Origin: Acidobacteriota bacterium
GTDB lineage: Bacteria > Acidobacteriota > Thermoanaerobaculia > Multivoradales > JAHEKO01
NCBI GenBank assembly: GCA_022561975.1
Contig: JADFQD010000005.1
Coordinates: forward strand, 1-57,351
DNA: 57,351 nt
Reading direction: 5' to 3'
In this document: positions 1 through 57,351 of the stretch, in pieces
Layout of the letters: each line of letters begins with the position of its first letter
Position numbering within the stretch: the first letter of the stretch is position 1
Notes under the pieces: model-generated
The model's input: only the letters and a program-made list of their open reading frames with translations
Database searches by the model: none
What the model was told of the DNA's origin: nothing
Program-made: the position numbers and the translations under genes

Positions 1-4
1 TGAA

Positions 5-98
5 GGGGACACAGTACGTAATGTCGGGTGATCTCCGGACCAGCGGGTTCGGCTGCGGGGTTCGCCGATCATTCGCGAACATCACGTATTGTGTCCCC
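5..98. repeat. Long imperfect palindrome (REP/MITE-like), arms GGGGACACAGTACGTAATGT / ACATCACGTATTGTGTCCCC
   Basis: Arms 5-24 and 79-98 are inverted repeats matching 18/20; lies just past the stop of the ABC transporter at 103. Confidence 0.75.
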
Positions 99-102
99 GA
101 TT

Positions 103-1842
103 CTAAACCGCGGCCAGCTCATCTTCGAGCTGCTGACGGCGCGCGAGATCGGCGTAGACACCGCCTTGGCGGATCAGCTCGCCGTGACCTCCGCGCTCGA
201 CGATGCGGCCGCGGTCGAGCACGATGATCTGATCCGCCGCGCGCACCGCCGAGATCCGATGCGAAACCACAAAAACGGTCCTGCCCAGAAACACCCGCCT
301 GAGGTTGCGCAGAATCCTCTCCTCGGTGTCGGCATCGACCGCGGAGAGACAGTCGTCAAGGAGCAAAATCCGAGGCTCTCGAATCAGCGCTCGCGCCAGG
401 GCGACGCGCTGTTTCTGGCCACCCGAAAGGGTTATACCCCGCTCCCCGACCACGGTTTCGAGTCCCCTCGGAAAGGACTCGAGATCTGCCGACAGGCCCG
501 CGACCTCGGCCGCTCGCTCGATTGCACTCCGCTCGGGCTGGAAGGCCCCAAACGCGATGTTCTCGGCAATCGTCGTCGAGAACAGAAACGCCTCCTGCGG
601 AACCACGGCGATCGCCGCGCGGAGAGAGTGCAAGGGCAGCGAGCGCACATCCAGCTCGTCGATGAACACGCTCTCAGCCGGCGGGTCCAGCAATCGGGGG
701 ATCAGTGACAACAGCGTGCTCTTACCGCTTCCGGTGCGCCCGACAAGGCCGAGAGTCTCTCCGGCGGCCACGGTCAGATCGATCCCCTCGAGAGCCGGAT
801 CAGCGCTTTCGGGGTAGCTGAAGTCCAAGCCGGTCACGCGGACCGCGCCGCTGACCTCGCCGACCGCTGCCCCGGAGCCATCGCGTATCTCGGGCTCGGT
901 TTCTTTGATTTCCTCGATCCGGCGCAGAGATGCCGTTCCACGCTGCACCAGGTTGACCACCCAGCCGACCGCAATCATCGGCCAAACCAGCTTGGAGAGG
1001 AAGAAGTTGAAACTCACGAACTCGCCGACAGTGATCTCGCCCTTCGAGACCAAAGTGCCGCCGAACCACAGCATCGCGACGAAGCCGAGCCCGGTCAGCA
1101 GCTGGAGCAGTGGACGAAACGCGGCCGACCACCGGATCAGCCGGTTGTTGCGACGGACGTACTCCGAGTTTGTCAGAGCGAACCTCTCGACCTCTGACCC
1201 CTCGCGGGCATGCGCCCGAACCACCCGCGCCCCGGTCACGCTCTCGTGAACCCGCGACGAGAGCGCCGAGAACTGCTCCTGAACCTGACCGAAGAGACCA
1301 TGGATTCTGTGGCCAAGAAACTGGGTGACCAATGCGATCAGCGGCATCATCGCGAGCGAGAGAAAGGTGAGTTGCCAGTGGATCCTTGCCATGAAGAAGA
1401 GGGCGCCGGACGCGGTGAGCACTGTGCTCGTCGAGTACATGATCGCCGGGCCGCAGAGCTGGCGCACGGCCTCGAGATCGTTGGTCGCCCTCGCCATCAG
1501 GTCGCCGGTGTGGTGCCGCTGATAGAACGCCAGCGGCATCCTCTCGAGATGCTCGAAGTACTCATTGCGGAGGTCGTACTCGATCTGCCGGCTCACCGAG
1601 ACCAGAATCAGCCGCTGGCCGAAGCTGAAGACGCCTTGGACCGCCGTCACCGCGACCAGCAATAGGCCATAGATCAGCAGAGTCGCTGACGAAGCCTGCC
1701 CAACCAAGGCGTCGACCGCGCGGCCCACGATCAAGGGGCCAAAAAGCCCGGCAAGGACCGCGGCCGCGATGCAGGCAATGCCCCCGAGAAGCTGTAGCGA
1801 ATAGGGGCGAAAGTAGGGACCCAGCCGGCGCAGTGCTTTCAT
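103..1842 (-). CDS. ABC transporter, fused permease/ATP-binding protein (MsbA/LmrA-type exporter)
   Basis: MKALRRLGPYFRPYS start inside the longer ORF; N-terminal TM region, Walker A GRTGSGKST, signature LSGGQKQR, Walker B ILLLDDCLSAVD. Confidence 0.9.
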   Translation of the reverse strand: MKALRRLGPYFRPYSLQLLGGIACIAAAVLAGLFGPLIVGRAVDALVGQASSATLLIYGLLLVAVTAVQGVFSFGQRLILVSVSRQIEYDLRNEYFEHLERMPLAFYQRHHTGDLMARATNDLEAVRQLCGPAIMYSTSTVLTASGALFFMARIHWQLTFLSLAMMPLIALVTQFLGHRIHGLFGQVQEQFSALSSRVHESVTGARVVRAHAREGSEVERFALTNSEYVRRNNRLIRWSAAFRPLLQLLTGLGFVAMLWFGGTLVSKGEITVGEFVSFNFFLSKLVWPMIAVGWVVNLVQRGTASLRRIEEIKETEPEIRDGSGAAVGEVSGAVRVTGLDFSYPESADPALEGIDLTVAAGETLGLVGRTGSGKSTLLSLIPRLLDPPAESVFIDELDVRSLPLHSLRAAIAVVPQEAFLFSTTIAENIAFGAFQPERSAIERAAEVAGLSADLESFPRGLETVVGERGITLSGGQKQRVALARALIREPRILLLDDCLSAVDADTEERILRNLRRVFLGRTVFVVSHRISAVRAADQIIVLDRGRIVERGGHGELIRQGGVYADLARRQQLEDELAAV

Positions 1843-2612
1843 CCGTCGCTCTTCACTATCCGCGACACCGACTCGGGCGGCTCGGGCGGCTTCGTGGTAG
1901 CAGCCACGACGCCACGACCGCCGAGAGGATGAAACAGGTTCTCGCACGACGCGACTCGGGCCTCGAAGCGCAAGATCTCCCGACCTTCCCGGTGGTACTT
2001 GTCCTCGTAGTGGGTTCTTGCCCGCCCTCCCCAGAGGTCTGCGGCGGTCTCGACTTTCAAAGCCGGGTGCGCTCGCAGCAACTCGCCCACCAGCTTTCCG
2101 TAGTCGAGGAAATCGGTCGCGAAGCTGAGCACCCCGCCCGGATGCAACAGACGCAGCACAAGATCCAGCGACTCGGGATCGAAGAGTCGCCGCTCGTGGT
2201 GACGGCTCTTGGGCCAAGGATCCGGAAAGTAAACGTGAACCGACCGCGCGAAGGAAGCGGGCAGTACGGCGGCCAGGAGATAGCGCGCCTCTCCGCGCAG
2301 GAGCACGAGGTTGTCCAAATGATCGCCCGCGGCCCGGTCTCGGACGTGGCGATAGTACTTCGACACCACTTCGATCCCCAGAAAGCCACACGCCGGATTG
2401 GCCCGTGCCTGCTCGAGTAGGAACCTCCCCTTGCCGAAGCCGATCTCGACCTCCCAGTCACGCACGGGCTCGGTCACCTGAGCCAGCAGATCGGGTAGCT
2501 CGAGCGGAACATCCAGCTCCGCCAGTAGCTGCTCGCGGCCGGCGACGGCAATTCGGACGGGAAGCACTCGCTCGATCCGGCTACAGGAGGTCCTCGGACT
2601 CACCGCGAGCAA
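1839..2612 (-). CDS. trmB: tRNA (guanine-N7-)-methyltransferase
   Basis: EIGFGKGRFLLEQA SAM motif and VHVYFPDPWPKSRHHERRL TrmB motif. Confidence 0.9.
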   Translation of the reverse strand: MLAVSPRTSCSRIERVLPVRIAVAGREQLLAELDVPLELPDLLAQVTEPVRDWEVEIGFGKGRFLLEQARANPACGFLGIEVVSKYYRHVRDRAAGDHLDNLVLLRGEARYLLAAVLPASFARSVHVYFPDPWPKSRHHERRLFDPESLDLVLRLLHPGGVLSFATDFLDYGKLVGELLRAHPALKVETAADLWGGRARTHYEDKYHREGREILRFEARVASCENLFHPLGGRGVVAATTKPPEPPESVSRIVKSDG

Positions 2613-3636
2613 GAAGATCGACTAGTTCCTTGATTTTTTCAGTCTGTTCTTTCGAGACCACGAGCACCACATCGCCGGTGCGAATTACCACCAAGCCCGA
2701 AACTCCGACCGCCGCGATCGTGCCTTCGTCCGCCAGCAAGAGGTTGTCGCGAGCATCCAAGGTCACGACCCGCCCACGGGTGGCATTGCCGGCGGAGTCG
2801 GCCTCCATGATCTCGGCCAGGGCTGCCCACGAGCCCAGATCGCTCCATTCACAGTCGAGCGGAAGCGTGGCCAGGTCTCGGCACTTCTCCATCACGGCAA
2901 AGTCGATCGAAATCTTCGGCAGCCGGCCATAGTTACGATCCAAATCACCCGGCTGCTCCCGAATCTTCGCCAGCCCGTCGCTGAGCTCCGGCTCATGCTC
3001 GGAGATCAGCTCCAGGAGGCGCCCGCCGCGAAAAACGAAAATCCCAGCATTCCAAAGATGGTTGCCACTCTCGAGATAGCGCTCCGCCGTCTCGAGATCG
3101 GGCTTCTCCTTGAACGCCGCAACGCGCCTGACGCCGAGGTTCGCGTCCTCTACCTCGCCCAACTCGAGGTAGCCGAATCCCGGCTCCGCCCAGCGCGGCA
3201 AGACCCCGAGCGTCATGACCCGATCCCGAGTTCGCACGAACTCCGCGGCCAAGGAAAGTGTGGCTCGAAAACTCGATTCGTCCCGAACCCGGTGATCGGC
3301 GGGAAGTACCGCGACGACGTCGTCTCGCGCTTCCATCCGATCCAATGACCACGCGATCGCGGGCGCGGTGTCCCGGCCTTCGGGCTCGGCCAGAATCTGA
3401 TCGGTCGGCACCTCGGGCAGCTGTTCGCTCACCTGCTCGGCGAGTGCACGAGTCGTGCACACCCAAATATCGGCGGACGCGACCAGCGGCTCGAGACGGC
3501 GCACGGTGCGAGCCAACAGGCTCTCGTCGCCGTCCAGGACCAGCAACTGCTTCGGGCGCCGGGCTCGACTCAGCGGCCAGAAACGAGTGCCGCTTCCTCC
3601 CGCGAGGATCAAGGCCTTGAGGACGGGTTCGCTCAT
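2581..3636 (-). CDS. manC: Mannose-1-phosphate guanylyltransferase
   Basis: LILAGGSGTRFWPLSR nucleotidyltransferase motif; FKEKPD, WNAGIFVFR, SIDFAVMEK motifs. Start taken at MSEPVLKALIL (3636). Confidence 0.88.
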   Translation of the reverse strand: MSEPVLKALILAGGSGTRFWPLSRARRPKQLLVLDGDESLLARTVRRLEPLVASADIWVCTTRALAEQVSEQLPEVPTDQILAEPEGRDTAPAIAWSLDRMEARDDVVAVLPADHRVRDESSFRATLSLAAEFVRTRDRVMTLGVLPRWAEPGFGYLELGEVEDANLGVRRVAAFKEKPDLETAERYLESGNHLWNAGIFVFRGGRLLELISEHEPELSDGLAKIREQPGDLDRNYGRLPKISIDFAVMEKCRDLATLPLDCEWSDLGSWAALAEIMEADSAGNATRGRVVTLDARDNLLLADEGTIAAVGVSGLVVIRTGDVVLVVSKEQTEKIKELVDLLARGESEDLL

Positions 3637-4514
3637 GGGGCGCAGCTGCGGGTCTCGGGCAGTGCTGCCAACCTGCGGCTCACGCAGCCCTCGAGAATCC
3701 GATCCGCTGGAATGCCGCGCAGGCGGAGTCTGGGCGCCTCCAACAGATCCGATGCCAGCGCCAACAGTGCCCGGCGGTTGCTCTGACTCGGCTGCGAGTT
3801 GGCGTAGTCGAGAACTGCGGCGGCCGCATGCTCCCACGGAGCTCGCGCGCGCGCATCGTCCCATTGCCCGGACGCCTTGAGGGCCCCGGCGGCAGCCAGC
3901 AGCTCCCCCGAATGGCGGCATTGGAGATAGCTTTCCAGCGCGCGCCCAAAGCCCTCCGCTGTTTTCATCAGCTCCGTTCCTCGAGGCCGCGGGCCGGTGC
4001 CGAGAAAGAGCGCCAAGGAGCGGCTCCGCAAGGTCGGCAGGAGGTCGAATTGGGACGGTGCGAGCAGAAAGAAATGCCGCGAGGTCTTGCCGGGCGGTTC
4101 CTCGAGAACTTTGAGCAAGGCGTTGGCCGCCTCGCCGCTGAGGGTCTCCGCGCTGGCGATCACGAACACCTGGCCGCAGGCCTCGAACGGCGTGACCTGA
4201 GCGCTACGAAGAAGTGCCTTGGTCGCATCCACCGAAGTCACGGTTTTCAGATCGCGCTCGAGGACAAGGAAATCCGGATGAAAGGCATCGCTTTTCCTGT
4301 CCGGCCAGACGATCCTCTTGCAGTGCCGACACTTGCCGCAGGGACGCCGGGAGGCTTCGACGGCTTCGACGGTTTCGGGGCCAGCGTCGCACAACAGGCA
4401 CCTGGCAAGTGTCAGCACCGCTTCGCGCCGGGTTTCCTCTGTACCGCCATGCAGGATCAAGGACGGATAGAGCCGGCCGATCCGGGCGAGGCCGAGCGTC
4501 GCCTCGAGATTCAT
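3633..4514 (-). CDS. holB: DNA polymerase III subunit delta'
   Basis: Zn-type CGKCRHCKRI, ALLKVLEEPP; adjacent to tmk. Confidence 0.85.
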   Translation of the reverse strand: MNLEATLGLARIGRLYPSLILHGGTEETRREAVLTLARCLLCDAGPETVEAVEASRRPCGKCRHCKRIVWPDRKSDAFHPDFLVLERDLKTVTSVDATKALLRSAQVTPFEACGQVFVIASAETLSGEAANALLKVLEEPPGKTSRHFFLLAPSQFDLLPTLRSRSLALFLGTGPRPRGTELMKTAEGFGRALESYLQCRHSGELLAAAGALKASGQWDDARARAPWEHAAAAVLDYANSQPSQSNRRALLALASDLLEAPRLRLRGIPADRILEGCVSRRLAALPETRSCAP

Positions 4515-5218
4515 CCGCCGGCTCCGCTGGCTCCGCTGGATCCCGCGGCTTCTATGAACTCTTCCAAAACGTCCGCCAACGCATTACGAACCTGGACTTC
4601 GGTCTCGAGCTCCGAGCCGCTCGAGTCGATCATCCTGAATCGATCCGGCTCCCGAGCGGCAGCTTCCAGATAGCCTTGACGCACTCTCGAATAGAACGCC
4701 AGATCTTCCGCGTCCAGACGGTCGACTCCACCCGGCTTCGTCTGCCGGACCTGTCCCTGCCCGCGCTCCCGAGCCAACTCGGGGGGGAGGTCGAACAGAA
4801 GCGTCCGGTCGGGCACTCGCTCGCCGGTCGCGAGCGCGTCGGCGCTGCGAAGCAGCTCGAGGGGCACACCGCGTCCGAAGCCTTGATAGGCAAATGTCGA
4901 ATCCGTGAAGCGGTCACAGAGAACCACGGTGCCACGAGCAATCGCCGGCTCGATAACTTCGAGCAGATGCTGCCTGCGACTGGCAAACACCATCAGGGTC
5001 TCGACGGTGCCGTCCAGCGCACCCCTGCTGGGATCCAAAAACAACGACCGAATGGCGTCACCGAGCGGAGTTCCTCCAGGCTCGTGGGTAGCAAGTACCG
5101 ATGCTCCCACCTCTTCGAACCACCCTCGTGCGGTGCTCAGATGAGTCGATTTGCCGCTGCCATCCAAGCCTTCGAAGGTCACAAAGCGAGTCGTCACGCT
5201 GGAAAACATAGCACGCAC
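4511..5218 (-). CDS. tmk: Thymidylate kinase
   Basis: FVTFEGLDGSGKSTHL P-loop, DRFTDSTFAYQGFGRG motif. Confidence 0.92.
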   Translation of the reverse strand: MRAMFSSVTTRFVTFEGLDGSGKSTHLSTARGWFEEVGASVLATHEPGGTPLGDAIRSLFLDPSRGALDGTVETLMVFASRRQHLLEVIEPAIARGTVVLCDRFTDSTFAYQGFGRGVPLELLRSADALATGERVPDRTLLFDLPPELARERGQGQVRQTKPGGVDRLDAEDLAFYSRVRQGYLEAAAREPDRFRMIDSSGSELETEVQVRNALADVLEEFIEAAGSSGASGAGG

Positions 5219-5309
5219 GATCCACCCGTTTTAGATGTCGGCCGGGCCCCTGCCTGGGTGGGTTGACAGAGTGGTCCAGTTTGATGAGGATTCGTTCGGA
5301 ATCCCAACA

Positions 5310-6443
5310 ATGAAGTTTCTCATCCCGCTAGAGCGCCACCCTGCCGAGCGGCGGGTCGCGGCAACTCCCGAGACCATCAAGCGTCTTCTGGAACGGGGGC
5401 ACTCCGCCGTGGTCGAGTCGGGCGCCGGTAAGGCCGCGTCGTTTCCCGACTCGGCGATGAGAGAAGCTGGAGCGGAGATCGTCCAGGAGATCTCCTGGTC
5501 GGGCACCGAGGCATTACTCAGAGTCGGGCCCCTGACATCGGATGATGTCGACAAGCTACCGGAAGGGTGCCTGGTCATCGGCCTCCTCGATCCCTACATG
5601 CATCTCGAAGCGGTCGCGCGTCTGGCCGAACGACGGGTGACGTCGTTCGCTCTCGAACTGCTGCCCCGGATTACGCGCGCGCAAACCATGGACGCGCTCT
5701 CCTCCCAAGCCTCGATCGGCGGCTACAAGGCCGTGGTGCTTGCGGCCACCAAGCTCGGGCGATATTTTCCGCTGCTCATGACCGCGGCCGGAACCGTGCC
5801 ACCGGCGAAGGTCGTGATCATCGGCGCGGGTGTTGCCGGCCTGCAAGCGCTCGCGACCGCGAAGCGCTTGGGGGCCGTGGTCGAGGTGTCGGACATCCGG
5901 CCGGCGGTCAAAGAGCAGGTCGAGTCACTGGGCGGCAGGTACATCGAAGCCCCTCAAACCGAGGCCGCCGAAGACCAAGGCGGCTACGCCAAAGAAATGG
6001 ACGAGGACTTCCTGGCCCGCCAGCGGGCACGTCTCGCCAAGCATATCGCGGCCGCCGACGTGGTCATCACGACCGCTCAGGTGCCAGGCAGGCCGGCACC
6101 CAGAATCGTCAGCCGCGAAATGATCGAGGGCATGAAGCCCGGATCGGTGGTCATCGATTTGGCGGCCCCCAGCGGCGGCAACTGCGAATTGACCCGAAGC
6201 GGCGAAGATGTGGTTCACAACGACGTGCTGATTCTCGGACCTGCGAATCTGCCTGCCACCATGGCTCACGATGCCAGCACACTCTACGCTCGAAACGTTC
6301 TTGCTCTGATCGAGCACATTGCGCCCGAGGGTAGGCTGACCATCGACCCGGCGGACGACGTGCAGAGCGGCGCCCTGCTCACCCACGACGGCGAGGTCAT
6401 CAACCCGGCCGTGAAGAAGGCTTTGCTCGAGAGAGGAGACTAA
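5310..6443 (+). CDS. pntA: NAD(P) transhydrogenase alpha subunit, part 1
   Basis: MKFLIPLERHPAERRVAATPETIKRL; VVIIGAGVAGLQALATAKRLGAVVEVSDIRPAVKEQVESLGG. Confidence 0.92.
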   Translation: MKFLIPLERHPAERRVAATPETIKRLLERGHSAVVESGAGKAASFPDSAMREAGAEIVQEISWSGTEALLRVGPLTSDDVDKLPEGCLVIGLLDPYMHLEAVARLAERRVTSFALELLPRITRAQTMDALSSQASIGGYKAVVLAATKLGRYFPLLMTAAGTVPPAKVVIIGAGVAGLQALATAKRLGAVVEVSDIRPAVKEQVESLGGRYIEAPQTEAAEDQGGYAKEMDEDFLARQRARLAKHIAAADVVITTAQVPGRPAPRIVSREMIEGMKPGSVVIDLAAPSGGNCELTRSGEDVVHNDVLILGPANLPATMAHDASTLYARNVLALIEHIAPEGRLTIDPADDVQSGALLTHDGEVINPAVKKALLERGD

Positions 6444-6737
6444 ATGGGCGAATTACTGATCGGCCTCTACGTGTTCGTGCTCGCTATCTTCGTCGGGTTC
6501 GAGATCATCACCAAGATTCCACCGACGCTCCACACGCCGTTGATGTCCGGAGCCAACGCGATTTCCGGGATCACCGTGTTGGGAGCCCTGCAGGCCGCTC
6601 GGGCGGGCTCCACCGAGTTGTCGAGTCTGCTCGCATTCGGCGCCATTGTTCTCGCCTCCATCAACGTGGTCGGCGGCTTCCTGGTCACCGATCGCATGCT
6701 CGCCATGTTCAGCGGCAAGAAGAAGAAGAACAAGTGA
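6444..6737 (+). CDS. pntA2: NAD(P) transhydrogenase alpha subunit, membrane part 2
   Basis: Short TM protein with TPLMSGANAISGI between pntA1 and pntB. Confidence 0.9.
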   Translation: MGELLIGLYVFVLAIFVGFEIITKIPPTLHTPLMSGANAISGITVLGALQAARAGSTELSSLLAFGAIVLASINVVGGFLVTDRMLAMFSGKKKKNK

Positions 6738-8155
6738 GCGCCATGGTGTCCGCGAACGTCATTGCGCTGCTCTACCTGCTCTCGGCGGTGCTTTTCATCT
6801 TCGGCCTCAAGGGCCTGACGGGTATTCGTAGCGCGCGTCGAGGCAACGCTCTCGCCGCGCTCGCGATGCTGCTGGCAGGCATCACCACGCTGGTCGATAT
6901 CGGCAAGGCCGACTATCGTTGGATTGTAGCCGGACTCGTGATCGGCGGCGGCATTGGAGCCTACGTAGCGCTCAAGATCGCGATGACCGCCATGCCGGAG
7001 ATGGTGGCTCTTTTCAACGGATTCGGCGGCGGCGCCTCGGCACTGGTCGCACTCTCGGTCATCTCACTCGCGATTCTGGAGGGTGGCGAACCACTGGGCG
7101 CCTCGGCCTCGATCAGCGGTTTTGTTTCGGTGCTGATTGGCGGCATAACGCTCACCGGCAGTCTCGTGGCTTTCGCCAAGTTGAGCGGCAAGCTCGGCGG
7201 CGCCCCGATCATCCTGCCGGGAAGACACTGGATCAACGGGTTCTTGGTTCTGACCACACTTGGCGCTGCCATCTACTTCTTGCTCTCGTCCGGCGCCGAC
7301 GCCACCGCCCTGGTCACCAGCTTTCTGGTAGCGACCGCGTTGAGCCTGGCGCTCGGCGTGTTGCTGGTTATTCCGATCGGCGGCGCCGACATGCCGGTCG
7401 TGATCTCGCTGCTCAACTCTCTCTCCGGCCTCGCCGCCGCATCCACCGGCTTCGTGCTGTCGAACAATCTCTTGATCATCGGCGGCGCTCTGGTGGGCGC
7501 CTCCGGGCTCATCCTGACGCAGATCATGTGCGGCGCCATGAACCGGACTCTTCCCAACGTTCTGTTCGCGGGCTTCGGCGGTGTATCCGCAGCCAGCGAC
7601 AGCCGCGATTACCAGAACATCACGTCCTACGGGCCCGAGGAGGCGGCCATGGTCCTGGAGTCGGCGATGTCGGTCATCATCGTGCCCGGCTACGGTCTTG
7701 CCGTCGCCCAGGCGCAGCACGCGGCCAGAGAACTCGGCGATCTGCTCGAAGCGCGAGGCGCCAAGGTTGCCTACGCGATCCATCCAGTCGCCGGCCGGAT
7801 GCCGGGGCACATGAACGTCCTGCTCGCCGACGCGGACGTTCCCTACGAGAAGCTCTTTGAAATGTCCGCGATCAACTCCGAATTCAAAACTACGGACGTG
7901 GTCCTGGTCGTCGGCGCCAACGATGTGGTCAATCCCGCTGCCGAAACGGACCCCCAATCCCCGATCGCCGGCATGCCTATCCTCAAATGCTACGAAGCCC
8001 AAACGGTGTTGATGATCAAGCGCAGCCTCAGTCCAGGATTTGCCGGAATCAAGAACGCCCTGTTTGAGAACGACAACACGATGATGATTTTCGGCGACGC
8101 GAAGGTCGTCCTGCAAGGTCTCCTGGCCGAACTGAAAGAACTCGGCACCGCGTAG
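6734..8155 (+). CDS. pntB: NAD(P) transhydrogenase beta subunit
   Basis: Multi-TM N-terminus; VPGYGLAVAQAQH, IHPVAGRMPGHMNVLLADADVPYE, VVGANDVVNPAA domain III motifs. Confidence 0.93.
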   Translation: MSAMVSANVIALLYLLSAVLFIFGLKGLTGIRSARRGNALAALAMLLAGITTLVDIGKADYRWIVAGLVIGGGIGAYVALKIAMTAMPEMVALFNGFGGGASALVALSVISLAILEGGEPLGASASISGFVSVLIGGITLTGSLVAFAKLSGKLGGAPIILPGRHWINGFLVLTTLGAAIYFLLSSGADATALVTSFLVATALSLALGVLLVIPIGGADMPVVISLLNSLSGLAAASTGFVLSNNLLIIGGALVGASGLILTQIMCGAMNRTLPNVLFAGFGGVSAASDSRDYQNITSYGPEEAAMVLESAMSVIIVPGYGLAVAQAQHAARELGDLLEARGAKVAYAIHPVAGRMPGHMNVLLADADVPYEKLFEMSAINSEFKTTDVVLVVGANDVVNPAAETDPQSPIAGMPILKCYEAQTVLMIKRSLSPGFAGIKNALFENDNTMMIFGDAKVVLQGLLAELKELGTA

Positions 8156-8225
8156 TCGCACGTGCGGAACGCAATCTCCCTACCCCGACTTCCGAGCCGT
8201 ACCGAGCCGTACCTGGAGCCAAAAA

Positions 8226-8807
8226 ATGAAGCCTAAGCCTCTTGTTTTCATAGCCCTGGCCACAACCATCATGCACTGTTCAGAAGTTCGCGAGACCGAA
8301 GTCGCCGAGCCGCTGCGAATCGAGAACGCAGACCTCGGTATCGCCATTGCCGCACTGCCGGAGCCGTTTTCGGTAGTCGAAGTCTCCGGACCGATCCTCG
8401 AGCTCACGGCCGCTGGAGAGGGGGGCTCGGGCACCGTGATCATCACCGCCGGCCCGGAGGAAGCTTTCGGAATCAATCTGGTCGCAGCGGTCAAAGAGCG
8501 CAAGGCGATCTTCGAGAGCGCGCCCGACGGTCATTATTTCGGCAATCGCGAACTTGGAACACCGCACGGCACCGCGTTCACGGCGCGCGGCGCCTACACC
8601 GGAGAATCCGGGCCGGTCGAAGAGACCTGGGTCTACTCCATCCACCCAGGCGCCAATCGACTCTTGACCATCACCTATACCTACCCTCCGGGTGAATCGG
8701 AAGTTCGCGTAAACCAGCTGCTTTTGCTGCTCGGCGAAATCGAGGGCCTGGCCGAGGCTGAGGGCGAGGGCGAGGGCTTCGAAAACCAGTCGGGAGGGGA
8801 CACCTAG
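8226..8807 (+). CDS. Hypothetical secreted/lipoprotein-like protein
   Basis: Intact ORF with N-terminal hydrophobic signal ending at MHCSE; no family recognised. Confidence 0.6.
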   Translation: MKPKPLVFIALATTIMHCSEVRETEVAEPLRIENADLGIAIAALPEPFSVVEVSGPILELTAAGEGGSGTVIITAGPEEAFGINLVAAVKERKAIFESAPDGHYFGNRELGTPHGTAFTARGAYTGESGPVEETWVYSIHPGANRLLTITYTYPPGESEVRVNQLLLLLGEIEGLAEAEGEGEGFENQSGGDT

Positions 8808-8820
8808 GAAAGGTGTCCCC
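8796..8820. repeat. Perfect 10-bp hairpin GGGGACACCT-AGGAA-AGGTGTCCCC overlapping a stop codon
   Basis: 8796-8805 pairs with 8811-8820; TAG stop at 8805-8807. Confidence 0.75.
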
Positions 8821-8843
8821 GAGGGCCCGGCGAGCGAAGCAGT

Positions 8844-8969
8844 GTAGATCGCGTCGAGTGCCGCCAGATGCAAGGCGCGCAAGCGAGCGACCCGCAGGCG
8901 TACTCAAGTACGCCGAGGACTCGCGACCGCAGTGCAACGCCGCAGATGGTGGTACTCGACTCGATCTAC
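8844..8969. repeat. Approx. 126-bp imperfect intergenic palindrome between convergent genes
   Basis: Outer arms GTAGATCGCGTCGAGTGCCGCCA.. / ..TGGTGGTACTCGACTCGATCTAC; perfect centre GGCGTACT-CA-AGTACGCC at 8897-8914. Confidence 0.75.
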
Positions 8970-10819
8970 GCGGCTGCGGAGCTGTGCTGGAGTAGATGCA
9001 GCCGATAATAGATGTCTCCCAACGCCACCAACTCGTCGTGGCTCCCCTGCTCGGCGAGGTGCCCCTTGTGGAGGACCAGAATCCGGTCGGCCCGGCGAAT
9101 CGTCGAGAGCCGATGAGCGATGACCAGGGAGGTCCGATCGGCAAGAAGCTTCTCGAGACCCTGCTGGATCAGACGTTCGGTCTCGGTGTCGATCGAAGAG
9201 GTCGCCTCGTCGAGGATCAGGATGCTCGGATCATGGGCAAGGGCGCGGGCAAAGGCGATGAGCTGCTTTTGTCCGACCGAGAGCCCCGCACCTCGCTCCC
9301 GGACAATCGCATCAAAGCCCCCCGGCAACCGTTCGATGAACTCTAATGCGTGCACGTCACCCGCAGCGCGACGAAGGCGCTGCTCGTCGATCTGGCGATT
9401 GCCGAGGCTGATGTTCTCGGCGATCGAACCGGAGAAGAGAAAAACGTCCTGAAGCACAACCCCAACGGCGGTTCTGAGCCGGCGCAGATCCCACCGCCTC
9501 ACATCGACTCCATCCACCAAGACCGCACCCGAGTCGACGTCGTAGAAGCGCTGCACCAGACTCGCCAAGGTGCTCTTTCCGGCGCCGGTATGTCCCACCA
9601 CGGCAACCGTTTCGCCCCTACCGACACTGAATGACATGTCGTGGAGCACCTCGTCGCCAGGGTTGTAGCTGAAGCTCACATTTCGAAACTCGACGTGTCC
9701 GGACACGTACACCGGGTCATAGGGGCTCTCAGGGGACTGGATCTCCAGATCCCGGTCCAGCAACAGGAAGGTTCTCTCGGAAGCCGCCATCGCCGCCTGG
9801 AGAATGTTGTATTTCTCGGAAAGATCCGCCAGCGGTTGGTAAAAGCGCTGCGCATACTGGAGAAACGCCACCAGCGCGCCGAGAGACAGCGCACGCTGGA
9901 CCACTTGCCCGCCTCCGTACCAGAGCACCAGGGCTATGCCGAGCGCGATAATCAGTTCGACCGAGGGAAAGTAGACGGCGTAATAGAAGATCGAGCGCAG
10001 GTGAGCGTCGCGGTGCGCGCCGCTGATCTCGTTTAGCTCGACGAGCGTGGCGCCTTCCCGATTGAACAACTGAACGATCGACATGCCACTGATGCTTTCC
10101 TGCAGAAAAGAGTTGATCGCTGCCAGCCTCGCCCGCACCACCCGATACCACTGGCGAGCGCGGAGCTTGAACCAGAAGGTCAAGAGAAAAAGCAATGGCA
10201 GAATCGCAAAGGTCACCAGAGCAAGCTTCCAGTTGAACCAGAACAGGACGCACACGATGCCGCCCAGCAGAACCACGTCTCCAAAGATGGAAACCAGGCC
10301 CGCTGTAAAGAGTTCGTTGAGCGCGTCGATATCGTTGGTCACGCGGGTGACCAACCGACCCACCGGAGTGCGATCGAAGAATGCCACCGGCAAGCGCTGG
10401 AGCTTCGAGAAGACCTCCATCCGCAGGTCGTACATGATCCGCTGGCCCATGAACTGCATGGTGAGCCCCTGGAGATAGAGAACGCAAAAAGTGACTGCCA
10501 GAGCCCCGAGGTAGATGCCCGCCACCCAGGCGAGCCCCTGTTCCGCGCTCAGCTCAATACCGCGCGCCGTGAGCAGTTCGGAAACCAACCGGCTCAAGGC
10601 TGAGGGATCCGCCCCCTCGGCTGCCGGGCGAATAAACAGGTCGAGCGCCACGGCAGTCGCCAGTGGACCGACCAGCTGCAGCAGCGAGGACAATACGATC
10701 AGCCCGACCGCGGCGACCGCCATGCCTCGATGCGGCCAGACGTAGCCCAAGAGCCGCCTCATCAATCGCGCGTCGTATCCGCGGCTCTCGGCGGATGAAA
10801 GATCTTCCTCGAGATTCAT
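8966..10819 (-). CDS. ABC transporter, fused permease/ATP-binding protein
   Basis: GHTGAGKST Walker A, GLSVGQKQLIAFARAL signature, ILILDEATSSID Walker B. Confidence 0.9.
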   Translation of the reverse strand: MNLEEDLSSAESRGYDARLMRRLLGYVWPHRGMAVAAVGLIVLSSLLQLVGPLATAVALDLFIRPAAEGADPSALSRLVSELLTARGIELSAEQGLAWVAGIYLGALAVTFCVLYLQGLTMQFMGQRIMYDLRMEVFSKLQRLPVAFFDRTPVGRLVTRVTNDIDALNELFTAGLVSIFGDVVLLGGIVCVLFWFNWKLALVTFAILPLLFLLTFWFKLRARQWYRVVRARLAAINSFLQESISGMSIVQLFNREGATLVELNEISGAHRDAHLRSIFYYAVYFPSVELIIALGIALVLWYGGGQVVQRALSLGALVAFLQYAQRFYQPLADLSEKYNILQAAMAASERTFLLLDRDLEIQSPESPYDPVYVSGHVEFRNVSFSYNPGDEVLHDMSFSVGRGETVAVVGHTGAGKSTLASLVQRFYDVDSGAVLVDGVDVRRWDLRRLRTAVGVVLQDVFLFSGSIAENISLGNRQIDEQRLRRAAGDVHALEFIERLPGGFDAIVRERGAGLSVGQKQLIAFARALAHDPSILILDEATSSIDTETERLIQQGLEKLLADRTSLVIAHRLSTIRRADRILVLHKGHLAEQGSHDELVALGDIYYRLHLLQHSSAAA

Positions 10820-10983
10820 GAATCGCGAAACCTTAGCAGCTCGCGGCGAGAGTCGAGACCGCTACGCGGGCGGAGTCCAGCTGATTCGCTGAGTTCCGCT
10901 CATTTTTGGCAGCTTCGGACATCCAGCGTCACCTGTGACATTTTGCGCACCGCCACCCAAACCGCTGTTGCTATACTACGCTA

Positions 10984-11001
10984 TCCGTTGAAAACAACGG
11001 A
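10984..11001 (+). promoter_or_regulatory. Perfect 7-bp hairpin TCCGTTG-AAAA-CAACGGA in pilT leader
   Basis: Direct inverted repeat 19 nt upstream of the pilT ATG; TATACT at about 10973-10978. Confidence 0.45.
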
Positions 11002-11019
11002 CCTTAGAGGGATTTCCGC

Positions 11020-12132
11020 ATGACCGTAACGCTCAACGCCTTGCTCAAAGAGATGGTCGATCAGGGCGCGTCGGATCTCCATATTACAACCAACTCGGCA
11101 CCTCAAATACGCATCGACGGCGTCCTGCATGCGCTCAATCACGCAGCGTTCACGCCCAGCGAGACCAAGAAGCTCGCCTACTCGATTCTGACCGACAAGC
11201 AAAAGCAGCGGCTGGAAGAGACGCTCGAACTCGACCTTTCGTTCGGCATCAAGGGATTGGCGCGCTTTCGCGGCAATATCTACCACCAGCGCGGCGCCGT
11301 GGCATCCGCCTTTCGGCAGATCCCCTTCGAGATCAAGGGCTTTCGGGAACTCGGTCTCCCTGCGATCGTGGAGACGCTCTGCGAAAGGCCTCGCGGCCTG
11401 GTGCTGGTTACCGGTCCCACCGGATCGGGCAAGTCCACGACCCTAGCCGCCATGATCGACAAGGTAAATAGCGAGAGAGCCCAGCACATAGTTACGATCG
11501 AAGATCCGGTCGAATATCTCCACCATCACAAGAAATGCATCGTCAACCAGCGTGAACTCAACGTCGACACCCTCAGCTTCACCCTGGCACTCAAGTCGGT
11601 CCTGCGCCAGGACCCGGACATCGTCCTGATCGGCGAAATGCGCGATCATGAGACCATCGAGGCGGCGCTTCGTATCGCCGAGACCGGGCATTTGACGTTT
11701 GCGACTCTGCACACGAATTCCGCGGCTCAGACCATAAACCGCATCATTGACGTCTTCCCGGGACATCAACAGTCCCAGATTCGCGTCCAGCTCTCTTTCG
11801 TGCTCGAGGGCGTTCTGTGTCAGTCCCTACTGCCTCGCGCCAGCGGCTCCGGTCGCTGCATGGCGATGGAAGTCTTGATACCGAACTCCGCCATCAGAAA
11901 CCTGATTCGAGAGGACAAGATCCACCAGATCTACGGCATGATGCAGACCGGTCAGTCGAAATTCGGAATGCAGACCTTCAATCAGTCTCTTGCCGCGCTC
12001 TACGCGCGCCGAGCGATCGATCTCAAGACCGCCTTGAACCAGTCATCGAAGCCGGACGAACTGCAGGAGATAATTGCTCGTAGCGCCGCTGCGGGAGACC
12101 CGCGCGGGCGGCCGAGTCGGGCCGCCCGGTAG
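11020..12132 (+). CDS. pilT: Type IV pilus retraction ATPase
   Basis: DLHITTNSAPQIRIDG, GPTGSGKSTTLAAMID, RQDPDIVLIGEMRDHETIEAALRIAETGHL. Confidence 0.95.
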   Translation: MTVTLNALLKEMVDQGASDLHITTNSAPQIRIDGVLHALNHAAFTPSETKKLAYSILTDKQKQRLEETLELDLSFGIKGLARFRGNIYHQRGAVASAFRQIPFEIKGFRELGLPAIVETLCERPRGLVLVTGPTGSGKSTTLAAMIDKVNSERAQHIVTIEDPVEYLHHHKKCIVNQRELNVDTLSFTLALKSVLRQDPDIVLIGEMRDHETIEAALRIAETGHLTFATLHTNSAAQTINRIIDVFPGHQQSQIRVQLSFVLEGVLCQSLLPRASGSGRCMAMEVLIPNSAIRNLIREDKIHQIYGMMQTGQSKFGMQTFNQSLAALYARRAIDLKTALNQSSKPDELQEIIARSAAAGDPRGRPSRAAR

Positions 12133-12155
12133 CGACAAGGTAAGGAGTCGATTCA

Positions 12156-13361
12156 ATGCCGAGTTTTGTTTGGAAGGGACGCGATCGTCAGGGCGGCTTT
12201 CAGGAGGGCACTCTGCTTGCCGACTCGAGGGACGCTGCCGCCCTCATGCTGCGCCAGCAACAGATCCGGGTCAACAGCCTGCGCGAGAAAGGGCGCGAAA
12301 TCGCCTTTCTTCCCAGAATCTCGCGCAAAATAAACCAGCAAAAGGTAGCTCTCTTTACCCGGCAGTTCTCCGTCATGCTCGACGCGGGCCTACCGTTGGT
12401 TCAATGCCTCGAGATTCTCGGCGAGCAGCAAGACCACCCGGCGTTCGGACAGCTGCTGAACAAGGTGCGCTCGGACGTCGAAGGTGGCGCCTCCCTGGCC
12501 GAGGCGATGCGGCGTCAGCCGAAGGCCTTCGACAATCTCTACGTGAACATGATCGCCGCCGGAGAGGCCGGCGGTATCCTCGACATCATCCTCCAGCGAC
12601 TGTCGGTCTATCTGGAGAAGGCGGTCAAGCTCAAGAATCAGGTCAAAGCCGCGATGATGTACCCGATCACGGTCATCAGCATCGCGGTCGGAGTGGTCTG
12701 GCTCATTCTCTGGAAAGTGATTCCGGTGTTCGCCCAGCTGTTTGCAGGGCTCGGGGCGGAGCTACCCGCGCTGACTCAGTGGGTCGTTGCCGCGAGCAAT
12801 TTCCTCGCCAGCTACTCGATTTGGATCATTCTCGCGCTTATCGGGATGTTTCTTGGGCTCCGCTCCTATCACCAAACCCATGCTGGTGCTCGGGTGCTTG
12901 ATGGGATGCTGCTCCGAGTTCCGATCCTCGGCGAAGTCTTGCGCAAAATTGCCGTCGCGCGCTTCTGCCGGACGCTCTCGACGCTTACGGCTTCGGGTGT
13001 ACCGATTCTCGATGGCCTCCAAATCACCGCCAAGACGGCGGGCAACTCGATCATCGAAGACGCCATCATGGTCACCCGAAGAAGTGTCGAAGAGGGCAAG
13101 ACCATCAGTGGCCCACTGGGAGAAACCAAGGTTTTTCCGTCCATGGTCGTTCAGATGATCAACGTCGGCGAACAGACCGGTGCCCTCGACCAGATGCTCT
13201 CGAAAATAGCCGATTTCTACGAAGACGAAGTCGACACGGCGGTGGCCGGCATGGTCAAGCTCATGGAACCGATCATGATCGTGGTCTTGGGTGCGATCAT
13301 CGGTACCATCGTGACCGCCATGTATCTGCCTCTTTACACAATCCTCGGCTCCATCCAGTAG
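12156..13361 (+). CDS. pilC: Type II secretion/type IV pilus inner-membrane platform protein
   Basis: FTRQFSVMLDAGLPLVQCLEIL; two repeated T2SSF domains. Confidence 0.93.
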   Translation: MPSFVWKGRDRQGGFQEGTLLADSRDAAALMLRQQQIRVNSLREKGREIAFLPRISRKINQQKVALFTRQFSVMLDAGLPLVQCLEILGEQQDHPAFGQLLNKVRSDVEGGASLAEAMRRQPKAFDNLYVNMIAAGEAGGILDIILQRLSVYLEKAVKLKNQVKAAMMYPITVISIAVGVVWLILWKVIPVFAQLFAGLGAELPALTQWVVAASNFLASYSIWIILALIGMFLGLRSYHQTHAGARVLDGMLLRVPILGEVLRKIAVARFCRTLSTLTASGVPILDGLQITAKTAGNSIIEDAIMVTRRSVEEGKTISGPLGETKVFPSMVVQMINVGEQTGALDQMLSKIADFYEDEVDTAVAGMVKLMEPIMIVVLGAIIGTIVTAMYLPLYTILGSIQ

Positions 13362-13383
13362 GCACCGAGTCGGAAGGAACCCG

Positions 13384-15099
13384 GTGGAATCGCAGAATGT
13401 AGCCGTCCGCCTTGCGGGTCCGGACTCGCAAGGCGTGGGCCCCGAAGGCAAGCTGTTCGCCCAGCTACGTTGGGTAATCATCCTTCGGCTGGTGGCGATC
13501 ACCAGTGTTGTGCTGCCCTATTTCCTTCTCCAGCTGGCCGACAGTTCGAAGAGCCTGACTTTCGACTTGCTCTTTCGCGGAGCCGGAGTTACCTATGCCG
13601 CGAGCCTCCTCTACCTGACCCTCTTGGCTTTGCGGTCGCCGAGCGCACAGGCTCAGGCCTACCTTCAGTTCTTCGGCGACCTCTTGCTGATCACGGCACT
13701 GGTCCTCTTCGTGGGCGCAACCAGCAGTCCGTTCACGATCCTCTATCTCATCATCATCACCGAAGCCTCGGTTTTCTTGAAGCGACGGGCCGGCGTTCAC
13801 ACAGCAAGTGCGGCTTGGCTTCTCTACGCGGGTATCACTCTGGCCACAACACAGGGCTGGGTAGCGGTTTCGGGGGGCGAGGTTCAGGCGGAGATCTCGC
13901 CGCTGCTCCTCACCTACTACTTGATCATTCATCTGATCGGATTCTACGCGGTTGCCTTCATGACCTCCCACCTGGCCGCAAACGTGGTCCGGGCGGAGAG
14001 CGCCCTGATCCGCAAGGGAGAGCGCTTGGCCGAACTGCAGGTGGCCTATGGAGACGTAATCGAATCCATCCCGAGCGGTCTCATGACCACCGACAGATCG
14101 GGCCTGATTACCAGCGCCAACCTCGCCTCTCAAGAAATCCTCCGAAGGCCGTTGGAGCGACTGCTCGGCAAGCCGGTTTCTGAAATAGGCCTTTTTGACC
14201 AGGAGGCCTGGGATGGCCTCCGCGCCAACACCCGAGGACAACAACGAAGCCGGCTCGAAGCCACCTATCAGATCGACGGACGGGAACTCGAGATCGGCTA
14301 CACGCTGAGCCCGCTGAGCGGCAGCGACGGCCCGCCCGCCGGCTTCATTCTGATCTTTCAGGACCTCTCCGACTGGAAAAGGCTGCAGGAGGAGGTGCGT
14401 CTGCAGGAGCACATGGCAACGGTCGGGCAAATGGCCTCCGGGCTCGCGCACGAGATCGGCAACCCGCTGGCCGCGATCTCGGGATCGGTGCAGATGCTCT
14501 CATCCGGAATCCCGGAGGCCTCACCGACGCGCAAGCTGCTCGATATCATCCTCAAGGAGAGCGAGCGCCTGGACCGGACCATCAAAGGGTTCCTCCAGTT
14601 CGCGCGTCCGAAGCATGCCGCAAGTGTGCGCTTCGATGTCGCGGCGCTGGTCTCCGAGAACGTTTCGCTTCTGCGCAACAGTGGCGAAGTAGACGATGGC
14701 CACGAGATAGAACTATCTCTCGAGCCCGCGAGTGTCTATCTGGTAGGCGATCCCGATCAGATCAGTCAAATTTTCTGGAACCTGGCCCGCAATAGCCTGC
14801 GAGCCATGAAGGAGGGCGGCAAGCTGCAAATCAGCGGCCGCTTGGTAAACGATAACTATCAACTCGACTTTCTGGACACGGGCTGTGGCATGACCGCCGA
14901 AGAGAAGTCCCAAATGTTTCATCCGTTCCGATCATACTTCGCCGGTGGGACCGGAATCGGCATGGCGATCGTCTATCGGATCGTCGAAGAACACCACGGA
15001 CAGCTACAGGTGGACAGCCGTCCCGGCCAGGGCACGCGGGTCCGCGTCATACTGGCCGGAGCGGTTGCCGCCTCCGAACCCGTGCCCATGGAGGCCTAG
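13384..15099 (+). CDS. pilS: Sensor histidine kinase of pilus regulation
   Basis: TM N-terminus, PAS, ASGLAHEIGNPLAAISGSVQML H-box, GGTGIGMAIVYRIVEEHHG G-box; GTG start. Confidence 0.88.
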   Translation: MESQNVAVRLAGPDSQGVGPEGKLFAQLRWVIILRLVAITSVVLPYFLLQLADSSKSLTFDLLFRGAGVTYAASLLYLTLLALRSPSAQAQAYLQFFGDLLLITALVLFVGATSSPFTILYLIIITEASVFLKRRAGVHTASAAWLLYAGITLATTQGWVAVSGGEVQAEISPLLLTYYLIIHLIGFYAVAFMTSHLAANVVRAESALIRKGERLAELQVAYGDVIESIPSGLMTTDRSGLITSANLASQEILRRPLERLLGKPVSEIGLFDQEAWDGLRANTRGQQRSRLEATYQIDGRELEIGYTLSPLSGSDGPPAGFILIFQDLSDWKRLQEEVRLQEHMATVGQMASGLAHEIGNPLAAISGSVQMLSSGIPEASPTRKLLDIILKESERLDRTIKGFLQFARPKHAASVRFDVAALVSENVSLLRNSGEVDDGHEIELSLEPASVYLVGDPDQISQIFWNLARNSLRAMKEGGKLQISGRLVNDNYQLDFLDTGCGMTAEEKSQMFHPFRSYFAGGTGIGMAIVYRIVEEHHGQLQVDSRPGQGTRVRVILAGAVAASEPVPMEA

Positions 15100-15105
15100 C
15101 AGGCG

Positions 15106-16518
15106 ATGTCGAGCTACCGCATTCTCGTCATCGACGACGAGAACAGCCTTCGTGAGTTCCTGCGCATACTGCTGGAGGAGGAGGGCTACGCCGTCCGGGA
15201 AGCCGATTCGGTCGAAAGCGCTCGCTCGGTACTCGCCGAAGACTCTTTCGACCTGATTCTCTGCGACATCATGATGCCGGACGGCAACGGTCTCGACCTT
15301 CTCAAGGACATCAAGGCCTCCTCGGCAGCCGAAACGGCAGTCATCATGATGACCGCCTACAGCTCGACGAAATCAGCCATCGCCGCTATGAAGCTGGGAG
15401 CCTACGATTACGTACCCAAACCCTTCGACGTTGACGAACTCAAGGCGATCATCGAGAAGGCGGTCGAGCGCAATCAGCTCCTTGCCGAGAACGTCTACCT
15501 TCGAAAAGCGCTCGAGCAAAAGTACGGCTTCTCCAACATCATCGGGCGCAGCTCCCGAATGCAGGAGATCTTCTCCCTGATCGAGCGTGTCAGCCGCACC
15601 GCCTCGACCGTTCTAGTTCAAGGTGAGAGCGGCACCGGGAAAGAGCTGATCGCGCGCGCCATTCACTTCGCCAGCCCGCGATCGAAAGGTCGATTCCTGT
15701 CGATCAACTGCGGCGCTCTCCCCGAGCCCTTGCTCGAAAGTGAGCTCTTCGGCCACGAACGGGGTGCTTTCACAGGGGCCGTCAAGAAAAAGAAGGGACT
15801 CTTTCGAGAGGCCGACAACGGCACCATGTTCCTGGACGAAATCAGTGAGATGAGCACCTCCATGCAAGTCAAACTCCTGCGAGTGCTCCAGGAGAAAAAG
15901 GTGCGTTGCGTGGGAGGGCACGAGGAAGAGCCGGTGGACGTACGTATCATCGCGGCTACGAATCAGAATCTAGAAGCCCTGATTGAAGCAGGTGAATTCC
16001 GCGAAGATCTCTACTACAGAATCAACGTCATCCCGATCGAAATCCCTCCCCTGCGCCACCGCCGGGAAGACATCCCTCTACTGGCAGACTTCTTCATCAA
16101 GAAATACGCGGCCGAAATGGGAATCGCGACGCAGCGCGTCGAACAGGATGCGATGCAAGTGCTCGAGGCGTACCGTTGGCCCGGCAATGTGCGGGAGCTG
16201 GAGAACGTGATCGAACGGGCGCTGGCCTTGACCACCAGCGACTCGATCAGCATTCGAGACATTCCAGAGCATCTGCGAGGACCAGCCAGACGCAAAGACT
16301 CCTGGATAGAGCTACCGGCCGAAGGCATGGACCTGGAGGGTCACTTGGAAGATATTCGCCGGCACCTGATGTCCCAATCATTGGATCGGAGCGGCGGCGT
16401 GCAAACCAAAGCCGCGGAGCTGCTCGGAATCAGCTTCCGTTCGTTCCGGTATTACTCGAAGAAGGTCGGGCTTACCGCCAGCGAAGTGGCTGAAGAAGCC
16501 GTAGTCATCGAAAACTAG
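15106..16518 (+). CDS. pilR: Sigma-54-dependent response regulator
   Basis: Receiver domain DDENSLREFL; GESGTGKELIARAIH, ESELFGHERGAFTGA; C-terminal Fis-type HTH. Confidence 0.92.
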   Translation: MSSYRILVIDDENSLREFLRILLEEEGYAVREADSVESARSVLAEDSFDLILCDIMMPDGNGLDLLKDIKASSAAETAVIMMTAYSSTKSAIAAMKLGAYDYVPKPFDVDELKAIIEKAVERNQLLAENVYLRKALEQKYGFSNIIGRSSRMQEIFSLIERVSRTASTVLVQGESGTGKELIARAIHFASPRSKGRFLSINCGALPEPLLESELFGHERGAFTGAVKKKKGLFREADNGTMFLDEISEMSTSMQVKLLRVLQEKKVRCVGGHEEEPVDVRIIAATNQNLEALIEAGEFREDLYYRINVIPIEIPPLRHRREDIPLLADFFIKKYAAEMGIATQRVEQDAMQVLEAYRWPGNVRELENVIERALALTTSDSISIRDIPEHLRGPARRKDSWIELPAEGMDLEGHLEDIRRHLMSQSLDRSGGVQTKAAELLGISFRSFRYYSKKVGLTASEVAEEAVVIEN

Positions 16519-16530
16519 CCTGCAGGCTAG
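16515..16530. repeat. Perfect 16-bp palindrome CTAGCCTGCAGGCTAG between convergent pilR and xdhC
   Basis: Read directly; includes the pilR stop codon. Confidence 0.6.
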
Positions 16531-17378
16531 GCGATCTCGCGCCGGCTGGCCGACTTCTCTGCGCCCCGTCCGACCCGGATCATCTCGGCCAGAATCGAGA
16601 CCGCGAGTTCTCCCGGCTTATCGGCCCCGATCGACAATCCTATCGGCGCGCGAAAGTCGTGCTCATCCGGATCAAGGCCGAGGTCGAGAAGTTCTCTTCG
16701 AACTCGCTCGATCTTGCGCTTGCTTCCCATCAAACCCAGGTAGACCAAACTCTTTGGGCGCTGCCTCAAGATCGAGGCCAGGGCGGCCAGGTCGGTCTCC
16801 CAGCATCGGCTGACCACTGCGACATAAAGATCGCGGCTGGCGAAGCCTTCGAGGAAAGGCTCCGCATGCTCTCGGTCTATTGCGACAATCACCGAATCGT
16901 CGGGAAAAAGTTCCGGATTCCTGAATTCCTCGCGATCGTCCGCAATCACGACATCGAAGTCGCACAGAACGGCATTGTGAGCCAACGCCTGGCCGACGGG
17001 GCCGCCTCCGCAAATGGCTAGCAGCGGTTTGGTCACTAGAACCTCCAGAAACACTTCCACAAGGCCACCGCACACCATCCCGGTGGCTTCGCCTCGCACG
17101 GCAGTCTCGGTCAGATAGTAGCGCTTGATCTCGGATTGCGGAGTCTGCTCCGCGAGCTTGGCCCGGGCGTCGTCCTCGACCAAAGCCTCGAACGCGCCGC
17201 CTCCCAGGTTTCCGAAAACCGTGCCATCGGCCCTGACCAGCAGCTTCCAGCCCGGCTTGCCTGGGCTCGAGCCTTCCGTGCGAATCACCTGACACAGAGC
17301 GGCCTTTCCATGCCGCCGGACGCTGCTTTCGGCTTCCTTGAGAACGTCTGAAATCGTCGGAAGCTTCATACGACGCAC
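16527..17378 (-). CDS. XdhC/CoxI family protein (molybdenum hydroxylase maturation)
   Basis: GSSPGKPGWKLLVRADGTVFGNLGGGAFEA, ICGGGPVGQALA, YLGLMGSKRKIERVRREL, RAPIGLSIGADKPGELAVSILAEMI. Confidence 0.88.
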   Translation of the reverse strand: MRRMKLPTISDVLKEAESSVRRHGKAALCQVIRTEGSSPGKPGWKLLVRADGTVFGNLGGGAFEALVEDDARAKLAEQTPQSEIKRYYLTETAVRGEATGMVCGGLVEVFLEVLVTKPLLAICGGGPVGQALAHNAVLCDFDVVIADDREEFRNPELFPDDSVIVAIDREHAEPFLEGFASRDLYVAVVSRCWETDLAALASILRQRPKSLVYLGLMGSKRKIERVRRELLDLGLDPDEHDFRAPIGLSIGADKPGELAVSILAEMIRVGRGAEKSASRREIA

Positions 17379-17393
17379 GAATCCTATGCCGCG

Positions 17394-17738
17394 TTAGTCC
17401 GACGGCGAGGTGCTCTTGGAGGAGGCACTCTTTGCCAAGCTGGTCTCCGTAGCGCTCGACTTCTCCGAACCGCTCGATTTCTTCGAGTCCGTCGTGTCGC
17501 TCGACCCGGTCGATGTCTCTTTGGCACCGTTTCCGTCCGAGGTCTCGGAAGCCTTGCCTTTGCGGGCGTAGTCGGTGACGTACCAACCGCTGCCCTTGAA
17601 CTGAAAGGCCGGTGCCGACATCAGCTTCCTCACCTTGCCGTTGCACTCCGGGCATGCCGTGAGCGGCACGGCGGAACCGAGCTGGAGGTGCTCGGTTCGC
17701 TTCCCACATTCGGTGCACTCGTACTCAAAGATCGGCAT
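17394..17738 (-). CDS. FmdB-family zinc ribbon protein with Ser/Thr-rich tail
   Basis: MPIFEYECTECGKRTEHLQ...CPECNGKVRKLMSAPAFQFKGSGWYVTDYA. Confidence 0.9.
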   Translation of the reverse strand: MPIFEYECTECGKRTEHLQLGSAVPLTACPECNGKVRKLMSAPAFQFKGSGWYVTDYARKGKASETSDGNGAKETSTGSSDTTDSKKSSGSEKSSATETSLAKSASSKSTSPSD

Positions 17739-17785
17739 CGGCGAAACTCCGGTCCATCCCGGCTCTCAACCGGGAAAAATGTTGT

Positions 17786-18553
17786 CTATTGCTCTCGTCG
17801 CGCTGGAACCTGTTGCGGCGCCACCAATCGATCCTCTGAGGACCGGCGCCGAACAAGATGCAGCACTTGAAAGGCATATATCAGCTTAGCATTTTCGGCG
17901 GCGCTCAGAGGCTCGAGCGAACAAAGATCGTAGAGTGACTTCTTGCCGTCGATCGCGGTCAAGAGCCGGTAGGCATTCGAGTCGAGCCCGATCTCGATCA
18001 AATCTTCCCATTGGAAGCTGCTTTCGAAGATCGTCGAACGCCTGCCCAGCCGCTCGACCAGCGGCTTGGCCTCGGGCGCCTGCCTGATGCCTTCGAAAAT
18101 CACCCTTCTCAGAGGCAATTGAATTCGGACTCGCTGAGGGGCGCTCGGCTCTCCGACATTAAAAATGATCTCGCCGTCGCGCCAGTTGAAGAGACTCCAG
18201 ACTATCTCTTCGATGTGAGCCTGAATCGCTTCGTAGACCTCACGCGGAGTCAAGATTCCGAGCTCGATCAGCAGCACGCCGAACCGTTTCCGGCCGCTCA
18301 CGAGCGCATCGGCGACTCGCTGGTAGTCTTCCTTCGTGAGCTTGCCGAGGCGCTTGAGGTACTCGCCAAGACTGTCGCCGAGGTCGTTCGAACCGGCGTG
18401 AACCACCTGTCCGTCCTGGAGCACGATCTTCTTGACTACCGAGCCCTGAGTGGCCTCGATGGTCCCCGCAACCCGGAAGCGATGCACCGTAGAGAGCATC
18501 TCCGGCAAGGTAACCTCTCGGATACTCGCGCGGTACTCGAACTTTCGCTTCAT
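17786..18553 (-). CDS. DUF4388/PATAN-domain protein
   Basis: LPEMLSTVHRFRVAGTIEATQGSVVKKIVLQDGQVVHAGSNDLGDSLGEYLKRLGKLT. Confidence 0.75.
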   Translation of the reverse strand: MKRKFEYRASIREVTLPEMLSTVHRFRVAGTIEATQGSVVKKIVLQDGQVVHAGSNDLGDSLGEYLKRLGKLTKEDYQRVADALVSGRKRFGVLLIELGILTPREVYEAIQAHIEEIVWSLFNWRDGEIIFNVGEPSAPQRVRIQLPLRRVIFEGIRQAPEAKPLVERLGRRSTIFESSFQWEDLIEIGLDSNAYRLLTAIDGKKSLYDLCSLEPLSAAENAKLIYAFQVLHLVRRRSSEDRLVAPQQVPARREQ

Positions 18554-18665
18554 AGCTATGGTGAGAGTTTGGCCTCCATCTGCCTGGAATTACCGACTCA
18601 ATATAGCACCCGGCCAGCCGGCACTCGGTTGCGCGACTCACATCAATGATCTTGTAAGGTAACCC

Positions 18666-19877
18666 ATGATGACTTCGATCTCTCCCGAAGAAGCCTGGCG
18701 CCGGCTGGCCGCTGGACGCTCCGACCCGACTCCCGAATCGCTACCCCGGCGGGAGGCGGCCGGGCGAGTTCTGGCGGCGCCCGTGCAAGCCACGGTCGAT
18801 CTCCCGCCGTGCGACATGTCCGCGATGGACGGCTACGCGGTGTCCGGGGGGATTGTCGCGCGTAGCACGCTGCCGGTTACGGGGACGATCGCGGCCGGAG
18901 ATCCGCCCGGGCATGTGCTGGCACCCGGCACCGCCGTCCGGATCATGACCGGGGCGCCCGTGCCAGCGGACACCGAGGCGGTTGTGCCGGTCGAGCAGAC
19001 CGACGCGGGCGAGGAGAGGGTGACTTTCACAGCGCCCTCGCAAGCCGGCGCCCACATACGCAAACAGGGCGAGGTCGTTCGCGCCGGCGACGAGATCCTC
19101 ACCGCCGGCACCGCGGTCTCGGCAACGGTCTTGGGACTGCTCGCGGCGCACGGGGTCGAAACGATCGACGTCTATCGCGCGCCACGGGTCGCGACTCTCA
19201 GCACCGGCGACGAGATCCTACCGCCCGACCGCGAACCAGGACCCGGCCAACTGCGGGACAGCCACACGGATTTTCTACTGGCCGCCGGCGCAACACTCGG
19301 CCTCGGGTTCAAAGCGCTCGGTATCGCTCGAGACGATGAAGCCGACCTCGCCCGACATATCGAGAGAGGTATCAGCCACGATGTACTGTTGATCACCGGA
19401 GGTGTTTCCAAGGGTATCTTCGATCTGGTCAAGGATGTTCTGGCTGGATACGGGTGCAGGACCCTCTTTGACGAGGTGGCGATTCAGCCGGGCAAGCCGC
19501 TGGTCGCCGCGCGCCACGACAAGGGCTGGGTCTTCGGTTTGCCCGGCAACCCGGCCTCGGCGATCGTCTGCTTTGCGCTCCTCGTGCGGCCCTTCTTGCG
19601 TACGATGATGGGATTCAAAGACGGCTACTGGCACGGAGCCCTGTCCGCCGAACTCGAAGCGCCGTTGCCGGGAGCTCACGGGCGCGATCGGTTCGTGACC
19701 GCGTCGCTCCGGATCAAAGAAGGCCGTATCCTGGCCACGCCCAACCTGCCCGAAGGGTCCCACGACGTCGTCGCCTACGGCAGCGGCTCGGCGCTGGTGC
19801 GAATTTCCGCGAGCTCGCCGCCCGCGCCGGTCGGATCCGCCTGCGAGGTCCTACCGCTTCCGGGCCTTCTGGGGTAG
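18666..19877 (+). CDS. moeA: Molybdopterin molybdenumtransferase
   Basis: DLPPCDMSAMDGYAV, RIMTGAPVPADTEAVVPVEQT, LSTGDEI, FGLPGNPASAIVCF. Confidence 0.93.
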   Translation: MMTSISPEEAWRRLAAGRSDPTPESLPRREAAGRVLAAPVQATVDLPPCDMSAMDGYAVSGGIVARSTLPVTGTIAAGDPPGHVLAPGTAVRIMTGAPVPADTEAVVPVEQTDAGEERVTFTAPSQAGAHIRKQGEVVRAGDEILTAGTAVSATVLGLLAAHGVETIDVYRAPRVATLSTGDEILPPDREPGPGQLRDSHTDFLLAAGATLGLGFKALGIARDDEADLARHIERGISHDVLLITGGVSKGIFDLVKDVLAGYGCRTLFDEVAIQPGKPLVAARHDKGWVFGLPGNPASAIVCFALLVRPFLRTMMGFKDGYWHGALSAELEAPLPGAHGRDRFVTASLRIKEGRILATPNLPEGSHDVVAYGSGSALVRISASSPPAPVGSACEVLPLPGLLG

Positions 19878-19913
19878 CGAGAAAGCGGGGGAGCAGGGTG
19901 CCTGGCCTGGCAG

Positions 19914-20990
19914 CTAGACAATCTTTTCGCGGATCTTGGCCGAGAGAATGTCCATTGCCCACACCGTGCCCGCGATCAGCAGCACCAGCGTACCGACCTC
20001 GCCCCACTGGCCGAGATCGACGCGCGGTTTCAAGATGTATCCGATTCCGCCGCCGCCGACGAAGCCGATGATCGTCGACATCCGAACATTGATATCCCAG
20101 CGGTAAATCGTGAACGACAGAAAAGGCGGAATCACCTGAGGCACCACGCCGTAGCGCATGACCTGCAGCATCGAGCCGCCGGTTGCGGTGATGGCGTCCA
20201 CCGGTCCGGTGTCGATGTTCTCGATCTGCTCGGAGTAGAGCTTGGTGAGCGCGGCGATCGAATGGAGCCAGAGGGCCAGCACTCCCGCGAACGGACCAAT
20301 CCCGACCCAGGAGATGAAGATCAGCGCCCACACCAGCGGCTCGACGGCTCGCGTCAGGTTCATCACCGTCCGGGTGAACGTGTAGAGCGAGCGCGACCAG
20401 AAGGTACCCCGGGTCAGATTGCGAGCCGCCATGAACGCAATCACGAAGGCCATGGGGATCGCGAACGCCGTCGCCATGAAAGCCAGAAAAATCGTCTGCA
20501 CCAGGAGCACCAGGCCCTGATGAAGCACGGCCGAGGACGGGTTGAGGAGTCCCCGGACCATATCCTGTGCCTTGTCGAACTGGGTCAGAAACTGCATCAG
20601 TTGCACTTCGGTGACCAGCCAGCCGGTGAAAAAAGTCGCTTCGGCGAGCAGAAACGAGAACCAGCCGCGCAACGTCCGGGTCCAGGGCGGCCCCGCGGCA
20701 TCGACGCCCCGAATCAAGGCCGCCCCGGGCGAAATCGCGACCCCGCCCTCGGCCCTCCCCCAAACCAGCGCCGCGAGCGCAGCGCCCAGCGCGGCGCGCC
20801 CGTAATGCAGCAGGTCCAGGATTTCTTCGGCCGGCAGCAGAAAGCCGGTCGGGCTCCGCCGTCCCGAAAACGAGATCACCAGAAGCTCGACCATCAAGAT
20901 GCCGAGTCCGATCAGGCCGGCATCGATCAGAAAGACCTGGAATGGCTCCAGCACCCTCCTCCAAGCGGATCTACGAGCGCCCTTGCTCAT
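19914..20990 (-). CDS. phnE: Phosphonate-type ABC transporter permease
   Basis: Multi-TM, TATGGSMLQVMRYGVVPQVIPPFLSFTIYRWDINVRMSTIIGFVGGGGIG; start at MSKGARRSAW, overlapping phnC. Confidence 0.88.
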   Translation of the reverse strand: MSKGARRSAWRRVLEPFQVFLIDAGLIGLGILMVELLVISFSGRRSPTGFLLPAEEILDLLHYGRAALGAALAALVWGRAEGGVAISPGAALIRGVDAAGPPWTRTLRGWFSFLLAEATFFTGWLVTEVQLMQFLTQFDKAQDMVRGLLNPSSAVLHQGLVLLVQTIFLAFMATAFAIPMAFVIAFMAARNLTRGTFWSRSLYTFTRTVMNLTRAVEPLVWALIFISWVGIGPFAGVLALWLHSIAALTKLYSEQIENIDTGPVDAITATGGSMLQVMRYGVVPQVIPPFLSFTIYRWDINVRMSTIIGFVGGGGIGYILKPRVDLGQWGEVGTLVLLIAGTVWAMDILSAKIREKIV

Positions 20991-21772
20991 ATCCACGCCA
21001 GGCCGCTGGCGACCTCGGCCTCCTCGCCGTAGATTTCCTTGAAGGTATGGGCGTTGAAGCCCTGCGGTTCGCCCTCGTAGACCAATCTCCCGTCGCGCAG
21101 CCCGATCAAACGAGTGGCGTAGCGCTGAATGAGATCTACGTCGTGCAGCGCGCAAACCACGGTAAGCCCCTCCTCGCGATTCAAGACCTCGAGATGGCGC
21201 ATGACCGAGTGCCGGAGCGCCGGGTCGAGCGAAGCCACCGGCTCGTCGGCAAGAAACAACTTCGGATCCTGCATCAGCGCCCTGGCCACGGCTACTCGCT
21301 GCTGCTGGCCGCCAGAGAGCGCGTCCGCCCGGCTGCCGCCCCGGTCGCCCAGACCGACCCGATCCAGACAGGCCTGCGCCCGGCGCACCTCGTCGGGCGA
21401 GAAGCGCATCGTCAAGCTTCTGAAGAGCGAGGTCCGGCTCAGCGCGCCCGAGAGCACGTTGGTCATGACCGAGTGGCGCTTCACCAGATTGAACTGCTGG
21501 AAGATCATGCCGATGCTGGCGCGGAGTTTCCTGAGTTGATTGCCTTTGGCGCCGGTCATCTCTTCACCGAAGATCCAGATGCGGCCTTCCGTGGGATCCT
21601 GCAGCCGGTTGATGCAACGCAAGAGCGTCGACTTGCCGGACCCGGAAAGCCCGATCACGACCAGGAACTCGCCCCGCTTGACTTCGAGCGATAGGTCATC
21701 GAGCGCGCGTACCGGCCCCGGGAAGATCGTGGTGACGTGCTCGACGCGAATCGCGATATTGGTTTCGCTCAC
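20987..21772 (-). CDS. phnC: Phosphonate-type ABC transporter ATP-binding protein
   Basis: VEHVTTIFPGPVRALDDLSL, GLSGSGKSTLLRCINRL, ADALSGGQQQRVAVARAL, PKLFLADEPVASLDP. Confidence 0.9.
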   Translation of the reverse strand: MSETNIAIRVEHVTTIFPGPVRALDDLSLEVKRGEFLVVIGLSGSGKSTLLRCINRLQDPTEGRIWIFGEEMTGAKGNQLRKLRASIGMIFQQFNLVKRHSVMTNVLSGALSRTSLFRSLTMRFSPDEVRRAQACLDRVGLGDRGGSRADALSGGQQQRVAVARALMQDPKLFLADEPVASLDPALRHSVMRHLEVLNREEGLTVVCALHDVDLIQRYATRLIGLRDGRLVYEGEPQGFNAHTFKEIYGEEAEVASGLAWI

Positions 21773-23133
21773 GAGCTTTTCTTCTTCTCGAGTTTCTCTT
21801 CGGCCGCTTCCATCAAGCCCTCTGCTCTAATTCCGGCCGCCTCGAGAGCACTGCGAAAGCCATCGAAGACCGAATCGTCGATTTCCGTCACGCCGACCGC
21901 CGTCAGCAAGTCGTTGAAGACATCTTGACCCTCCGGGGTCTGCAGGTAGCGCTGGAACGAATCCACGAAGCGCTTCCAAATAGCTTCGGGCAGGCCCTTG
22001 CGCACGGCGCAAAGATCATTCGGAATCGGATCGGTGAGCGCCAAGATGCGAATCGTCTCCAGAAATGTCTGCCGCTCTTCATCGGTTGCCAACCTGCGCA
22101 TGATGATGTAGCGCGCATCGCCAACGTAGAGTTTCTCCTCGCGCTGCTTGACACCCGGAGGCGAGTAGAAGGTGGAACCGGCCATGGCTTTGCCGTCCCA
22201 AACCGCCTGCACGACATTGGGGTGCCCGCCCGCCATGTAGACCCGGCCCAGCGAGACGTTGTTGCGGTCGAGCAACATGCGCGGAAAGATGTGGCCCGAG
22301 GTCGAGGTCTCGTCCGCGAAGGCAAAACTCCGACCGCTGAGGTCCCTCAACCGGCGGATGCCCGAGTCCGTTCTCGTCATCACGCAACCGCGATAGACGG
22401 TATCGAGATCCTGCACCGGCTCCGCGGTCTGGAAAATAATGCGGGTGCGCTCGAGCGTTCCGATCTGGTCGTACTCGAGTTCCTTGCGGCCGTCCCCGAT
22501 CAGATCGTACGGCCCCGAGAAGACATGCGTCGAGGCCGCTGCGGCAATCTCGAAGGGCCGTTCGACCAGCAATCGGACGGCGTCTTTGTCACTATCAGCC
22601 TCGACTTCGTTCCACCCCGGCGCTTGCTCGTCCAGGGCCGCCACCAGCTTCGCACGCAACTCGCCCTTGACCGACAGGGGCATCGCGATAACGCGGCCGG
22701 CCAGTTCGCCGAGCGTCGCCGGCTCGCCCCGACCGCGCCGCGTGACGATGATTCCGTCTCGTTCGGCGCTGCGCACGACCTGGAGCCGCGCCTGCACCCC
22801 GTAACGACCATGGGCGATCACGTAGGCGAAGGCCGGCATCCAGGCGACATCGGCCTGCTCCGAACCCAGGGCCTGAATGACCGCGGCGTAGCTGGTCGGC
22901 ACCTCGGTCTGAAGAATCAGTCCCGAGTCCCGACGGATGAACCGCGCGAGTTCGTCGGCTCGCTCGACCAGCGTTCCCTGCTCGACCGAGGGTACGAACA
23001 GCATCCGCAGCACCTCGTCTCCCCTGGCTTCGAGTCTCTGCCGCCGATCGAGTCCCCAGGCGAATACCACCAGCCCCAGAACGGCAAGAAACCAGCCGAA
23101 CCGTGGAAGCCAAGAGGGACCGGAAGTCGTCAT
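21769..23133 (-). CDS. phnD: PhnD-type phosphate/phosphite/phosphonate substrate-binding protein
   Basis: VPSVEQGTLVERADELARFI, SEQADVAWMPAFAYVIAH, FAFADETSTSGHIFPRMLL. Confidence 0.85.
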   Translation of the reverse strand: MTTSGPSWLPRFGWFLAVLGLVVFAWGLDRRQRLEARGDEVLRMLFVPSVEQGTLVERADELARFIRRDSGLILQTEVPTSYAAVIQALGSEQADVAWMPAFAYVIAHGRYGVQARLQVVRSAERDGIIVTRRGRGEPATLGELAGRVIAMPLSVKGELRAKLVAALDEQAPGWNEVEADSDKDAVRLLVERPFEIAAAASTHVFSGPYDLIGDGRKELEYDQIGTLERTRIIFQTAEPVQDLDTVYRGCVMTRTDSGIRRLRDLSGRSFAFADETSTSGHIFPRMLLDRNNVSLGRVYMAGGHPNVVQAVWDGKAMAGSTFYSPPGVKQREEKLYVGDARYIIMRRLATDEERQTFLETIRILALTDPIPNDLCAVRKGLPEAIWKRFVDSFQRYLQTPEGQDVFNDLLTAVGVTEIDDSVFDGFRSALEAAGIRAEGLMEAAEEKLEKKKSS

Positions 23134-23231
23134 CGTTCGTAGCGCGAGCGCTTTAGTCTATCCCGGCCACCGACGGCCGACCCCCAGGCCGGGCCAGGCA
23201 CCCGCTGCTAGACTCGTGGCCCCCGAATAGG

Positions 23232-24848
23232 GTGCGAGGAGGCAGTTTGGCGGTCGACGAAAGCACACCGCGTCCATCGAAGGGCTATCCGGCGTACGCG
23301 CTGGCGGTCCTGGTCCTGGTCTACGTTTTCAACTTCATCGACCGCCAGATCCTGTCGATCCTAGCCGAGGAAATCAAGGCCGACCTGGGCTTAACCGACG
23401 CCAACCTCGGGTTTCTCTACGGCACCGCCTTCGCGGTCTTCTACGCCATCTTCGGCATCCCGCTCGGACGCCTGGCGGACATCTGGAGCCGAAAGAACGT
23501 GATTGCAATCGGTCTGTTTGCCTGGAGCACCTTGACCGCGCTGTCCGGAACCGCCCGGAGTTTCGCGAGCCTCGCCGCCTATCGCATCGGCGTCGGGATC
23601 GGCGAGTCGAGCGCCAGCCCGGCCGCGTTCTCCATGCTCGGCGACTATTTTCCACCCCGCCGTCGCGCCACCGTCGTCGCCGTCTATTCGAGTGGTGTCT
23701 TTATCGGATCGGGTGTGGGCATGTTCCTGGGCGGCTGGATCGTCGATTCCTGGAACGTTCGCTTCCCTCACGGCGGCCCGCTGGGTCTCGCGGGCTGGCA
23801 GGCTGCCTTCTTCGGAGTCGGCCTCCCGGGGCTGCTGATGGCGCTCTGGGTTTGGACCCTGCGCGAGCCGGTGCGGGGAGCCTCGGAGGGCCTGGCCCCG
23901 AGAGGCCTCCACCCACACCCTTTTCGCGAACTGCTTCGCGAGATCGCGGCCATCGTGCCGCCGTTTGCGCTGCTTACGATCGCTCGCGGGCCGGCCGGCA
24001 GCCGCGGCGCGGCGCGAAATCTCGCCATTGCCGCAGGCTGCGCCATCGCGGCCTGGGCCCTGATCTCCCTAACCGGCGACACCATCCAGTGGATGGCTCT
24101 CGGACTCGGCCTGTATGCGTTCTTCTCGTGGCTGCAGAGCCTGGCCGTCCGCGACCGGCCGGCCTTCGTCCTGATCTACCAGAGCCGGGCGATGGTCTTC
24201 GGCATGCTCGGCTTCGGCTTCCTGTCGTTCGTCGGCTACGGCTTCGGATTCTGGTTCGCTCCCTACTTCATCCGCGTCTTCGGAGCCAGCGTGAGTCAGG
24301 TCGGAATGACCCTGGGCGTGGTGACCGCGGTGGCCGGCTGGCTGAGCGTGTCACTCGGGGGCGTCTTCTCGGACTGGCTCAAGGAGCGCAACCCTCGCGC
24401 GCGACTCTACGCACCCATGGGCGCCGCGGTAGTCGCTCTCGGAGTCGCCGTTCTCTTTCTGAATACGAGCGAGCCAACCACGGCCTATGCCCTCGTGTTC
24501 GCGTTTCAACTCTCGTCGCCGTTTTGGATCGGTTCGGCGGTGGCACTGGCCAATGAAATCGTCCTGCCGCGTATGCGTGGATCGGCTTCGGCCTTCTATC
24601 TGCTGGCGGTCACCTTCGTCGGTCTCGCCCTCGGGCCCTACACCATCGGCAAGCTCAGCGATTATTTCGCCAGTATCGGCTTGGCAAGCGCGGAAGCGCT
24701 CCAGCGCGCGCTCTTGGTCTCCCTGGCGGCCTCCTTCCTGGCGCTCGCCTTGCTCTGGATCGCGAGCCGCACTGTCGAATCAGAAGAAAGCAGCCGGTTC
24801 GAGCGCGCCCGGGAGGCGGGAGAGGTCCTCGAGGCCGGCGAAACCTAG
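23232..24848 (+). CDS. MFS transporter (spinster-like)
   Basis: FNFIDRQILSILAEEIKADLGLTDANLGFLYG; GRLADIWSRKNVIAIGL. Confidence 0.85.
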   Translation: MRGGSLAVDESTPRPSKGYPAYALAVLVLVYVFNFIDRQILSILAEEIKADLGLTDANLGFLYGTAFAVFYAIFGIPLGRLADIWSRKNVIAIGLFAWSTLTALSGTARSFASLAAYRIGVGIGESSASPAAFSMLGDYFPPRRRATVVAVYSSGVFIGSGVGMFLGGWIVDSWNVRFPHGGPLGLAGWQAAFFGVGLPGLLMALWVWTLREPVRGASEGLAPRGLHPHPFRELLREIAAIVPPFALLTIARGPAGSRGAARNLAIAAGCAIAAWALISLTGDTIQWMALGLGLYAFFSWLQSLAVRDRPAFVLIYQSRAMVFGMLGFGFLSFVGYGFGFWFAPYFIRVFGASVSQVGMTLGVVTAVAGWLSVSLGGVFSDWLKERNPRARLYAPMGAAVVALGVAVLFLNTSEPTTAYALVFAFQLSSPFWIGSAVALANEIVLPRMRGSASAFYLLAVTFVGLALGPYTIGKLSDYFASIGLASAEALQRALLVSLAASFLALALLWIASRTVESEESSRFERAREAGEVLEAGET

Positions 24849-24872
24849 CTTCGCCTTCCGAAGAAGGAGGGT

Positions 24873-24912
24873 TTGACGAGCCGCGCCTTCCTGTATACTG
24901 TATTAGTACAGT
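24873..24912 (+). promoter_or_regulatory. Promoter (TTGACG-15-TATACT) overlapped by palindromic operator ACTGTA-TTAG-TACAGT
   Basis: TTGACG 24873-24878, TATACT 24894-24899, perfect inverted repeat 24897-24912, upstream of a GntR regulator. Confidence 0.55.
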
Positions 24913-24930
24913 GATACACTTAGACACGCC

Positions 24931-25341
24931 ATGCTAAACGTCGATCCCAGGGACGCGCTACCGATCTGGCGCCAGATCGAACAGGGACTTCGGGATCTGA
25001 TTCGGTTGCGACGTCTCGAACCGGGCGATGTAATACCTTCGGTACGCGAGTTCGCCAGATCCCAGCGAATCAACCCCGCAACCGTTGCGAAGGCCTACCG
25101 GAGCCTTACCGACGCCGGCTACCTCGAAATCCGCCGCGGCGAGGGAACATTCGTCGCCGCAGAAGCACCATCCCTCGACAGCCGGAGCCGACGAGAGTTG
25201 CTGCGATCCGAGGCCGCCCGGCTCATCGACATCGCCACCGGTCTGGGTGCCGGCCCGGAGGATCTATCCGTCGTACTCGAGAGACTTTGGTCCGAGCGCG
25301 CCGCACACTCTGCAAGCCCAAAGGAGAAGCAACATGCCTAA
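24931..25341 (+). CDS. GntR-family (YtrA-type) transcriptional regulator
   Basis: PIWRQIEQGLRDLIRLRRLEPGDVIPSVREFARSQRINPATVAKAYRSLTDAGYLEIRRGEGTFV; short effector tail; followed by ABC genes. Confidence 0.88.
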   Translation: MLNVDPRDALPIWRQIEQGLRDLIRLRRLEPGDVIPSVREFARSQRINPATVAKAYRSLTDAGYLEIRRGEGTFVAAEAPSLDSRSRRELLRSEAARLIDIATGLGAGPEDLSVVLERLWSERAAHSASPKEKQHA

Positions 25342-26227
25342 CTCGGACTCCGACCTGAGCCTTCAGGACGTGTCCATCGCCTATGGGCGACGATCGGTCC
25401 TGCAGAACGTCACGTTCCGAGTGCGACCCGGAACTACCTACGCGCTCCTTGGCCGAAATGGGACCGGTAAGTCGTCACTCATTCGCAGCATTCTCGGGCA
25501 GAGACCTCAGCGCGAGGGACAGATCCGGCTCCTCGGCAAAGACCCGTGGAAGCGGCGCAAGTCTCTGATGAACGAGATCGGCGTCGTTCCCGAAACCCCG
25601 GACGCTCCACCAAGAATGACGGTTACCCAATTGCTCCGTTTCTGCTCGCGCCTCTACACTCGCTGGTCACGCAAGGAAACCAGAGCACGGCTCGATCGCT
25701 TCTCGATTCCACTCGACATCCCGTTCGGCAGGCTCTCTCGCGGTCAGAAAACCCAAGTACATCTGACCCTAGCGCTGGGGCACCATCCCAGGCTGCTGAT
25801 CCTCGACGACCCCACTCTCGGTCTCGACGCGGTCGCGCGCAAGGCGCTATTCGAGGAGCTGGTCAGCGAGATGGCCGAGCACAAGCCCACGATTCTCATC
25901 ACTACGCATGACTTCCTCGGCGTCGAGAGACTCGCGGAGCGAGTCGGCATTCTCCACCAGGGACGTCTGGTAATGGACGAGGAAGTCGATGCGCTCAAAC
26001 ACGGTTTCAGAAAGCTGATGTTCTCCAACAAGATCGATCCGGCCCAGCTTGCCCACGAACTCGAGGCCTTGCAACCGATCGCGGTCGAAACGAGCAGCTG
26101 GGGCACCGAGGCCGTGGTCGCGGTGGCATCGACAGGCGCTTCGGGGGCTCTACCCGCTATCCCCGCTACGGCCCTTTCGGTCGAAGAAATCTTCATCGCC
26201 ATCACCGGGCAGGGAGCTCAAGCATGA
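25334..26227 (+). CDS. ABC transporter ATP-binding protein
   Basis: LGRNGTGKSSLIRSILG Walker A; LSRGQKTQVHLTLALG; LLILDDPTLGLD; start MPNSDSDLSL overlaps the regulator. Confidence 0.88.
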   Translation: MPNSDSDLSLQDVSIAYGRRSVLQNVTFRVRPGTTYALLGRNGTGKSSLIRSILGQRPQREGQIRLLGKDPWKRRKSLMNEIGVVPETPDAPPRMTVTQLLRFCSRLYTRWSRKETRARLDRFSIPLDIPFGRLSRGQKTQVHLTLALGHHPRLLILDDPTLGLDAVARKALFEELVSEMAEHKPTILITTHDFLGVERLAERVGILHQGRLVMDEEVDALKHGFRKLMFSNKIDPAQLAHELEALQPIAVETSSWGTEAVVAVASTGASGALPAIPATALSVEEIFIAITGQGAQA

Positions 26228-27117
26228 GAGCCTTCAGGGCGGTCTTCCTTCGAGAAATCCAAGAACACCGCCTGGTCTTCTTGATCGGCGGATTTCTGGC
26301 GTTGATCCCTCTCTTGGCCCCCCTCTTGGTGCCGACAAGTCACTCCGCAAGAGATGTCCGGGAGGTAACCGCCATGGCGCTTTCTCTCGCCTACGCCCTG
26401 ACCCTCTCGATCGGCCTGGGCATGACCGGAATCGCATCCGAACTCGGTTCGGACCGACACGGTTTTTTCTTCGCGCGGCCCGTCGGCGCAGGGTCACTGC
26501 TGGGGGGAAAGCTTGCCGCCGCCTTCGTCCTCGTAGCGGGTGGCAGCCTCCTGGCTGTAGCGCCCGCGGCAACTCAACTGGCGGAGATCGCCTCAGGCTG
26601 GCATGGAAGCACTGGAACTCGTGGTCTTGGTGTTGCGTTCGTCGCTGCCTCCGCGATGGGAGCGATCCTGCTGGTTCTGGGCTGCGCCCACTTTCTGTCT
26701 CTCGCGGTCAGAGCTCGAGATGCGTGGCTGGCCGTGGATCTCACTTGGCTCGCGACTCTCGCTGCGCTCGGATTCTGGTCCTATGCACAACTGGAAGCGA
26801 TCTTCGCATCCCCTCTTTGGATAGGGATCTTCCTCGCCCCATTCATCTTCCTTCTGATGCCGGCGGTCGTGGTCGCCTGGCTACTGCAGGTGGCCCGAGG
26901 CCGAACCGATCTCTCACGCAGCCACCGCTGGATGTCGACGGCGCTGGGGTGCATGGCTCTCGCGATCGGGGGTTGGCTGGCGATCTCCGCCTATCGCGCG
27001 GCCCGGCCCGAGCCGACCGATCTCTTCGCACTCGATCGGGTTCAGGCCGGTTCAGGCGAGTGGCTGTTCCTCAAGGGAATGACCGGATCGTCCCTTATTG
27101 AGACTTGCATAATATAG
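26224..27117 (+). pseudogene. ABC-2 permease, 3' end interrupted by IS630-family element
   Basis: Multi-TM protein; last codons and stop (..SSLIETCII*) are in the IS terminal repeat. Confidence 0.7.
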
Positions 27118-27121
27118 TGAC
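27098..27121 (+). repeat. IS630 left terminal inverted repeat TTGAGACTTGCATAATATAGTGAC
   Basis: Aligns with reverse complement of right end CTGATCTTTGCAGAATATAGTGAC (about 19/24 identical). Confidence 0.8.
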
Positions 27122-27140
27122 ATTATGTACAGTTGTGAGT

Positions 27141-28150
27141 ATGGGGAATCCAAAAGGTGTCAGGCGAGATTTCGACATGCTGGAAAAGCGACGATTGAAG
27201 GCCGTGAGGCTGCTCGAGAAAGAGTGGAGCCAGTCGCAAGTAGCTCGGAAAGTCGGAGTCCATCGCCAGTCCGTGAGTCGCTGGGCCCAACAGCTGGCTA
27301 AGTCGGGTCGCGCCGGGTTGAAGAAGGCGGGCCGTGCGGGGCGCAAGCCCCGTCTGAGCCCAGCGGACTTGCGGCGCATCGAGCGCGGACTCAAACGTGG
27401 CCCAGAGGCGTTGGGATATGTCACGGGTCTGTGGACTACCGTGCGGGTCAAAGAACTCATCGAGCAGGAATGTGACGTGAGCTTCCACCCCTCCCATGTC
27501 TGGAGAATCCTCCAGCGACTGGGCTGGAGCTGCCAGCGGCCGGCTCGCCGGGCGATCGAACGCAACGAGGAGGCGATCCGATACTGGAAGAAGGTACGGT
27601 GGCCGGAGCTAAAAAAAACGCCGCTCGAGAAGGCCGCACCATCGTCTTCGTCGACGAAAGCGGTTTGAGCGAACGACCGCACCGGTGCCGCACCTGGTCG
27701 CCCAAGGGCCAGACACCGGTCCTCGAGTTTCACTTCAACTGGAACAAGCTCTCGGCGATCGCGGGGATCACGTGGTGGAACTTCTACTTCCGGATCTTCC
27801 CCGACTCGATCAAGTCCCCTCAGGTGGTGGTATTCCTCAAGCACCTCCTGCGCCACATCCCGGGCAAGGTGTTGGTCATCTGGGACGGACTACCCAGTCA
27901 TCGCAGTCATCTGGTGCGTGACTTCGTGGCCGCCCAAGACGGCCGCCTAAAGCTCGAGCGTCTGCCGGCCTATGCGCCCGAACTCAATCCGGTCGAGTAC
28001 ATCTGGGGCTACTGGAAGCACCATGAGCTACCCAATTTCTGTCCCAAGGATTTCTCCCAGCTCAGCTACGAGGCCCGCTGTGCGCTGCGCCGTATGCGTC
28101 GTCGCCCACCCCTCGTTGAATCCTTCTGGAAACAAGCCGAACTCTTCTGA
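27141..28150 (+). CDS. IS630-family transposase in two overlapping frames (helix-turn-helix half to 27668, DDE half 27599-28150), probably joined by -1 frameshift
   Basis: N-terminal HTH LEKEWSQSQVARKVGVHRQSVSRW; C-terminal TIVFVDESGLS, LVIWDGLPSHRS, YAPELNPVEYIWGYWK; slippery CTA AAA AAA at 27609-27617. Confidence 0.85.
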
Positions 28151-28153
28151 AAC

Positions 28154-28177
28154 GTCACTATATTCTGCAAAGATCAG
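28154..28177 (-). repeat. IS630 right terminal inverted repeat
   Basis: GTCACTATATTCTGCAAAGATCAG followed by TA. Confidence 0.8.
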
Positions 28178-28369
28178 TAGGCGCCGTCCGGTGGCTCTCT
28201 CCAACCGCCCGACGAAACTCTCGGAACCGAGCGGTCTACCGATGCGCCCGTGACGCAGAGGGCTCCGGTTCCCTCACGAGCGCGCTGGTCTTTCCTCAAG
28301 TAGAGGTTCCAGTCAGCGATACGCTCGGCACCCGGGCCGCGGTTGACCAGGGGTTCTTTGAGAGCGGCC

Positions 28370-29458
28370 CTACTCCAACTCGATCTCGGCAACGGCCCGA
28401 CCGACGATCGGCTGTACATACCAGCGATCGAAGAAGTAGCGCACCTTCTCGTCCCCCTGCACAATCGCCTCGTCGTAGGGTGCCAGATCGAGCCGCTGAC
28501 GAATGCTCTCTTCGTCCAGCCCTTCGGCGTTCAGGCGCCGAATCTCGCCGACGGTGTGACGCTGCAGGGCGAGCACCTTCTCGGCGTAGGCGCGGTCGGT
28601 CTGAGTCGGCCCGTGGCCGAGGACGAGATGGTCGAAGTCAAAGGCGAGGAGGGCCTCGATCGAACCGATCACCTCGCTGGGATAGGTGGGGTATCCGAAG
28701 GGCACTGGGTGGGTGACGATGTCGCCGACGATCAGGACCCTGTCGCGCGGCAGGTAGACGACGAGGTCACCGGGGGTATTGGCACGACCGACGAAGTGGA
28801 TCTCGATCGGCCGGTCGCTGAAGGGCAGGGTCATGCCGCCGGTGGTGGTGATCTGCGGCACGCCGGCGCTGGCCTCGGGTGCGTGGCGGGCGAGTTCTGG
28901 GTAGTCGGTGAGGATCCGCTCACGGTAGCGGCGACCGGTGGCGGGCAGAGGTTCGCCGGTGTCGGCGTCGATGCCGCTCACCAGTTCTCTCTCGGTCGTC
29001 TCGCGCAGCGCTTCCAGCCGCTCTGGGAAGCGACCGACGCGCTCGACGAGACGGCTCACGATGCGCTCGTGCGTCCAGGGATGACTGACGATTCGAGCTG
29101 CCGGAAAGGCCGCGAGGTAGCGGTCGAGGCCAACGGTATGGTCGCTGTGCCAGTGACTGACGATGACGTAGAGCAGTGGCCCGGCATCCAGCGCTTCGAT
29201 CTTGGCGATGATTTGATTGACGACCGGGGCCGCACCGCCGCCATCGACGAGCACGACACCGGCGGCTGTCGTGATGAGGACCGCGTTGCCGATCACGGGA
29301 TAGCGCGACATGTCCAGCCGGACGCCGAGAACGATGCCTTCGGTCACCGGCGAGAACTCCAGATCGAAGGGTCCCGCGGCCGGGGCGGGCGATGCGAGCA
29401 AGGCCAGGTACGCGGCAGCCAGCGTAGCGGCTGCGTGGGAGCAACCGGATCTCTTCAT
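28370..29458 (-). CDS. MBL-fold metallo-hydrolase, secreted
   Basis: VIVSHWHSDHTVGLDRYL metal motif; LVLGHGPTQTD; signal peptide from MKRSGCSHAAATLAAAYLALL. Confidence 0.85.
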   Translation of the reverse strand: MKRSGCSHAAATLAAAYLALLASPAPAAGPFDLEFSPVTEGIVLGVRLDMSRYPVIGNAVLITTAAGVVLVDGGGAAPVVNQIIAKIEALDAGPLLYVIVSHWHSDHTVGLDRYLAAFPAARIVSHPWTHERIVSRLVERVGRFPERLEALRETTERELVSGIDADTGEPLPATGRRYRERILTDYPELARHAPEASAGVPQITTTGGMTLPFSDRPIEIHFVGRANTPGDLVVYLPRDRVLIVGDIVTHPVPFGYPTYPSEVIGSIEALLAFDFDHLVLGHGPTQTDRAYAEKVLALQRHTVGEIRRLNAEGLDEESIRQRLDLAPYDEAIVQGDEKVRYFFDRWYVQPIVGRAVAEIELE

Positions 29459-29495
29459 TCCAGAATGTACGAAACGAGCCCGGGTGTTTCTGGGG

Positions 29496-30389
29496 CTACT
29501 GGTGCCAGCTCTCGCCACTCAGGACCCACTGGCCCTCGGCGAGCTTCATCTTGATCCTGCCGGTTGCGGGCTCTCCCTCGGACTTGCCTTTGACGTCGAG
29601 GTAGGCGGTGTCACCGGCGAGGAGACCACCGACGACTTCGAGGTCCGTGTGCTGGAACATGGTCAGGAACTCGAGCACATCCGTATCGCTCAGTTCGAGA
29701 TCCTGCTGGAGTTCGTCCAGCTCTTGGAGTTTTTCCGCCGGCATCTTGCTGCGGATGAGCTCCAGATCGCCGGTCGCAAGGAGCTCGACCGACTCGAGAT
29801 AGGCCTTGCCCGGCGCGCCGCCGCCGGCCGGCAGGGGCTCGCCGAGCTCCTCCGGCCTGGGAATGCGAGCGGCGAAGCTGAGGTCGATCTCGTAGCTGTC
29901 GTCGAAGAACTCGCCGCTGCCACTCATTCGTCCGCGGAACTCTTCCGGCCCGGCACTCGAGAGTTCCGCGTCGAAGTCGAGCCCGCTGATCGATGTCTGT
30001 AGGGTGTCCGTGACCACGAACAGGTTCCTGGAGATGCTTGCCCCGTCCGAGGCGAAGAGCACTTGGAGACTGGTGCCATGGTAGGAGTCGATCTCCAGGT
30101 AGGGAACCGGCTCCGCGGTCAGAGTCACCAGGAAGGCCTGCTCTCCCTCCTCGAGGGGGTTCTCCTCAGCCTGGACGTAGGCGTGCTTGATGGCGACGCT
30201 CTCGCCGTTGATGATCATCGTGCCCTCCGCCTGGCCCCACTCTTGGGCGCCGAGCCTCGGCGCGATCAGGAGGGCGATGGCGAGAAACCAGATACGGCCA
30301 TGTCGTCGCAGTCGAGCACTTCCCGCAGCGTGGTCGGCTAAGTGCTGCTGCCCATTTTTTCGTGTGTCGCTCACTAGAGTTCCTCCCAA
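29496..30389 (-). CDS. Hypothetical secreted protein
   Basis: Intact ORF, hydrophobic signal RIWFLAIALLIAPRLGAQ; no family recognised. Confidence 0.6.
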   Translation of the reverse strand: MGGTLVSDTRKNGQQHLADHAAGSARLRRHGRIWFLAIALLIAPRLGAQEWGQAEGTMIINGESVAIKHAYVQAEENPLEEGEQAFLVTLTAEPVPYLEIDSYHGTSLQVLFASDGASISRNLFVVTDTLQTSISGLDFDAELSSAGPEEFRGRMSGSGEFFDDSYEIDLSFAARIPRPEELGEPLPAGGGAPGKAYLESVELLATGDLELIRSKMPAEKLQELDELQQDLELSDTDVLEFLTMFQHTDLEVVGGLLAGDTAYLDVKGKSEGEPATGRIKMKLAEGQWVLSGESWHQ

Positions 30390-30711
30390 TGATGTGCGCT
30401 GATGCGCCGTTTGGTGGAGAGCCGAGACGGCCTAAGACGTCGCGTCTCGGATGCGCTTGGCGGATGCTCTTTAATCGAATGGCACTTTGCAGTAGCGAAG
30501 CCGGCTGACTGTAGCAGCTACGGAGCCAGGAAACCGCGGGACGAGGTGCCGGTTCGCGGCGAGAGGTCGCACCCTGGGACACCGAGCCGCGGTGGTAGAG
30601 TCGCGATCGATATGAAAGCGTGTCCACTCGATCATTTTGTTGCATTGCCCCCAAGGGTGGCAGAGCAGGGGTGACGGCTTTCGCGCCGCCAGCCGCAGGG
30701 CGCACACGCGC

Positions 30712-32064
30712 ATGGTCGCCTTTGCATCGCTTTTTCTGAGTCTGGTCGTCGGGTTTCAGCCGGTCGAACTTCACGTCGGCGAGTTGGTCGCTTCGGTCGA
30801 GATTCTCGTCGACGGTCGGCAAGCGGGCACTCTCCGGCAGGCGCCGTGGTCGCTACCGTGCGACTTCGGCGAGGAGTTGGTTCCTCACCAACTCGTGGCC
30901 GTGGCCTATGACGCGAGCGGCCAGGAAGTGGGCCGGACGAGCCAATGGGTCAACCTTCCGCGCTCACCCGCCGAAGCGTCCCTGATTCTGGAGCGCGACG
31001 GCGATCGGACCTTTGCTCGGCTGGACTGGGAAAGTGTGGTCGGAACCGATCCGGTCACGGTGAGGGTGACGTTCGACGGCGCGGCTGTGCCGGTTTCTGA
31101 TGCCCATCGCATCGAGCTGCCGAAACACGACCCACAGCAGCTCCACTTCGTGCGCGTTGAACTCGAGTTCGCGAGGAACGTCAGCTCGGTGGCCGAGATG
31201 ACCTTTGGCGGGACCTACGCCGGGGGTAGCCGCACCGAGCTGACAGCGATTGCGGTCCAGCTTGATTCGGGTCGCAAGCTGCCGGCATTGCGGAAGCTTC
31301 AGGGGCGGTTCCGGAAGGACGGAAGGGCACTCACGGTGGTGGCTACCGAGGAGGGGCCGGCCACCGTTCTGGTGGTTCGCGACCAGCGCGCGAGGGAGAC
31401 GCTGGCGGAACTCGGCCGCTCGAGCGAGGCTGCGAAGGTGCGTCACAGGCGGACGCTGTTCGGGGGCGGATCCGCCACCAATCCGCGATCGCTTCGCTAC
31501 ATGATGCCGCTCTCAGAGGATCAGCGCCTGCGCTTCATCTGGCCGGTGGCGAACTCGCGAGAGGACACGGCGCCGGACCTGGAAGTCTTCGACTTCTCGT
31601 CGCCGCTGGACTCGAGGGACGGAGGCGTCTATTGGCTTCTTTCGAACGTTTTGCAACCGCCATCCTTGGCGGGGGAGCAACGCCTGGCCGATGCGGTCGC
31701 GGTTGCGGGTGCGATAGCGGCGCGCCGCAACCGCAGACGGGCGGTGGTCCTGGTTCTAGATGAAGACACACGCGATGCGAGCCGCCTCGAAGCGCCGCTC
31801 GTGCGGCGCTATCTCGAGGCGCTGATGGTGCCGCTGGTGGTCTGGTCGCCGAGGATGAGAGAAGGGACCGGCGTCAAGAAAGGTGTCGGCAAGTCGACAG
31901 TCTGGGGTGAAAGCCGTGATGTCTCGTCGCTGGCGGGTCTCGAGCGAGCGGTCGCCGATCTCAGCCGCATGCTCGATCGGCAACGATTGGTCTGGATCGA
32001 GGGTCTTCACCTGCCGCAGGACATCACCCTGGCCGCGGACTCCAAGCTGAGCATCGCGCGATGA
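30712..32064 (+). CDS. Secreted VWA-like protein of unknown function
   Basis: MVAFASLFLSLVVGF signal; NRRRAVVLVLDEDTRDAS...YLEALMVPLVVWSPR resembles the protein at 49723-52833. Confidence 0.65.
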   Translation: MVAFASLFLSLVVGFQPVELHVGELVASVEILVDGRQAGTLRQAPWSLPCDFGEELVPHQLVAVAYDASGQEVGRTSQWVNLPRSPAEASLILERDGDRTFARLDWESVVGTDPVTVRVTFDGAAVPVSDAHRIELPKHDPQQLHFVRVELEFARNVSSVAEMTFGGTYAGGSRTELTAIAVQLDSGRKLPALRKLQGRFRKDGRALTVVATEEGPATVLVVRDQRARETLAELGRSSEAAKVRHRRTLFGGGSATNPRSLRYMMPLSEDQRLRFIWPVANSREDTAPDLEVFDFSSPLDSRDGGVYWLLSNVLQPPSLAGEQRLADAVAVAGAIAARRNRRRAVVLVLDEDTRDASRLEAPLVRRYLEALMVPLVVWSPRMREGTGVKKGVGKSTVWGESRDVSSLAGLERAVADLSRMLDRQRLVWIEGLHLPQDITLAADSKLSIAR

Positions 32065-33512
32065 GACGGCGGACAATCGGCCCTCGGCGCGAACCGCGGC
32101 GGGGGCTGAGTTCGGGGCTGGGTCGGCGATCGTGCCGTGGACCGCGCCGTCGGCTCCGTCGGGGCCTCGTTTTCATCGGCGTAGTCTTTGCGGTCGCGGT
32201 TGTCGCGGTGGTATCTGCAGGTGGGGCGGGCGGGGCCGGTGTGGCCGGTCCGGAGCCCCCGGCGGAGCGCAGCCTCGAGCCCGCGCCGACTCCACTGGGC
32301 AAAGCGGCCGCGATCAAAGACGACGGCGACTGGGTCTGGGCAGAGGCGGGCTTCCGGCTCTTGCGCGAACCGGATTTCGAGTCAGGGCACCTCGCCTATG
32401 TCGAGGTTCGTACCCAGCTAGAGGTACTCGAACGTCACCAGCACTGGGTACGGGTTAGGCATGGAGCGCTGATCGGATGGATCTCGACGGTACTGGAGTC
32501 CACTGGCGAGTCCACCGGCGAGTCCACCGCCGCCGGGCCGCCCGCGAACGGCACGGCGGTGAGTGCCCGGTATGTCGCGAGGGCACGAGATGTGTTCGAG
32601 CTCGAAGACAGCCCCGAGTTCTTTGGGGAGTTTGCTCTCTACACCGATGTTACGGACGATCGGATTCTCGAGATTCTCCGCAAGACCAGCCGGCATCTTC
32701 CGTTGGCCTACAGGGAGCGCTACGGTCTCGAAGGACAACCACCTGTTCGCGAGACGATTCTGCTTTTTGCGCGCGAGGCCGACTATCGAGCCTTTACGCT
32801 CGAGGAGGTTGCGAGGCGCAGGCCGGATCTTCGAGGACACGCCACCCCCGAGATCGCGGTCCTCTACGTCGGCGACCACTCGTCCGAGGCGGTGGTCGCG
32901 GTCTTGGTTCACGAGCTGACCCATCTCCTCAATCGGCGGGTTTTCGGAGCCCCGATACCCCCTTGGCTCGAAGAGGGGTTGGCGAACGATCTGGCCTTTT
33001 GCCGGATCGATGCGCGTGGGCGCACCCGCTTGGGCAGTCTGGGTGGTCGCAGCGTCGTGATCGAACAGCCGGAGTACGATCAGGGCGGATTCATCCGAAT
33101 CGACAGAAGAGTGCACCTGACCGGTCCCATTGCTTCCCTGAGGTCTGTGCAGGAGCGATGGAGAACGTCCGAAGGTCTTCCCCTGGCGTTGCTCACGGAT
33201 CTTGTTTGGAGCGAGTTCACCGATTCCCGAGACCGCGGCCTTCGCTACGCTACGAGCGCGTTTTTGGTTCGCTATCTATTGGACTCCGGAGGGGATTCCG
33301 GAGCGGGTCGGCTGGCGTCCGGCTTTCGTTCGTTTCTGCGATCGGTTGCCGCCGGCGGCGCGGCCGGTCCGGAGGACCTCGCGCGGTATTTGAACCAAGG
33401 GTTGAACCAAGAGCTGAAACAAGGGCTCGACCGAGGGCTGGATGAGGGGCTTTTGGATCTCGACACGGGGTTCGCGAGCTGGATTGCGGCCCAGCGGTTG
33501 TCCGGGTCATGA
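32061..33512 (+). CDS. Membrane-anchored metallopeptidase (peptidase MA-like) with SH3-like domain
   Basis: VLVHELTHLLNRRVFGAPIPPWLEEGLAN (HExxH plus downstream E); GHLAYVEVRTQLEVLERHQHWVRVRHGALIGWI. Confidence 0.78.
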   Translation: MRRRTIGPRREPRRGLSSGLGRRSCRGPRRRLRRGLVFIGVVFAVAVVAVVSAGGAGGAGVAGPEPPAERSLEPAPTPLGKAAAIKDDGDWVWAEAGFRLLREPDFESGHLAYVEVRTQLEVLERHQHWVRVRHGALIGWISTVLESTGESTGESTAAGPPANGTAVSARYVARARDVFELEDSPEFFGEFALYTDVTDDRILEILRKTSRHLPLAYRERYGLEGQPPVRETILLFAREADYRAFTLEEVARRRPDLRGHATPEIAVLYVGDHSSEAVVAVLVHELTHLLNRRVFGAPIPPWLEEGLANDLAFCRIDARGRTRLGSLGGRSVVIEQPEYDQGGFIRIDRRVHLTGPIASLRSVQERWRTSEGLPLALLTDLVWSEFTDSRDRGLRYATSAFLVRYLLDSGGDSGAGRLASGFRSFLRSVAAGGAAGPEDLARYLNQGLNQELKQGLDRGLDEGLLDLDTGFASWIAAQRLSGS

Positions 33513-35371
33513 TGCGCTCCTGGAAGAAGTTCGAGAGGTGGGCGTCGAAAGTGATCACGCTCTCAGCCCTGAGCGTGTTGCTTTCGGCTTTCTCTGCGAG
33601 CGCGGAACCCCCCTTCGCCGAAGTCTCGGAAGCCGCCGGACTCGAGTTCGTGCATTTCAACGGAATGTCCGGCGAGTTCTACTTCCCCGAGAACGTCGGA
33701 GCCGGAGTCGCGATGCTGGACTTTGACGGCGACGGGGACCTAGATCTCTTCCTACGCCAGGGAATGCTTCTCGGGTCGAACAAGAAAATGGGGGAGGCTC
33801 TCTTCCCACCACCGGTCGGGGCTCCTCCGGGTGACCGTCTCTTCCGCAACGATTCGCCCGGCATCACCGGCACCAGAGACTCAGCCGGATCCCTTCGATT
33901 CGTTGACGTCACCGAGGCCAGTGGCATCGTTGGTGAGAGCTACGGCATGGGCGTCGCCGTCGGCGACTACAACGGCGACGGAGCGGTTGACCTGTACCTC
34001 ACCAACTTCGGCGCCAACCGGCTGTGGGAAAACGACGGTCATGGCCGGTTTACGGATGTCACCGAGAAAGCCGGCGTCGGGGTCGACCAGTGGAGCGTGA
34101 GCGCGACCTTTCTGGACTACGACCGTGACGGACGGCTCGATCTCTACGTCGCCAACTATGTGGACTTCACCATCGAAATCCACAAACCCTGCTTTTCGGA
34201 ATCGAGCGCCCGGGACTACTGCGGACCCCGCTCCTATAATCCACAGCCCGATCGCCTGTTTCACAACCGCGGCGACGGGACCTTCAAAGACGTCAGCGCC
34301 GTCGCCGGGATCGCCAGTGAATTCGGCGGCGCGTTGGGAGTGGTTGCCGCGGATTTCAATCTCGACGGTTGGACCGACATCTACGTCACCAATGACCAGC
34401 TTGCGAACCAACTGTGGATCAACGGAGGCGACGGTCGCTTTACCAACGAAGCGGTTCTAGCCGGGGTGGCGGTCAACATGGACGGTGCCCCCGAGGCCTC
34501 GATGGGGGTCGATGCCGCCGACTTCGACAATGATGGCGACGAGGACCTCTTTCTCACCCACTTGAGACGCCAGACCAACACGATCTATGTCAATCAAGGC
34601 GACGGTTGGTTCAGCGACAAGACACTCGAAACCGGGCTCGCCGCGGCGAGCTTCCCCTACACCTCCTTCGGCACCGCCTGGATCGACTTCGACAACGACG
34701 GCAGACTGGACTTATTTGTCGCCAACGGTGCGGTACAAACGATCGAAGCACTGGCTCTCGCGAAAGATCCCTATCCTTTGCACCAGCCCAATCAACTTTT
34801 TCGCAACCTCGGCAACGGCAGGTTCGAGGACGTGACCGCGCGCGCCGGAGAGCCTTTCGCGCGCTCGGAGGTGAGCCGGGGCGCTGCCTTTGGTGATCTC
34901 GACAACGACGGGGATACGGACGTGGTCTTGACCAACAACAACGGTCCGGTGCGCCTGCTTCGCAACCGTGTCGGCAGCCGGAAGGCTTGGTTGGGCTTGC
35001 GGCTCCGGGAGTCCAGCTCGACGGGCGACGTTCTGGGTGCGCGCGCCGCTTTGCTCCGCTCCGGCGAACCGACACTCTGGCGACGGGCGCGCGCGGACGG
35101 CAGCTATGCCTCGGCCAACGACTCGCGGATTCTCGCCGGCCTGGGGGCTCGGCAGGCCGGGCGATCCCTAGCCGAAGTCCTCGTGGTCTGGCCCGCCGGC
35201 AAGTCGACGCGCGAGTCGGCCGGCAGAACCTGCCGTTACCGCGACCTGCCGATCGATCGCTACATCACGCTGTATCGAGATACCGGCCCGACTACCGCCA
35301 CCACTGGCGGCCCCACTGGCGACCCCACTAGCAGCAATACCAGAGGCGATCTCTCGGGAGATGGGGAATGA
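33509..35371 (+). CDS. CRTAC1-family protein: FG-GAP/VCBS repeats with ASPIC/UnbV domain
   Basis: Repeated DFDGDGDLDLFL, DYNGDGAVDLYLTNFG, DFDNDGDEDLFL; C-terminal GSRKAWLGLRLRESSSTGDVLGARAALL. Confidence 0.88.
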   Translation: MMRSWKKFERWASKVITLSALSVLLSAFSASAEPPFAEVSEAAGLEFVHFNGMSGEFYFPENVGAGVAMLDFDGDGDLDLFLRQGMLLGSNKKMGEALFPPPVGAPPGDRLFRNDSPGITGTRDSAGSLRFVDVTEASGIVGESYGMGVAVGDYNGDGAVDLYLTNFGANRLWENDGHGRFTDVTEKAGVGVDQWSVSATFLDYDRDGRLDLYVANYVDFTIEIHKPCFSESSARDYCGPRSYNPQPDRLFHNRGDGTFKDVSAVAGIASEFGGALGVVAADFNLDGWTDIYVTNDQLANQLWINGGDGRFTNEAVLAGVAVNMDGAPEASMGVDAADFDNDGDEDLFLTHLRRQTNTIYVNQGDGWFSDKTLETGLAAASFPYTSFGTAWIDFDNDGRLDLFVANGAVQTIEALALAKDPYPLHQPNQLFRNLGNGRFEDVTARAGEPFARSEVSRGAAFGDLDNDGDTDVVLTNNNGPVRLLRNRVGSRKAWLGLRLRESSSTGDVLGARAALLRSGEPTLWRRARADGSYASANDSRILAGLGARQAGRSLAEVLVVWPAGKSTRESAGRTCRYRDLPIDRYITLYRDTGPTTATTGGPTGDPTSSNTRGDLSGDGE

Positions 35372-37074
35372 CGTTGTCGAGGGCCAGCGTTCGGGCCAGG
35401 GTTCGGGCCGGAGTTCGGGGCCGAGTTTGCCACAGAGTACGCCACAAGCTGCGCAAGATGCTCCCGGCTGCGGTCTTGCTCGCGCAGGTGCCGGTTTTGG
35501 CCGGCGCCGAGCACCCACTGCCCGATCCCGACCTCAGTCGCCTGGAGCCCGCGGTACGCGCAAAACTCGGCGATGCGCGTCAGGCATTGCTCGACGCCAT
35601 CGACGATCCCGACATCGATGCCCAAAAACGAAGCCGTCTCTACGGACATACGGGCAAGCTGTTTCATGCCCACGATGCCTATGCCGTGGCGGAGGTGTGC
35701 TACCGAAACGCGGCCGCTCTCGATGCCGGGGAGCTTCGGTGGCCGTACACTCTCGGCTTCCTGTACCAGGACACAGGTCGCTTCGAAGAGGCCAAAGAGC
35801 AATATCGGAGGGTACTCGAGCTCGAGCCGGCGCATGCTTTCGCGCAGCTACGCCTGGCGCAAGTTCATCTCGACCTGGGTGAATGGGACGATGCCGCATT
35901 GTTCTATGAACGTGTCGAACGCGTCCTCGATCAGCCCGATCTGGGCGCGGCCGCCCATGCGGGTCTCGGCCGAATCGCGCTAGCTCGGGGCGATCAAGCC
36001 GCGGCGGTCGAGCACTACGAGGCGGCTCTCGAGCTGCAACCCGAGGCCCGTCGCCTTCATGTGCCTCTCGGACAAGCGTATCGCGGGTTGGGGAACATGG
36101 AATTGGCCCGCAAGCACCTGGAACAGGCGAGCAACGTCAAGCTCAGAGTTTTCGACCCAATCTTGGATGACGTTGGTTCCTTGAGCGTAAGTTCGGCCAT
36201 GTTCCTAACCGCGGGCGCGCAGGCACTCAAGGCGGAGCGCTTTGACAAGGCGGAGCGGGCGTTTCGAGGAGCCATTGCCGTCCATCCCGAGAACCATCGC
36301 GCGCACCTGAACCTGGCAGTGGTTCTGACCCAGCGCGGTGCCCTCGAGGAGGCCGAGGTCAGTGCTCGCGAGGCGCTACGTCTTCGCCCGGACTACTACT
36401 TTGCGTACTTCAACCTTGGCACGATCTACGAAGCTCGCGGTCAACTGGGCGAGGCGTCCGGGTACTATCGCAGGGCCCTCGAGGGAAATCCCGACGAAGT
36501 CAAGTTCAACTACCGGCTTGGCGGACTGCTGATGCGGACCGAAGAGTATGCCGCCGCCGCCGAACGCCTCCGGGTCGTGGTCGAGCTAGCGCCCGCCTTC
36601 GTTCAGGCACGATACCTCGAGGCGCTAGCCCACATAGCACTTGGCAGCGCGGCGACAGCCCGCGATCTGCTCGAAGGCGCTCTCGAGATCAATCCGGAGC
36701 AACTCACTTTAATGAGCCCCTTGGCGAGGCTGCTCGCGACGTCGAAGCCGATCGCGACAGGCGATGCCCGGCGCGCTCTTGTACTCGCCAGGGCGCTGAT
36801 CGAGAGACAAAACAGCTTAGACGACGGAGAAACTCTGGCGATGGCCCTTGCAGCGGCAGAGCGCTTCGAGGAAGCCGCATTGATACAGCTCCAAGTCATC
36901 GAGGCGGCGCGGCATCAAGACCTGGAAGAACTTCTGCAGCATCTCGAGTACAACCTCGAACGGTATCGGTCGAACCGGCCGAGCGATCGTCCCTGGCCTG
37001 ATGGCGGATCGGCTGTCGAAGGCTCTGGCGAGGAAGTAGAGGAGTACAGGGACCGGGGCGATCCAAAACTTTGA
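35368..37074 (+). CDS. TPR-repeat protein
   Basis: Multiple tetratricopeptide repeats such as YFAYFNLGTIYEARGQLGEASGYYRRALEGNPDE. Confidence 0.85.
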   Translation: MTLSRASVRARVRAGVRGRVCHRVRHKLRKMLPAAVLLAQVPVLAGAEHPLPDPDLSRLEPAVRAKLGDARQALLDAIDDPDIDAQKRSRLYGHTGKLFHAHDAYAVAEVCYRNAAALDAGELRWPYTLGFLYQDTGRFEEAKEQYRRVLELEPAHAFAQLRLAQVHLDLGEWDDAALFYERVERVLDQPDLGAAAHAGLGRIALARGDQAAAVEHYEAALELQPEARRLHVPLGQAYRGLGNMELARKHLEQASNVKLRVFDPILDDVGSLSVSSAMFLTAGAQALKAERFDKAERAFRGAIAVHPENHRAHLNLAVVLTQRGALEEAEVSAREALRLRPDYYFAYFNLGTIYEARGQLGEASGYYRRALEGNPDEVKFNYRLGGLLMRTEEYAAAAERLRVVVELAPAFVQARYLEALAHIALGSAATARDLLEGALEINPEQLTLMSPLARLLATSKPIATGDARRALVLARALIERQNSLDDGETLAMALAAAERFEEAALIQLQVIEAARHQDLEELLQHLEYNLERYRSNRPSDRPWPDGGSAVEGSGEEVEEYRDRGDPKL

Positions 37075-37237
37075 TGATATTCATTGCTTTGAATGCAAAT
37101 CGCCTTGCGAAGCGGTGCCTAGGTCGTTTGGCAAAGCTGGAACTAGGGTTCTCCAATCACAGATAAGCTGTTTTTTTTCAATTGCTTAGACCCTTTCCTT
37201 CTGAGAGGAATGGAGCGATTCCGTTGGCATCGATTTG

Positions 37238-37252
37238 TGGCATACAAGTTGC
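37238..37252 (+). promoter_or_regulatory. Sigma-54-type promoter TGGCATA-CAAG-TTGC
   Basis: Matches TGGCAYR-N4-TTGC with exact spacing; 167 nt before the TonB receptor ATG. Confidence 0.5.
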
Positions 37253-37418
37253 GCTCTCTCCCCGCGGCGGGACGCTGAGTTGGAGACTCCACCGGTGCTC
37301 AGCCGTTTTGAGAAAGACCACTGATGTAAGCGGATCTGGGCGATCGAATACAAGCCTCGAAAACCCTGATCGCAACTCCTAACCATTCTTCTCATCGAAG
37401 AAGGAGGAACCAAAGAAC

Positions 37419-40388
37419 ATGAAGCAACAAACATTCACAAGAATCGGAGCCTTGGCGCTCGCGGTAGTGGTGGGTTTGGCGCCGGTCGCCTTCGCCCAGT
37501 CGAGCCGTGGCGATCTTCAGGGCACGGTGACCGACGACAACGGCGACGCCATGGTCGGTGTGACCGTGACTGCAAGTTCGGTCGTGCTCGCCGGTTCCAG
37601 AACCGTGACCACCGCAGCGAACGGAAGCTTCCGCATCGCGGCGGTGCCACCGGGCACCTATAAGATTGCGTTCAGTCTCGACGGCTACCAGACCATCGAG
37701 CAGGAGAACGTCAAGCTCAACATCGGTGGCACGGTGGTTCTGGCCATCCAGATGACCTCGACTTTCACCGATCAGCTGCTCGTGACCTCCGAGCGGCCGG
37801 TAATCGACACCTCGACCATGGAGTCCGGTGTCAACCTGGATCAGAGTTTCTTCAACGAGCTGCCCACCGGGCGCAGCTACACCTCGATCGCCCGGGTAGC
37901 CCCTGGTGCCCAAACCGATGCCTGCGTTGGTACCGCCTGCCAGATGGGCTTCTACGGTTCGACCAGTGCCGAGAACGCCTACTATATCGACGGCGTCAAC
38001 ACCACCGGCATCGAGCTCGGACAGGAGGGCCAGGCTCTCAACTTCGAGTTCATTCAGGAAGTACAGATCAAGACCGGTGCCTATGCCGCCGAATATGGCC
38101 GCGCCACCGGAGGTCTCATCAACGTGATCACCAAGTCAGGCGGCAACGAGTTCACCGGCGACGTCTTTGGCTACTTCGACGAAATCCAGAACTCGCTTTC
38201 CGGCGCGGCGGCGGTCGGCCCTCTCGCCAGGACGACCCAGATCAAGGAATTCACCAGACAGGATATCGGCATCGATATCGGCGGCTATCTCGCGAAGGAC
38301 AAGCTCTGGTTCTTCGCCGCCTACAATGATGTCGACAACACCGACGATGTCGCGTCTCTCGAAGACTTCGGGTCGGTGATTCCCGGTGCGCCCAACCGCG
38401 GCGACATCTTCCAACGCAAGACCGAGCGCGAGCTCTGGGCCGGCAAGCTCACCTGGTCGATCAACAGCGGCCACTCGTTTTACGCCGCCGCCTTTGGCGA
38501 CCCCGGTAAGACCACAGGCCTACTGCCGGGCGTTTCGGTGGCGGCCACGCCGCTCCATTTCATCGGCTCCGTGGAGACCGGGGCCACCGACTACGCGGCC
38601 AACTACGATGGCGTGATAACCGACAACTTCATCGTCAACGCGCGCCTGTCCTCCCATTCGGAGAAGTCCAACCAGGTTGGAGCCGGCGCCAACACTCCGG
38701 GATACATCGACTTCACCGATCCTCTCGGTGACGGCACGACCGTCTGGGGATTCGAAGGCCACGAATCCGGCTTCGGTTTCTACCAGAACCAGCCCGATCT
38801 CAACCGCGAGAACATCAATGCCGACGCCACCTTATTCGCGGACGACTTCGGCGGCTCGCACGAGTTCAAGGCCGGCTACGAGTTCGAGGACATCAGCGGA
38901 CAGCAGGACAACTTCAACGGCGGCACCGGACAGCGGATCTACCGGTTCAATTGCGTCCAGAGCGACACCCGTAACTGCCAGGGACAGGCCTACTACTACC
39001 GCCACCGTTTCTACACCGGCGACAACACGCTCGACCCGGCAGCTCTGGTACCGTCCAACATCCAGGTCCCGCTTTCGGTCGGGATCAAGACCGAAAACGA
39101 CGCGATCTACCTTCAGGACACCTGGCGGCCGAGCTCGAACCTGACGATCAATGCCGGCGTGCGCTGGGAGACCCAGCAGCTCTTCAACCACCTCGGTACG
39201 GTCCAGGCCGACATCGACGACAACGTCGCGCCGCGAATTGGCTTTACCTGGGATCCGACCAAGAGCGGTCGATCCAAGATCTTCGCCCATTACGGCATCT
39301 ACTACGAGACCATTCCGATGGACATCGTGATCCGCTCCTTCGGCGGCGAGATCCAGATCTTCACCTACAACCTGTCGCCGGATCCGAACGACGTGGCCCA
39401 AGATGACAGCGTGCGGAGGTCGCGTTTCCTCGGCGGCGGCATCTCCCGCGTCGATCCGGGCGTCAAGGGCCAAAAGCTCGACGAGCTCGTGTTCGGCGGT
39501 GAGTGGGAGGTCAAGAAGAGCTGGAGCGTCGGCGTCAAGTACATCAACCGCGACCTCAAGGACGTCATCGAGGACGCCCTCTCGGCCGACGGTGACTACT
39601 TCATCGGCAACCCGGGCCAGGGCCTGATGGCGGGCACCTACGACCTCGGGTACGCCTTTGGCTACAACACAACCTTGCACGCCCTCGACAAGCCGTCTCG
39701 CACCTACGATGGGGTCGAGCTGACCGCGTCGAAGCGGTTGACGAAGAACTTCCAGTTCCTCGCCTCGGCTCTGTGGTCCGAGCTCAAGGGTGACTACGAT
39801 GGCGCCTTCCAGCTCTCCACCGGTCAACTCGATCCGAACCTCAACTCGGCCTTCGACTACTACGACTTCTCGGTCAACAACGAGGGCTTCCTCTCGAACG
39901 ACCGGACCTGGCAGTTGAAGTTCGACGGCATCTATCAATTCGACAATGGGCTGAACGCCGGGCTGGCGATGTTCTACCGAACCGGCACGCCGATCACGGC
40001 GATGGGTTACTCGGTTGCGTACAACAACTGGGAGTACTACCTGTCGGAGCGCGGTGCCTTCGGCCGCGTCGCCGATGCCTACGAAGCCGACGTCCACTTG
40101 GGCTACGCGGTGAAGGCGGGAGGCAACACGGTGCACCTGTTGCTCGACATCTTCAACCTGCTCGATAACCAGGGAGGGATTCTGAACGAGACTCGCTACA
40201 ACATCGCCAACGAGCCTAACGCGTTCGGCACCGTGATCGACTGGCTAACGGGTAACGAGTTCACTCCGATCGCACCTGGCAACGAAGTTGGGAATCCGCA
40301 AGGCGCGATTCGGAACATCGCGTTCAACACCGCGAGGGCGTGGACCAACCCGCGCCGGATCCGGTTGGGAGTGCGCTTCAGCTTCTGA
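37419..40388 (+). CDS. TonB-dependent receptor with carboxypeptidase regulatory-like domain
   Basis: Signal peptide; GDLQGTVTDDNGDAMVGVTVTASS; plug domain YIDGVNTTGIELG, AEYGRATGGLINVITKSGGNEFTGDVFGYF; C-terminal aromatic RLGVRFSF. Confidence 0.92.
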   Translation: MKQQTFTRIGALALAVVVGLAPVAFAQSSRGDLQGTVTDDNGDAMVGVTVTASSVVLAGSRTVTTAANGSFRIAAVPPGTYKIAFSLDGYQTIEQENVKLNIGGTVVLAIQMTSTFTDQLLVTSERPVIDTSTMESGVNLDQSFFNELPTGRSYTSIARVAPGAQTDACVGTACQMGFYGSTSAENAYYIDGVNTTGIELGQEGQALNFEFIQEVQIKTGAYAAEYGRATGGLINVITKSGGNEFTGDVFGYFDEIQNSLSGAAAVGPLARTTQIKEFTRQDIGIDIGGYLAKDKLWFFAAYNDVDNTDDVASLEDFGSVIPGAPNRGDIFQRKTERELWAGKLTWSINSGHSFYAAAFGDPGKTTGLLPGVSVAATPLHFIGSVETGATDYAANYDGVITDNFIVNARLSSHSEKSNQVGAGANTPGYIDFTDPLGDGTTVWGFEGHESGFGFYQNQPDLNRENINADATLFADDFGGSHEFKAGYEFEDISGQQDNFNGGTGQRIYRFNCVQSDTRNCQGQAYYYRHRFYTGDNTLDPAALVPSNIQVPLSVGIKTENDAIYLQDTWRPSSNLTINAGVRWETQQLFNHLGTVQADIDDNVAPRIGFTWDPTKSGRSKIFAHYGIYYETIPMDIVIRSFGGEIQIFTYNLSPDPNDVAQDDSVRRSRFLGGGISRVDPGVKGQKLDELVFGGEWEVKKSWSVGVKYINRDLKDVIEDALSADGDYFIGNPGQGLMAGTYDLGYAFGYNTTLHALDKPSRTYDGVELTASKRLTKNFQFLASALWSELKGDYDGAFQLSTGQLDPNLNSAFDYYDFSVNNEGFLSNDRTWQLKFDGIYQFDNGLNAGLAMFYRTGTPITAMGYSVAYNNWEYYLSERGAFGRVADAYEADVHLGYAVKAGGNTVHLLLDIFNLLDNQGGILNETRYNIANEPNAFGTVIDWLTGNEFTPIAPGNEVGNPQGAIRNIAFNTARAWTNPRRIRLGVRFSF

Positions 40389-40416
40389 TCTTCGCATCAG
40401 ATCGCGCCTAACTGGC

Positions 40417-40449
40417 AACGGGAGGCCTTCGGGCCTCCCGTTCTTTTTT
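40417..40449 (+). terminator. Rho-independent terminator
   Basis: AACGGGAGGCC-TTCG-GGCCTCCCGTT (11-bp stem) followed by TTCTTTTTT. Confidence 0.92.
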
Positions 40450-40470
40450 GGTGTTCAGGAAAGCTCGCGG

Positions 40471-43400
40471 TCAGTTGGGCACGGTGGGGGCGCTGCTGCT
40501 GCTGCGATACCGCAAGAGCCTACTCTGGATACCTGCAGCCAGCACATCGTCACTACGGGCCCTCGCGCTATCGAGAGCTTCTCGAGCCGTAGCGATTGCG
40601 TCGGTGGGCCGTCCCGCGGCGGCGTAGGCGGCCGCGAGGGTATCCAGGGCTACGGGGTGGCGGTCCTCGCTCAGAGCGACCGCCCGCTCGGCAAAGCGAA
40701 CCGCCTCGGCCGCTCGCTGCGCGTTGGGCTCCGGGTGGCCGATAAGGATCCAGGCCATGGGAATCAGGGGCGCCGGCCAATCGGGTCGCAGACTCTGCGC
40801 TATTGCAAGATGCCGCAACGCCTCGTCCAATCGGCCCGCCGTTCTCAGGGTGACCCCAAGACCGTGTTGGGCCTCGGCGTCAGCAGGGTCGATTTCCACC
40901 GCCCGACGATAGTGGTCGATCGCCGCCTCCGGCTCGCTCGATCTAAGGACAGCCGCCAATGTCGCGTGGGCTCGTCCCAGGTCCTCCTCGAGATCGATTG
41001 CCCGCCGCAACTGGACGATCGCTTCTTCCCGCCGGTCTTGCTTTAATACGGCGTTGGCCAGGCTCAGACGTAGACCGGCCTCCTGTTCCGAGCGCCGGCG
41101 GACTCTCTCCGGCGTCATAGGCTCTGCGTTCCGAGCGGCAAGCCGATCGAGCGCCAACCGCAAGTACCGTTCCGCGTCCTCAGGGAAACGCACGCCGAAC
41201 CTCTTGGCCAGCGACTCCAGGTCTGGGCCCGGCAGCGGAGCAATCCAGCGGCCGGGTAGAGGGGCCGAGGCCGCTTGCAGACGCACGCGAGATTCGCCCA
41301 GACTTTTCAGGTCGAGCAGCAGGCGATCGACATCGGTGCGGCCGCGGTAGGTGGCCGCCAGCTCACCCGCGCCATCCAGTAGCAAGCTCGCCGGAACGGC
41401 GAACGGCAGACTCCGTTCGAAGAGAGTCTCCTGAAGCAGCTCAATCTTCTCCAGCAGCTCGGGAGTCGCGTAGCCCGCCGGGAACGGAAACTCGAGCTCT
41501 TCGAGCAGGCGATTCGCGTCGGCCGGCTTGGTGATCTGGTCACGATCGAGACCGTCGACGGAAAGCGCGAGAATGCCAAGTCCGGTGGCGCGAAGCTCCT
41601 CGGCGCGCTCGGAAAACTCTCTGAGTTCGGCGACACACGGCACGCACCAACTGGCCCACAAGTTGATCAACAGGGGCCCGCTACCGGTCTCGACAGCTCG
41701 CGGGCCTACGGCGTCCAGCGGTTTGTAGAGAAGCCGCGGTAGTGGGACTCGTACGGGAAGCAGCACGCGTTCCGTGGTGTCGGGTGCCGGGGGTACCGCG
41801 GGTGCCTCCGGCTCGCCCGGTTCCCCTGGCTCCACCGACGAAGCTTGGGGGGCGGACGCGAGCGCCCTCTGTGGTCGCGGCTCGCGTGCAGTCACTGCCA
41901 CTGCTGCGCCGGTGCCCTCGACGAGGAGGTATCTTCCCCCGGGCCGAACGCCCGCGAAGGTCTCACGTTTCCCGCCGGGCCAGCGGACCGTGACCCGCTT
42001 GATCACGGGTGCAGTACCCAGACCGAAGTGCAACCACTTGCTCGATTGAGACAGGAAGGCGTCACCGGCGTAAATCGTTCGCACCAGCCTCGAGCCGAGA
42101 GCCGACCCCATCGTATGGGGATCGGGGGCGAGTTCGACCTCGGCCCGAGCACCGATCGCGTCGCGGTTCGATCTGGTGCCACGAAGTCGCAAGGCGACGA
42201 AGCTGTTCTTGCTCTCGCCCTGATTCAACATCAGCCGCAACCTGGGAGCCGTCCGGTTGGCAAGCCACAGGTCGAGGTCGCCATCGCCGTCCCAGTCAAC
42301 CACCGCCAGACCTCGTCCGTCGTCGGGAAAGTCCAGACCCGAGACTGCCGAGACGTCGGCGAAGCGTAGGTCGCCGGTGTTTAGGCCACCGGTGTTGAGA
42401 CCACCGGTGTTGAGACCACTGATGTTGAGAAAGACGCAGTTGCGCTCGGTACCGCTCCAGGACTTTCCCTGTCGCAGCAGGCGCAGCGTCGCCTGCCAGC
42501 CGGCGACATAGTCGGCCGGCGAGCGACCGGTGCCGAGAGCTTGTGGCGAGCGCGACACGACCTGTCGCCAGAAGAAGCTTCACAAATCGCCGGTGTCGTC
42601 ATTCGACAGGTAGCCGTTGGCCACGACCAGATCCTGCCAGCCGTCGTTGTTCAAATCGGCGAAGCGTGAGGACCAGGCCCAGCGGCCCATGGCGACGCCG
42701 GCGGCTTCGCTCAGATCGCGGAAGCTGCCGGTGCCTTCATTGGCGAAGAAAGTGTTGCCTCGCGCCATGCGCTGGAGGTCCGATGCGGCGTTGCCGGTGG
42801 CGTCCACGAACGCTCGTTGATAGGCGACGCGGTTACCTGCCGCCGAGTACATGTTGCCGATGTAGATATCCATCCAGCCATTGCGGTCAGGGTCTCCCCA
42901 TGCCACGGACATACCCGAAGCCACATCCTCGACACCCGCCTCGGCGGCGACGTCGTCGAAGTGTCCGCCGCTGTTGCGGTAAAGGTTGTTTCGACCGAAG
43001 TCGTTGGCAACGTAGAGATCCATGTCTCCATCGTTGTCGTAGTCCTCCCAGGCGGCGGCGAAGCTGTAGCGAGTGTTGTTGGCGTCGAGCCCGGTCCGAG
43101 TGGTTACGTCCACGAACTCGAAACCACCGCGGTTCTCGAGCAGAGCGTTGGCGCCGCCGTTGTTGGCATCGTGGTACGGAACCGGGCCCGGCAATCCTTG
43201 GTGCTCCGCCTCGCCATCGTAGCCACACACATATATGTCCAGATCGCCGTCGCCGTCGTAGTCAGCGGCGGCCAGCGAGGTCGCGCTCGCCACTACATTG
43301 CGCATCGGTTTGTGCAGTGTGAAACGGCCGCTGCCGTCGTTCTCCGCGAGCAACAGCATCCGGCGCGTCACGGCGACCAGATCTTGATCACCGTCGTTGT

Positions 43401-44493
43401 CGAGATCGATCAGGAGCGCCGAAGAAGTGGATTCGAGCCAGTCGACACGGGCAGAGGCCGAGACCTCGGTCGCGGTTCCATCCGGGTTTTGCACGTAGAG
43501 GCGATTGGGGAGGCCACCGGCGTCCGCGACATAGAGATCCTCCAGGCCGTCGCCGTTGACGTCTCCGATCGCCAGGCCATGATGGCCAAAGAGGGAGACG
43601 CCCGAGAGCCGACTGATTCGACCCAGCCAGTGTCCTATGCCTGGAAGCACCTGTTGGCGGTAGGCGGCGTTGCGACCGAGCGTGTACTCTGTGGCGTCGG
43701 TGAAGATTGTGCGTTGCCGAACCGAGACTTCCTCGTAGCGCTCAAGGGCGATCGCCAGTAGCTGTGGCGGCTTCCCGTCGTCGGGATAGGTCCACCGACA
43801 GAGCCACGATGCGTTCCACTGGGAGCTGTTGCCGGCGGAGCGACTGCTGGCCTGGACCAAGACCCGAGTGCTGAAAAACGAGTCCGAGGTCTCGATTTGG
43901 TAGGCTTTCAATGCCGCTCGAATGTCCGATCCTCCCGGCAGGCCATCTTGTAACTGCCGAAGCGCATCGACGAGTCCGGGGGCCCCGAGGTGATCGGGAG
44001 TCGAGGCTGTCGATTCGGCCGGGCCGGCCGATCCGATCGGGCCAGCCGACGTTGACGGCTCTGTCCAACGCCGTACAACCCAAAGGTCGTCGGCGAAGAC
44101 TGTGTCGAGTTCCTCGACAGGCCGCAGTGTCTGGCTTACGAAGCTGTCCGCGATGAGGCCCGACGCGTGCTCTATGACCGGCGACTCCCGGCTTTCGATC
44201 AGTCCCCTCAGAATTTCGAGCTGTAAGGCGGTCGATTCGGCCAACGATTCGGTATCCCAGATGTCGTTCTTGGGGTCTACCTTCTCGGCCAGCCTCTCGG
44301 TCGGCGACCTCGGTCCCTGCCGAAGGGGCATGGGAACAGTCTGGGCGGCGCCGAGGGACGGCGGAAACGCGCTGGGCCTGGTGCTCGATTGACGATCAGG
44401 GTCCGCGCCGCAGGCGCTCAGGAGCACGGTGCCGGAGAGCAGGAGGATCCGAATCGATGGGGCCCGATTGCTTGCAGCCCGTCGCGCGACCAT
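40471..44493 (-). CDS. Candidate 1340-aa selenoprotein: lipoprotein with FG-GAP/ASPIC-UnbV, redoxin (CVPC) and TPR domains, interrupted by one in-frame UGA
   Basis: ORFs 42580-44493 (..YLSNDDTGDL*) and 40471-42558 are in the same frame; between them the frame reads U-SFFWRQV. Downstream: ADYVAGWQATLRLLRQGKSWSGTERNCVFLN..DGDGDLDLWLANRTAPRLRLM, INLWASWCVPCVAEL, TPRs. Confidence 0.75.
42552..42568 (-). promoter_or_regulatory. Bacterial SECIS-like hairpin GCGACA-GGUCG-UGUCGC
   Basis: Perfect 6-bp stem; loop preceded by A gives AGGUCG, close to fdhF AGGUCU; loop starts 17 nt after the UGA. Confidence 0.6.
42580..42582 (-). other. In-frame UGA, candidate selenocysteine codon
   Basis: TCA on + strand; flanked on both sides by continuous same-family coding sequence. 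Confidence 0.65.
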
Positions 44494-44524
44494 TCAGACT
44501 TCTACCGCGGGCGGTTAGTCAAGG

Positions 44525-46273
44525 TCATCCGCTGCCCGCGTCAACACTTTGCGAGACGAAGGAGGCGGCGGTTCCGTATTCATCCTGGATTCCGACGCCG
44601 ACGATATGTCTTCCGCGTCGCAGTAGCAGGCTCGCTTCGTAGGCGTAGTGTTTGTTCTGGGCAGTCTCGAAGTCCTGTGTCGGGATCTCAATCGAGATTT
44701 GATCCTGCTGTACTTCGGCGATGCCACCCCTTTCGTCCATCGCGGTGAAGTAGATTCTCACACGGCCCTGGTAGAGGGTCCCGCGAGGGACCAGCACGAT
44801 CTTCTTGAGTGGAATCTGAATCAGGAAGGGTGCGGCGAAGTTGTCCTGGTGGACGCTCGGTTCACCGACGCTGAGGCGGACATCGAGCGGGTTGACCTGA
44901 TAGCCGTGGCGCAGGCTCGAGACCGTCCTCTCGCTCATCCGCTGGGACAAGGACTTGTCTCGATACCCGGCGCGATGGCGTACGTTAAAGCGCTTCTCGA
45001 GCGTCTTGACCTCGACTTCGTGAAAGCGTCCGTCGCCCGCGCCTGAAGGGGAATAACCCAGAGAATAGTAGTTCTTGAAATCGGACGCGACACGATCGAG
45101 ACCTCGTCCGATATCGTTGGTGTTGACGATCGCGGTGCCGCCGGTACGCTCCGCGATGAACTGAATGGAACTCTGCAAATTGGACAGGTTGAGTGAATCC
45201 GCGAACGCTCCGCCTCCGTCGATACTGCTTGCCCTGGCGTTCTCAGCGTCACCCGCGGTCAGGGATTGAAGCCCGGAGGCGTCGATGGTGTAGAAGGTGA
45301 CGCCAGCGGCGTTTGCCTGGTTGGCCAGTTCCTTGAACTGGCGCGTGGCGTCGAAGTCCTGAGACTCGAGCACGGCGGACATGTACTGGAATTTCTGCCG
45401 GATCACGAAAAACAGGTCCCTGGCGGGCACCATCGGCAGGCCGTCGCTGGCGTAGAGAAGTGCCTTGCGGCCAGGCAGCCCCGAGAGCGATTGGACCGTG
45501 TCCCTCATTGCGGCGAGAGTGAAACGAAGGTCGTTCGCGACGGACGACGCATGCTGTCGCGTACGCAACATCACACCTTCGGGCGAGTCGGCGTTGTCGA
45601 TGGCCCTCAAAATGTCGCGGCGTTCCCTGTTGGCCTGAAGCCTGAAGCCGGTGAGTTTTTCGAGTTCATTCAGGGTCGCGGCGATCAGTCTGGGGTTATC
45701 GGTAAAACGATGGCGGATGTTGAGCGTGCGATCGTAGGAAACCAGCATGACGCGATCGCTGCGTTCGAGTTGGAGTAGGAACTCACGCAGTCGGTTGAAC
45801 ACGCGATTCCTGTGAAACGGTTCGATGTTGAAGTTGTCGATGTAGACAACGAGGTGCAGGCGTTGAGCCTCGGGGACTTCTTGGAGGGGAATGAGCGGCC
45901 GTCTGCGATCCGGCGCCTGTGCGATCTCGCCCTCCGTTTCCGGCCGGTCCGACTTGATCGCCCTGACCGGGCGGCCGTCGGCGACCGCGGAGAAGTTGGT
46001 GATGAGTACGCGCCGGCCATCCTCGTAGACCTCGAAGTCCTCTCGCACGAGGCCTGATACCGGGTTGCCCTTCTTGTCGGTGACAAAGACCTCGATATTG
46101 ACGACGTTGACGTCTACGACTTCGAAGAAAGGACTCTCCACTTCCTGCGCCGCCAGGGCGGAACCCAACAGCAGCGCAACCGCCAGTCCGGGAATAACGC
46201 GGCTTCGTCGGATCACGGTTGGGTTCTCGAAATCAGCCGGAACGCGGCACGAGCGTCCGGAGGAGAGTGTCAT
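44525..46273 (-). CDS. VWFA-related domain secreted protein
   Basis: VDVNVVNIEVFVTDKKGNPVSGLVREDFEVYEDGR; LHLVVYIDNFNIEP; SLSGLPGRKALLYASDGLPMVP. Confidence 0.88.
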   Translation of the reverse strand: MTLSSGRSCRVPADFENPTVIRRSRVIPGLAVALLLGSALAAQEVESPFFEVVDVNVVNIEVFVTDKKGNPVSGLVREDFEVYEDGRRVLITNFSAVADGRPVRAIKSDRPETEGEIAQAPDRRRPLIPLQEVPEAQRLHLVVYIDNFNIEPFHRNRVFNRLREFLLQLERSDRVMLVSYDRTLNIRHRFTDNPRLIAATLNELEKLTGFRLQANRERRDILRAIDNADSPEGVMLRTRQHASSVANDLRFTLAAMRDTVQSLSGLPGRKALLYASDGLPMVPARDLFFVIRQKFQYMSAVLESQDFDATRQFKELANQANAAGVTFYTIDASGLQSLTAGDAENARASSIDGGGAFADSLNLSNLQSSIQFIAERTGGTAIVNTNDIGRGLDRVASDFKNYYSLGYSPSGAGDGRFHEVEVKTLEKRFNVRHRAGYRDKSLSQRMSERTVSSLRHGYQVNPLDVRLSVGEPSVHQDNFAAPFLIQIPLKKIVLVPRGTLYQGRVRIYFTAMDERGGIAEVQQDQISIEIPTQDFETAQNKHYAYEASLLLRRGRHIVGVGIQDEYGTAASFVSQSVDAGSG

Positions 46274-46345
46274 TCTACCATCGGCCCACCATCTGGCGCT
46301 TCTTGGCTTGGGCTCTCCCGCGAGTGACTGCTAAGGTCATGCGTC

Positions 46346-48820
46346 ATGCGCGCCGCCGTCGCAGCTTTGATATTGCTCTTGGTGGCCTCGACCCTATGGT
46401 TGTTGTTCGCCTGGGTACCGGCGGACGGAGCGCTCCATGCCTGGAAGGCTTCCGGCGGAACGCTTGCCGTTCCCCGGAAAGGCATCTCGTTCTTGCCGCG
46501 CTGGTCCTACGAGCGCGCGCCGGCTTCGCGTCTGCGAACCGAAATCCAAGCGACGTCGAAAGAGGGCGCTACGGTCGCAATCGAGCTCGACTGGGACCCG
46601 GCGCCCGGCGTCTACCGGCTCTCCTCCGGGGAGGATGTGCGATCCGGATTCCGGGACCGGGTCGCCGATGCCGTCCGGGCTGCACTCGAGAGAGTCTCGT
46701 TCGCCTGTTTCGTGCCGGAGATGATCCAGCACGAGAGCGGCTCACTCGCGCACTGCCCGCCGAACCTGGCGCTATTGTTTTCCGGCGCCGTCGCTTCGGT
46801 CACCGGCGCCGATGCCGGGCGTCTCGGCGTGACCTTCGTGCCGGAGTCGCAAGCACTGCGGGAATTCATCCTCGCTTCCCTGGCTGGCAAGCTCGAGCCG
46901 GTTCGGCAAAAGGTCCTCGTGCTCGGCTTGGACGGACTCGACTGGGATCTCGTGTTGCCCTGGGTGCGATCCGGCAAGATGCCCAACCTGGGTCGGTTGA
47001 TGGCCGCCGGCTCTTGGGGCGAGATGGAAACACTGGTTCCGACCCTGTCACCGCTCATTTGGACGACCGTCGCGACCGGAGTGAGTCCGGATCGTCACGG
47101 CATTTTGGATTTTGTCGAGAAGGAGCCCAGGCGCGGAACTCTGGTCCCGATCACCGGCCGAAATCGGAAGGTGCCCGCAGTCTGGAATCTGGCGTCCGCT
47201 CTAGGGCGAACCGTGGGGGTCGTAGGCTGGTGGGCGACTTGGCCGGCCGAGCAGGTTCGCGGCGCGATGGTTTCGGATCGGCTCTACTACACGCTCACCC
47301 AGGGGATTTCGGAGGCGGTTTTGCGCCGGGATCCGCCGGAGATGATCTTTCCCGGAGAGATCGCTGCGGAGGTCATCGCTCTTCGAGACCGGGCGGTCGA
47401 GGAAACCAACTGGGCGGCTGTGCGCCAGTTTATGGACGTTTCCCAGGAGCGCTTCACGGAAGCGGTCGCGGCGAACCGCGGGATGGAAGATCCGGTGGAC
47501 GGCTTTCGCCGTATTCTCGCGGCCAGCCGGACCTACCTCGGCGCTGGGCTTCGGCTCGCGGAAGATCATCCCGATCTCCTGATGGTCTATCTCGAAGGGA
47601 CCGACACCATAGGGCATCTCCTGGCTCCCTACATGTCGCCGCCCACTCTTGAGGTCGATCCGGCGCTGGCTGCGATCTATGTGCAGGCGGTACCCAAGTA
47701 CTTCCAGATCGTCGATCGCTGGATCGGACGTTATCTCGAGCACTACAAGCTCTCCGAAAGTGCCGTCATCGTGGTTTCAGACCATGGCTTCAAGTGGCAC
47801 GAGGGCAGACCGCGAGGCCTCTCGGGCACCTCGGGTCCGACGGCTCCGCTGTGGCACGATCCCGACGCGGCCTTCGTGGTCGCCGGCCGGGGTGTCGAAC
47901 GGCGCGGACGGGTCGGCTCGAAGGCTTCGGTTTACGATATCGCGCCGACGGTCATGGCTCTTCTCGGATTGCCGGGCGCCGCCGGTTGGTCGGGCCGGGT
48001 TCTGCCGGGTTGCGAGGAGTCCGCACTCGAGCCGATTGATTACCAGCCGTTGGTGCCTCCAGCATCGTATCGTCCCCAGCTTGGGGGGGAGGCGACACCG
48101 GTGGATCCGGAATTTGTTGCCAAGCTCAGGGCTCTTGGCTACCTGGGTGGCGGTGGAGGGACCCCGATCTCGACCGCGAGCGCGCCACCGGTTCGAGCCG
48201 ACGTCAAGGACGGCTTCGAGGACAGTAGCGAAGGCTCGCCTCCCAGCACGAGCCAGGCGCCGACGCGTGGTCAGCTCAACAACCTCGCGGTCGTCAAGAT
48301 CAACCAGAAGGAGTACGAGGAAGGCGAGCGCCTACTTCGTCAGGCGATCGCCCTGAGCCCGGCGTACCCGTCGCCCCACTACAACCTCAGGCGGATCTAC
48401 ATGGAGACCCAGCGCTATGACGACGCCGACCGCGAGCTGTGGATCGCCGTTTCCAAGGGCCTGCGTGACCCCGAGCGTACGGTCGATCGAGCCGCGGCGG
48501 ACTACGACAATCTTGATCTGCAGGAGCGAACCGTGGCGCTTCTGACAACGGCCATCGAGCGCTTCCCCGACCACGAGCCCTTCTGGGTGCATCTTCTCGT
48601 GGCTTTGATCCGCACCGAGAAATGTGCCACCGGAAAAGAGCTCGGAACTCGAGCTGCGCTGCGTTTCTCCGACAGTGCGCCCGTCCATGCCTTCTACGGC
48701 TTGGCGGCGGCCTGTGTCGGCGATGTGCCGACGGCCCGTGTCGCCATTGGGCGCTCCCTCGAGATCAATTCCGATCAAGCCAAGCTGCGCCGTACCCTGG
48801 CCGAGTTACCCCCGGGCTGA
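46346..48820 (+). CDS. Alkaline-phosphatase-superfamily (type I phosphodiesterase-like) protein with C-terminal TPRs
   Basis: VLVLGLDGLDWDLVLPWVRSGKMPNLGRLMAAG, VIVVSDHGFKWHEG, YDIAPTVMALLGLP; C-terminal TPRs. Confidence 0.88.
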   Translation: MRAAVAALILLLVASTLWLLFAWVPADGALHAWKASGGTLAVPRKGISFLPRWSYERAPASRLRTEIQATSKEGATVAIELDWDPAPGVYRLSSGEDVRSGFRDRVADAVRAALERVSFACFVPEMIQHESGSLAHCPPNLALLFSGAVASVTGADAGRLGVTFVPESQALREFILASLAGKLEPVRQKVLVLGLDGLDWDLVLPWVRSGKMPNLGRLMAAGSWGEMETLVPTLSPLIWTTVATGVSPDRHGILDFVEKEPRRGTLVPITGRNRKVPAVWNLASALGRTVGVVGWWATWPAEQVRGAMVSDRLYYTLTQGISEAVLRRDPPEMIFPGEIAAEVIALRDRAVEETNWAAVRQFMDVSQERFTEAVAANRGMEDPVDGFRRILAASRTYLGAGLRLAEDHPDLLMVYLEGTDTIGHLLAPYMSPPTLEVDPALAAIYVQAVPKYFQIVDRWIGRYLEHYKLSESAVIVVSDHGFKWHEGRPRGLSGTSGPTAPLWHDPDAAFVVAGRGVERRGRVGSKASVYDIAPTVMALLGLPGAAGWSGRVLPGCEESALEPIDYQPLVPPASYRPQLGGEATPVDPEFVAKLRALGYLGGGGGTPISTASAPPVRADVKDGFEDSSEGSPPSTSQAPTRGQLNNLAVVKINQKEYEEGERLLRQAIALSPAYPSPHYNLRRIYMETQRYDDADRELWIAVSKGLRDPERTVDRAAADYDNLDLQERTVALLTTAIERFPDHEPFWVHLLVALIRTEKCATGKELGTRAALRFSDSAPVHAFYGLAAACVGDVPTARVAIGRSLEINSDQAKLRRTLAELPPG

Positions 48821-48933
48821 GCAATCCTTCCGATGGGCTTGCCGAGGGGCCTCCCCGAAGGCCCGAATCGAAGCCCCAGACCGACTGTCGCGAGGTCGGC
48901 TGGAGGTCATCGTGTAGAGTGGGCGAGCAGGAA

Positions 48934-49719
48934 ATGAACAGGGCCCTAGCTCTTTGCGTTGTCGTCCTCTTCTTCGCGCCCGGCCCCTCCGCCGAGGCTA
49001 CGGGAAAAGACCGGCTCAAGCTGGCCCGCGCGCAGCTTGCCAAGGCCGAGGTGCTACTCGAGAAAGCCGACTTCGAAGGCGCCGAGAGGCTCTTCCGCAA
49101 GGCGATCGCCACCGAGCCCGAGCTGCCGACGGCTCATCTCGGGCTCGGCAAGGTGCTGGTGAGCCAACAGCGCTACGAAGAAGCGCTGGTCGCCCTCGAG
49201 GAAGCCGAGAAGCGGTTCGTGGCGTGGGAGCAAGCGACCCATATGGCCGGTCTGGTCAAGCGGCAAATAGCCGAACGCCAGAAACAGAGCCTTAGAGACC
49301 TACAAGCTGTCCTGGAAGACCGCGGCGGTCGACAGGGCATCACGGCACGAACAGGGCCAGGACCGGGTCAGTTGACACCGGAGAAGATCGAAACCGAGCA
49401 GTTCCTCTTTCGAGAACAAAGAGAGATGGAAGCCTTCGAAGCCATCCCGGCGCAGGTCTTCTACCTGGAGGGTATTTCCTATCTGCGCACCAGACAGCGC
49501 AGCCAGGGTATCGAGGCGCTGGAGGTCTGCCTGCTCATCGATGACCGCTACCAACTTGCGCATTACAACCTCGCGGTCGCCCGCTTCACACGCGGCGAAC
49601 TAGACCTGGCGCAAACTCATCTTGCCGCGGCGATCGCGCGCGGAGTCGAACCGGATGCGAGGTTCGTAGCCGACCTGGAGCGCGCCATCGACTCGCGCCC
49701 GGTCGCCGTCGAGCGGTAG
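48934..49719 (+). CDS. Secreted TPR protein
   Basis: Signal MNRALALCVVVLFFAPGPSAEA; KADFEGAERLFRKAIATEPELPTAHLGLGKVL. Confidence 0.82.
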   Translation: MNRALALCVVVLFFAPGPSAEATGKDRLKLARAQLAKAEVLLEKADFEGAERLFRKAIATEPELPTAHLGLGKVLVSQQRYEEALVALEEAEKRFVAWEQATHMAGLVKRQIAERQKQSLRDLQAVLEDRGGRQGITARTGPGPGQLTPEKIETEQFLFREQREMEAFEAIPAQVFYLEGISYLRTRQRSQGIEALEVCLLIDDRYQLAHYNLAVARFTRGELDLAQTHLAAAIARGVEPDARFVADLERAIDSRPVAVER

Positions 49720-49722
49720 TAA

Positions 49723-52700
49723 CTACCGGGTCGGAAGCGCGACCTGCGCGCCTCCCCAAAGCCCCGATGCAAGCTCTTCGACTGTGACGGCGAGCCGGCT
49801 CGAAGCCTGAGCCGGCCACTCCACCGGAAAGGCGTAGATCCACCCCGCGGCCGCCTCCTCGAGCCGCTCGCTCCGGTGCACCACCGTGGGCTCGGCGCCA
49901 GCGGCCACCACGGCGACCGAGACCCGCAGAAGGGCTCCCGGACGAACAAGTGGCGCCAGCGAGCGGAAGTGGACCGTCACCTCGACCTCGGCGGACAGCT
50001 TCTTGCCCTCGTCGGCGGCAGGTACGGTCGAGCCGAGTGTCAAGTCGACCTCGAGGTCACCCTTCTCCATCGAGCCCCCGAGCAACCGTCGCGCCCTCGC
50101 TTCTGCCTGTCCCTCCGAGGTGGCCGAAGTAACGATCTCGGTGGTCTTCAACTCGATACCCGGCCGCCGAGCCTCGAGCTCGAGGGTGTGAGCCGCCCCA
50201 TCCGGCGACCGCGCCACTTGATAGGTGAGCAAGTACCAGCCGGACGACGCGTCCAGAGCCTTTGCCAGTCCTGCGGGTCCGATCACAACATCGCCGCCGC
50301 TCGGCTCCGCCAGGTTTCTCTGCGCGTCGATGGGGTTGACGAGCAGAAAGTCCGTTTCCACCGTATGGATCGCATCGGTGCTCGCGGTCAAGAACGAAAA
50401 GAACTTGTCGGTTCTCAATTCCGCGGCGAAAGAGGCACTGCCGGTGGTCTGACCGGCGACGGTCACCACCCGCCAGCCGGTGCTGGCCAGCTCGCGGCCG
50501 AGGGCGTTGACGCTGGCTTCCTTTCTCTTCGACCTGAGATCTTCGCGCAGTTGGGAGACGTTATGGGGCTCCAACCTCCCGACTACGGGCGCATAAAACG
50601 CCGCCGGATCCTCATCGAAGCCGGCGCCGACCACCACGAGTAGCCCGGCGCGCTGGCCGGTCTCCCTCTGCGCCCAGAGGCGAAGCTGGTTCAGAGCCCG
50701 CGAGATGATCACGTGTTCTTCCCCCGCCGCCACCCGTGCGGCAAGGGTCACGCGGCTGCTGGGAATCTGCGCAGGATCGTCCTGCTCGTTCTGGGCTTCG
50801 ATCTCGGTTAGGGTCATGCGATCGGGAATCTGGCGAACTTCGTTGACGAAGCGGCGCCGGATTCGTTCGATGGCATGGACAGCAGTCTTGCGGGCGGCGA
50901 CTTCGTCGAACGCGGTCGACAACTCGTGCAGGTCCCGGGTCGGTCCCACCACGGATCGAACCTCTTGCTTCTCGGCTACGACCACTTCCACCGGCCCCAG
51001 GGCGGCGAGCCGACCCAGCTCTCCTTTCACGGCTCGAAGAGCCTGTCTCTGGTCAAAGCCTCCGCCGATCGTGCGGTTGACGTACACGGTCACAGGAAGC
51101 GCCTTGGCATCGGCGATCGGGGTGTCGGGTGTCACGGCATCCGTCTGCGGGGATGCCGGAACCGCGGCCTCTGCGTTCGCTTCCGTGATCTCGATCGGGG
51201 CCAGTTGAGCGACTGGAGCAACAGAGGCAAGCTCCAGTACCGTGACCGGCTTGCCGTCCTCGAGAACCTCGAAATCCTCGGCAGAGAGATCCAGCACTGG
51301 GCGACCGTTGGCATCGAGTGCGCTGACCACAACCGTCATCGCAGTGATGTCGAGACGCTCGATAGCCAGACCTGCGATGTCCGGTACCTCAGCTGTTTCA
51401 GCCAGCTCCAATTCGGCGCGCGCCCACACGGACTCTGAACTCACCGGAGCGTCCTCACTGCTCCCGGCCAGTCGGACCCCGGGGGGAAGCGTGTCGGCCA
51501 GCCGGCTGGGGTTCCATTTCTCGGAAAACCATGCAATGCACTGTGCGTCCAGTAGCTCGCGTACCCTTGCCAAACTGCGTGACATGGCTTCCATGTTGAG
51601 GGCGGGCAACCCCGCGGGCCAACCGTCTTCCCGCCGTTTGCCGTTACGCAGCACGACCAGGGGTACATTGACCTCCGCCAGGTACTCGCGCGCCTGGCGC
51701 GGGCTGAAGCGGCTGCCGTCGCGCTTGTGCACGTTGTTCCCAAGAATCAGAACCACCGCTCGACGTCGAGGTCCGGCAGCGGCAACCAGACCGGACGCCG
51801 CCACCGCGTCGGCAATGCGAGGCTGTCCCGGGACGTCGGCCAGCCCGAATTTGAATAGCAGCTTCAACCAGTTCGGCCGCCCCGCCCCGAATCCGTTGAC
51901 GCGATGGAGGCCCTGGTCGGGCGCGACATACCAAAGACGGTCGGCATCGAAGAGCGAGGCCTTGGACTTGAGCCATGAGTTTCTGGGCTTGGGTTCGCTG
52001 GATTTGCCGCCGCTGCGAACCGCTTGGTCGAAGACCTTGGTACTCGCACTGGTGTTTTCCAGCCGCCCGCGATCCCACCCGGACGCTCGCAAGGCCAAAT
52101 AGGCGGCTCCGGGGTCGAGCACGATCACGACCTCGAAACCGCTCTTTTCGACGCGCTCCGCGGCTTCGGACCAACCTGCGGCTGTCGATTCACAGGGCGC
52201 CGCGATCTTGGCATCTGACACCAGCGGCACCGCGTGGAGCGCAACCAAGGTTTGTTCGGCGAAGCCGCCGGTGACCGCCACCGACTCGACCCGGCGGCCA
52301 TCGGGAAACACGGCCAGAGCCACGAGTATCTGCGACTGGCCCGGCTCGGGGCAAGGGAATCGCACCAACCGTCCGCCGGCGGCGATCTCAGGCTGGGATC
52401 CAGCCAGAGTGACTTCGAGCTCCACCGGATCCAGTCGCTCGGGGTGCGTCCAGCCGATCCGCGCTTCGCATTGCCGTGAGCCGGTCGGCGGCAGAGGAAC
52501 TACTTCGAGCTCGGCCTCCTGACCCGGGCGATTGACCCAGCGCTCGGTCCGCTCACCGCTCTCCCGAACCAGTTCGAGGAGATGCACATGGGGGTCGGCT
52601 CCCAAGTCAACGGTGCAGGTCGCGTGCTCGGCGCTCACCGTGCATTCACGTTCGCCGTCCAGGTAGAGCTCCGCCGGTTGCCCTTCCGGCCCGAGATCGA

Positions 52701-52833
52701 CACGCACCTCCAACTCACCCACCACCAAACCGGTCGGATAGGTCAAGATTCTCATTGACCCGACGGCTGGAACTGCTGTCGTCGCGAACGCGAGGATCGC
52801 CACCGAACCCACGAAGCGCGCGAAGCTCATCAA
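49723..52833 (-). CDS. Large secreted VWFA-related protein
   Basis: Signal peptide; LDITAMTVVVSALDANGRPVLDLSAEDFEVLEDGKPVTVLELAS; N-terminal half resembles the 30712-32064 product. Confidence 0.78.
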   Translation of the reverse strand: MMSFARFVGSVAILAFATTAVPAVGSMRILTYPTGLVVGELEVRVDLGPEGQPAELYLDGERECTVSAEHATCTVDLGADPHVHLLELVRESGERTERWVNRPGQEAELEVVPLPPTGSRQCEARIGWTHPERLDPVELEVTLAGSQPEIAAGGRLVRFPCPEPGQSQILVALAVFPDGRRVESVAVTGGFAEQTLVALHAVPLVSDAKIAAPCESTAAGWSEAAERVEKSGFEVVIVLDPGAAYLALRASGWDRGRLENTSASTKVFDQAVRSGGKSSEPKPRNSWLKSKASLFDADRLWYVAPDQGLHRVNGFGAGRPNWLKLLFKFGLADVPGQPRIADAVAASGLVAAAGPRRRAVVLILGNNVHKRDGSRFSPRQAREYLAEVNVPLVVLRNGKRREDGWPAGLPALNMEAMSRSLARVRELLDAQCIAWFSEKWNPSRLADTLPPGVRLAGSSEDAPVSSESVWARAELELAETAEVPDIAGLAIERLDITAMTVVVSALDANGRPVLDLSAEDFEVLEDGKPVTVLELASVAPVAQLAPIEITEANAEAAVPASPQTDAVTPDTPIADAKALPVTVYVNRTIGGGFDQRQALRAVKGELGRLAALGPVEVVVAEKQEVRSVVGPTRDLHELSTAFDEVAARKTAVHAIERIRRRFVNEVRQIPDRMTLTEIEAQNEQDDPAQIPSSRVTLAARVAAGEEHVIISRALNQLRLWAQRETGQRAGLLVVVGAGFDEDPAAFYAPVVGRLEPHNVSQLREDLRSKRKEASVNALGRELASTGWRVVTVAGQTTGSASFAAELRTDKFFSFLTASTDAIHTVETDFLLVNPIDAQRNLAEPSGGDVVIGPAGLAKALDASSGWYLLTYQVARSPDGAAHTLELEARRPGIELKTTEIVTSATSEGQAEARARRLLGGSMEKGDLEVDLTLGSTVPAADEGKKLSAEVEVTVHFRSLAPLVRPGALLRVSVAVVAAGAEPTVVHRSERLEEAAAGWIYAFPVEWPAQASSRLAVTVEELASGLWGGAQVALPTR

Positions 52834-52897
52834 GATTCTCCTTCTATCTGTCGGATCCTCCAGGCTCCGAGTAGCTCAAACTCGTTCCTACTCGAGG

Positions 52898-53809
52898 CTA
52901 CTGAAGGTAATTGAGCATTTCCCGCGCGCCGGCAGCGTCGGGGTCTTCCGGGGTCAGCTCGAGGAATCTCGCGAGGTGCACAGCCGCCTTTGCGTTCCGC
53001 CCCTGGTTGGCCAGACACAACCCCAACATGTAATGGCCGCGAGGGTGGTCGGGGTTTGCGCTGATCGTTGCCTCGAAGGCAGCCTGCGCCGCCGTCGTCC
53101 CGCCCTCGTTGAACAAGTCCATTCCCTGCTTGAAACGACTTGCCGCCGCCAGCTGCGGGTCGGCTTCATCGAGAGCAACCCGAGCCTCTGCTATCTTTTC
53201 CTCGTCCCCGAGATCCCTGAGTATTTGGTAGCGTAGACTGAGATACTTGGTGTTGTCGGGCTCGAGTGCTACTGCCCTCTCGGCTGAGAGTAGTGCATCG
53301 TCTTGGCGTTGTTCGGTCAGCAGAACCCGAGCGAGGGCGGCATGCGTCGGGGCGAGGTCGGGATCGAGCTCGAGCGCTCCCCGGAACTTCGCCTCGGCCT
53401 GTGTCAGGTCGCCGTCTTTGGCCGCCGCGGCGCCCTGGTTGAACATCGCCGGCGCGCCTTCCCTGGCGGCTTTGGCCGACAGCACCGTGAAGTTCATCTC
53501 AGACTCCTTCCCGACATCGACCGCGAAACTGGTCTCGAACGGCGCGAACCCTTTCTTGTCCAGCTGGTAGACGTAGGTCGCAGTGGCCTCGTCGAGTTCG
53601 ATGCGGTATCTCCCTTTGGTGTCGGTTTTGGTTTCGAACAGAATCGTCGTCTTGTCCAGGTCCTGGACCTTGATCTTCATGCCGACCACAGGCTCTCCGG
53701 TTTCGTCAACGACCGTACCGATGACCCGGGCCTCGTTGGCGGCGAAGAGAACGGCTGCTGTCAGTCCCACGACTGTGGCCAGGCCGAGGGTGAGAGTTTG
53801 TCTGGTCAT
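52898..53809 (-). CDS. Secreted protein with carboxypeptidase-regulatory-like domain and TPRs
   Basis: MTRQTLTLGLATVVGL signal; VIGTVVDETGEPVVGMKIKVQDLDKT; TPRs. Confidence 0.85.
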   Translation of the reverse strand: MTRQTLTLGLATVVGLTAAVLFAANEARVIGTVVDETGEPVVGMKIKVQDLDKTTILFETKTDTKGRYRIELDEATATYVYQLDKKGFAPFETSFAVDVGKESEMNFTVLSAKAAREGAPAMFNQGAAAAKDGDLTQAEAKFRGALELDPDLAPTHAALARVLLTEQRQDDALLSAERAVALEPDNTKYLSLRYQILRDLGDEEKIAEARVALDEADPQLAAASRFKQGMDLFNEGGTTAAQAAFEATISANPDHPRGHYMLGLCLANQGRNAKAAVHLARFLELTPEDPDAAGAREMLNYLQ

Positions 53810-53990
53810 GGTGCTTCTGCCTTCCCGCTCTTGAACCTGTAGTCTTGCCGGTCCCGGCCACGGCATTCTACCAACCGGAGGCCACTGCAGCCCGGGTAGC
53901 GGAAGAACTCTTCGGTGGCGTCCTCAAAACCAAGGTTCTCTAGGCCGAGGGTCACAGATTGCCCTCCGTATCGACCGTCCGATCTGTCGG

Positions 53991-54069
53991 TTTGTAGCGG
54001 TCGAGCTCCGTCTCGACCGTTCGGACCAGTCGCAGCAAGACGGTCGACACGGAGGTCGACCGCTACAAA
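53991..54069. repeat. Long hairpin with 30-nt arms, TTTGTAGCGGTCGAGCTCCGTCTCGACCGT / ACGGTCGACACGGAGGTCGACCGCTACAAA
   Basis: 53991-54020 pairs with 54040-54069, 28/30 matches, 19-nt loop. Confidence 0.85.
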
Positions 54070-54145
54070 TTACCTCTAGGGGCCGAACGCCATAACGCGA
54101 GCGTCGCGACGTCACCCACGGGCTGCTAGGGTCCGGTCGCGCGGT

Positions 54146-55144
54146 TCAGCTGCGTGGCGATGATTCGGGACTCGCCGTGTCGAGGTCGGTGCTCGAGGTC
54201 TCGAACTCGAGTTCCCGAAAGCTGAAGACGCGGTCCAGCAGCGCTTCGAATCGGGTGGTCTGGCCGGGCGCCAGGATCGTGGTGTCGAGCTTCGCCGGCT
54301 GCTCGAGCATCGGGTTCAGCTCTTGGTCCAAGACTCGAACGGTGAGGACGATCGATGTGCTGACGCGATCGCTCAGATTGCGCAGAAAGCCGACGATCAT
54401 CGTGCCCCCCACCTCGGCGTCGTCACGTTCCCACCCGGTTACCATGAGGCCCTGCTCTCGGGCTGCAGGTTCGGCCTTCGGATCCGAAGAGTCTGTCGGC
54501 CGAGCCGGCGCGATGTGCCCGACATCTGCATCGGTTAGCACCATCGCGGATTTGAACTGAGGATTCGGGGACGCGGATACCAGGTAGTCGCTCGACAGCC
54601 AGCCTCGGTATCCATCGTGGGTCCGAACCTGGGTCCACCCTCCGCGCCTGGCCAACATCTCGACGCTGGTGCCGTCGGCGACGCAGTCCAAGACCGGAGC
54701 ATCGCTTCGGGGCGCAGGGTGCAGGTTGAGACACGGTCTGGCTCGGACCGTAGCCGACGGGTATTCTCGTCGGCCGGACGCGGCTGTGCTTGCCAGGGTG
54801 TCTCTCGCGGCCCGACCGGTTTGCCCATCATCTGTCCGGCCTCGCTGCGAAGGTGTCTCCTGTTGCGATTGTTGCGAGCGAGTTAACTTGCGACTTGCAT
54901 CCAGGTTCAACTCTTCCAACTTCACGGTCGAGAGCATGCCGTTGGGAAGCGAGAAGACGACGTGCTTGCCGTCGATCTTCCACTCGCCGACGGTTTCGAG
55001 GCGTGTCCCGTCCCGGTACACGAGCCAATCGGCTGAAACCGGGCGAGCGGTCGCGAGAAGCGCACAGAGCACGAAGAGAATCCACCCGGCAGCGCACGCA
55101 AGCCGCCCGGCAGATCTGAGCGCGGTGGCAAGATGCCCCGCCAT
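54146..55144 (-). CDS. SH3-domain secreted protein
   Basis: Signal peptide; ATVRARPCLNLHPAPRSDAPVLDCVADGTSVEMLARRGGWTQVRTHDGYRGWLSSDYL. Confidence 0.8.
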   Translation of the reverse strand: MAGHLATALRSAGRLACAAGWILFVLCALLATARPVSADWLVYRDGTRLETVGEWKIDGKHVVFSLPNGMLSTVKLEELNLDASRKLTRSQQSQQETPSQRGRTDDGQTGRAARDTLASTAASGRREYPSATVRARPCLNLHPAPRSDAPVLDCVADGTSVEMLARRGGWTQVRTHDGYRGWLSSDYLVSASPNPQFKSAMVLTDADVGHIAPARPTDSSDPKAEPAAREQGLMVTGWERDDAEVGGTMIVGFLRNLSDRVSTSIVLTVRVLDQELNPMLEQPAKLDTTILAPGQTTRFEALLDRVFSFRELEFETSSTDLDTASPESSPRS

Positions 55145-55146
55145 GC

Positions 55147-57351
55147 CTAGAACTCCCGCCAGTTTTTCTCGATAATGCACACCGGTACCGGAGCCACTTC
55201 GATGATCTCGGTATCGGATGCGATCGCCCGGATGTCGATGCGATAGTTGGCGAAGCGACAGTTGGAAGGAAAGAGCTTCTTGAGCTCGTCGAAAATCAAC
55301 TGTCGGTTCGGCGGTAGCGGCGGAGGTGGCGACGGAGGCGGGTTGCCGCCACCGCTGGGTGCGTTCTGGGTCGCAGAAAGATCCGCGAAGGCCTTGCCGA
55401 TCAGGGTGTCGACGCCGGTGCTCCGGGTGCGGTCGTTGTTGGTGTCGAACAGCACACCGTTGGCGTTGGTGGTCATGACCGCAAAGACCTTGCTCTTGCC
55501 GGTGCGAGAGCAGAGTCGGGGGAGGTTCTTGTTTGGGCCCCCGCCCGGTCCGGGCGCAACCGGCTGGTCCGGCGTGTAGGTGGTGAACACGGTGATGCCG
55601 GCGAGCGCGAAGGCGTCGGAAACGGTCCGCTCATCAGCGGCGAGGTCGAGGACCCATCCGTTTCGTTTTCCGACCTGCGGATTGAACAAAAAATCGGCTC
55701 CGGTGAGGCCCGGCGGCACGGTCTCGAGCAGATCGGCGGTGATGATATCTGCCGGGTCGGAGGGATCGGTATTGTCCGCGAAAACGTAGAAACGGCCCGG
55801 AGACTGTCCCAGCGACCACAGATTCTCGCGGTCCCCGTCTCCCAGAGCCAGGCCGAAGTGGGGCGCCAGAAGTGGGGTAAACAGGACCGAGGGGCGGAAA
55901 AAGAGCGGCAGCCGTTTGGCGGTCACGGAGTTGATGCTGTCGAAGATGACCCGCGGCTCGCGCTTGGGGTCGGTGATCCTGGGGACCTGGACGTCCTTGA
56001 ACACCCCGGGCTGTGTCTCGATTCGAAGAGTGTGGGAGACCAGCTTCGGCAGGTCGCCGCTCGAGTCCGGCCCCAGATCGACCCGATACAGGTAGCCGCC
56101 CGTGGTCCCGATGTAGATCCTATCGAGGAGGCCGTCCTGGTTGATGTCTACCGCGGCGGGCTCGCTGGGCGCTGCGCCTCCGGACAGGCCGAGGGTGTAG
56201 GGGTCCTCGAGCTGCTGCTTGTAGATCGCCTGCCCGGTCTCGATGTCTACGATGTAGAGCCAGTCGCCGCGGGTGGTCGGCTTGTCGGGGTCGAGGCCGC
56301 CGCCGAAGACGGCGACAAACTTATCGACGATCGTGCCGCCCTCGTCCACTTGGATGCGGCCGATGTTGGGCTTCGACCAGGTGAACGCGAGATCCAATTC
56401 ACCGTTGTCGTCCTCGTCCAGGCGGAACCTCTGCCCGTCGACTTCGACCGTGTCGCTGAATTCCCAAAGTACGGAAGGGAATTTCAGTTCGTCATCGCAG
56501 GCCAGATCGGCACCGCCGCCGAGGGTGTTGTGGCAGTCGGGTATCGTGCCGGGGTTCTTGGGCACGATGACCGTCTGGGCGGGAGGTCCGGCGAGGTTCT
56601 TCTCCTTCAGCGCATCGGGCTGGGTGATGTCCAGAGCATAGACGATTTCTCCGCCACGGCGCAGGCCCGCGACGAGCACGGTCCGCCACTCCCGATCCGC
56701 CGCAACCGGGCTGCCATTGTGCGTGGGATCCAGATAGACGTCCGCAATCGCAAGGCCGCCGTCGACCGACCACAGATGGGAGGTGCCGTCGGCCAGGGGC
56801 TTGAGCTTGGGCAGAATGGTCCGCGGCACGAAAGCTACGATCTCTTTGCCGGTGCCGTTGGTGAACTTGACCTGGTCGGAGACAATCTCCGCCACTCCGG
56901 CGTCGAAGAAGTGCAGCATGCCGTCGTTGGTCGCCGTCGCGAGCATCTTGCGCCGGAACCGGTGCTTGGTGGCGAAGTCCCTGTAATCATTGAAGTTTTG
57001 GGCAAAGAGAAGATTGCTCGTGGGACCACCGAGGACCACCGGGTCGGCGTGAAAGGTGTCACCCAGGAGGAACTGGATCTCGGTCGCGGGATCGGTCGGA
57101 TCGAGCCGACCGATCTTGATGGAGTAGGTTGCGTCGAGGATTCTCTTGGCCTCGATACGAGCGGCTTCTTCGGAAGGCGTCAGGCCGTCTGTGAAGGGGA
57201 TCCCCAGCCCGGCCCAAAGGTCTTTCTCCGGGGCGCTGCCCGCGCCGCTGGCAGTGCTGCCTTCGAGCTCTCCTCGGGCCATCGGCACACCGTCGCCGGA
57301 AGGCGCCTGCGGGTAGTAGACCCGGCGCTGGGTCACGGCGGACCCGACCGG
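55147..57351 (-). CDS. PilY1-like type IV pilus tip/assembly protein, C-terminal beta-propeller (5' end outside window)
   Basis: HADPVVLGGPTSNLLFAQNFNDYRDFATKHRFRRKMLATATNDGMLHFFDAG; DINQDGLLDRIYIGTTGGYLYRVDLG; frame open to window edge. Confidence 0.82.
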   Translation of the reverse strand, partial: PVGSAVTQRRVYYPQAPSGDGVPMARGELEGSTASGAGSAPEKDLWAGLGIPFTDGLTPSEEAARIEAKRILDATYSIKIGRLDPTDPATEIQFLLGDTFHADPVVLGGPTSNLLFAQNFNDYRDFATKHRFRRKMLATATNDGMLHFFDAGVAEIVSDQVKFTNGTGKEIVAFVPRTILPKLKPLADGTSHLWSVDGGLAIADVYLDPTHNGSPVAADREWRTVLVAGLRRGGEIVYALDITQPDALKEKNLAGPPAQTVIVPKNPGTIPDCHNTLGGGADLACDDELKFPSVLWEFSDTVEVDGQRFRLDEDDNGELDLAFTWSKPNIGRIQVDEGGTIVDKFVAVFGGGLDPDKPTTRGDWLYIVDIETGQAIYKQQLEDPYTLGLSGGAAPSEPAAVDINQDGLLDRIYIGTTGGYLYRVDLGPDSSGDLPKLVSHTLRIETQPGVFKDVQVPRITDPKREPRVIFDSINSVTAKRLPLFFRPSVLFTPLLAPHFGLALGDGDRENLWSLGQSPGRFYVFADNTDPSDPADIITADLLETVPPGLTGADFLFNPQVGKRNGWVLDLAADERTVSDAFALAGITVFTTYTPDQPVAPGPGGGPNKNLPRLCSRTGKSKVFAVMTTNANGVLFDTNNDRTRSTGVDTLIGKAFADLSATQNAPSGGGNPPPSPPPPLPPNRQLIFDELKKLFPSNCRFANYRIDIRAIASDTEIIEVAPVPVCIIEKNWREF

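What the first reader, a model, noticed from the sequence alone, without database searches (positions are those of the whole stretch)
40471..44493. Candidate new selenoprotein: in-frame UGA inside an FG-GAP/ASPIC-UnbV-redoxin-TPR lipoprotein
Seen: the minus-strand ORFs 42580-44493 and 40471-42558 are in one frame, separated only by a single TGA and 7 codons (..YLSNDDTGDL-UGA-SFFWRQV-VSRSPQALG..). The upstream half ends in FG-GAP repeats; the downstream half has no signal peptide, no good ribosome-binding site and begins mid-domain before the ASPIC/UnbV motif. No frameshift or other stop occurs across about 1340 codons, which argues against an old pseudogene. Inference: UGA is read as selenocysteine. 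I know of no established selenoprotein of this architecture.
Basis: partly seen in the sequence, partly recalled or inferred. Interest (0 to 1): 0.93.

Follow-up and report, generated by a model that had tools for sequence, protein, structure and literature searches.

The report
Overlooked bacterial β-propeller selenoprotein family
A gene that looks broken by a stop codon is really one large exported protein in which that stop codon is very probably read as the rare amino acid selenocysteine, and the same feature recurs in well over a hundred related genes from several bacterial phyla that I could not find in current catalogues of selenium proteins.

Summary
The window gene (40471-44493, minus strand) has one in-frame UGA at codon 638. 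The host genome carries selA, selB, selD and tRNA-Sec(UCA). I read 147 distinct homologues; 129 have UGA at exactly this column. They lie in Acidobacteriota, Planctomycetota, Verrucomicrobiota and Lentisphaerota. A hairpin starts 11 nt after the UGA (loop GGUCG, 17 nt after it). It meets the published bacterial SECIS rules and covaries strongly: one stem pair occurs as six pair types and is paired in 129/129 UGA forms, but in 5/18 non-UGA forms. UGA forms co-occur with SelB; the 11 genomes that lack both SelA and SelB carry other residues at the site. So the UGA is very probably selenocysteine (not yet shown by experiment). The core is a CRTAC1-like FG-GAP/ASPIC propeller fused to a TlpA/ResA-like thioredoxin domain. 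Its CxxC is present in 79 of 80 UGA forms and mostly lost when Sec is lost. My best mechanism is a selenol on the propeller that is recycled by the fused CxxC domain (inferred; substrate unknown). The family is absent from a 2026 list of 119 prokaryotic selenoprotein families and from NCBIfam.

The parts
40471..44493 (-). Whole selenoprotein gene, 1340 codons with UGA638 read as Sec; ends in TGA
   Evidence: full-length homologues with the same single UGA
42580..42582 (-). In-frame UGA codon 638 (Sec)
   Evidence: UGA in 129/147 distinct homologues; 78/80 in the genome-contig loci
42552..42568 (-). bSECIS hairpin GCGACA-GGUCG-UGUCGC, 6-bp stem, apical loop 17 nt after UGA
   Evidence: covariation
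44410..44493 (-). Probable lipoprotein signal (..LLLSGTVLLSAC28)
   Evidence: read from the sequence; not tested with a signal-peptide program
42229..43596 (-). FG-GAP beta-propeller (about aa 300-755), with the Sec in a helical insert (helix aa 638-644)
   Evidence: Pfam; AlphaFold2 model pTM 0.92; Foldseek top hit CRTAC1 9etn E 2.6e-25
41929..42159 (-). UnbV_ASPIC domain (aa 779-855)
   Evidence: Pfam E 2e-16
41338..41679 (-). TlpA/ResA-like thioredoxin domain (aa 939-1052)
   Evidence: Pfam; TlpA and ResA hits
41635..41646 (-). CVPC (C950, C953), proposed redox partner of Sec638
   Evidence: invariant in the 61-row alignment; lost in most non-Sec forms
40561..41067 (-). TPR region (about aa 1143-1311), absent from the shorter UGA subfamilies scanned
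44525..46273 (-). Adjacent upstream VWA-domain gene, same strand, 31-bp gap; possible operon partner
   Evidence: TIGR03436 216 bits; homologue also flanks the second UGA gene of this genome
37419..40388 (+). TonB-dependent-receptor-like outer membrane protein, convergent neighbour
   Evidence: Pfam; similar barrels flank 13 of 108 loci

Best explanation
The gene encodes one exported (probably lipid-anchored) selenoprotein. UGA638 is decoded as selenocysteine by the organism's SelA/SelB/SelC/SelD system, directed by a bacterial SECIS hairpin that begins 11 nt after the UGA and overlaps the RQVV codons. The Sec sits at the N-terminus of a short helix in an insert of a CRTAC1-like FG-GAP/ASPIC beta-propeller. 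The most likely chemistry is a selenol/selenosulfide redox reaction on an extracytoplasmic substrate, with the fused TlpA/ResA-like CxxC domain recycling the oxidised Sec. Well supported: the reading frame, conservation, SECIS, machinery and architecture. Inferred: actual Sec insertion, export, redox role and Sec-CxxC partnership. Unknown: the substrate.
For: Machinery in G000: tRNA-Sec(UCA) 73.8 bits, selB 352 bits, selA 435 bits, selD 265 bits. Same UGA column across Acidobacteriota, Planctomycetota, Verrucomicrobiota and Lentisphaerota, also in single-contig genomes of 4.6 and 6.0 Mb. SECIS: stem pair 17-27 (offsets from the U of UGA) paired 129/129 in UGA forms with six pair types, 5/18 in non-UGA forms; whole stem 97.1% of cells paired against 89.2% shuffled (0/500), covariation score 0.263 against 0.100, slid controls at most 68% paired. 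Synonymous bias: Val GTC 116/129 (60 expected) in UGA forms, 8/18 (7 expected) in others. SelB: 45/48 genomes with UGA forms against 7/18 with only non-UGA long forms, Fisher p 7e-6; one SelB-negative UGA genome has SelA, and the 11 SelB-negative non-UGA genomes lack SelA. Other phyla: 29 of 32 UGA genomes tested have SelB. Redox partner: CxxC in 79/80 UGA forms and the Cys form, 2 of 16 others; Sec column, both Cys and a Pro in the redoxin domain (probable cis-Pro) invariant in 61 rows. Model: pTM 0.92, Sec at the N-cap of a helix.
Against: No protein-level evidence of Sec. Non-UGA homologues rarely have Cys (1 of 18), so the usual Sec/Cys pairing is nearly absent. The Sec/CxxC association rests on about three changes on the tree, chiefly one clade. 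I could not measure the Sec-CxxC distance because no coordinates were available. Five UGA-bearing MAGs lack a detectable SelB (G386, G222, also without SelA; G501, G503, G529, SelA not tested), probably through incompleteness. The nearest solved structure, CRTAC1, is not called an enzyme in its PDB entry.
Confidence: 0.85

Rival explanations
1. Selenoprotein, but the Sec is a metal ligand or structural residue and the CxxC domain acts on something else.
For: About 70% of the predicted ligand interactions of known selenoproteins involve metals (PMC13188914). The closest thioredoxin-like structures include TlpA bound to a copper chaperone and cytochrome oxidase subunit II. The fold is not known to be enzymatic in CRTAC1.
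Against: CxxC is present in 79/80 UGA forms and lost in most forms without Sec. Sec sits at a helix N-terminus, typical of redox-active Cys/Sec.
Confidence: 0.25
2. The UGA is a real stop: the gene is split into two proteins, or the UGA is a programmed or regulated stop giving a truncated propeller plus some read-through.
For: UGA followed by A is a plausible stop context. A GTG lies shortly downstream.
Against: The GTG is inside the SECIS stem and in mid-domain. The stem covaries only in UGA forms. UGA forms track SelB. SelB-negative genomes keep one continuous 1289-1335 aa protein. Truncation under selenium limitation stays possible as a by-product.
Confidence: 0.04
3. Sequencing error, pseudogene or genetic-code reassignment (UGA = Trp or Gly).
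For: A MAG contig; an isolated stop in a long frame is compatible with a single error.
Against: The same UGA column recurs in 129 distinct homologues, including single-contig genomes. There is exactly one in-frame UGA per gene, and the gene itself ends in TGA. A tRNA-Sec(UCA) is present. Replacements in SelB-free genomes are diverse.
Confidence: 0.01

Closest known systems
Prokaryotic selenoproteins (119 families/subfamilies, PMC13188914 Table 1)
   Same: UGA with an immediately downstream bSECIS, SelA/B/C/D in the genome, a partner CxxC
   Different: No listed family has an FG-GAP propeller or ASPIC domain; here the Sec is about 310 residues from the CxxC, in another domain, and not in a Trx-fold UxxC
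CRTAC1 / UnbV-ASPIC FG-GAP propeller proteins (PDB 9etn; PF13517, PF07593)
   Same: Propeller plus ASPIC fold, E 2.6e-25
   Different: CRTAC1 lacks the redoxin and TPR parts; Sec in this fold is not described in what I could search
TlpA/ResA/DsbE-type thioredoxins
   Same: WASWCVPC motif, conserved Pro after it, Foldseek hits 1jfu, 4nmu, 1st9
   Different: Here a fused C-terminal domain with ordinary cysteines; the Sec lies elsewhere
E. coli formate dehydrogenase bSECIS (comparison from memory)
   Same: Hairpin directly downstream with a GGUC-type loop overlapping codons
   Different: Unrelated protein; the stem here is conserved within a WRQVV-coding stretch

Membership tests
Bacterial selenoprotein | In-frame UGA conserved across homologues | tested here: met
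   129/147 distinct homologues, several phyla
Bacterial selenoprotein | Sec machinery (selA, selB, selC, selD) in the same genome | tested here: met
Bacterial selenoprotein | bSECIS: loop 3-9 nt, stem 4-16 bp, G in first two loop positions, 16-37 nt from UGA, MFE at most -7.5 | tested here: met
   loop GGUCG 5 nt, stem 6 bp, 17 nt, -7.9 kcal/mol; rules from PMC13188914
Bacterial selenoprotein | Cys homologues at the Sec position | tested here: inconclusive
   one Cys homologue (L063 TGC); the other 17 non-UGA forms are S, G, A, N, D, Q, E
Bacterial selenoprotein | Selenium present at the residue | not testable with these tools
   needs mass spectrometry or 75Se
CRTAC1/UnbV-ASPIC propeller family | FG-GAP propeller followed by ASPIC/UnbV domain | tested here: met
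   PF13517 E 2e-40, PF07593 E 2e-16; CRTAC1 top Foldseek hit
TlpA/ResA-like thioredoxins | Trx fold with WCxxC and cis-Pro | tested here: met
   CVPC 950-953 and a Pro aligned near 1034 invariant in 61 rows; hits; cis geometry not inspected
Known catalogued selenoprotein family | Match to a named family (NCBIfam June 2026 or the 2026 catalogue) | tested here: not met
   no NCBIfam hit over its cut-off; not in Table 1

The most novel reading that the evidence does not exclude
A new class of extracytoplasmic selenoenzyme: a CRTAC1-type beta-propeller that carries the catalytic selenol and its own thioredoxin-type reductase in one chain, old enough to be shared by Acidobacteriota and the Planctomycetota-Verrucomicrobiota group, multi-copy in some genomes, and one of the reasons these bacteria keep the Sec machinery.
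Probability: 0.5. Interest if true: 0.92.

Novelty: new variant of a known kind. Interest (0 to 1): 0.85.

Why it matters
Many catalogued selenoprotein families are Trx-like proteins recognised by Cys/Sec homology. This one is large (about 900-1,500 aa), nearly lacks Cys homologues and sits in a propeller, so it can escape those methods; gene callers that stop at UGA would annotate it as two broken genes. A pattern scan found 539 relatives in about 85,000 species genomes, and 78 of the best 80 carry the UGA. It gives a bacterial member of the CRTAC1 fold with a testable active-site residue, and it predicts selenium-dependent chemistry in widespread, mostly uncultured bacteria.

Tried and rejected
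Rfam scan of the window: no hit at gathering scores. Single-sequence SECIS prediction: too permissive to count (3 of 13 long in-frame TGAs pass). Conserved Met motifs near the propeller (GMS, NMxSxAG) looked Sec-specific with one regular expression but are kept in non-Sec forms, so dropped. Gene-neighbourhood clue to substrate: TonB-type barrels flank only 13 of 108 loci and the VWA gene only the two own-genome copies, too weak to assign a substrate. Phylogenetic independent-pairs test of Sec versus CxxC: only three independent pairs, no power. Rivals error, pseudogene, code change and true stop rejected as above.

Full report
OBSERVATION. On the minus strand, ORFs 42580-44493 and 40471-42558 lie in one frame, separated by TGA (42582-42580) and SFFWRQV; the joined frame has 1340 residues and no other stop. 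Pfam gives FG-GAP repeats, UnbV_ASPIC, AhpC-TSA/Redoxin and TPRs in that order. The N-terminus reads as a lipoprotein signal (..LLLSGTVLLSAC).

MACHINERY. The window lies in G000, a 3.66-Mb, 215-contig genome reported 87% complete. It has a tRNA-Sec with anticodon UCA (73.8 bits; ARAGORN), selB (352 bits), selA (435 bits) and selD (265 bits), each over its curated cut-off.

CONSERVATION OF THE UGA. A 200-aa segment searched in 149 genomes of the class gave 44 matches in 38 genomes, every one with exactly one TGA inside, except one that has a TAG as well; the 30 that were fetched share the same column. A profile whose Sec column was masked (A1) was then used so that neither Cys nor UGA was favoured. 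In genome contigs it found 539 relatives; of the best 80, 78 have TGA, one TGC (L063, Phycisphaerales) and one TCG (L122). By record taxonomy those read in full are mainly Planctomycetota (40) and Verrucomicrobiota (27), with Acidobacteriota and Lentisphaerota. Phylum-wide in 396 genomes, UGA forms occur in many families. Over 147 distinct sequences the column is U 129, S 3, G 3, A 3, N 3, D 3, C 1, Q 1, E 1. There are at least four UGA subfamilies: DLU-SFFWRQVV with redoxin and TPRs (the window); KDTUSxFWRHVVA, about 950 aa; KDTUSIFWRQVLASES; and a divergent GUSCVWR form that is the second copy in the window's own genome.

SECIS. In the window the hairpin GCGACA-GGUCG-UGUCGC has its apical loop 17 nt after the UGA, a 6-bp stem, GG at the start of the loop and -7.9 kcal/mol. 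This meets the published bSECIS constraints (PMC13188914). The loop GGUC resembles that of E. coli fdhF (from memory). Across homologues the third base of the Arg codon pairs with the first base four codons later: CGA-TCG, CGG-TCG, CGG-CCG, CGC-GCG, CGT-ACG, CGT-GCG. The partner change alters the amino acid (Ser, Pro, Ala, Thr), so the RNA pairing, not the protein residue, is being conserved there. That pair is formed in 129/129 UGA forms and 5/18 non-UGA forms. The formal count on 80 elements gives 97.1% of cells paired (89.2% after shuffling, 0/500 as high), covariation score 0.263 against 0.100, and slid controls at most 68%; RNAalifold finds the same core unprompted. Val after Gln is GTC in 116/129 UGA forms (60 expected from the genes' own usage) but 8/18 (7 expected) elsewhere. 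Ser after UGA is AGY in 125/127 (41 expected), but also in 18/18 non-UGA forms, so that bias is not specific.

CO-OCCURRENCE. In the same 396 genomes SelB is found in 45 of 48 genomes with UGA forms and in 7 of 18 that have only long non-UGA forms (Fisher p 7e-6). Of the three UGA genomes without SelB, one has SelA and two are 72-75% complete; all 11 SelB-negative non-UGA genomes also lack SelA. In genomes reached through the genome-contig loci, 29 of 32 with UGA forms have SelB. Genomes were not corrected for relatedness, so the p-value is indicative only.

ARCHITECTURE AND MECHANISM. A 61-row alignment gave a confident AlphaFold2 model of residues 28-1090 (pTM 0.92, mean pLDDT 88.7; the model used Cys for Sec). 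Sec638 caps a short helix that follows a propeller strand, in a helical insert. Foldseek's top PDB hit is CRTAC1 (9etn, E 2.6e-25), with ResA/TlpA-type thioredoxins among the next hits for the C-terminal part. The Sec column, C950 and C953, and a Pro in the redoxin domain are invariant in the 61 rows. Among 97 genes read over both domains, 79 of 80 UGA forms have CxxC about 260-310 residues after the Sec. The exception is the own-genome copy L219, which has no redoxin domain but has U-S-C. The Cys form keeps CxxC. Of the other 16 non-UGA forms 14 lack it, although in most the thioredoxin-like domain is still there with WATTAPLC, WATTSLLC or WRSDVPAS in place of WASWCxxC. The tree needs only three changes for each trait, mostly one clade, so this is strong as a correlation but has not been replicated independently. 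The simplest reading is that Sec is oxidised or forms a mixed selenosulfide with a substrate, and that the CxxC domain resolves it. I put Sec insertion at about 0.97, a redox role at about 0.75 and the Sec-CxxC partnership at about 0.6.

KNOWN OR NOT. The May 2026 review lists 119 prokaryotic selenoprotein families, none with FG-GAP or ASPIC. NCBIfam of June 2026 has no model for it. A search of the deep-Sep paper for its new families did not show it (PMC12013277). Full-text searches for selenocysteine with FG-GAP or CRTAC1, and selenoprotein with ASPIC or UnbV, found nothing relevant. A cited groundwater survey of 44,000 MAGs that mentions unnamed new candidates could not be read, and supplementary tables were out of reach, so an earlier unnamed sighting cannot be excluded.

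VERDICT. Observation confirmed; interpretation supported and extended to a cross-phylum family. What remains unproven is the protein chemistry.

Noticed in passing
L219 / L198 (G000 contig C49:11608-20093): A second UGA-containing FG-GAP/ASPIC gene in the window's own genome (..EPDGUSCVWRVAV..), without a redoxin domain, with a hairpin read by eye as GGGUUGC-CGUGUC-GCAACCC after the UGA; flanked by a homologue (44% identity) of the VWA gene next to the window gene.
   Followed up: partly
window 44525-46273 and 49723-52833: Two VWA-type (TIGR03436, acidobact_VWFA) genes lie on either side of a phosphodiesterase/TPR pair close to the selenoprotein gene; the second is a weak match.
   Followed up: partly
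window 33509-37074: An FG-GAP protein (33509-35371) overlaps by 4 bp a TPR protein (35368-37074), next to the TonB-receptor-like gene.
   Followed up: no
window 30168 (-) and 16491 (+): Two other in-frame TGAs with at least 150 open codons on both sides and a SECIS-like hairpin; probably chance in GC-rich frames.
   Followed up: no
L065 (both strands), G432 and G179 genomes: Several UGA paralogues per genome; L065 holds two on opposite strands, and G432 holds UGA copies plus a Ser copy (L122/L215) that keeps CxxC.
   Followed up: partly
L071, L078, L086, L187: Linked change CAG GTC to CAA GTT in the SECIS loop (G/C to A/U at offsets 20 and 23), suggesting a further pair inside the loop.
   Followed up: partly

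Follow-up and report, generated by a model that had tools for sequence, protein, structure and literature searches.

The window, the whole 57,351-nucleotide stretch of Acidobacteriota DNA considered here, carries a long gene on the minus strand (positions 40471–44493; 1340 codons) that meets an in-frame UGA at codon 638 (42580–42582) and ends at a second UGA (40473–40471). The locus raises the question of whether the internal codon is a stop or is read as selenocysteine (Sec) and, if Sec is inserted, what this residue would do in the protein. The open frame continues past the internal UGA, and that frame is conserved in homologs, in which UGA sites were located by tblastn with TGA read through. 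Read as Sec, the codon lies in the context NDDTGDL-U-SFFWRQVVSRSP, and it occupies the same aligned column as the UGA of the UGA-bearing homologs. The 637 codons preceding it (42583–44493) encode the N-terminal region and most of the FG-GAP blades. Following it are a UnbV_ASPIC domain identified by Pfam (PF07593; residues 779–855, 41929–42159), a TlpA/ResA-like thioredoxin domain recognized from domain and fold matches (residues 939–1045, 41359–41679) with a CxxC motif (WASWCVPC, cysteines 950 and 953, 41635–41646), and a TPR region assigned from domain matches (about residues 1129–1310, 40564–41109). Pfam scores for the protein are 137.5 bits for PF13517 and 60.1 bits for PF07593, both above the cut-off. 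The N-terminus, judged by eye, resembles a lipoprotein signal (LLLSGTVLLSACG), and the gene product is an exported, probably lipid-anchored, CRTAC1-like beta-propeller composed of FG-GAP and UnbV_ASPIC parts. The adjoining upstream gene on the same strand (44525–46273) encodes 582 amino acids and gives no Pfam match at 1e-5. Past the Sec region, the window gene also contains an in-frame tandem repeat (GLNTGGLNTGGLNTG, about 15 nt repeated three times, 42380–42425) that is absent from aligned close homologs.

The first-pass annotation had pointed to a SECIS-like hairpin, a perfect 6-bp stem with the loop GGUCG, 3′ of the in-frame UGA, and the minus-strand sequence bears this out: read directly, the RNA runs UGA, AGCUUCUUCUG, GCGACA, GGUCG, UGUCGC. 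A spacer of 11 nt (42569–42579) separates the UGA from the hairpin (42552–42568), whose arms lie at 42568–42563 and 42557–42552 and whose loop lies at 42562–42558. The spacing of 17 nt that had been given also holds, counted from the UGA to the loop, with the stem itself starting 11 nt after the UGA. Folding with RNAfold returns exactly the hairpin that had been noted. The published bSECIS model (PMC13188914, Fig. 2) describes a loop of 3–9 nt on an upper stem of 4–16 bp, a G within the first two loop positions (usually G[G/U]), a distance of 16–37 nt from UGA to loop, and a minimum free energy of –7.5 kcal/mol or lower. The window hairpin lies within all four limits, with a 5-nt loop on a 6-bp stem, the loop sequence GGUCG, the 17-nt distance, and a folding energy of –9.5 kcal/mol. 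As in the E. coli fdhF bSECIS, the hairpin is found directly past the UGA within the coding region and presents a small loop with GGU at the 17-nt spacing; in contrast to fdhF, whose stem has a bulged U, the window stem is a perfect 6 bp under the loop GGUCG, with neither a bulged U nor a conserved lower stem. The Rfam SECIS covariance models give no match to the window hairpin at E ≤ 10; bSECIS elements are said to show little sequence conservation (PMC13188914), so the missing match has no bearing on function. An outer helix between AGCUU (42579–42575) and AAGCU (42542–42538), spanning 42538–42579, had also been suggested. The two complementary segments are indeed present in the window, but only 4 of 116 UGA copies can form the helix in this register, and the 18 of 116 that can form it at any downstream position do not exceed the background expectation of 19.0 ± 2.9; we judge it a chance pairing outside the element.

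Given the encoded peptide and the codon usage of the family, a perfect stem would be expected by chance at the window site with a frequency of ~3%, so that the single sequence is only suggestive and the evidence from the family is decisive. In total, 117 distinct UGA-bearing stretches were collected, nearly all from the two subfamilies termed A and B below, and hairpin statistics were derived from the 99 copies whose first 36 nt are distinct and free of ambiguity. The complete six-pair stem is formed by 85.9% of these copies, compared to a mean of 3.6% (maximum 10.1%) upon synonymous codon resampling from the same genes, and to only 0–1% when the 3′ arm is slid by 1–3 nt. In the fourth pair, an Arg wobble base is matched with position one of a Ser, Pro or Ala codon 10 nt later; this pair occurs as A-U (34 copies), G-U (39), C-G (14), and G-C (9), and is thus paired in 96 of the 99 copies, where 20,000 shuffles reach a mean of 69 and a maximum of 82. 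The stem is likewise preserved in L062, where two pairs have changed (GAGGCA/UGCCUC), and in L055, where the closing pair has changed (GCGACG/CGUCGC). In every one of the 99 copies the loop opens with GGU or CGU. Conversely, homologs with the same peptide and no UGA form all six pairs in only 1 of 11 cases. The loop valine codon is GTC in 94 of the 99 UGA copies, many of which come from a DNA pattern search in which parts of the 5′ arm were fixed and this valine was limited to GTC or GTG, with columns 25–31 unrestricted, versus 2 of the 11 non-UGA homologs; copies from the protein search alone are like the rest (GTC in 21/25, all six pairs in 20/25). The covariance check that had been proposed, of homologs with UGA against those without it, therefore reveals compensatory changes in the former and loss of the hairpin in the latter, although the Cys homologs envisaged as the comparison set proved rare, with the non-Sec homologs carrying mostly Gly, Ser, Asn, Ala, Asp, Gln, or Glu. 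The idea that the hairpin simply follows from conservation of the peptide SFFWRQVV, with the UGA a premature stop, arising from a pseudogene or a sequencing error, draws on the conservation of WRQVV in non-UGA homologs too, whereby the protein fixes part of the RNA, but we judge it refuted, with a negligible chance of being correct, by the scarcity of perfect stems in peptide-preserving resampling and in non-UGA homologs with the same peptide, and by the recurrence of the same UGA with an open frame beyond it across three phyla, in over 100 distinct copies.

The genomic context is that of a Sec-decoding organism: the source genome (3.66 Mb in 215 contigs, 87% complete) encodes a tRNA-Sec with anticodon UCA, SelA, SelB, and SelD. 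Among 297 genomes of the phylum, SelA is present in 36 of the 37 with a listed UGA copy and in 161 of the 260 others (Fisher p = 3e-6), and the lone UGA carrier in which it is missing (G311) is a genome only 72% complete. For genomes with subfamily A, the corresponding counts are 16/17 with UGA and 5/13 without UGA. A SelA match was also obtained for 21 of 25 UGA carriers from the Planctomycetota and Verrucomicrobiota (20 over the cut-off); in G343 the match runs into a contig end, and the remaining carriers, which gave none (G350, G353, G356, and G358), all possess tRNA-Sec. Three Verrucomicrobiota for which only non-UGA homologs are listed gave no tRNA-Sec match. These observations weigh on a reading in which UGA is decoded in frame as some other residue, via a change of the code to Trp or near-cognate readthrough, with the hairpin acting as a readthrough stimulator, as hairpins can in other systems. 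This we consider highly improbable: the same gene terminates at UGA, which shows that the codon has not been reassigned; the genome encodes tRNA-Sec, SelA, SelB, and SelD, which are found together with UGA copies; the loop and its spacing fit the bSECIS model; and Trp is found at the Sec column only in distant homologs. The SECIS reading is thus upheld by the bSECIS constraints, the covariation, the loss of the hairpin in non-UGA homologs, and the Sec machinery of the genome, and on this comparative sequence evidence Sec insertion at the window UGA is very probably directed by this element. SelB carrying Sec-tRNA-Sec would bind the hairpin loop, and the ribosome would then insert Sec rather than terminate.

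At least four subfamilies, distributed across the Acidobacteriota, Planctomycetota, and Verrucomicrobiota, share the UGA at this single column of the alignment. Subfamily A (DL-U-SFFWRQVV) possesses both thioredoxin and TPR parts, and subfamily B (DT-U-S.FWR[QH]V) a thioredoxin domain; subfamily C (DL-U-LPYI.SAVAHI) is without a thioredoxin domain and in some cases forms a tandem pair; and subfamily D (DG-U-[ST]C.WR) is characterized by a U-x-C motif, no fused thioredoxin domain, and a 7-bp hairpin. The hairpin of subfamily D covaries (GGGCUGU/ACAGCCC, GGGCCGU/ACGGCCC, and GGGUUGC/GCAACCC). For subfamily C, RNAfold does not always pick the GCGC-GGUC-GCGC hairpin, and the SECIS assignment is accordingly less secure there. 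The source genome has one copy of subfamily A and one of subfamily D; the latter (L308, contig C49, match 15353–16402) reads DG-U-SCVWR and carries its own 7-bp hairpin. A strict DNA pattern run across 45 genomes matched 13 times in G350 (Planctomycetales HKST-UBA30), where 2 of the 13 copies begin a contig and could be incomplete, and 10 times in G348 and 8 times in G344 (Roseibacillus ANT-131 and ALOHA_ZT_59, respectively); the reversed pattern gave zero matches across 45 genomes. With 8–13 copies of one family per genome bearing both UGA and hairpin, this is a large selenoprotein expansion for bacteria.

To place the Sec residue in the protein, we turn to a structure model of residues 276–1066 (mean pLDDT 80.6, pTM 0.71), for which Foldseek returns CRTAC1 (9etn) as the best match (E 1.6e-24, TM 0.70 by target length), followed by TlpA/ResA. 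The window protein shares the propeller and ASPIC fold with CRTAC1 (PDB 9etn) and bacterial UnbV_ASPIC proteins (PF07593/PF13517), but differs in possessing an insertion that contains the Sec helix, and fused thioredoxin and TPR domains. The model positions Sec at the first turn of a predicted helix (362–373, model numbering) within this propeller insertion; reactive Cys or Sec residues are often found at helix starts. The C-terminal domain with WCxxC is akin to the TlpA/ResA/DsbE oxidoreductases, except that here the thioredoxin domain is a fused partner. Sec falls in the propeller and not in a thioredoxin motif, in contrast to the listed thioredoxin-type selenoproteins. Genes neighbouring several homologs (sulfatase, arylsulfotransferase, cytochrome c, VWA, epimerase, and others) include none that is recurrent and give no hint of a substrate.

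The residues that replace Sec, and the fate of the CxxC motif, provide an opportunity to evaluate its role. Close non-UGA homologs have Gly, Ser, Asn, Ala, Asp, or Gln at the Sec column, and Glu is found in those resembling subfamily C; Cys is confined to a distant group (L088, L160, L278, and L280). This pattern departs from the usual Cys/Sec replacement, and would be odd if the residue were simply the equivalent of a catalytic thiol. The two CxxC cysteines are kept in 98/99 and 96/99 UGA copies, compared to only 1/12 (first cysteine) and 7/12 non-UGA homologs of subfamily A. Outside that set, the non-Sec homolog L274 (Glu, B-like) lacks the thioredoxin domain and its CxxC, and L081 (Gln) is without a CxxC motif. 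Because the CxxC decays where Sec is lost, we propose that Sec works as a redox centre and that the fused thioredoxin domain recycles it, an assignment of chemistry by inference that we hold to be reasonably probable. As the reactive residue, Sec would act on a substrate outside the cytoplasm and, after each turnover, be reduced by the CxxC of the fused domain, comparable to thioredoxin-fused reductases. The U-[ST]-C motif in a subfamily without a thioredoxin domain counts in favour of Sec chemistry. Against the relay, (i) the non-UGA clade of subfamily A is nested among Sec proteins, such that the joint loss of Sec and CxxC there is essentially one event, (ii) L075 keeps its UGA yet is without CxxC, and (iii) subfamily C has Sec without a thioredoxin domain.

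The variety of residues tolerated at the Sec column might instead indicate that Sec, once inserted, is not catalytic, and that the site serves mainly as a selenium-responsive switch for the second half of the protein; the UGA is midway in the gene, and termination there would remove the ASPIC, thioredoxin, and TPR parts. We regard such a switch as improbable, insofar as Sec is retained while paralogs diverge widely, its loss accompanies CxxC decay, subfamily D adds a U-x-C motif, and the model places Sec at a helix start. A better-surviving alternative, although still an unlikely one, is that Sec acts as a ligand for a metal or cofactor in the propeller and not as a redox centre of the thiol type. 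Some homologs have Glu, Asp, Asn, Gln, or Cys in its place, as would befit a ligand, but Gly, Ser, and Ala occur there too, and a fused thioredoxin domain with a CxxC that follows Sec speaks for thiol-type chemistry.

Neither the SECIS nor the Sec pathway is new in kind; what is apparently undescribed is the protein family. No FG-GAP, VCBS, or UnbV_ASPIC entry is found in the 2026 inventory of 119 prokaryotic selenoprotein families (PMC13188914, Table 1), and the family is absent from NCBIfam 20.0, in which the window protein gives only TPR and thioredoxin matches below the cut-off. A search for literature on FG-GAP, UnbV, ASPIC, or CRTAC selenoproteins returned nothing relevant, and no description of Sec in the CRTAC1/UnbV_ASPIC family was found in the searchable literature; with preprints and most subscription papers outside the search, priority is unproven. 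The TonB-dependent receptor of FCYXU type and the Tso proteins (PMC13188914, Table 1) are likewise selenoproteins found by computation, but differ in fold. Returning to the redox-centre reading, the locus would represent an undescribed CRTAC1-like selenoprotein superfamily of at least four subfamilies in three phyla, with up to about 13 paralogs per genome, in which Sec, borne on a scaffold without a fixed Cys counterpart, would act as a redox centre outside the cytoplasm and be recycled by a thioredoxin domain of the same chain, a composite interpretation in which we place moderate confidence.

A large, apparently unlisted family of exported selenoproteins, whose Sec-bearing beta-propeller is in most cases joined to a thioredoxin-like domain, is thereby added for the Acidobacteriota, Planctomycetota, and Verrucomicrobiota, and at 8–13 copies in some genomes it may dominate their selenoproteomes. 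Since Cys is rare in the non-Sec homologs, searches that depend on Cys/Sec pairs would miss the family, which suggests that further such selenoprotein families remain hidden; standard annotation, moreover, breaks its proteins at the UGA into two pieces. We found no biochemical role described for bacterial CRTAC1/ASPIC propellers, which now become testable redox proteins. In L074 (about 1564–7050), two subfamily C UGA genes are arranged in tandem, each with a GCGC-GGUC-GCGC hairpin, and adjacent copies also occur within the CRTAC1-like arrays of other genomes. Two subfamily B UGA genes lie near selA, at a distance of about 1 kb for L303 (G060) and about 4 kb for L298 (G089), hinting at linkage with Sec genes.
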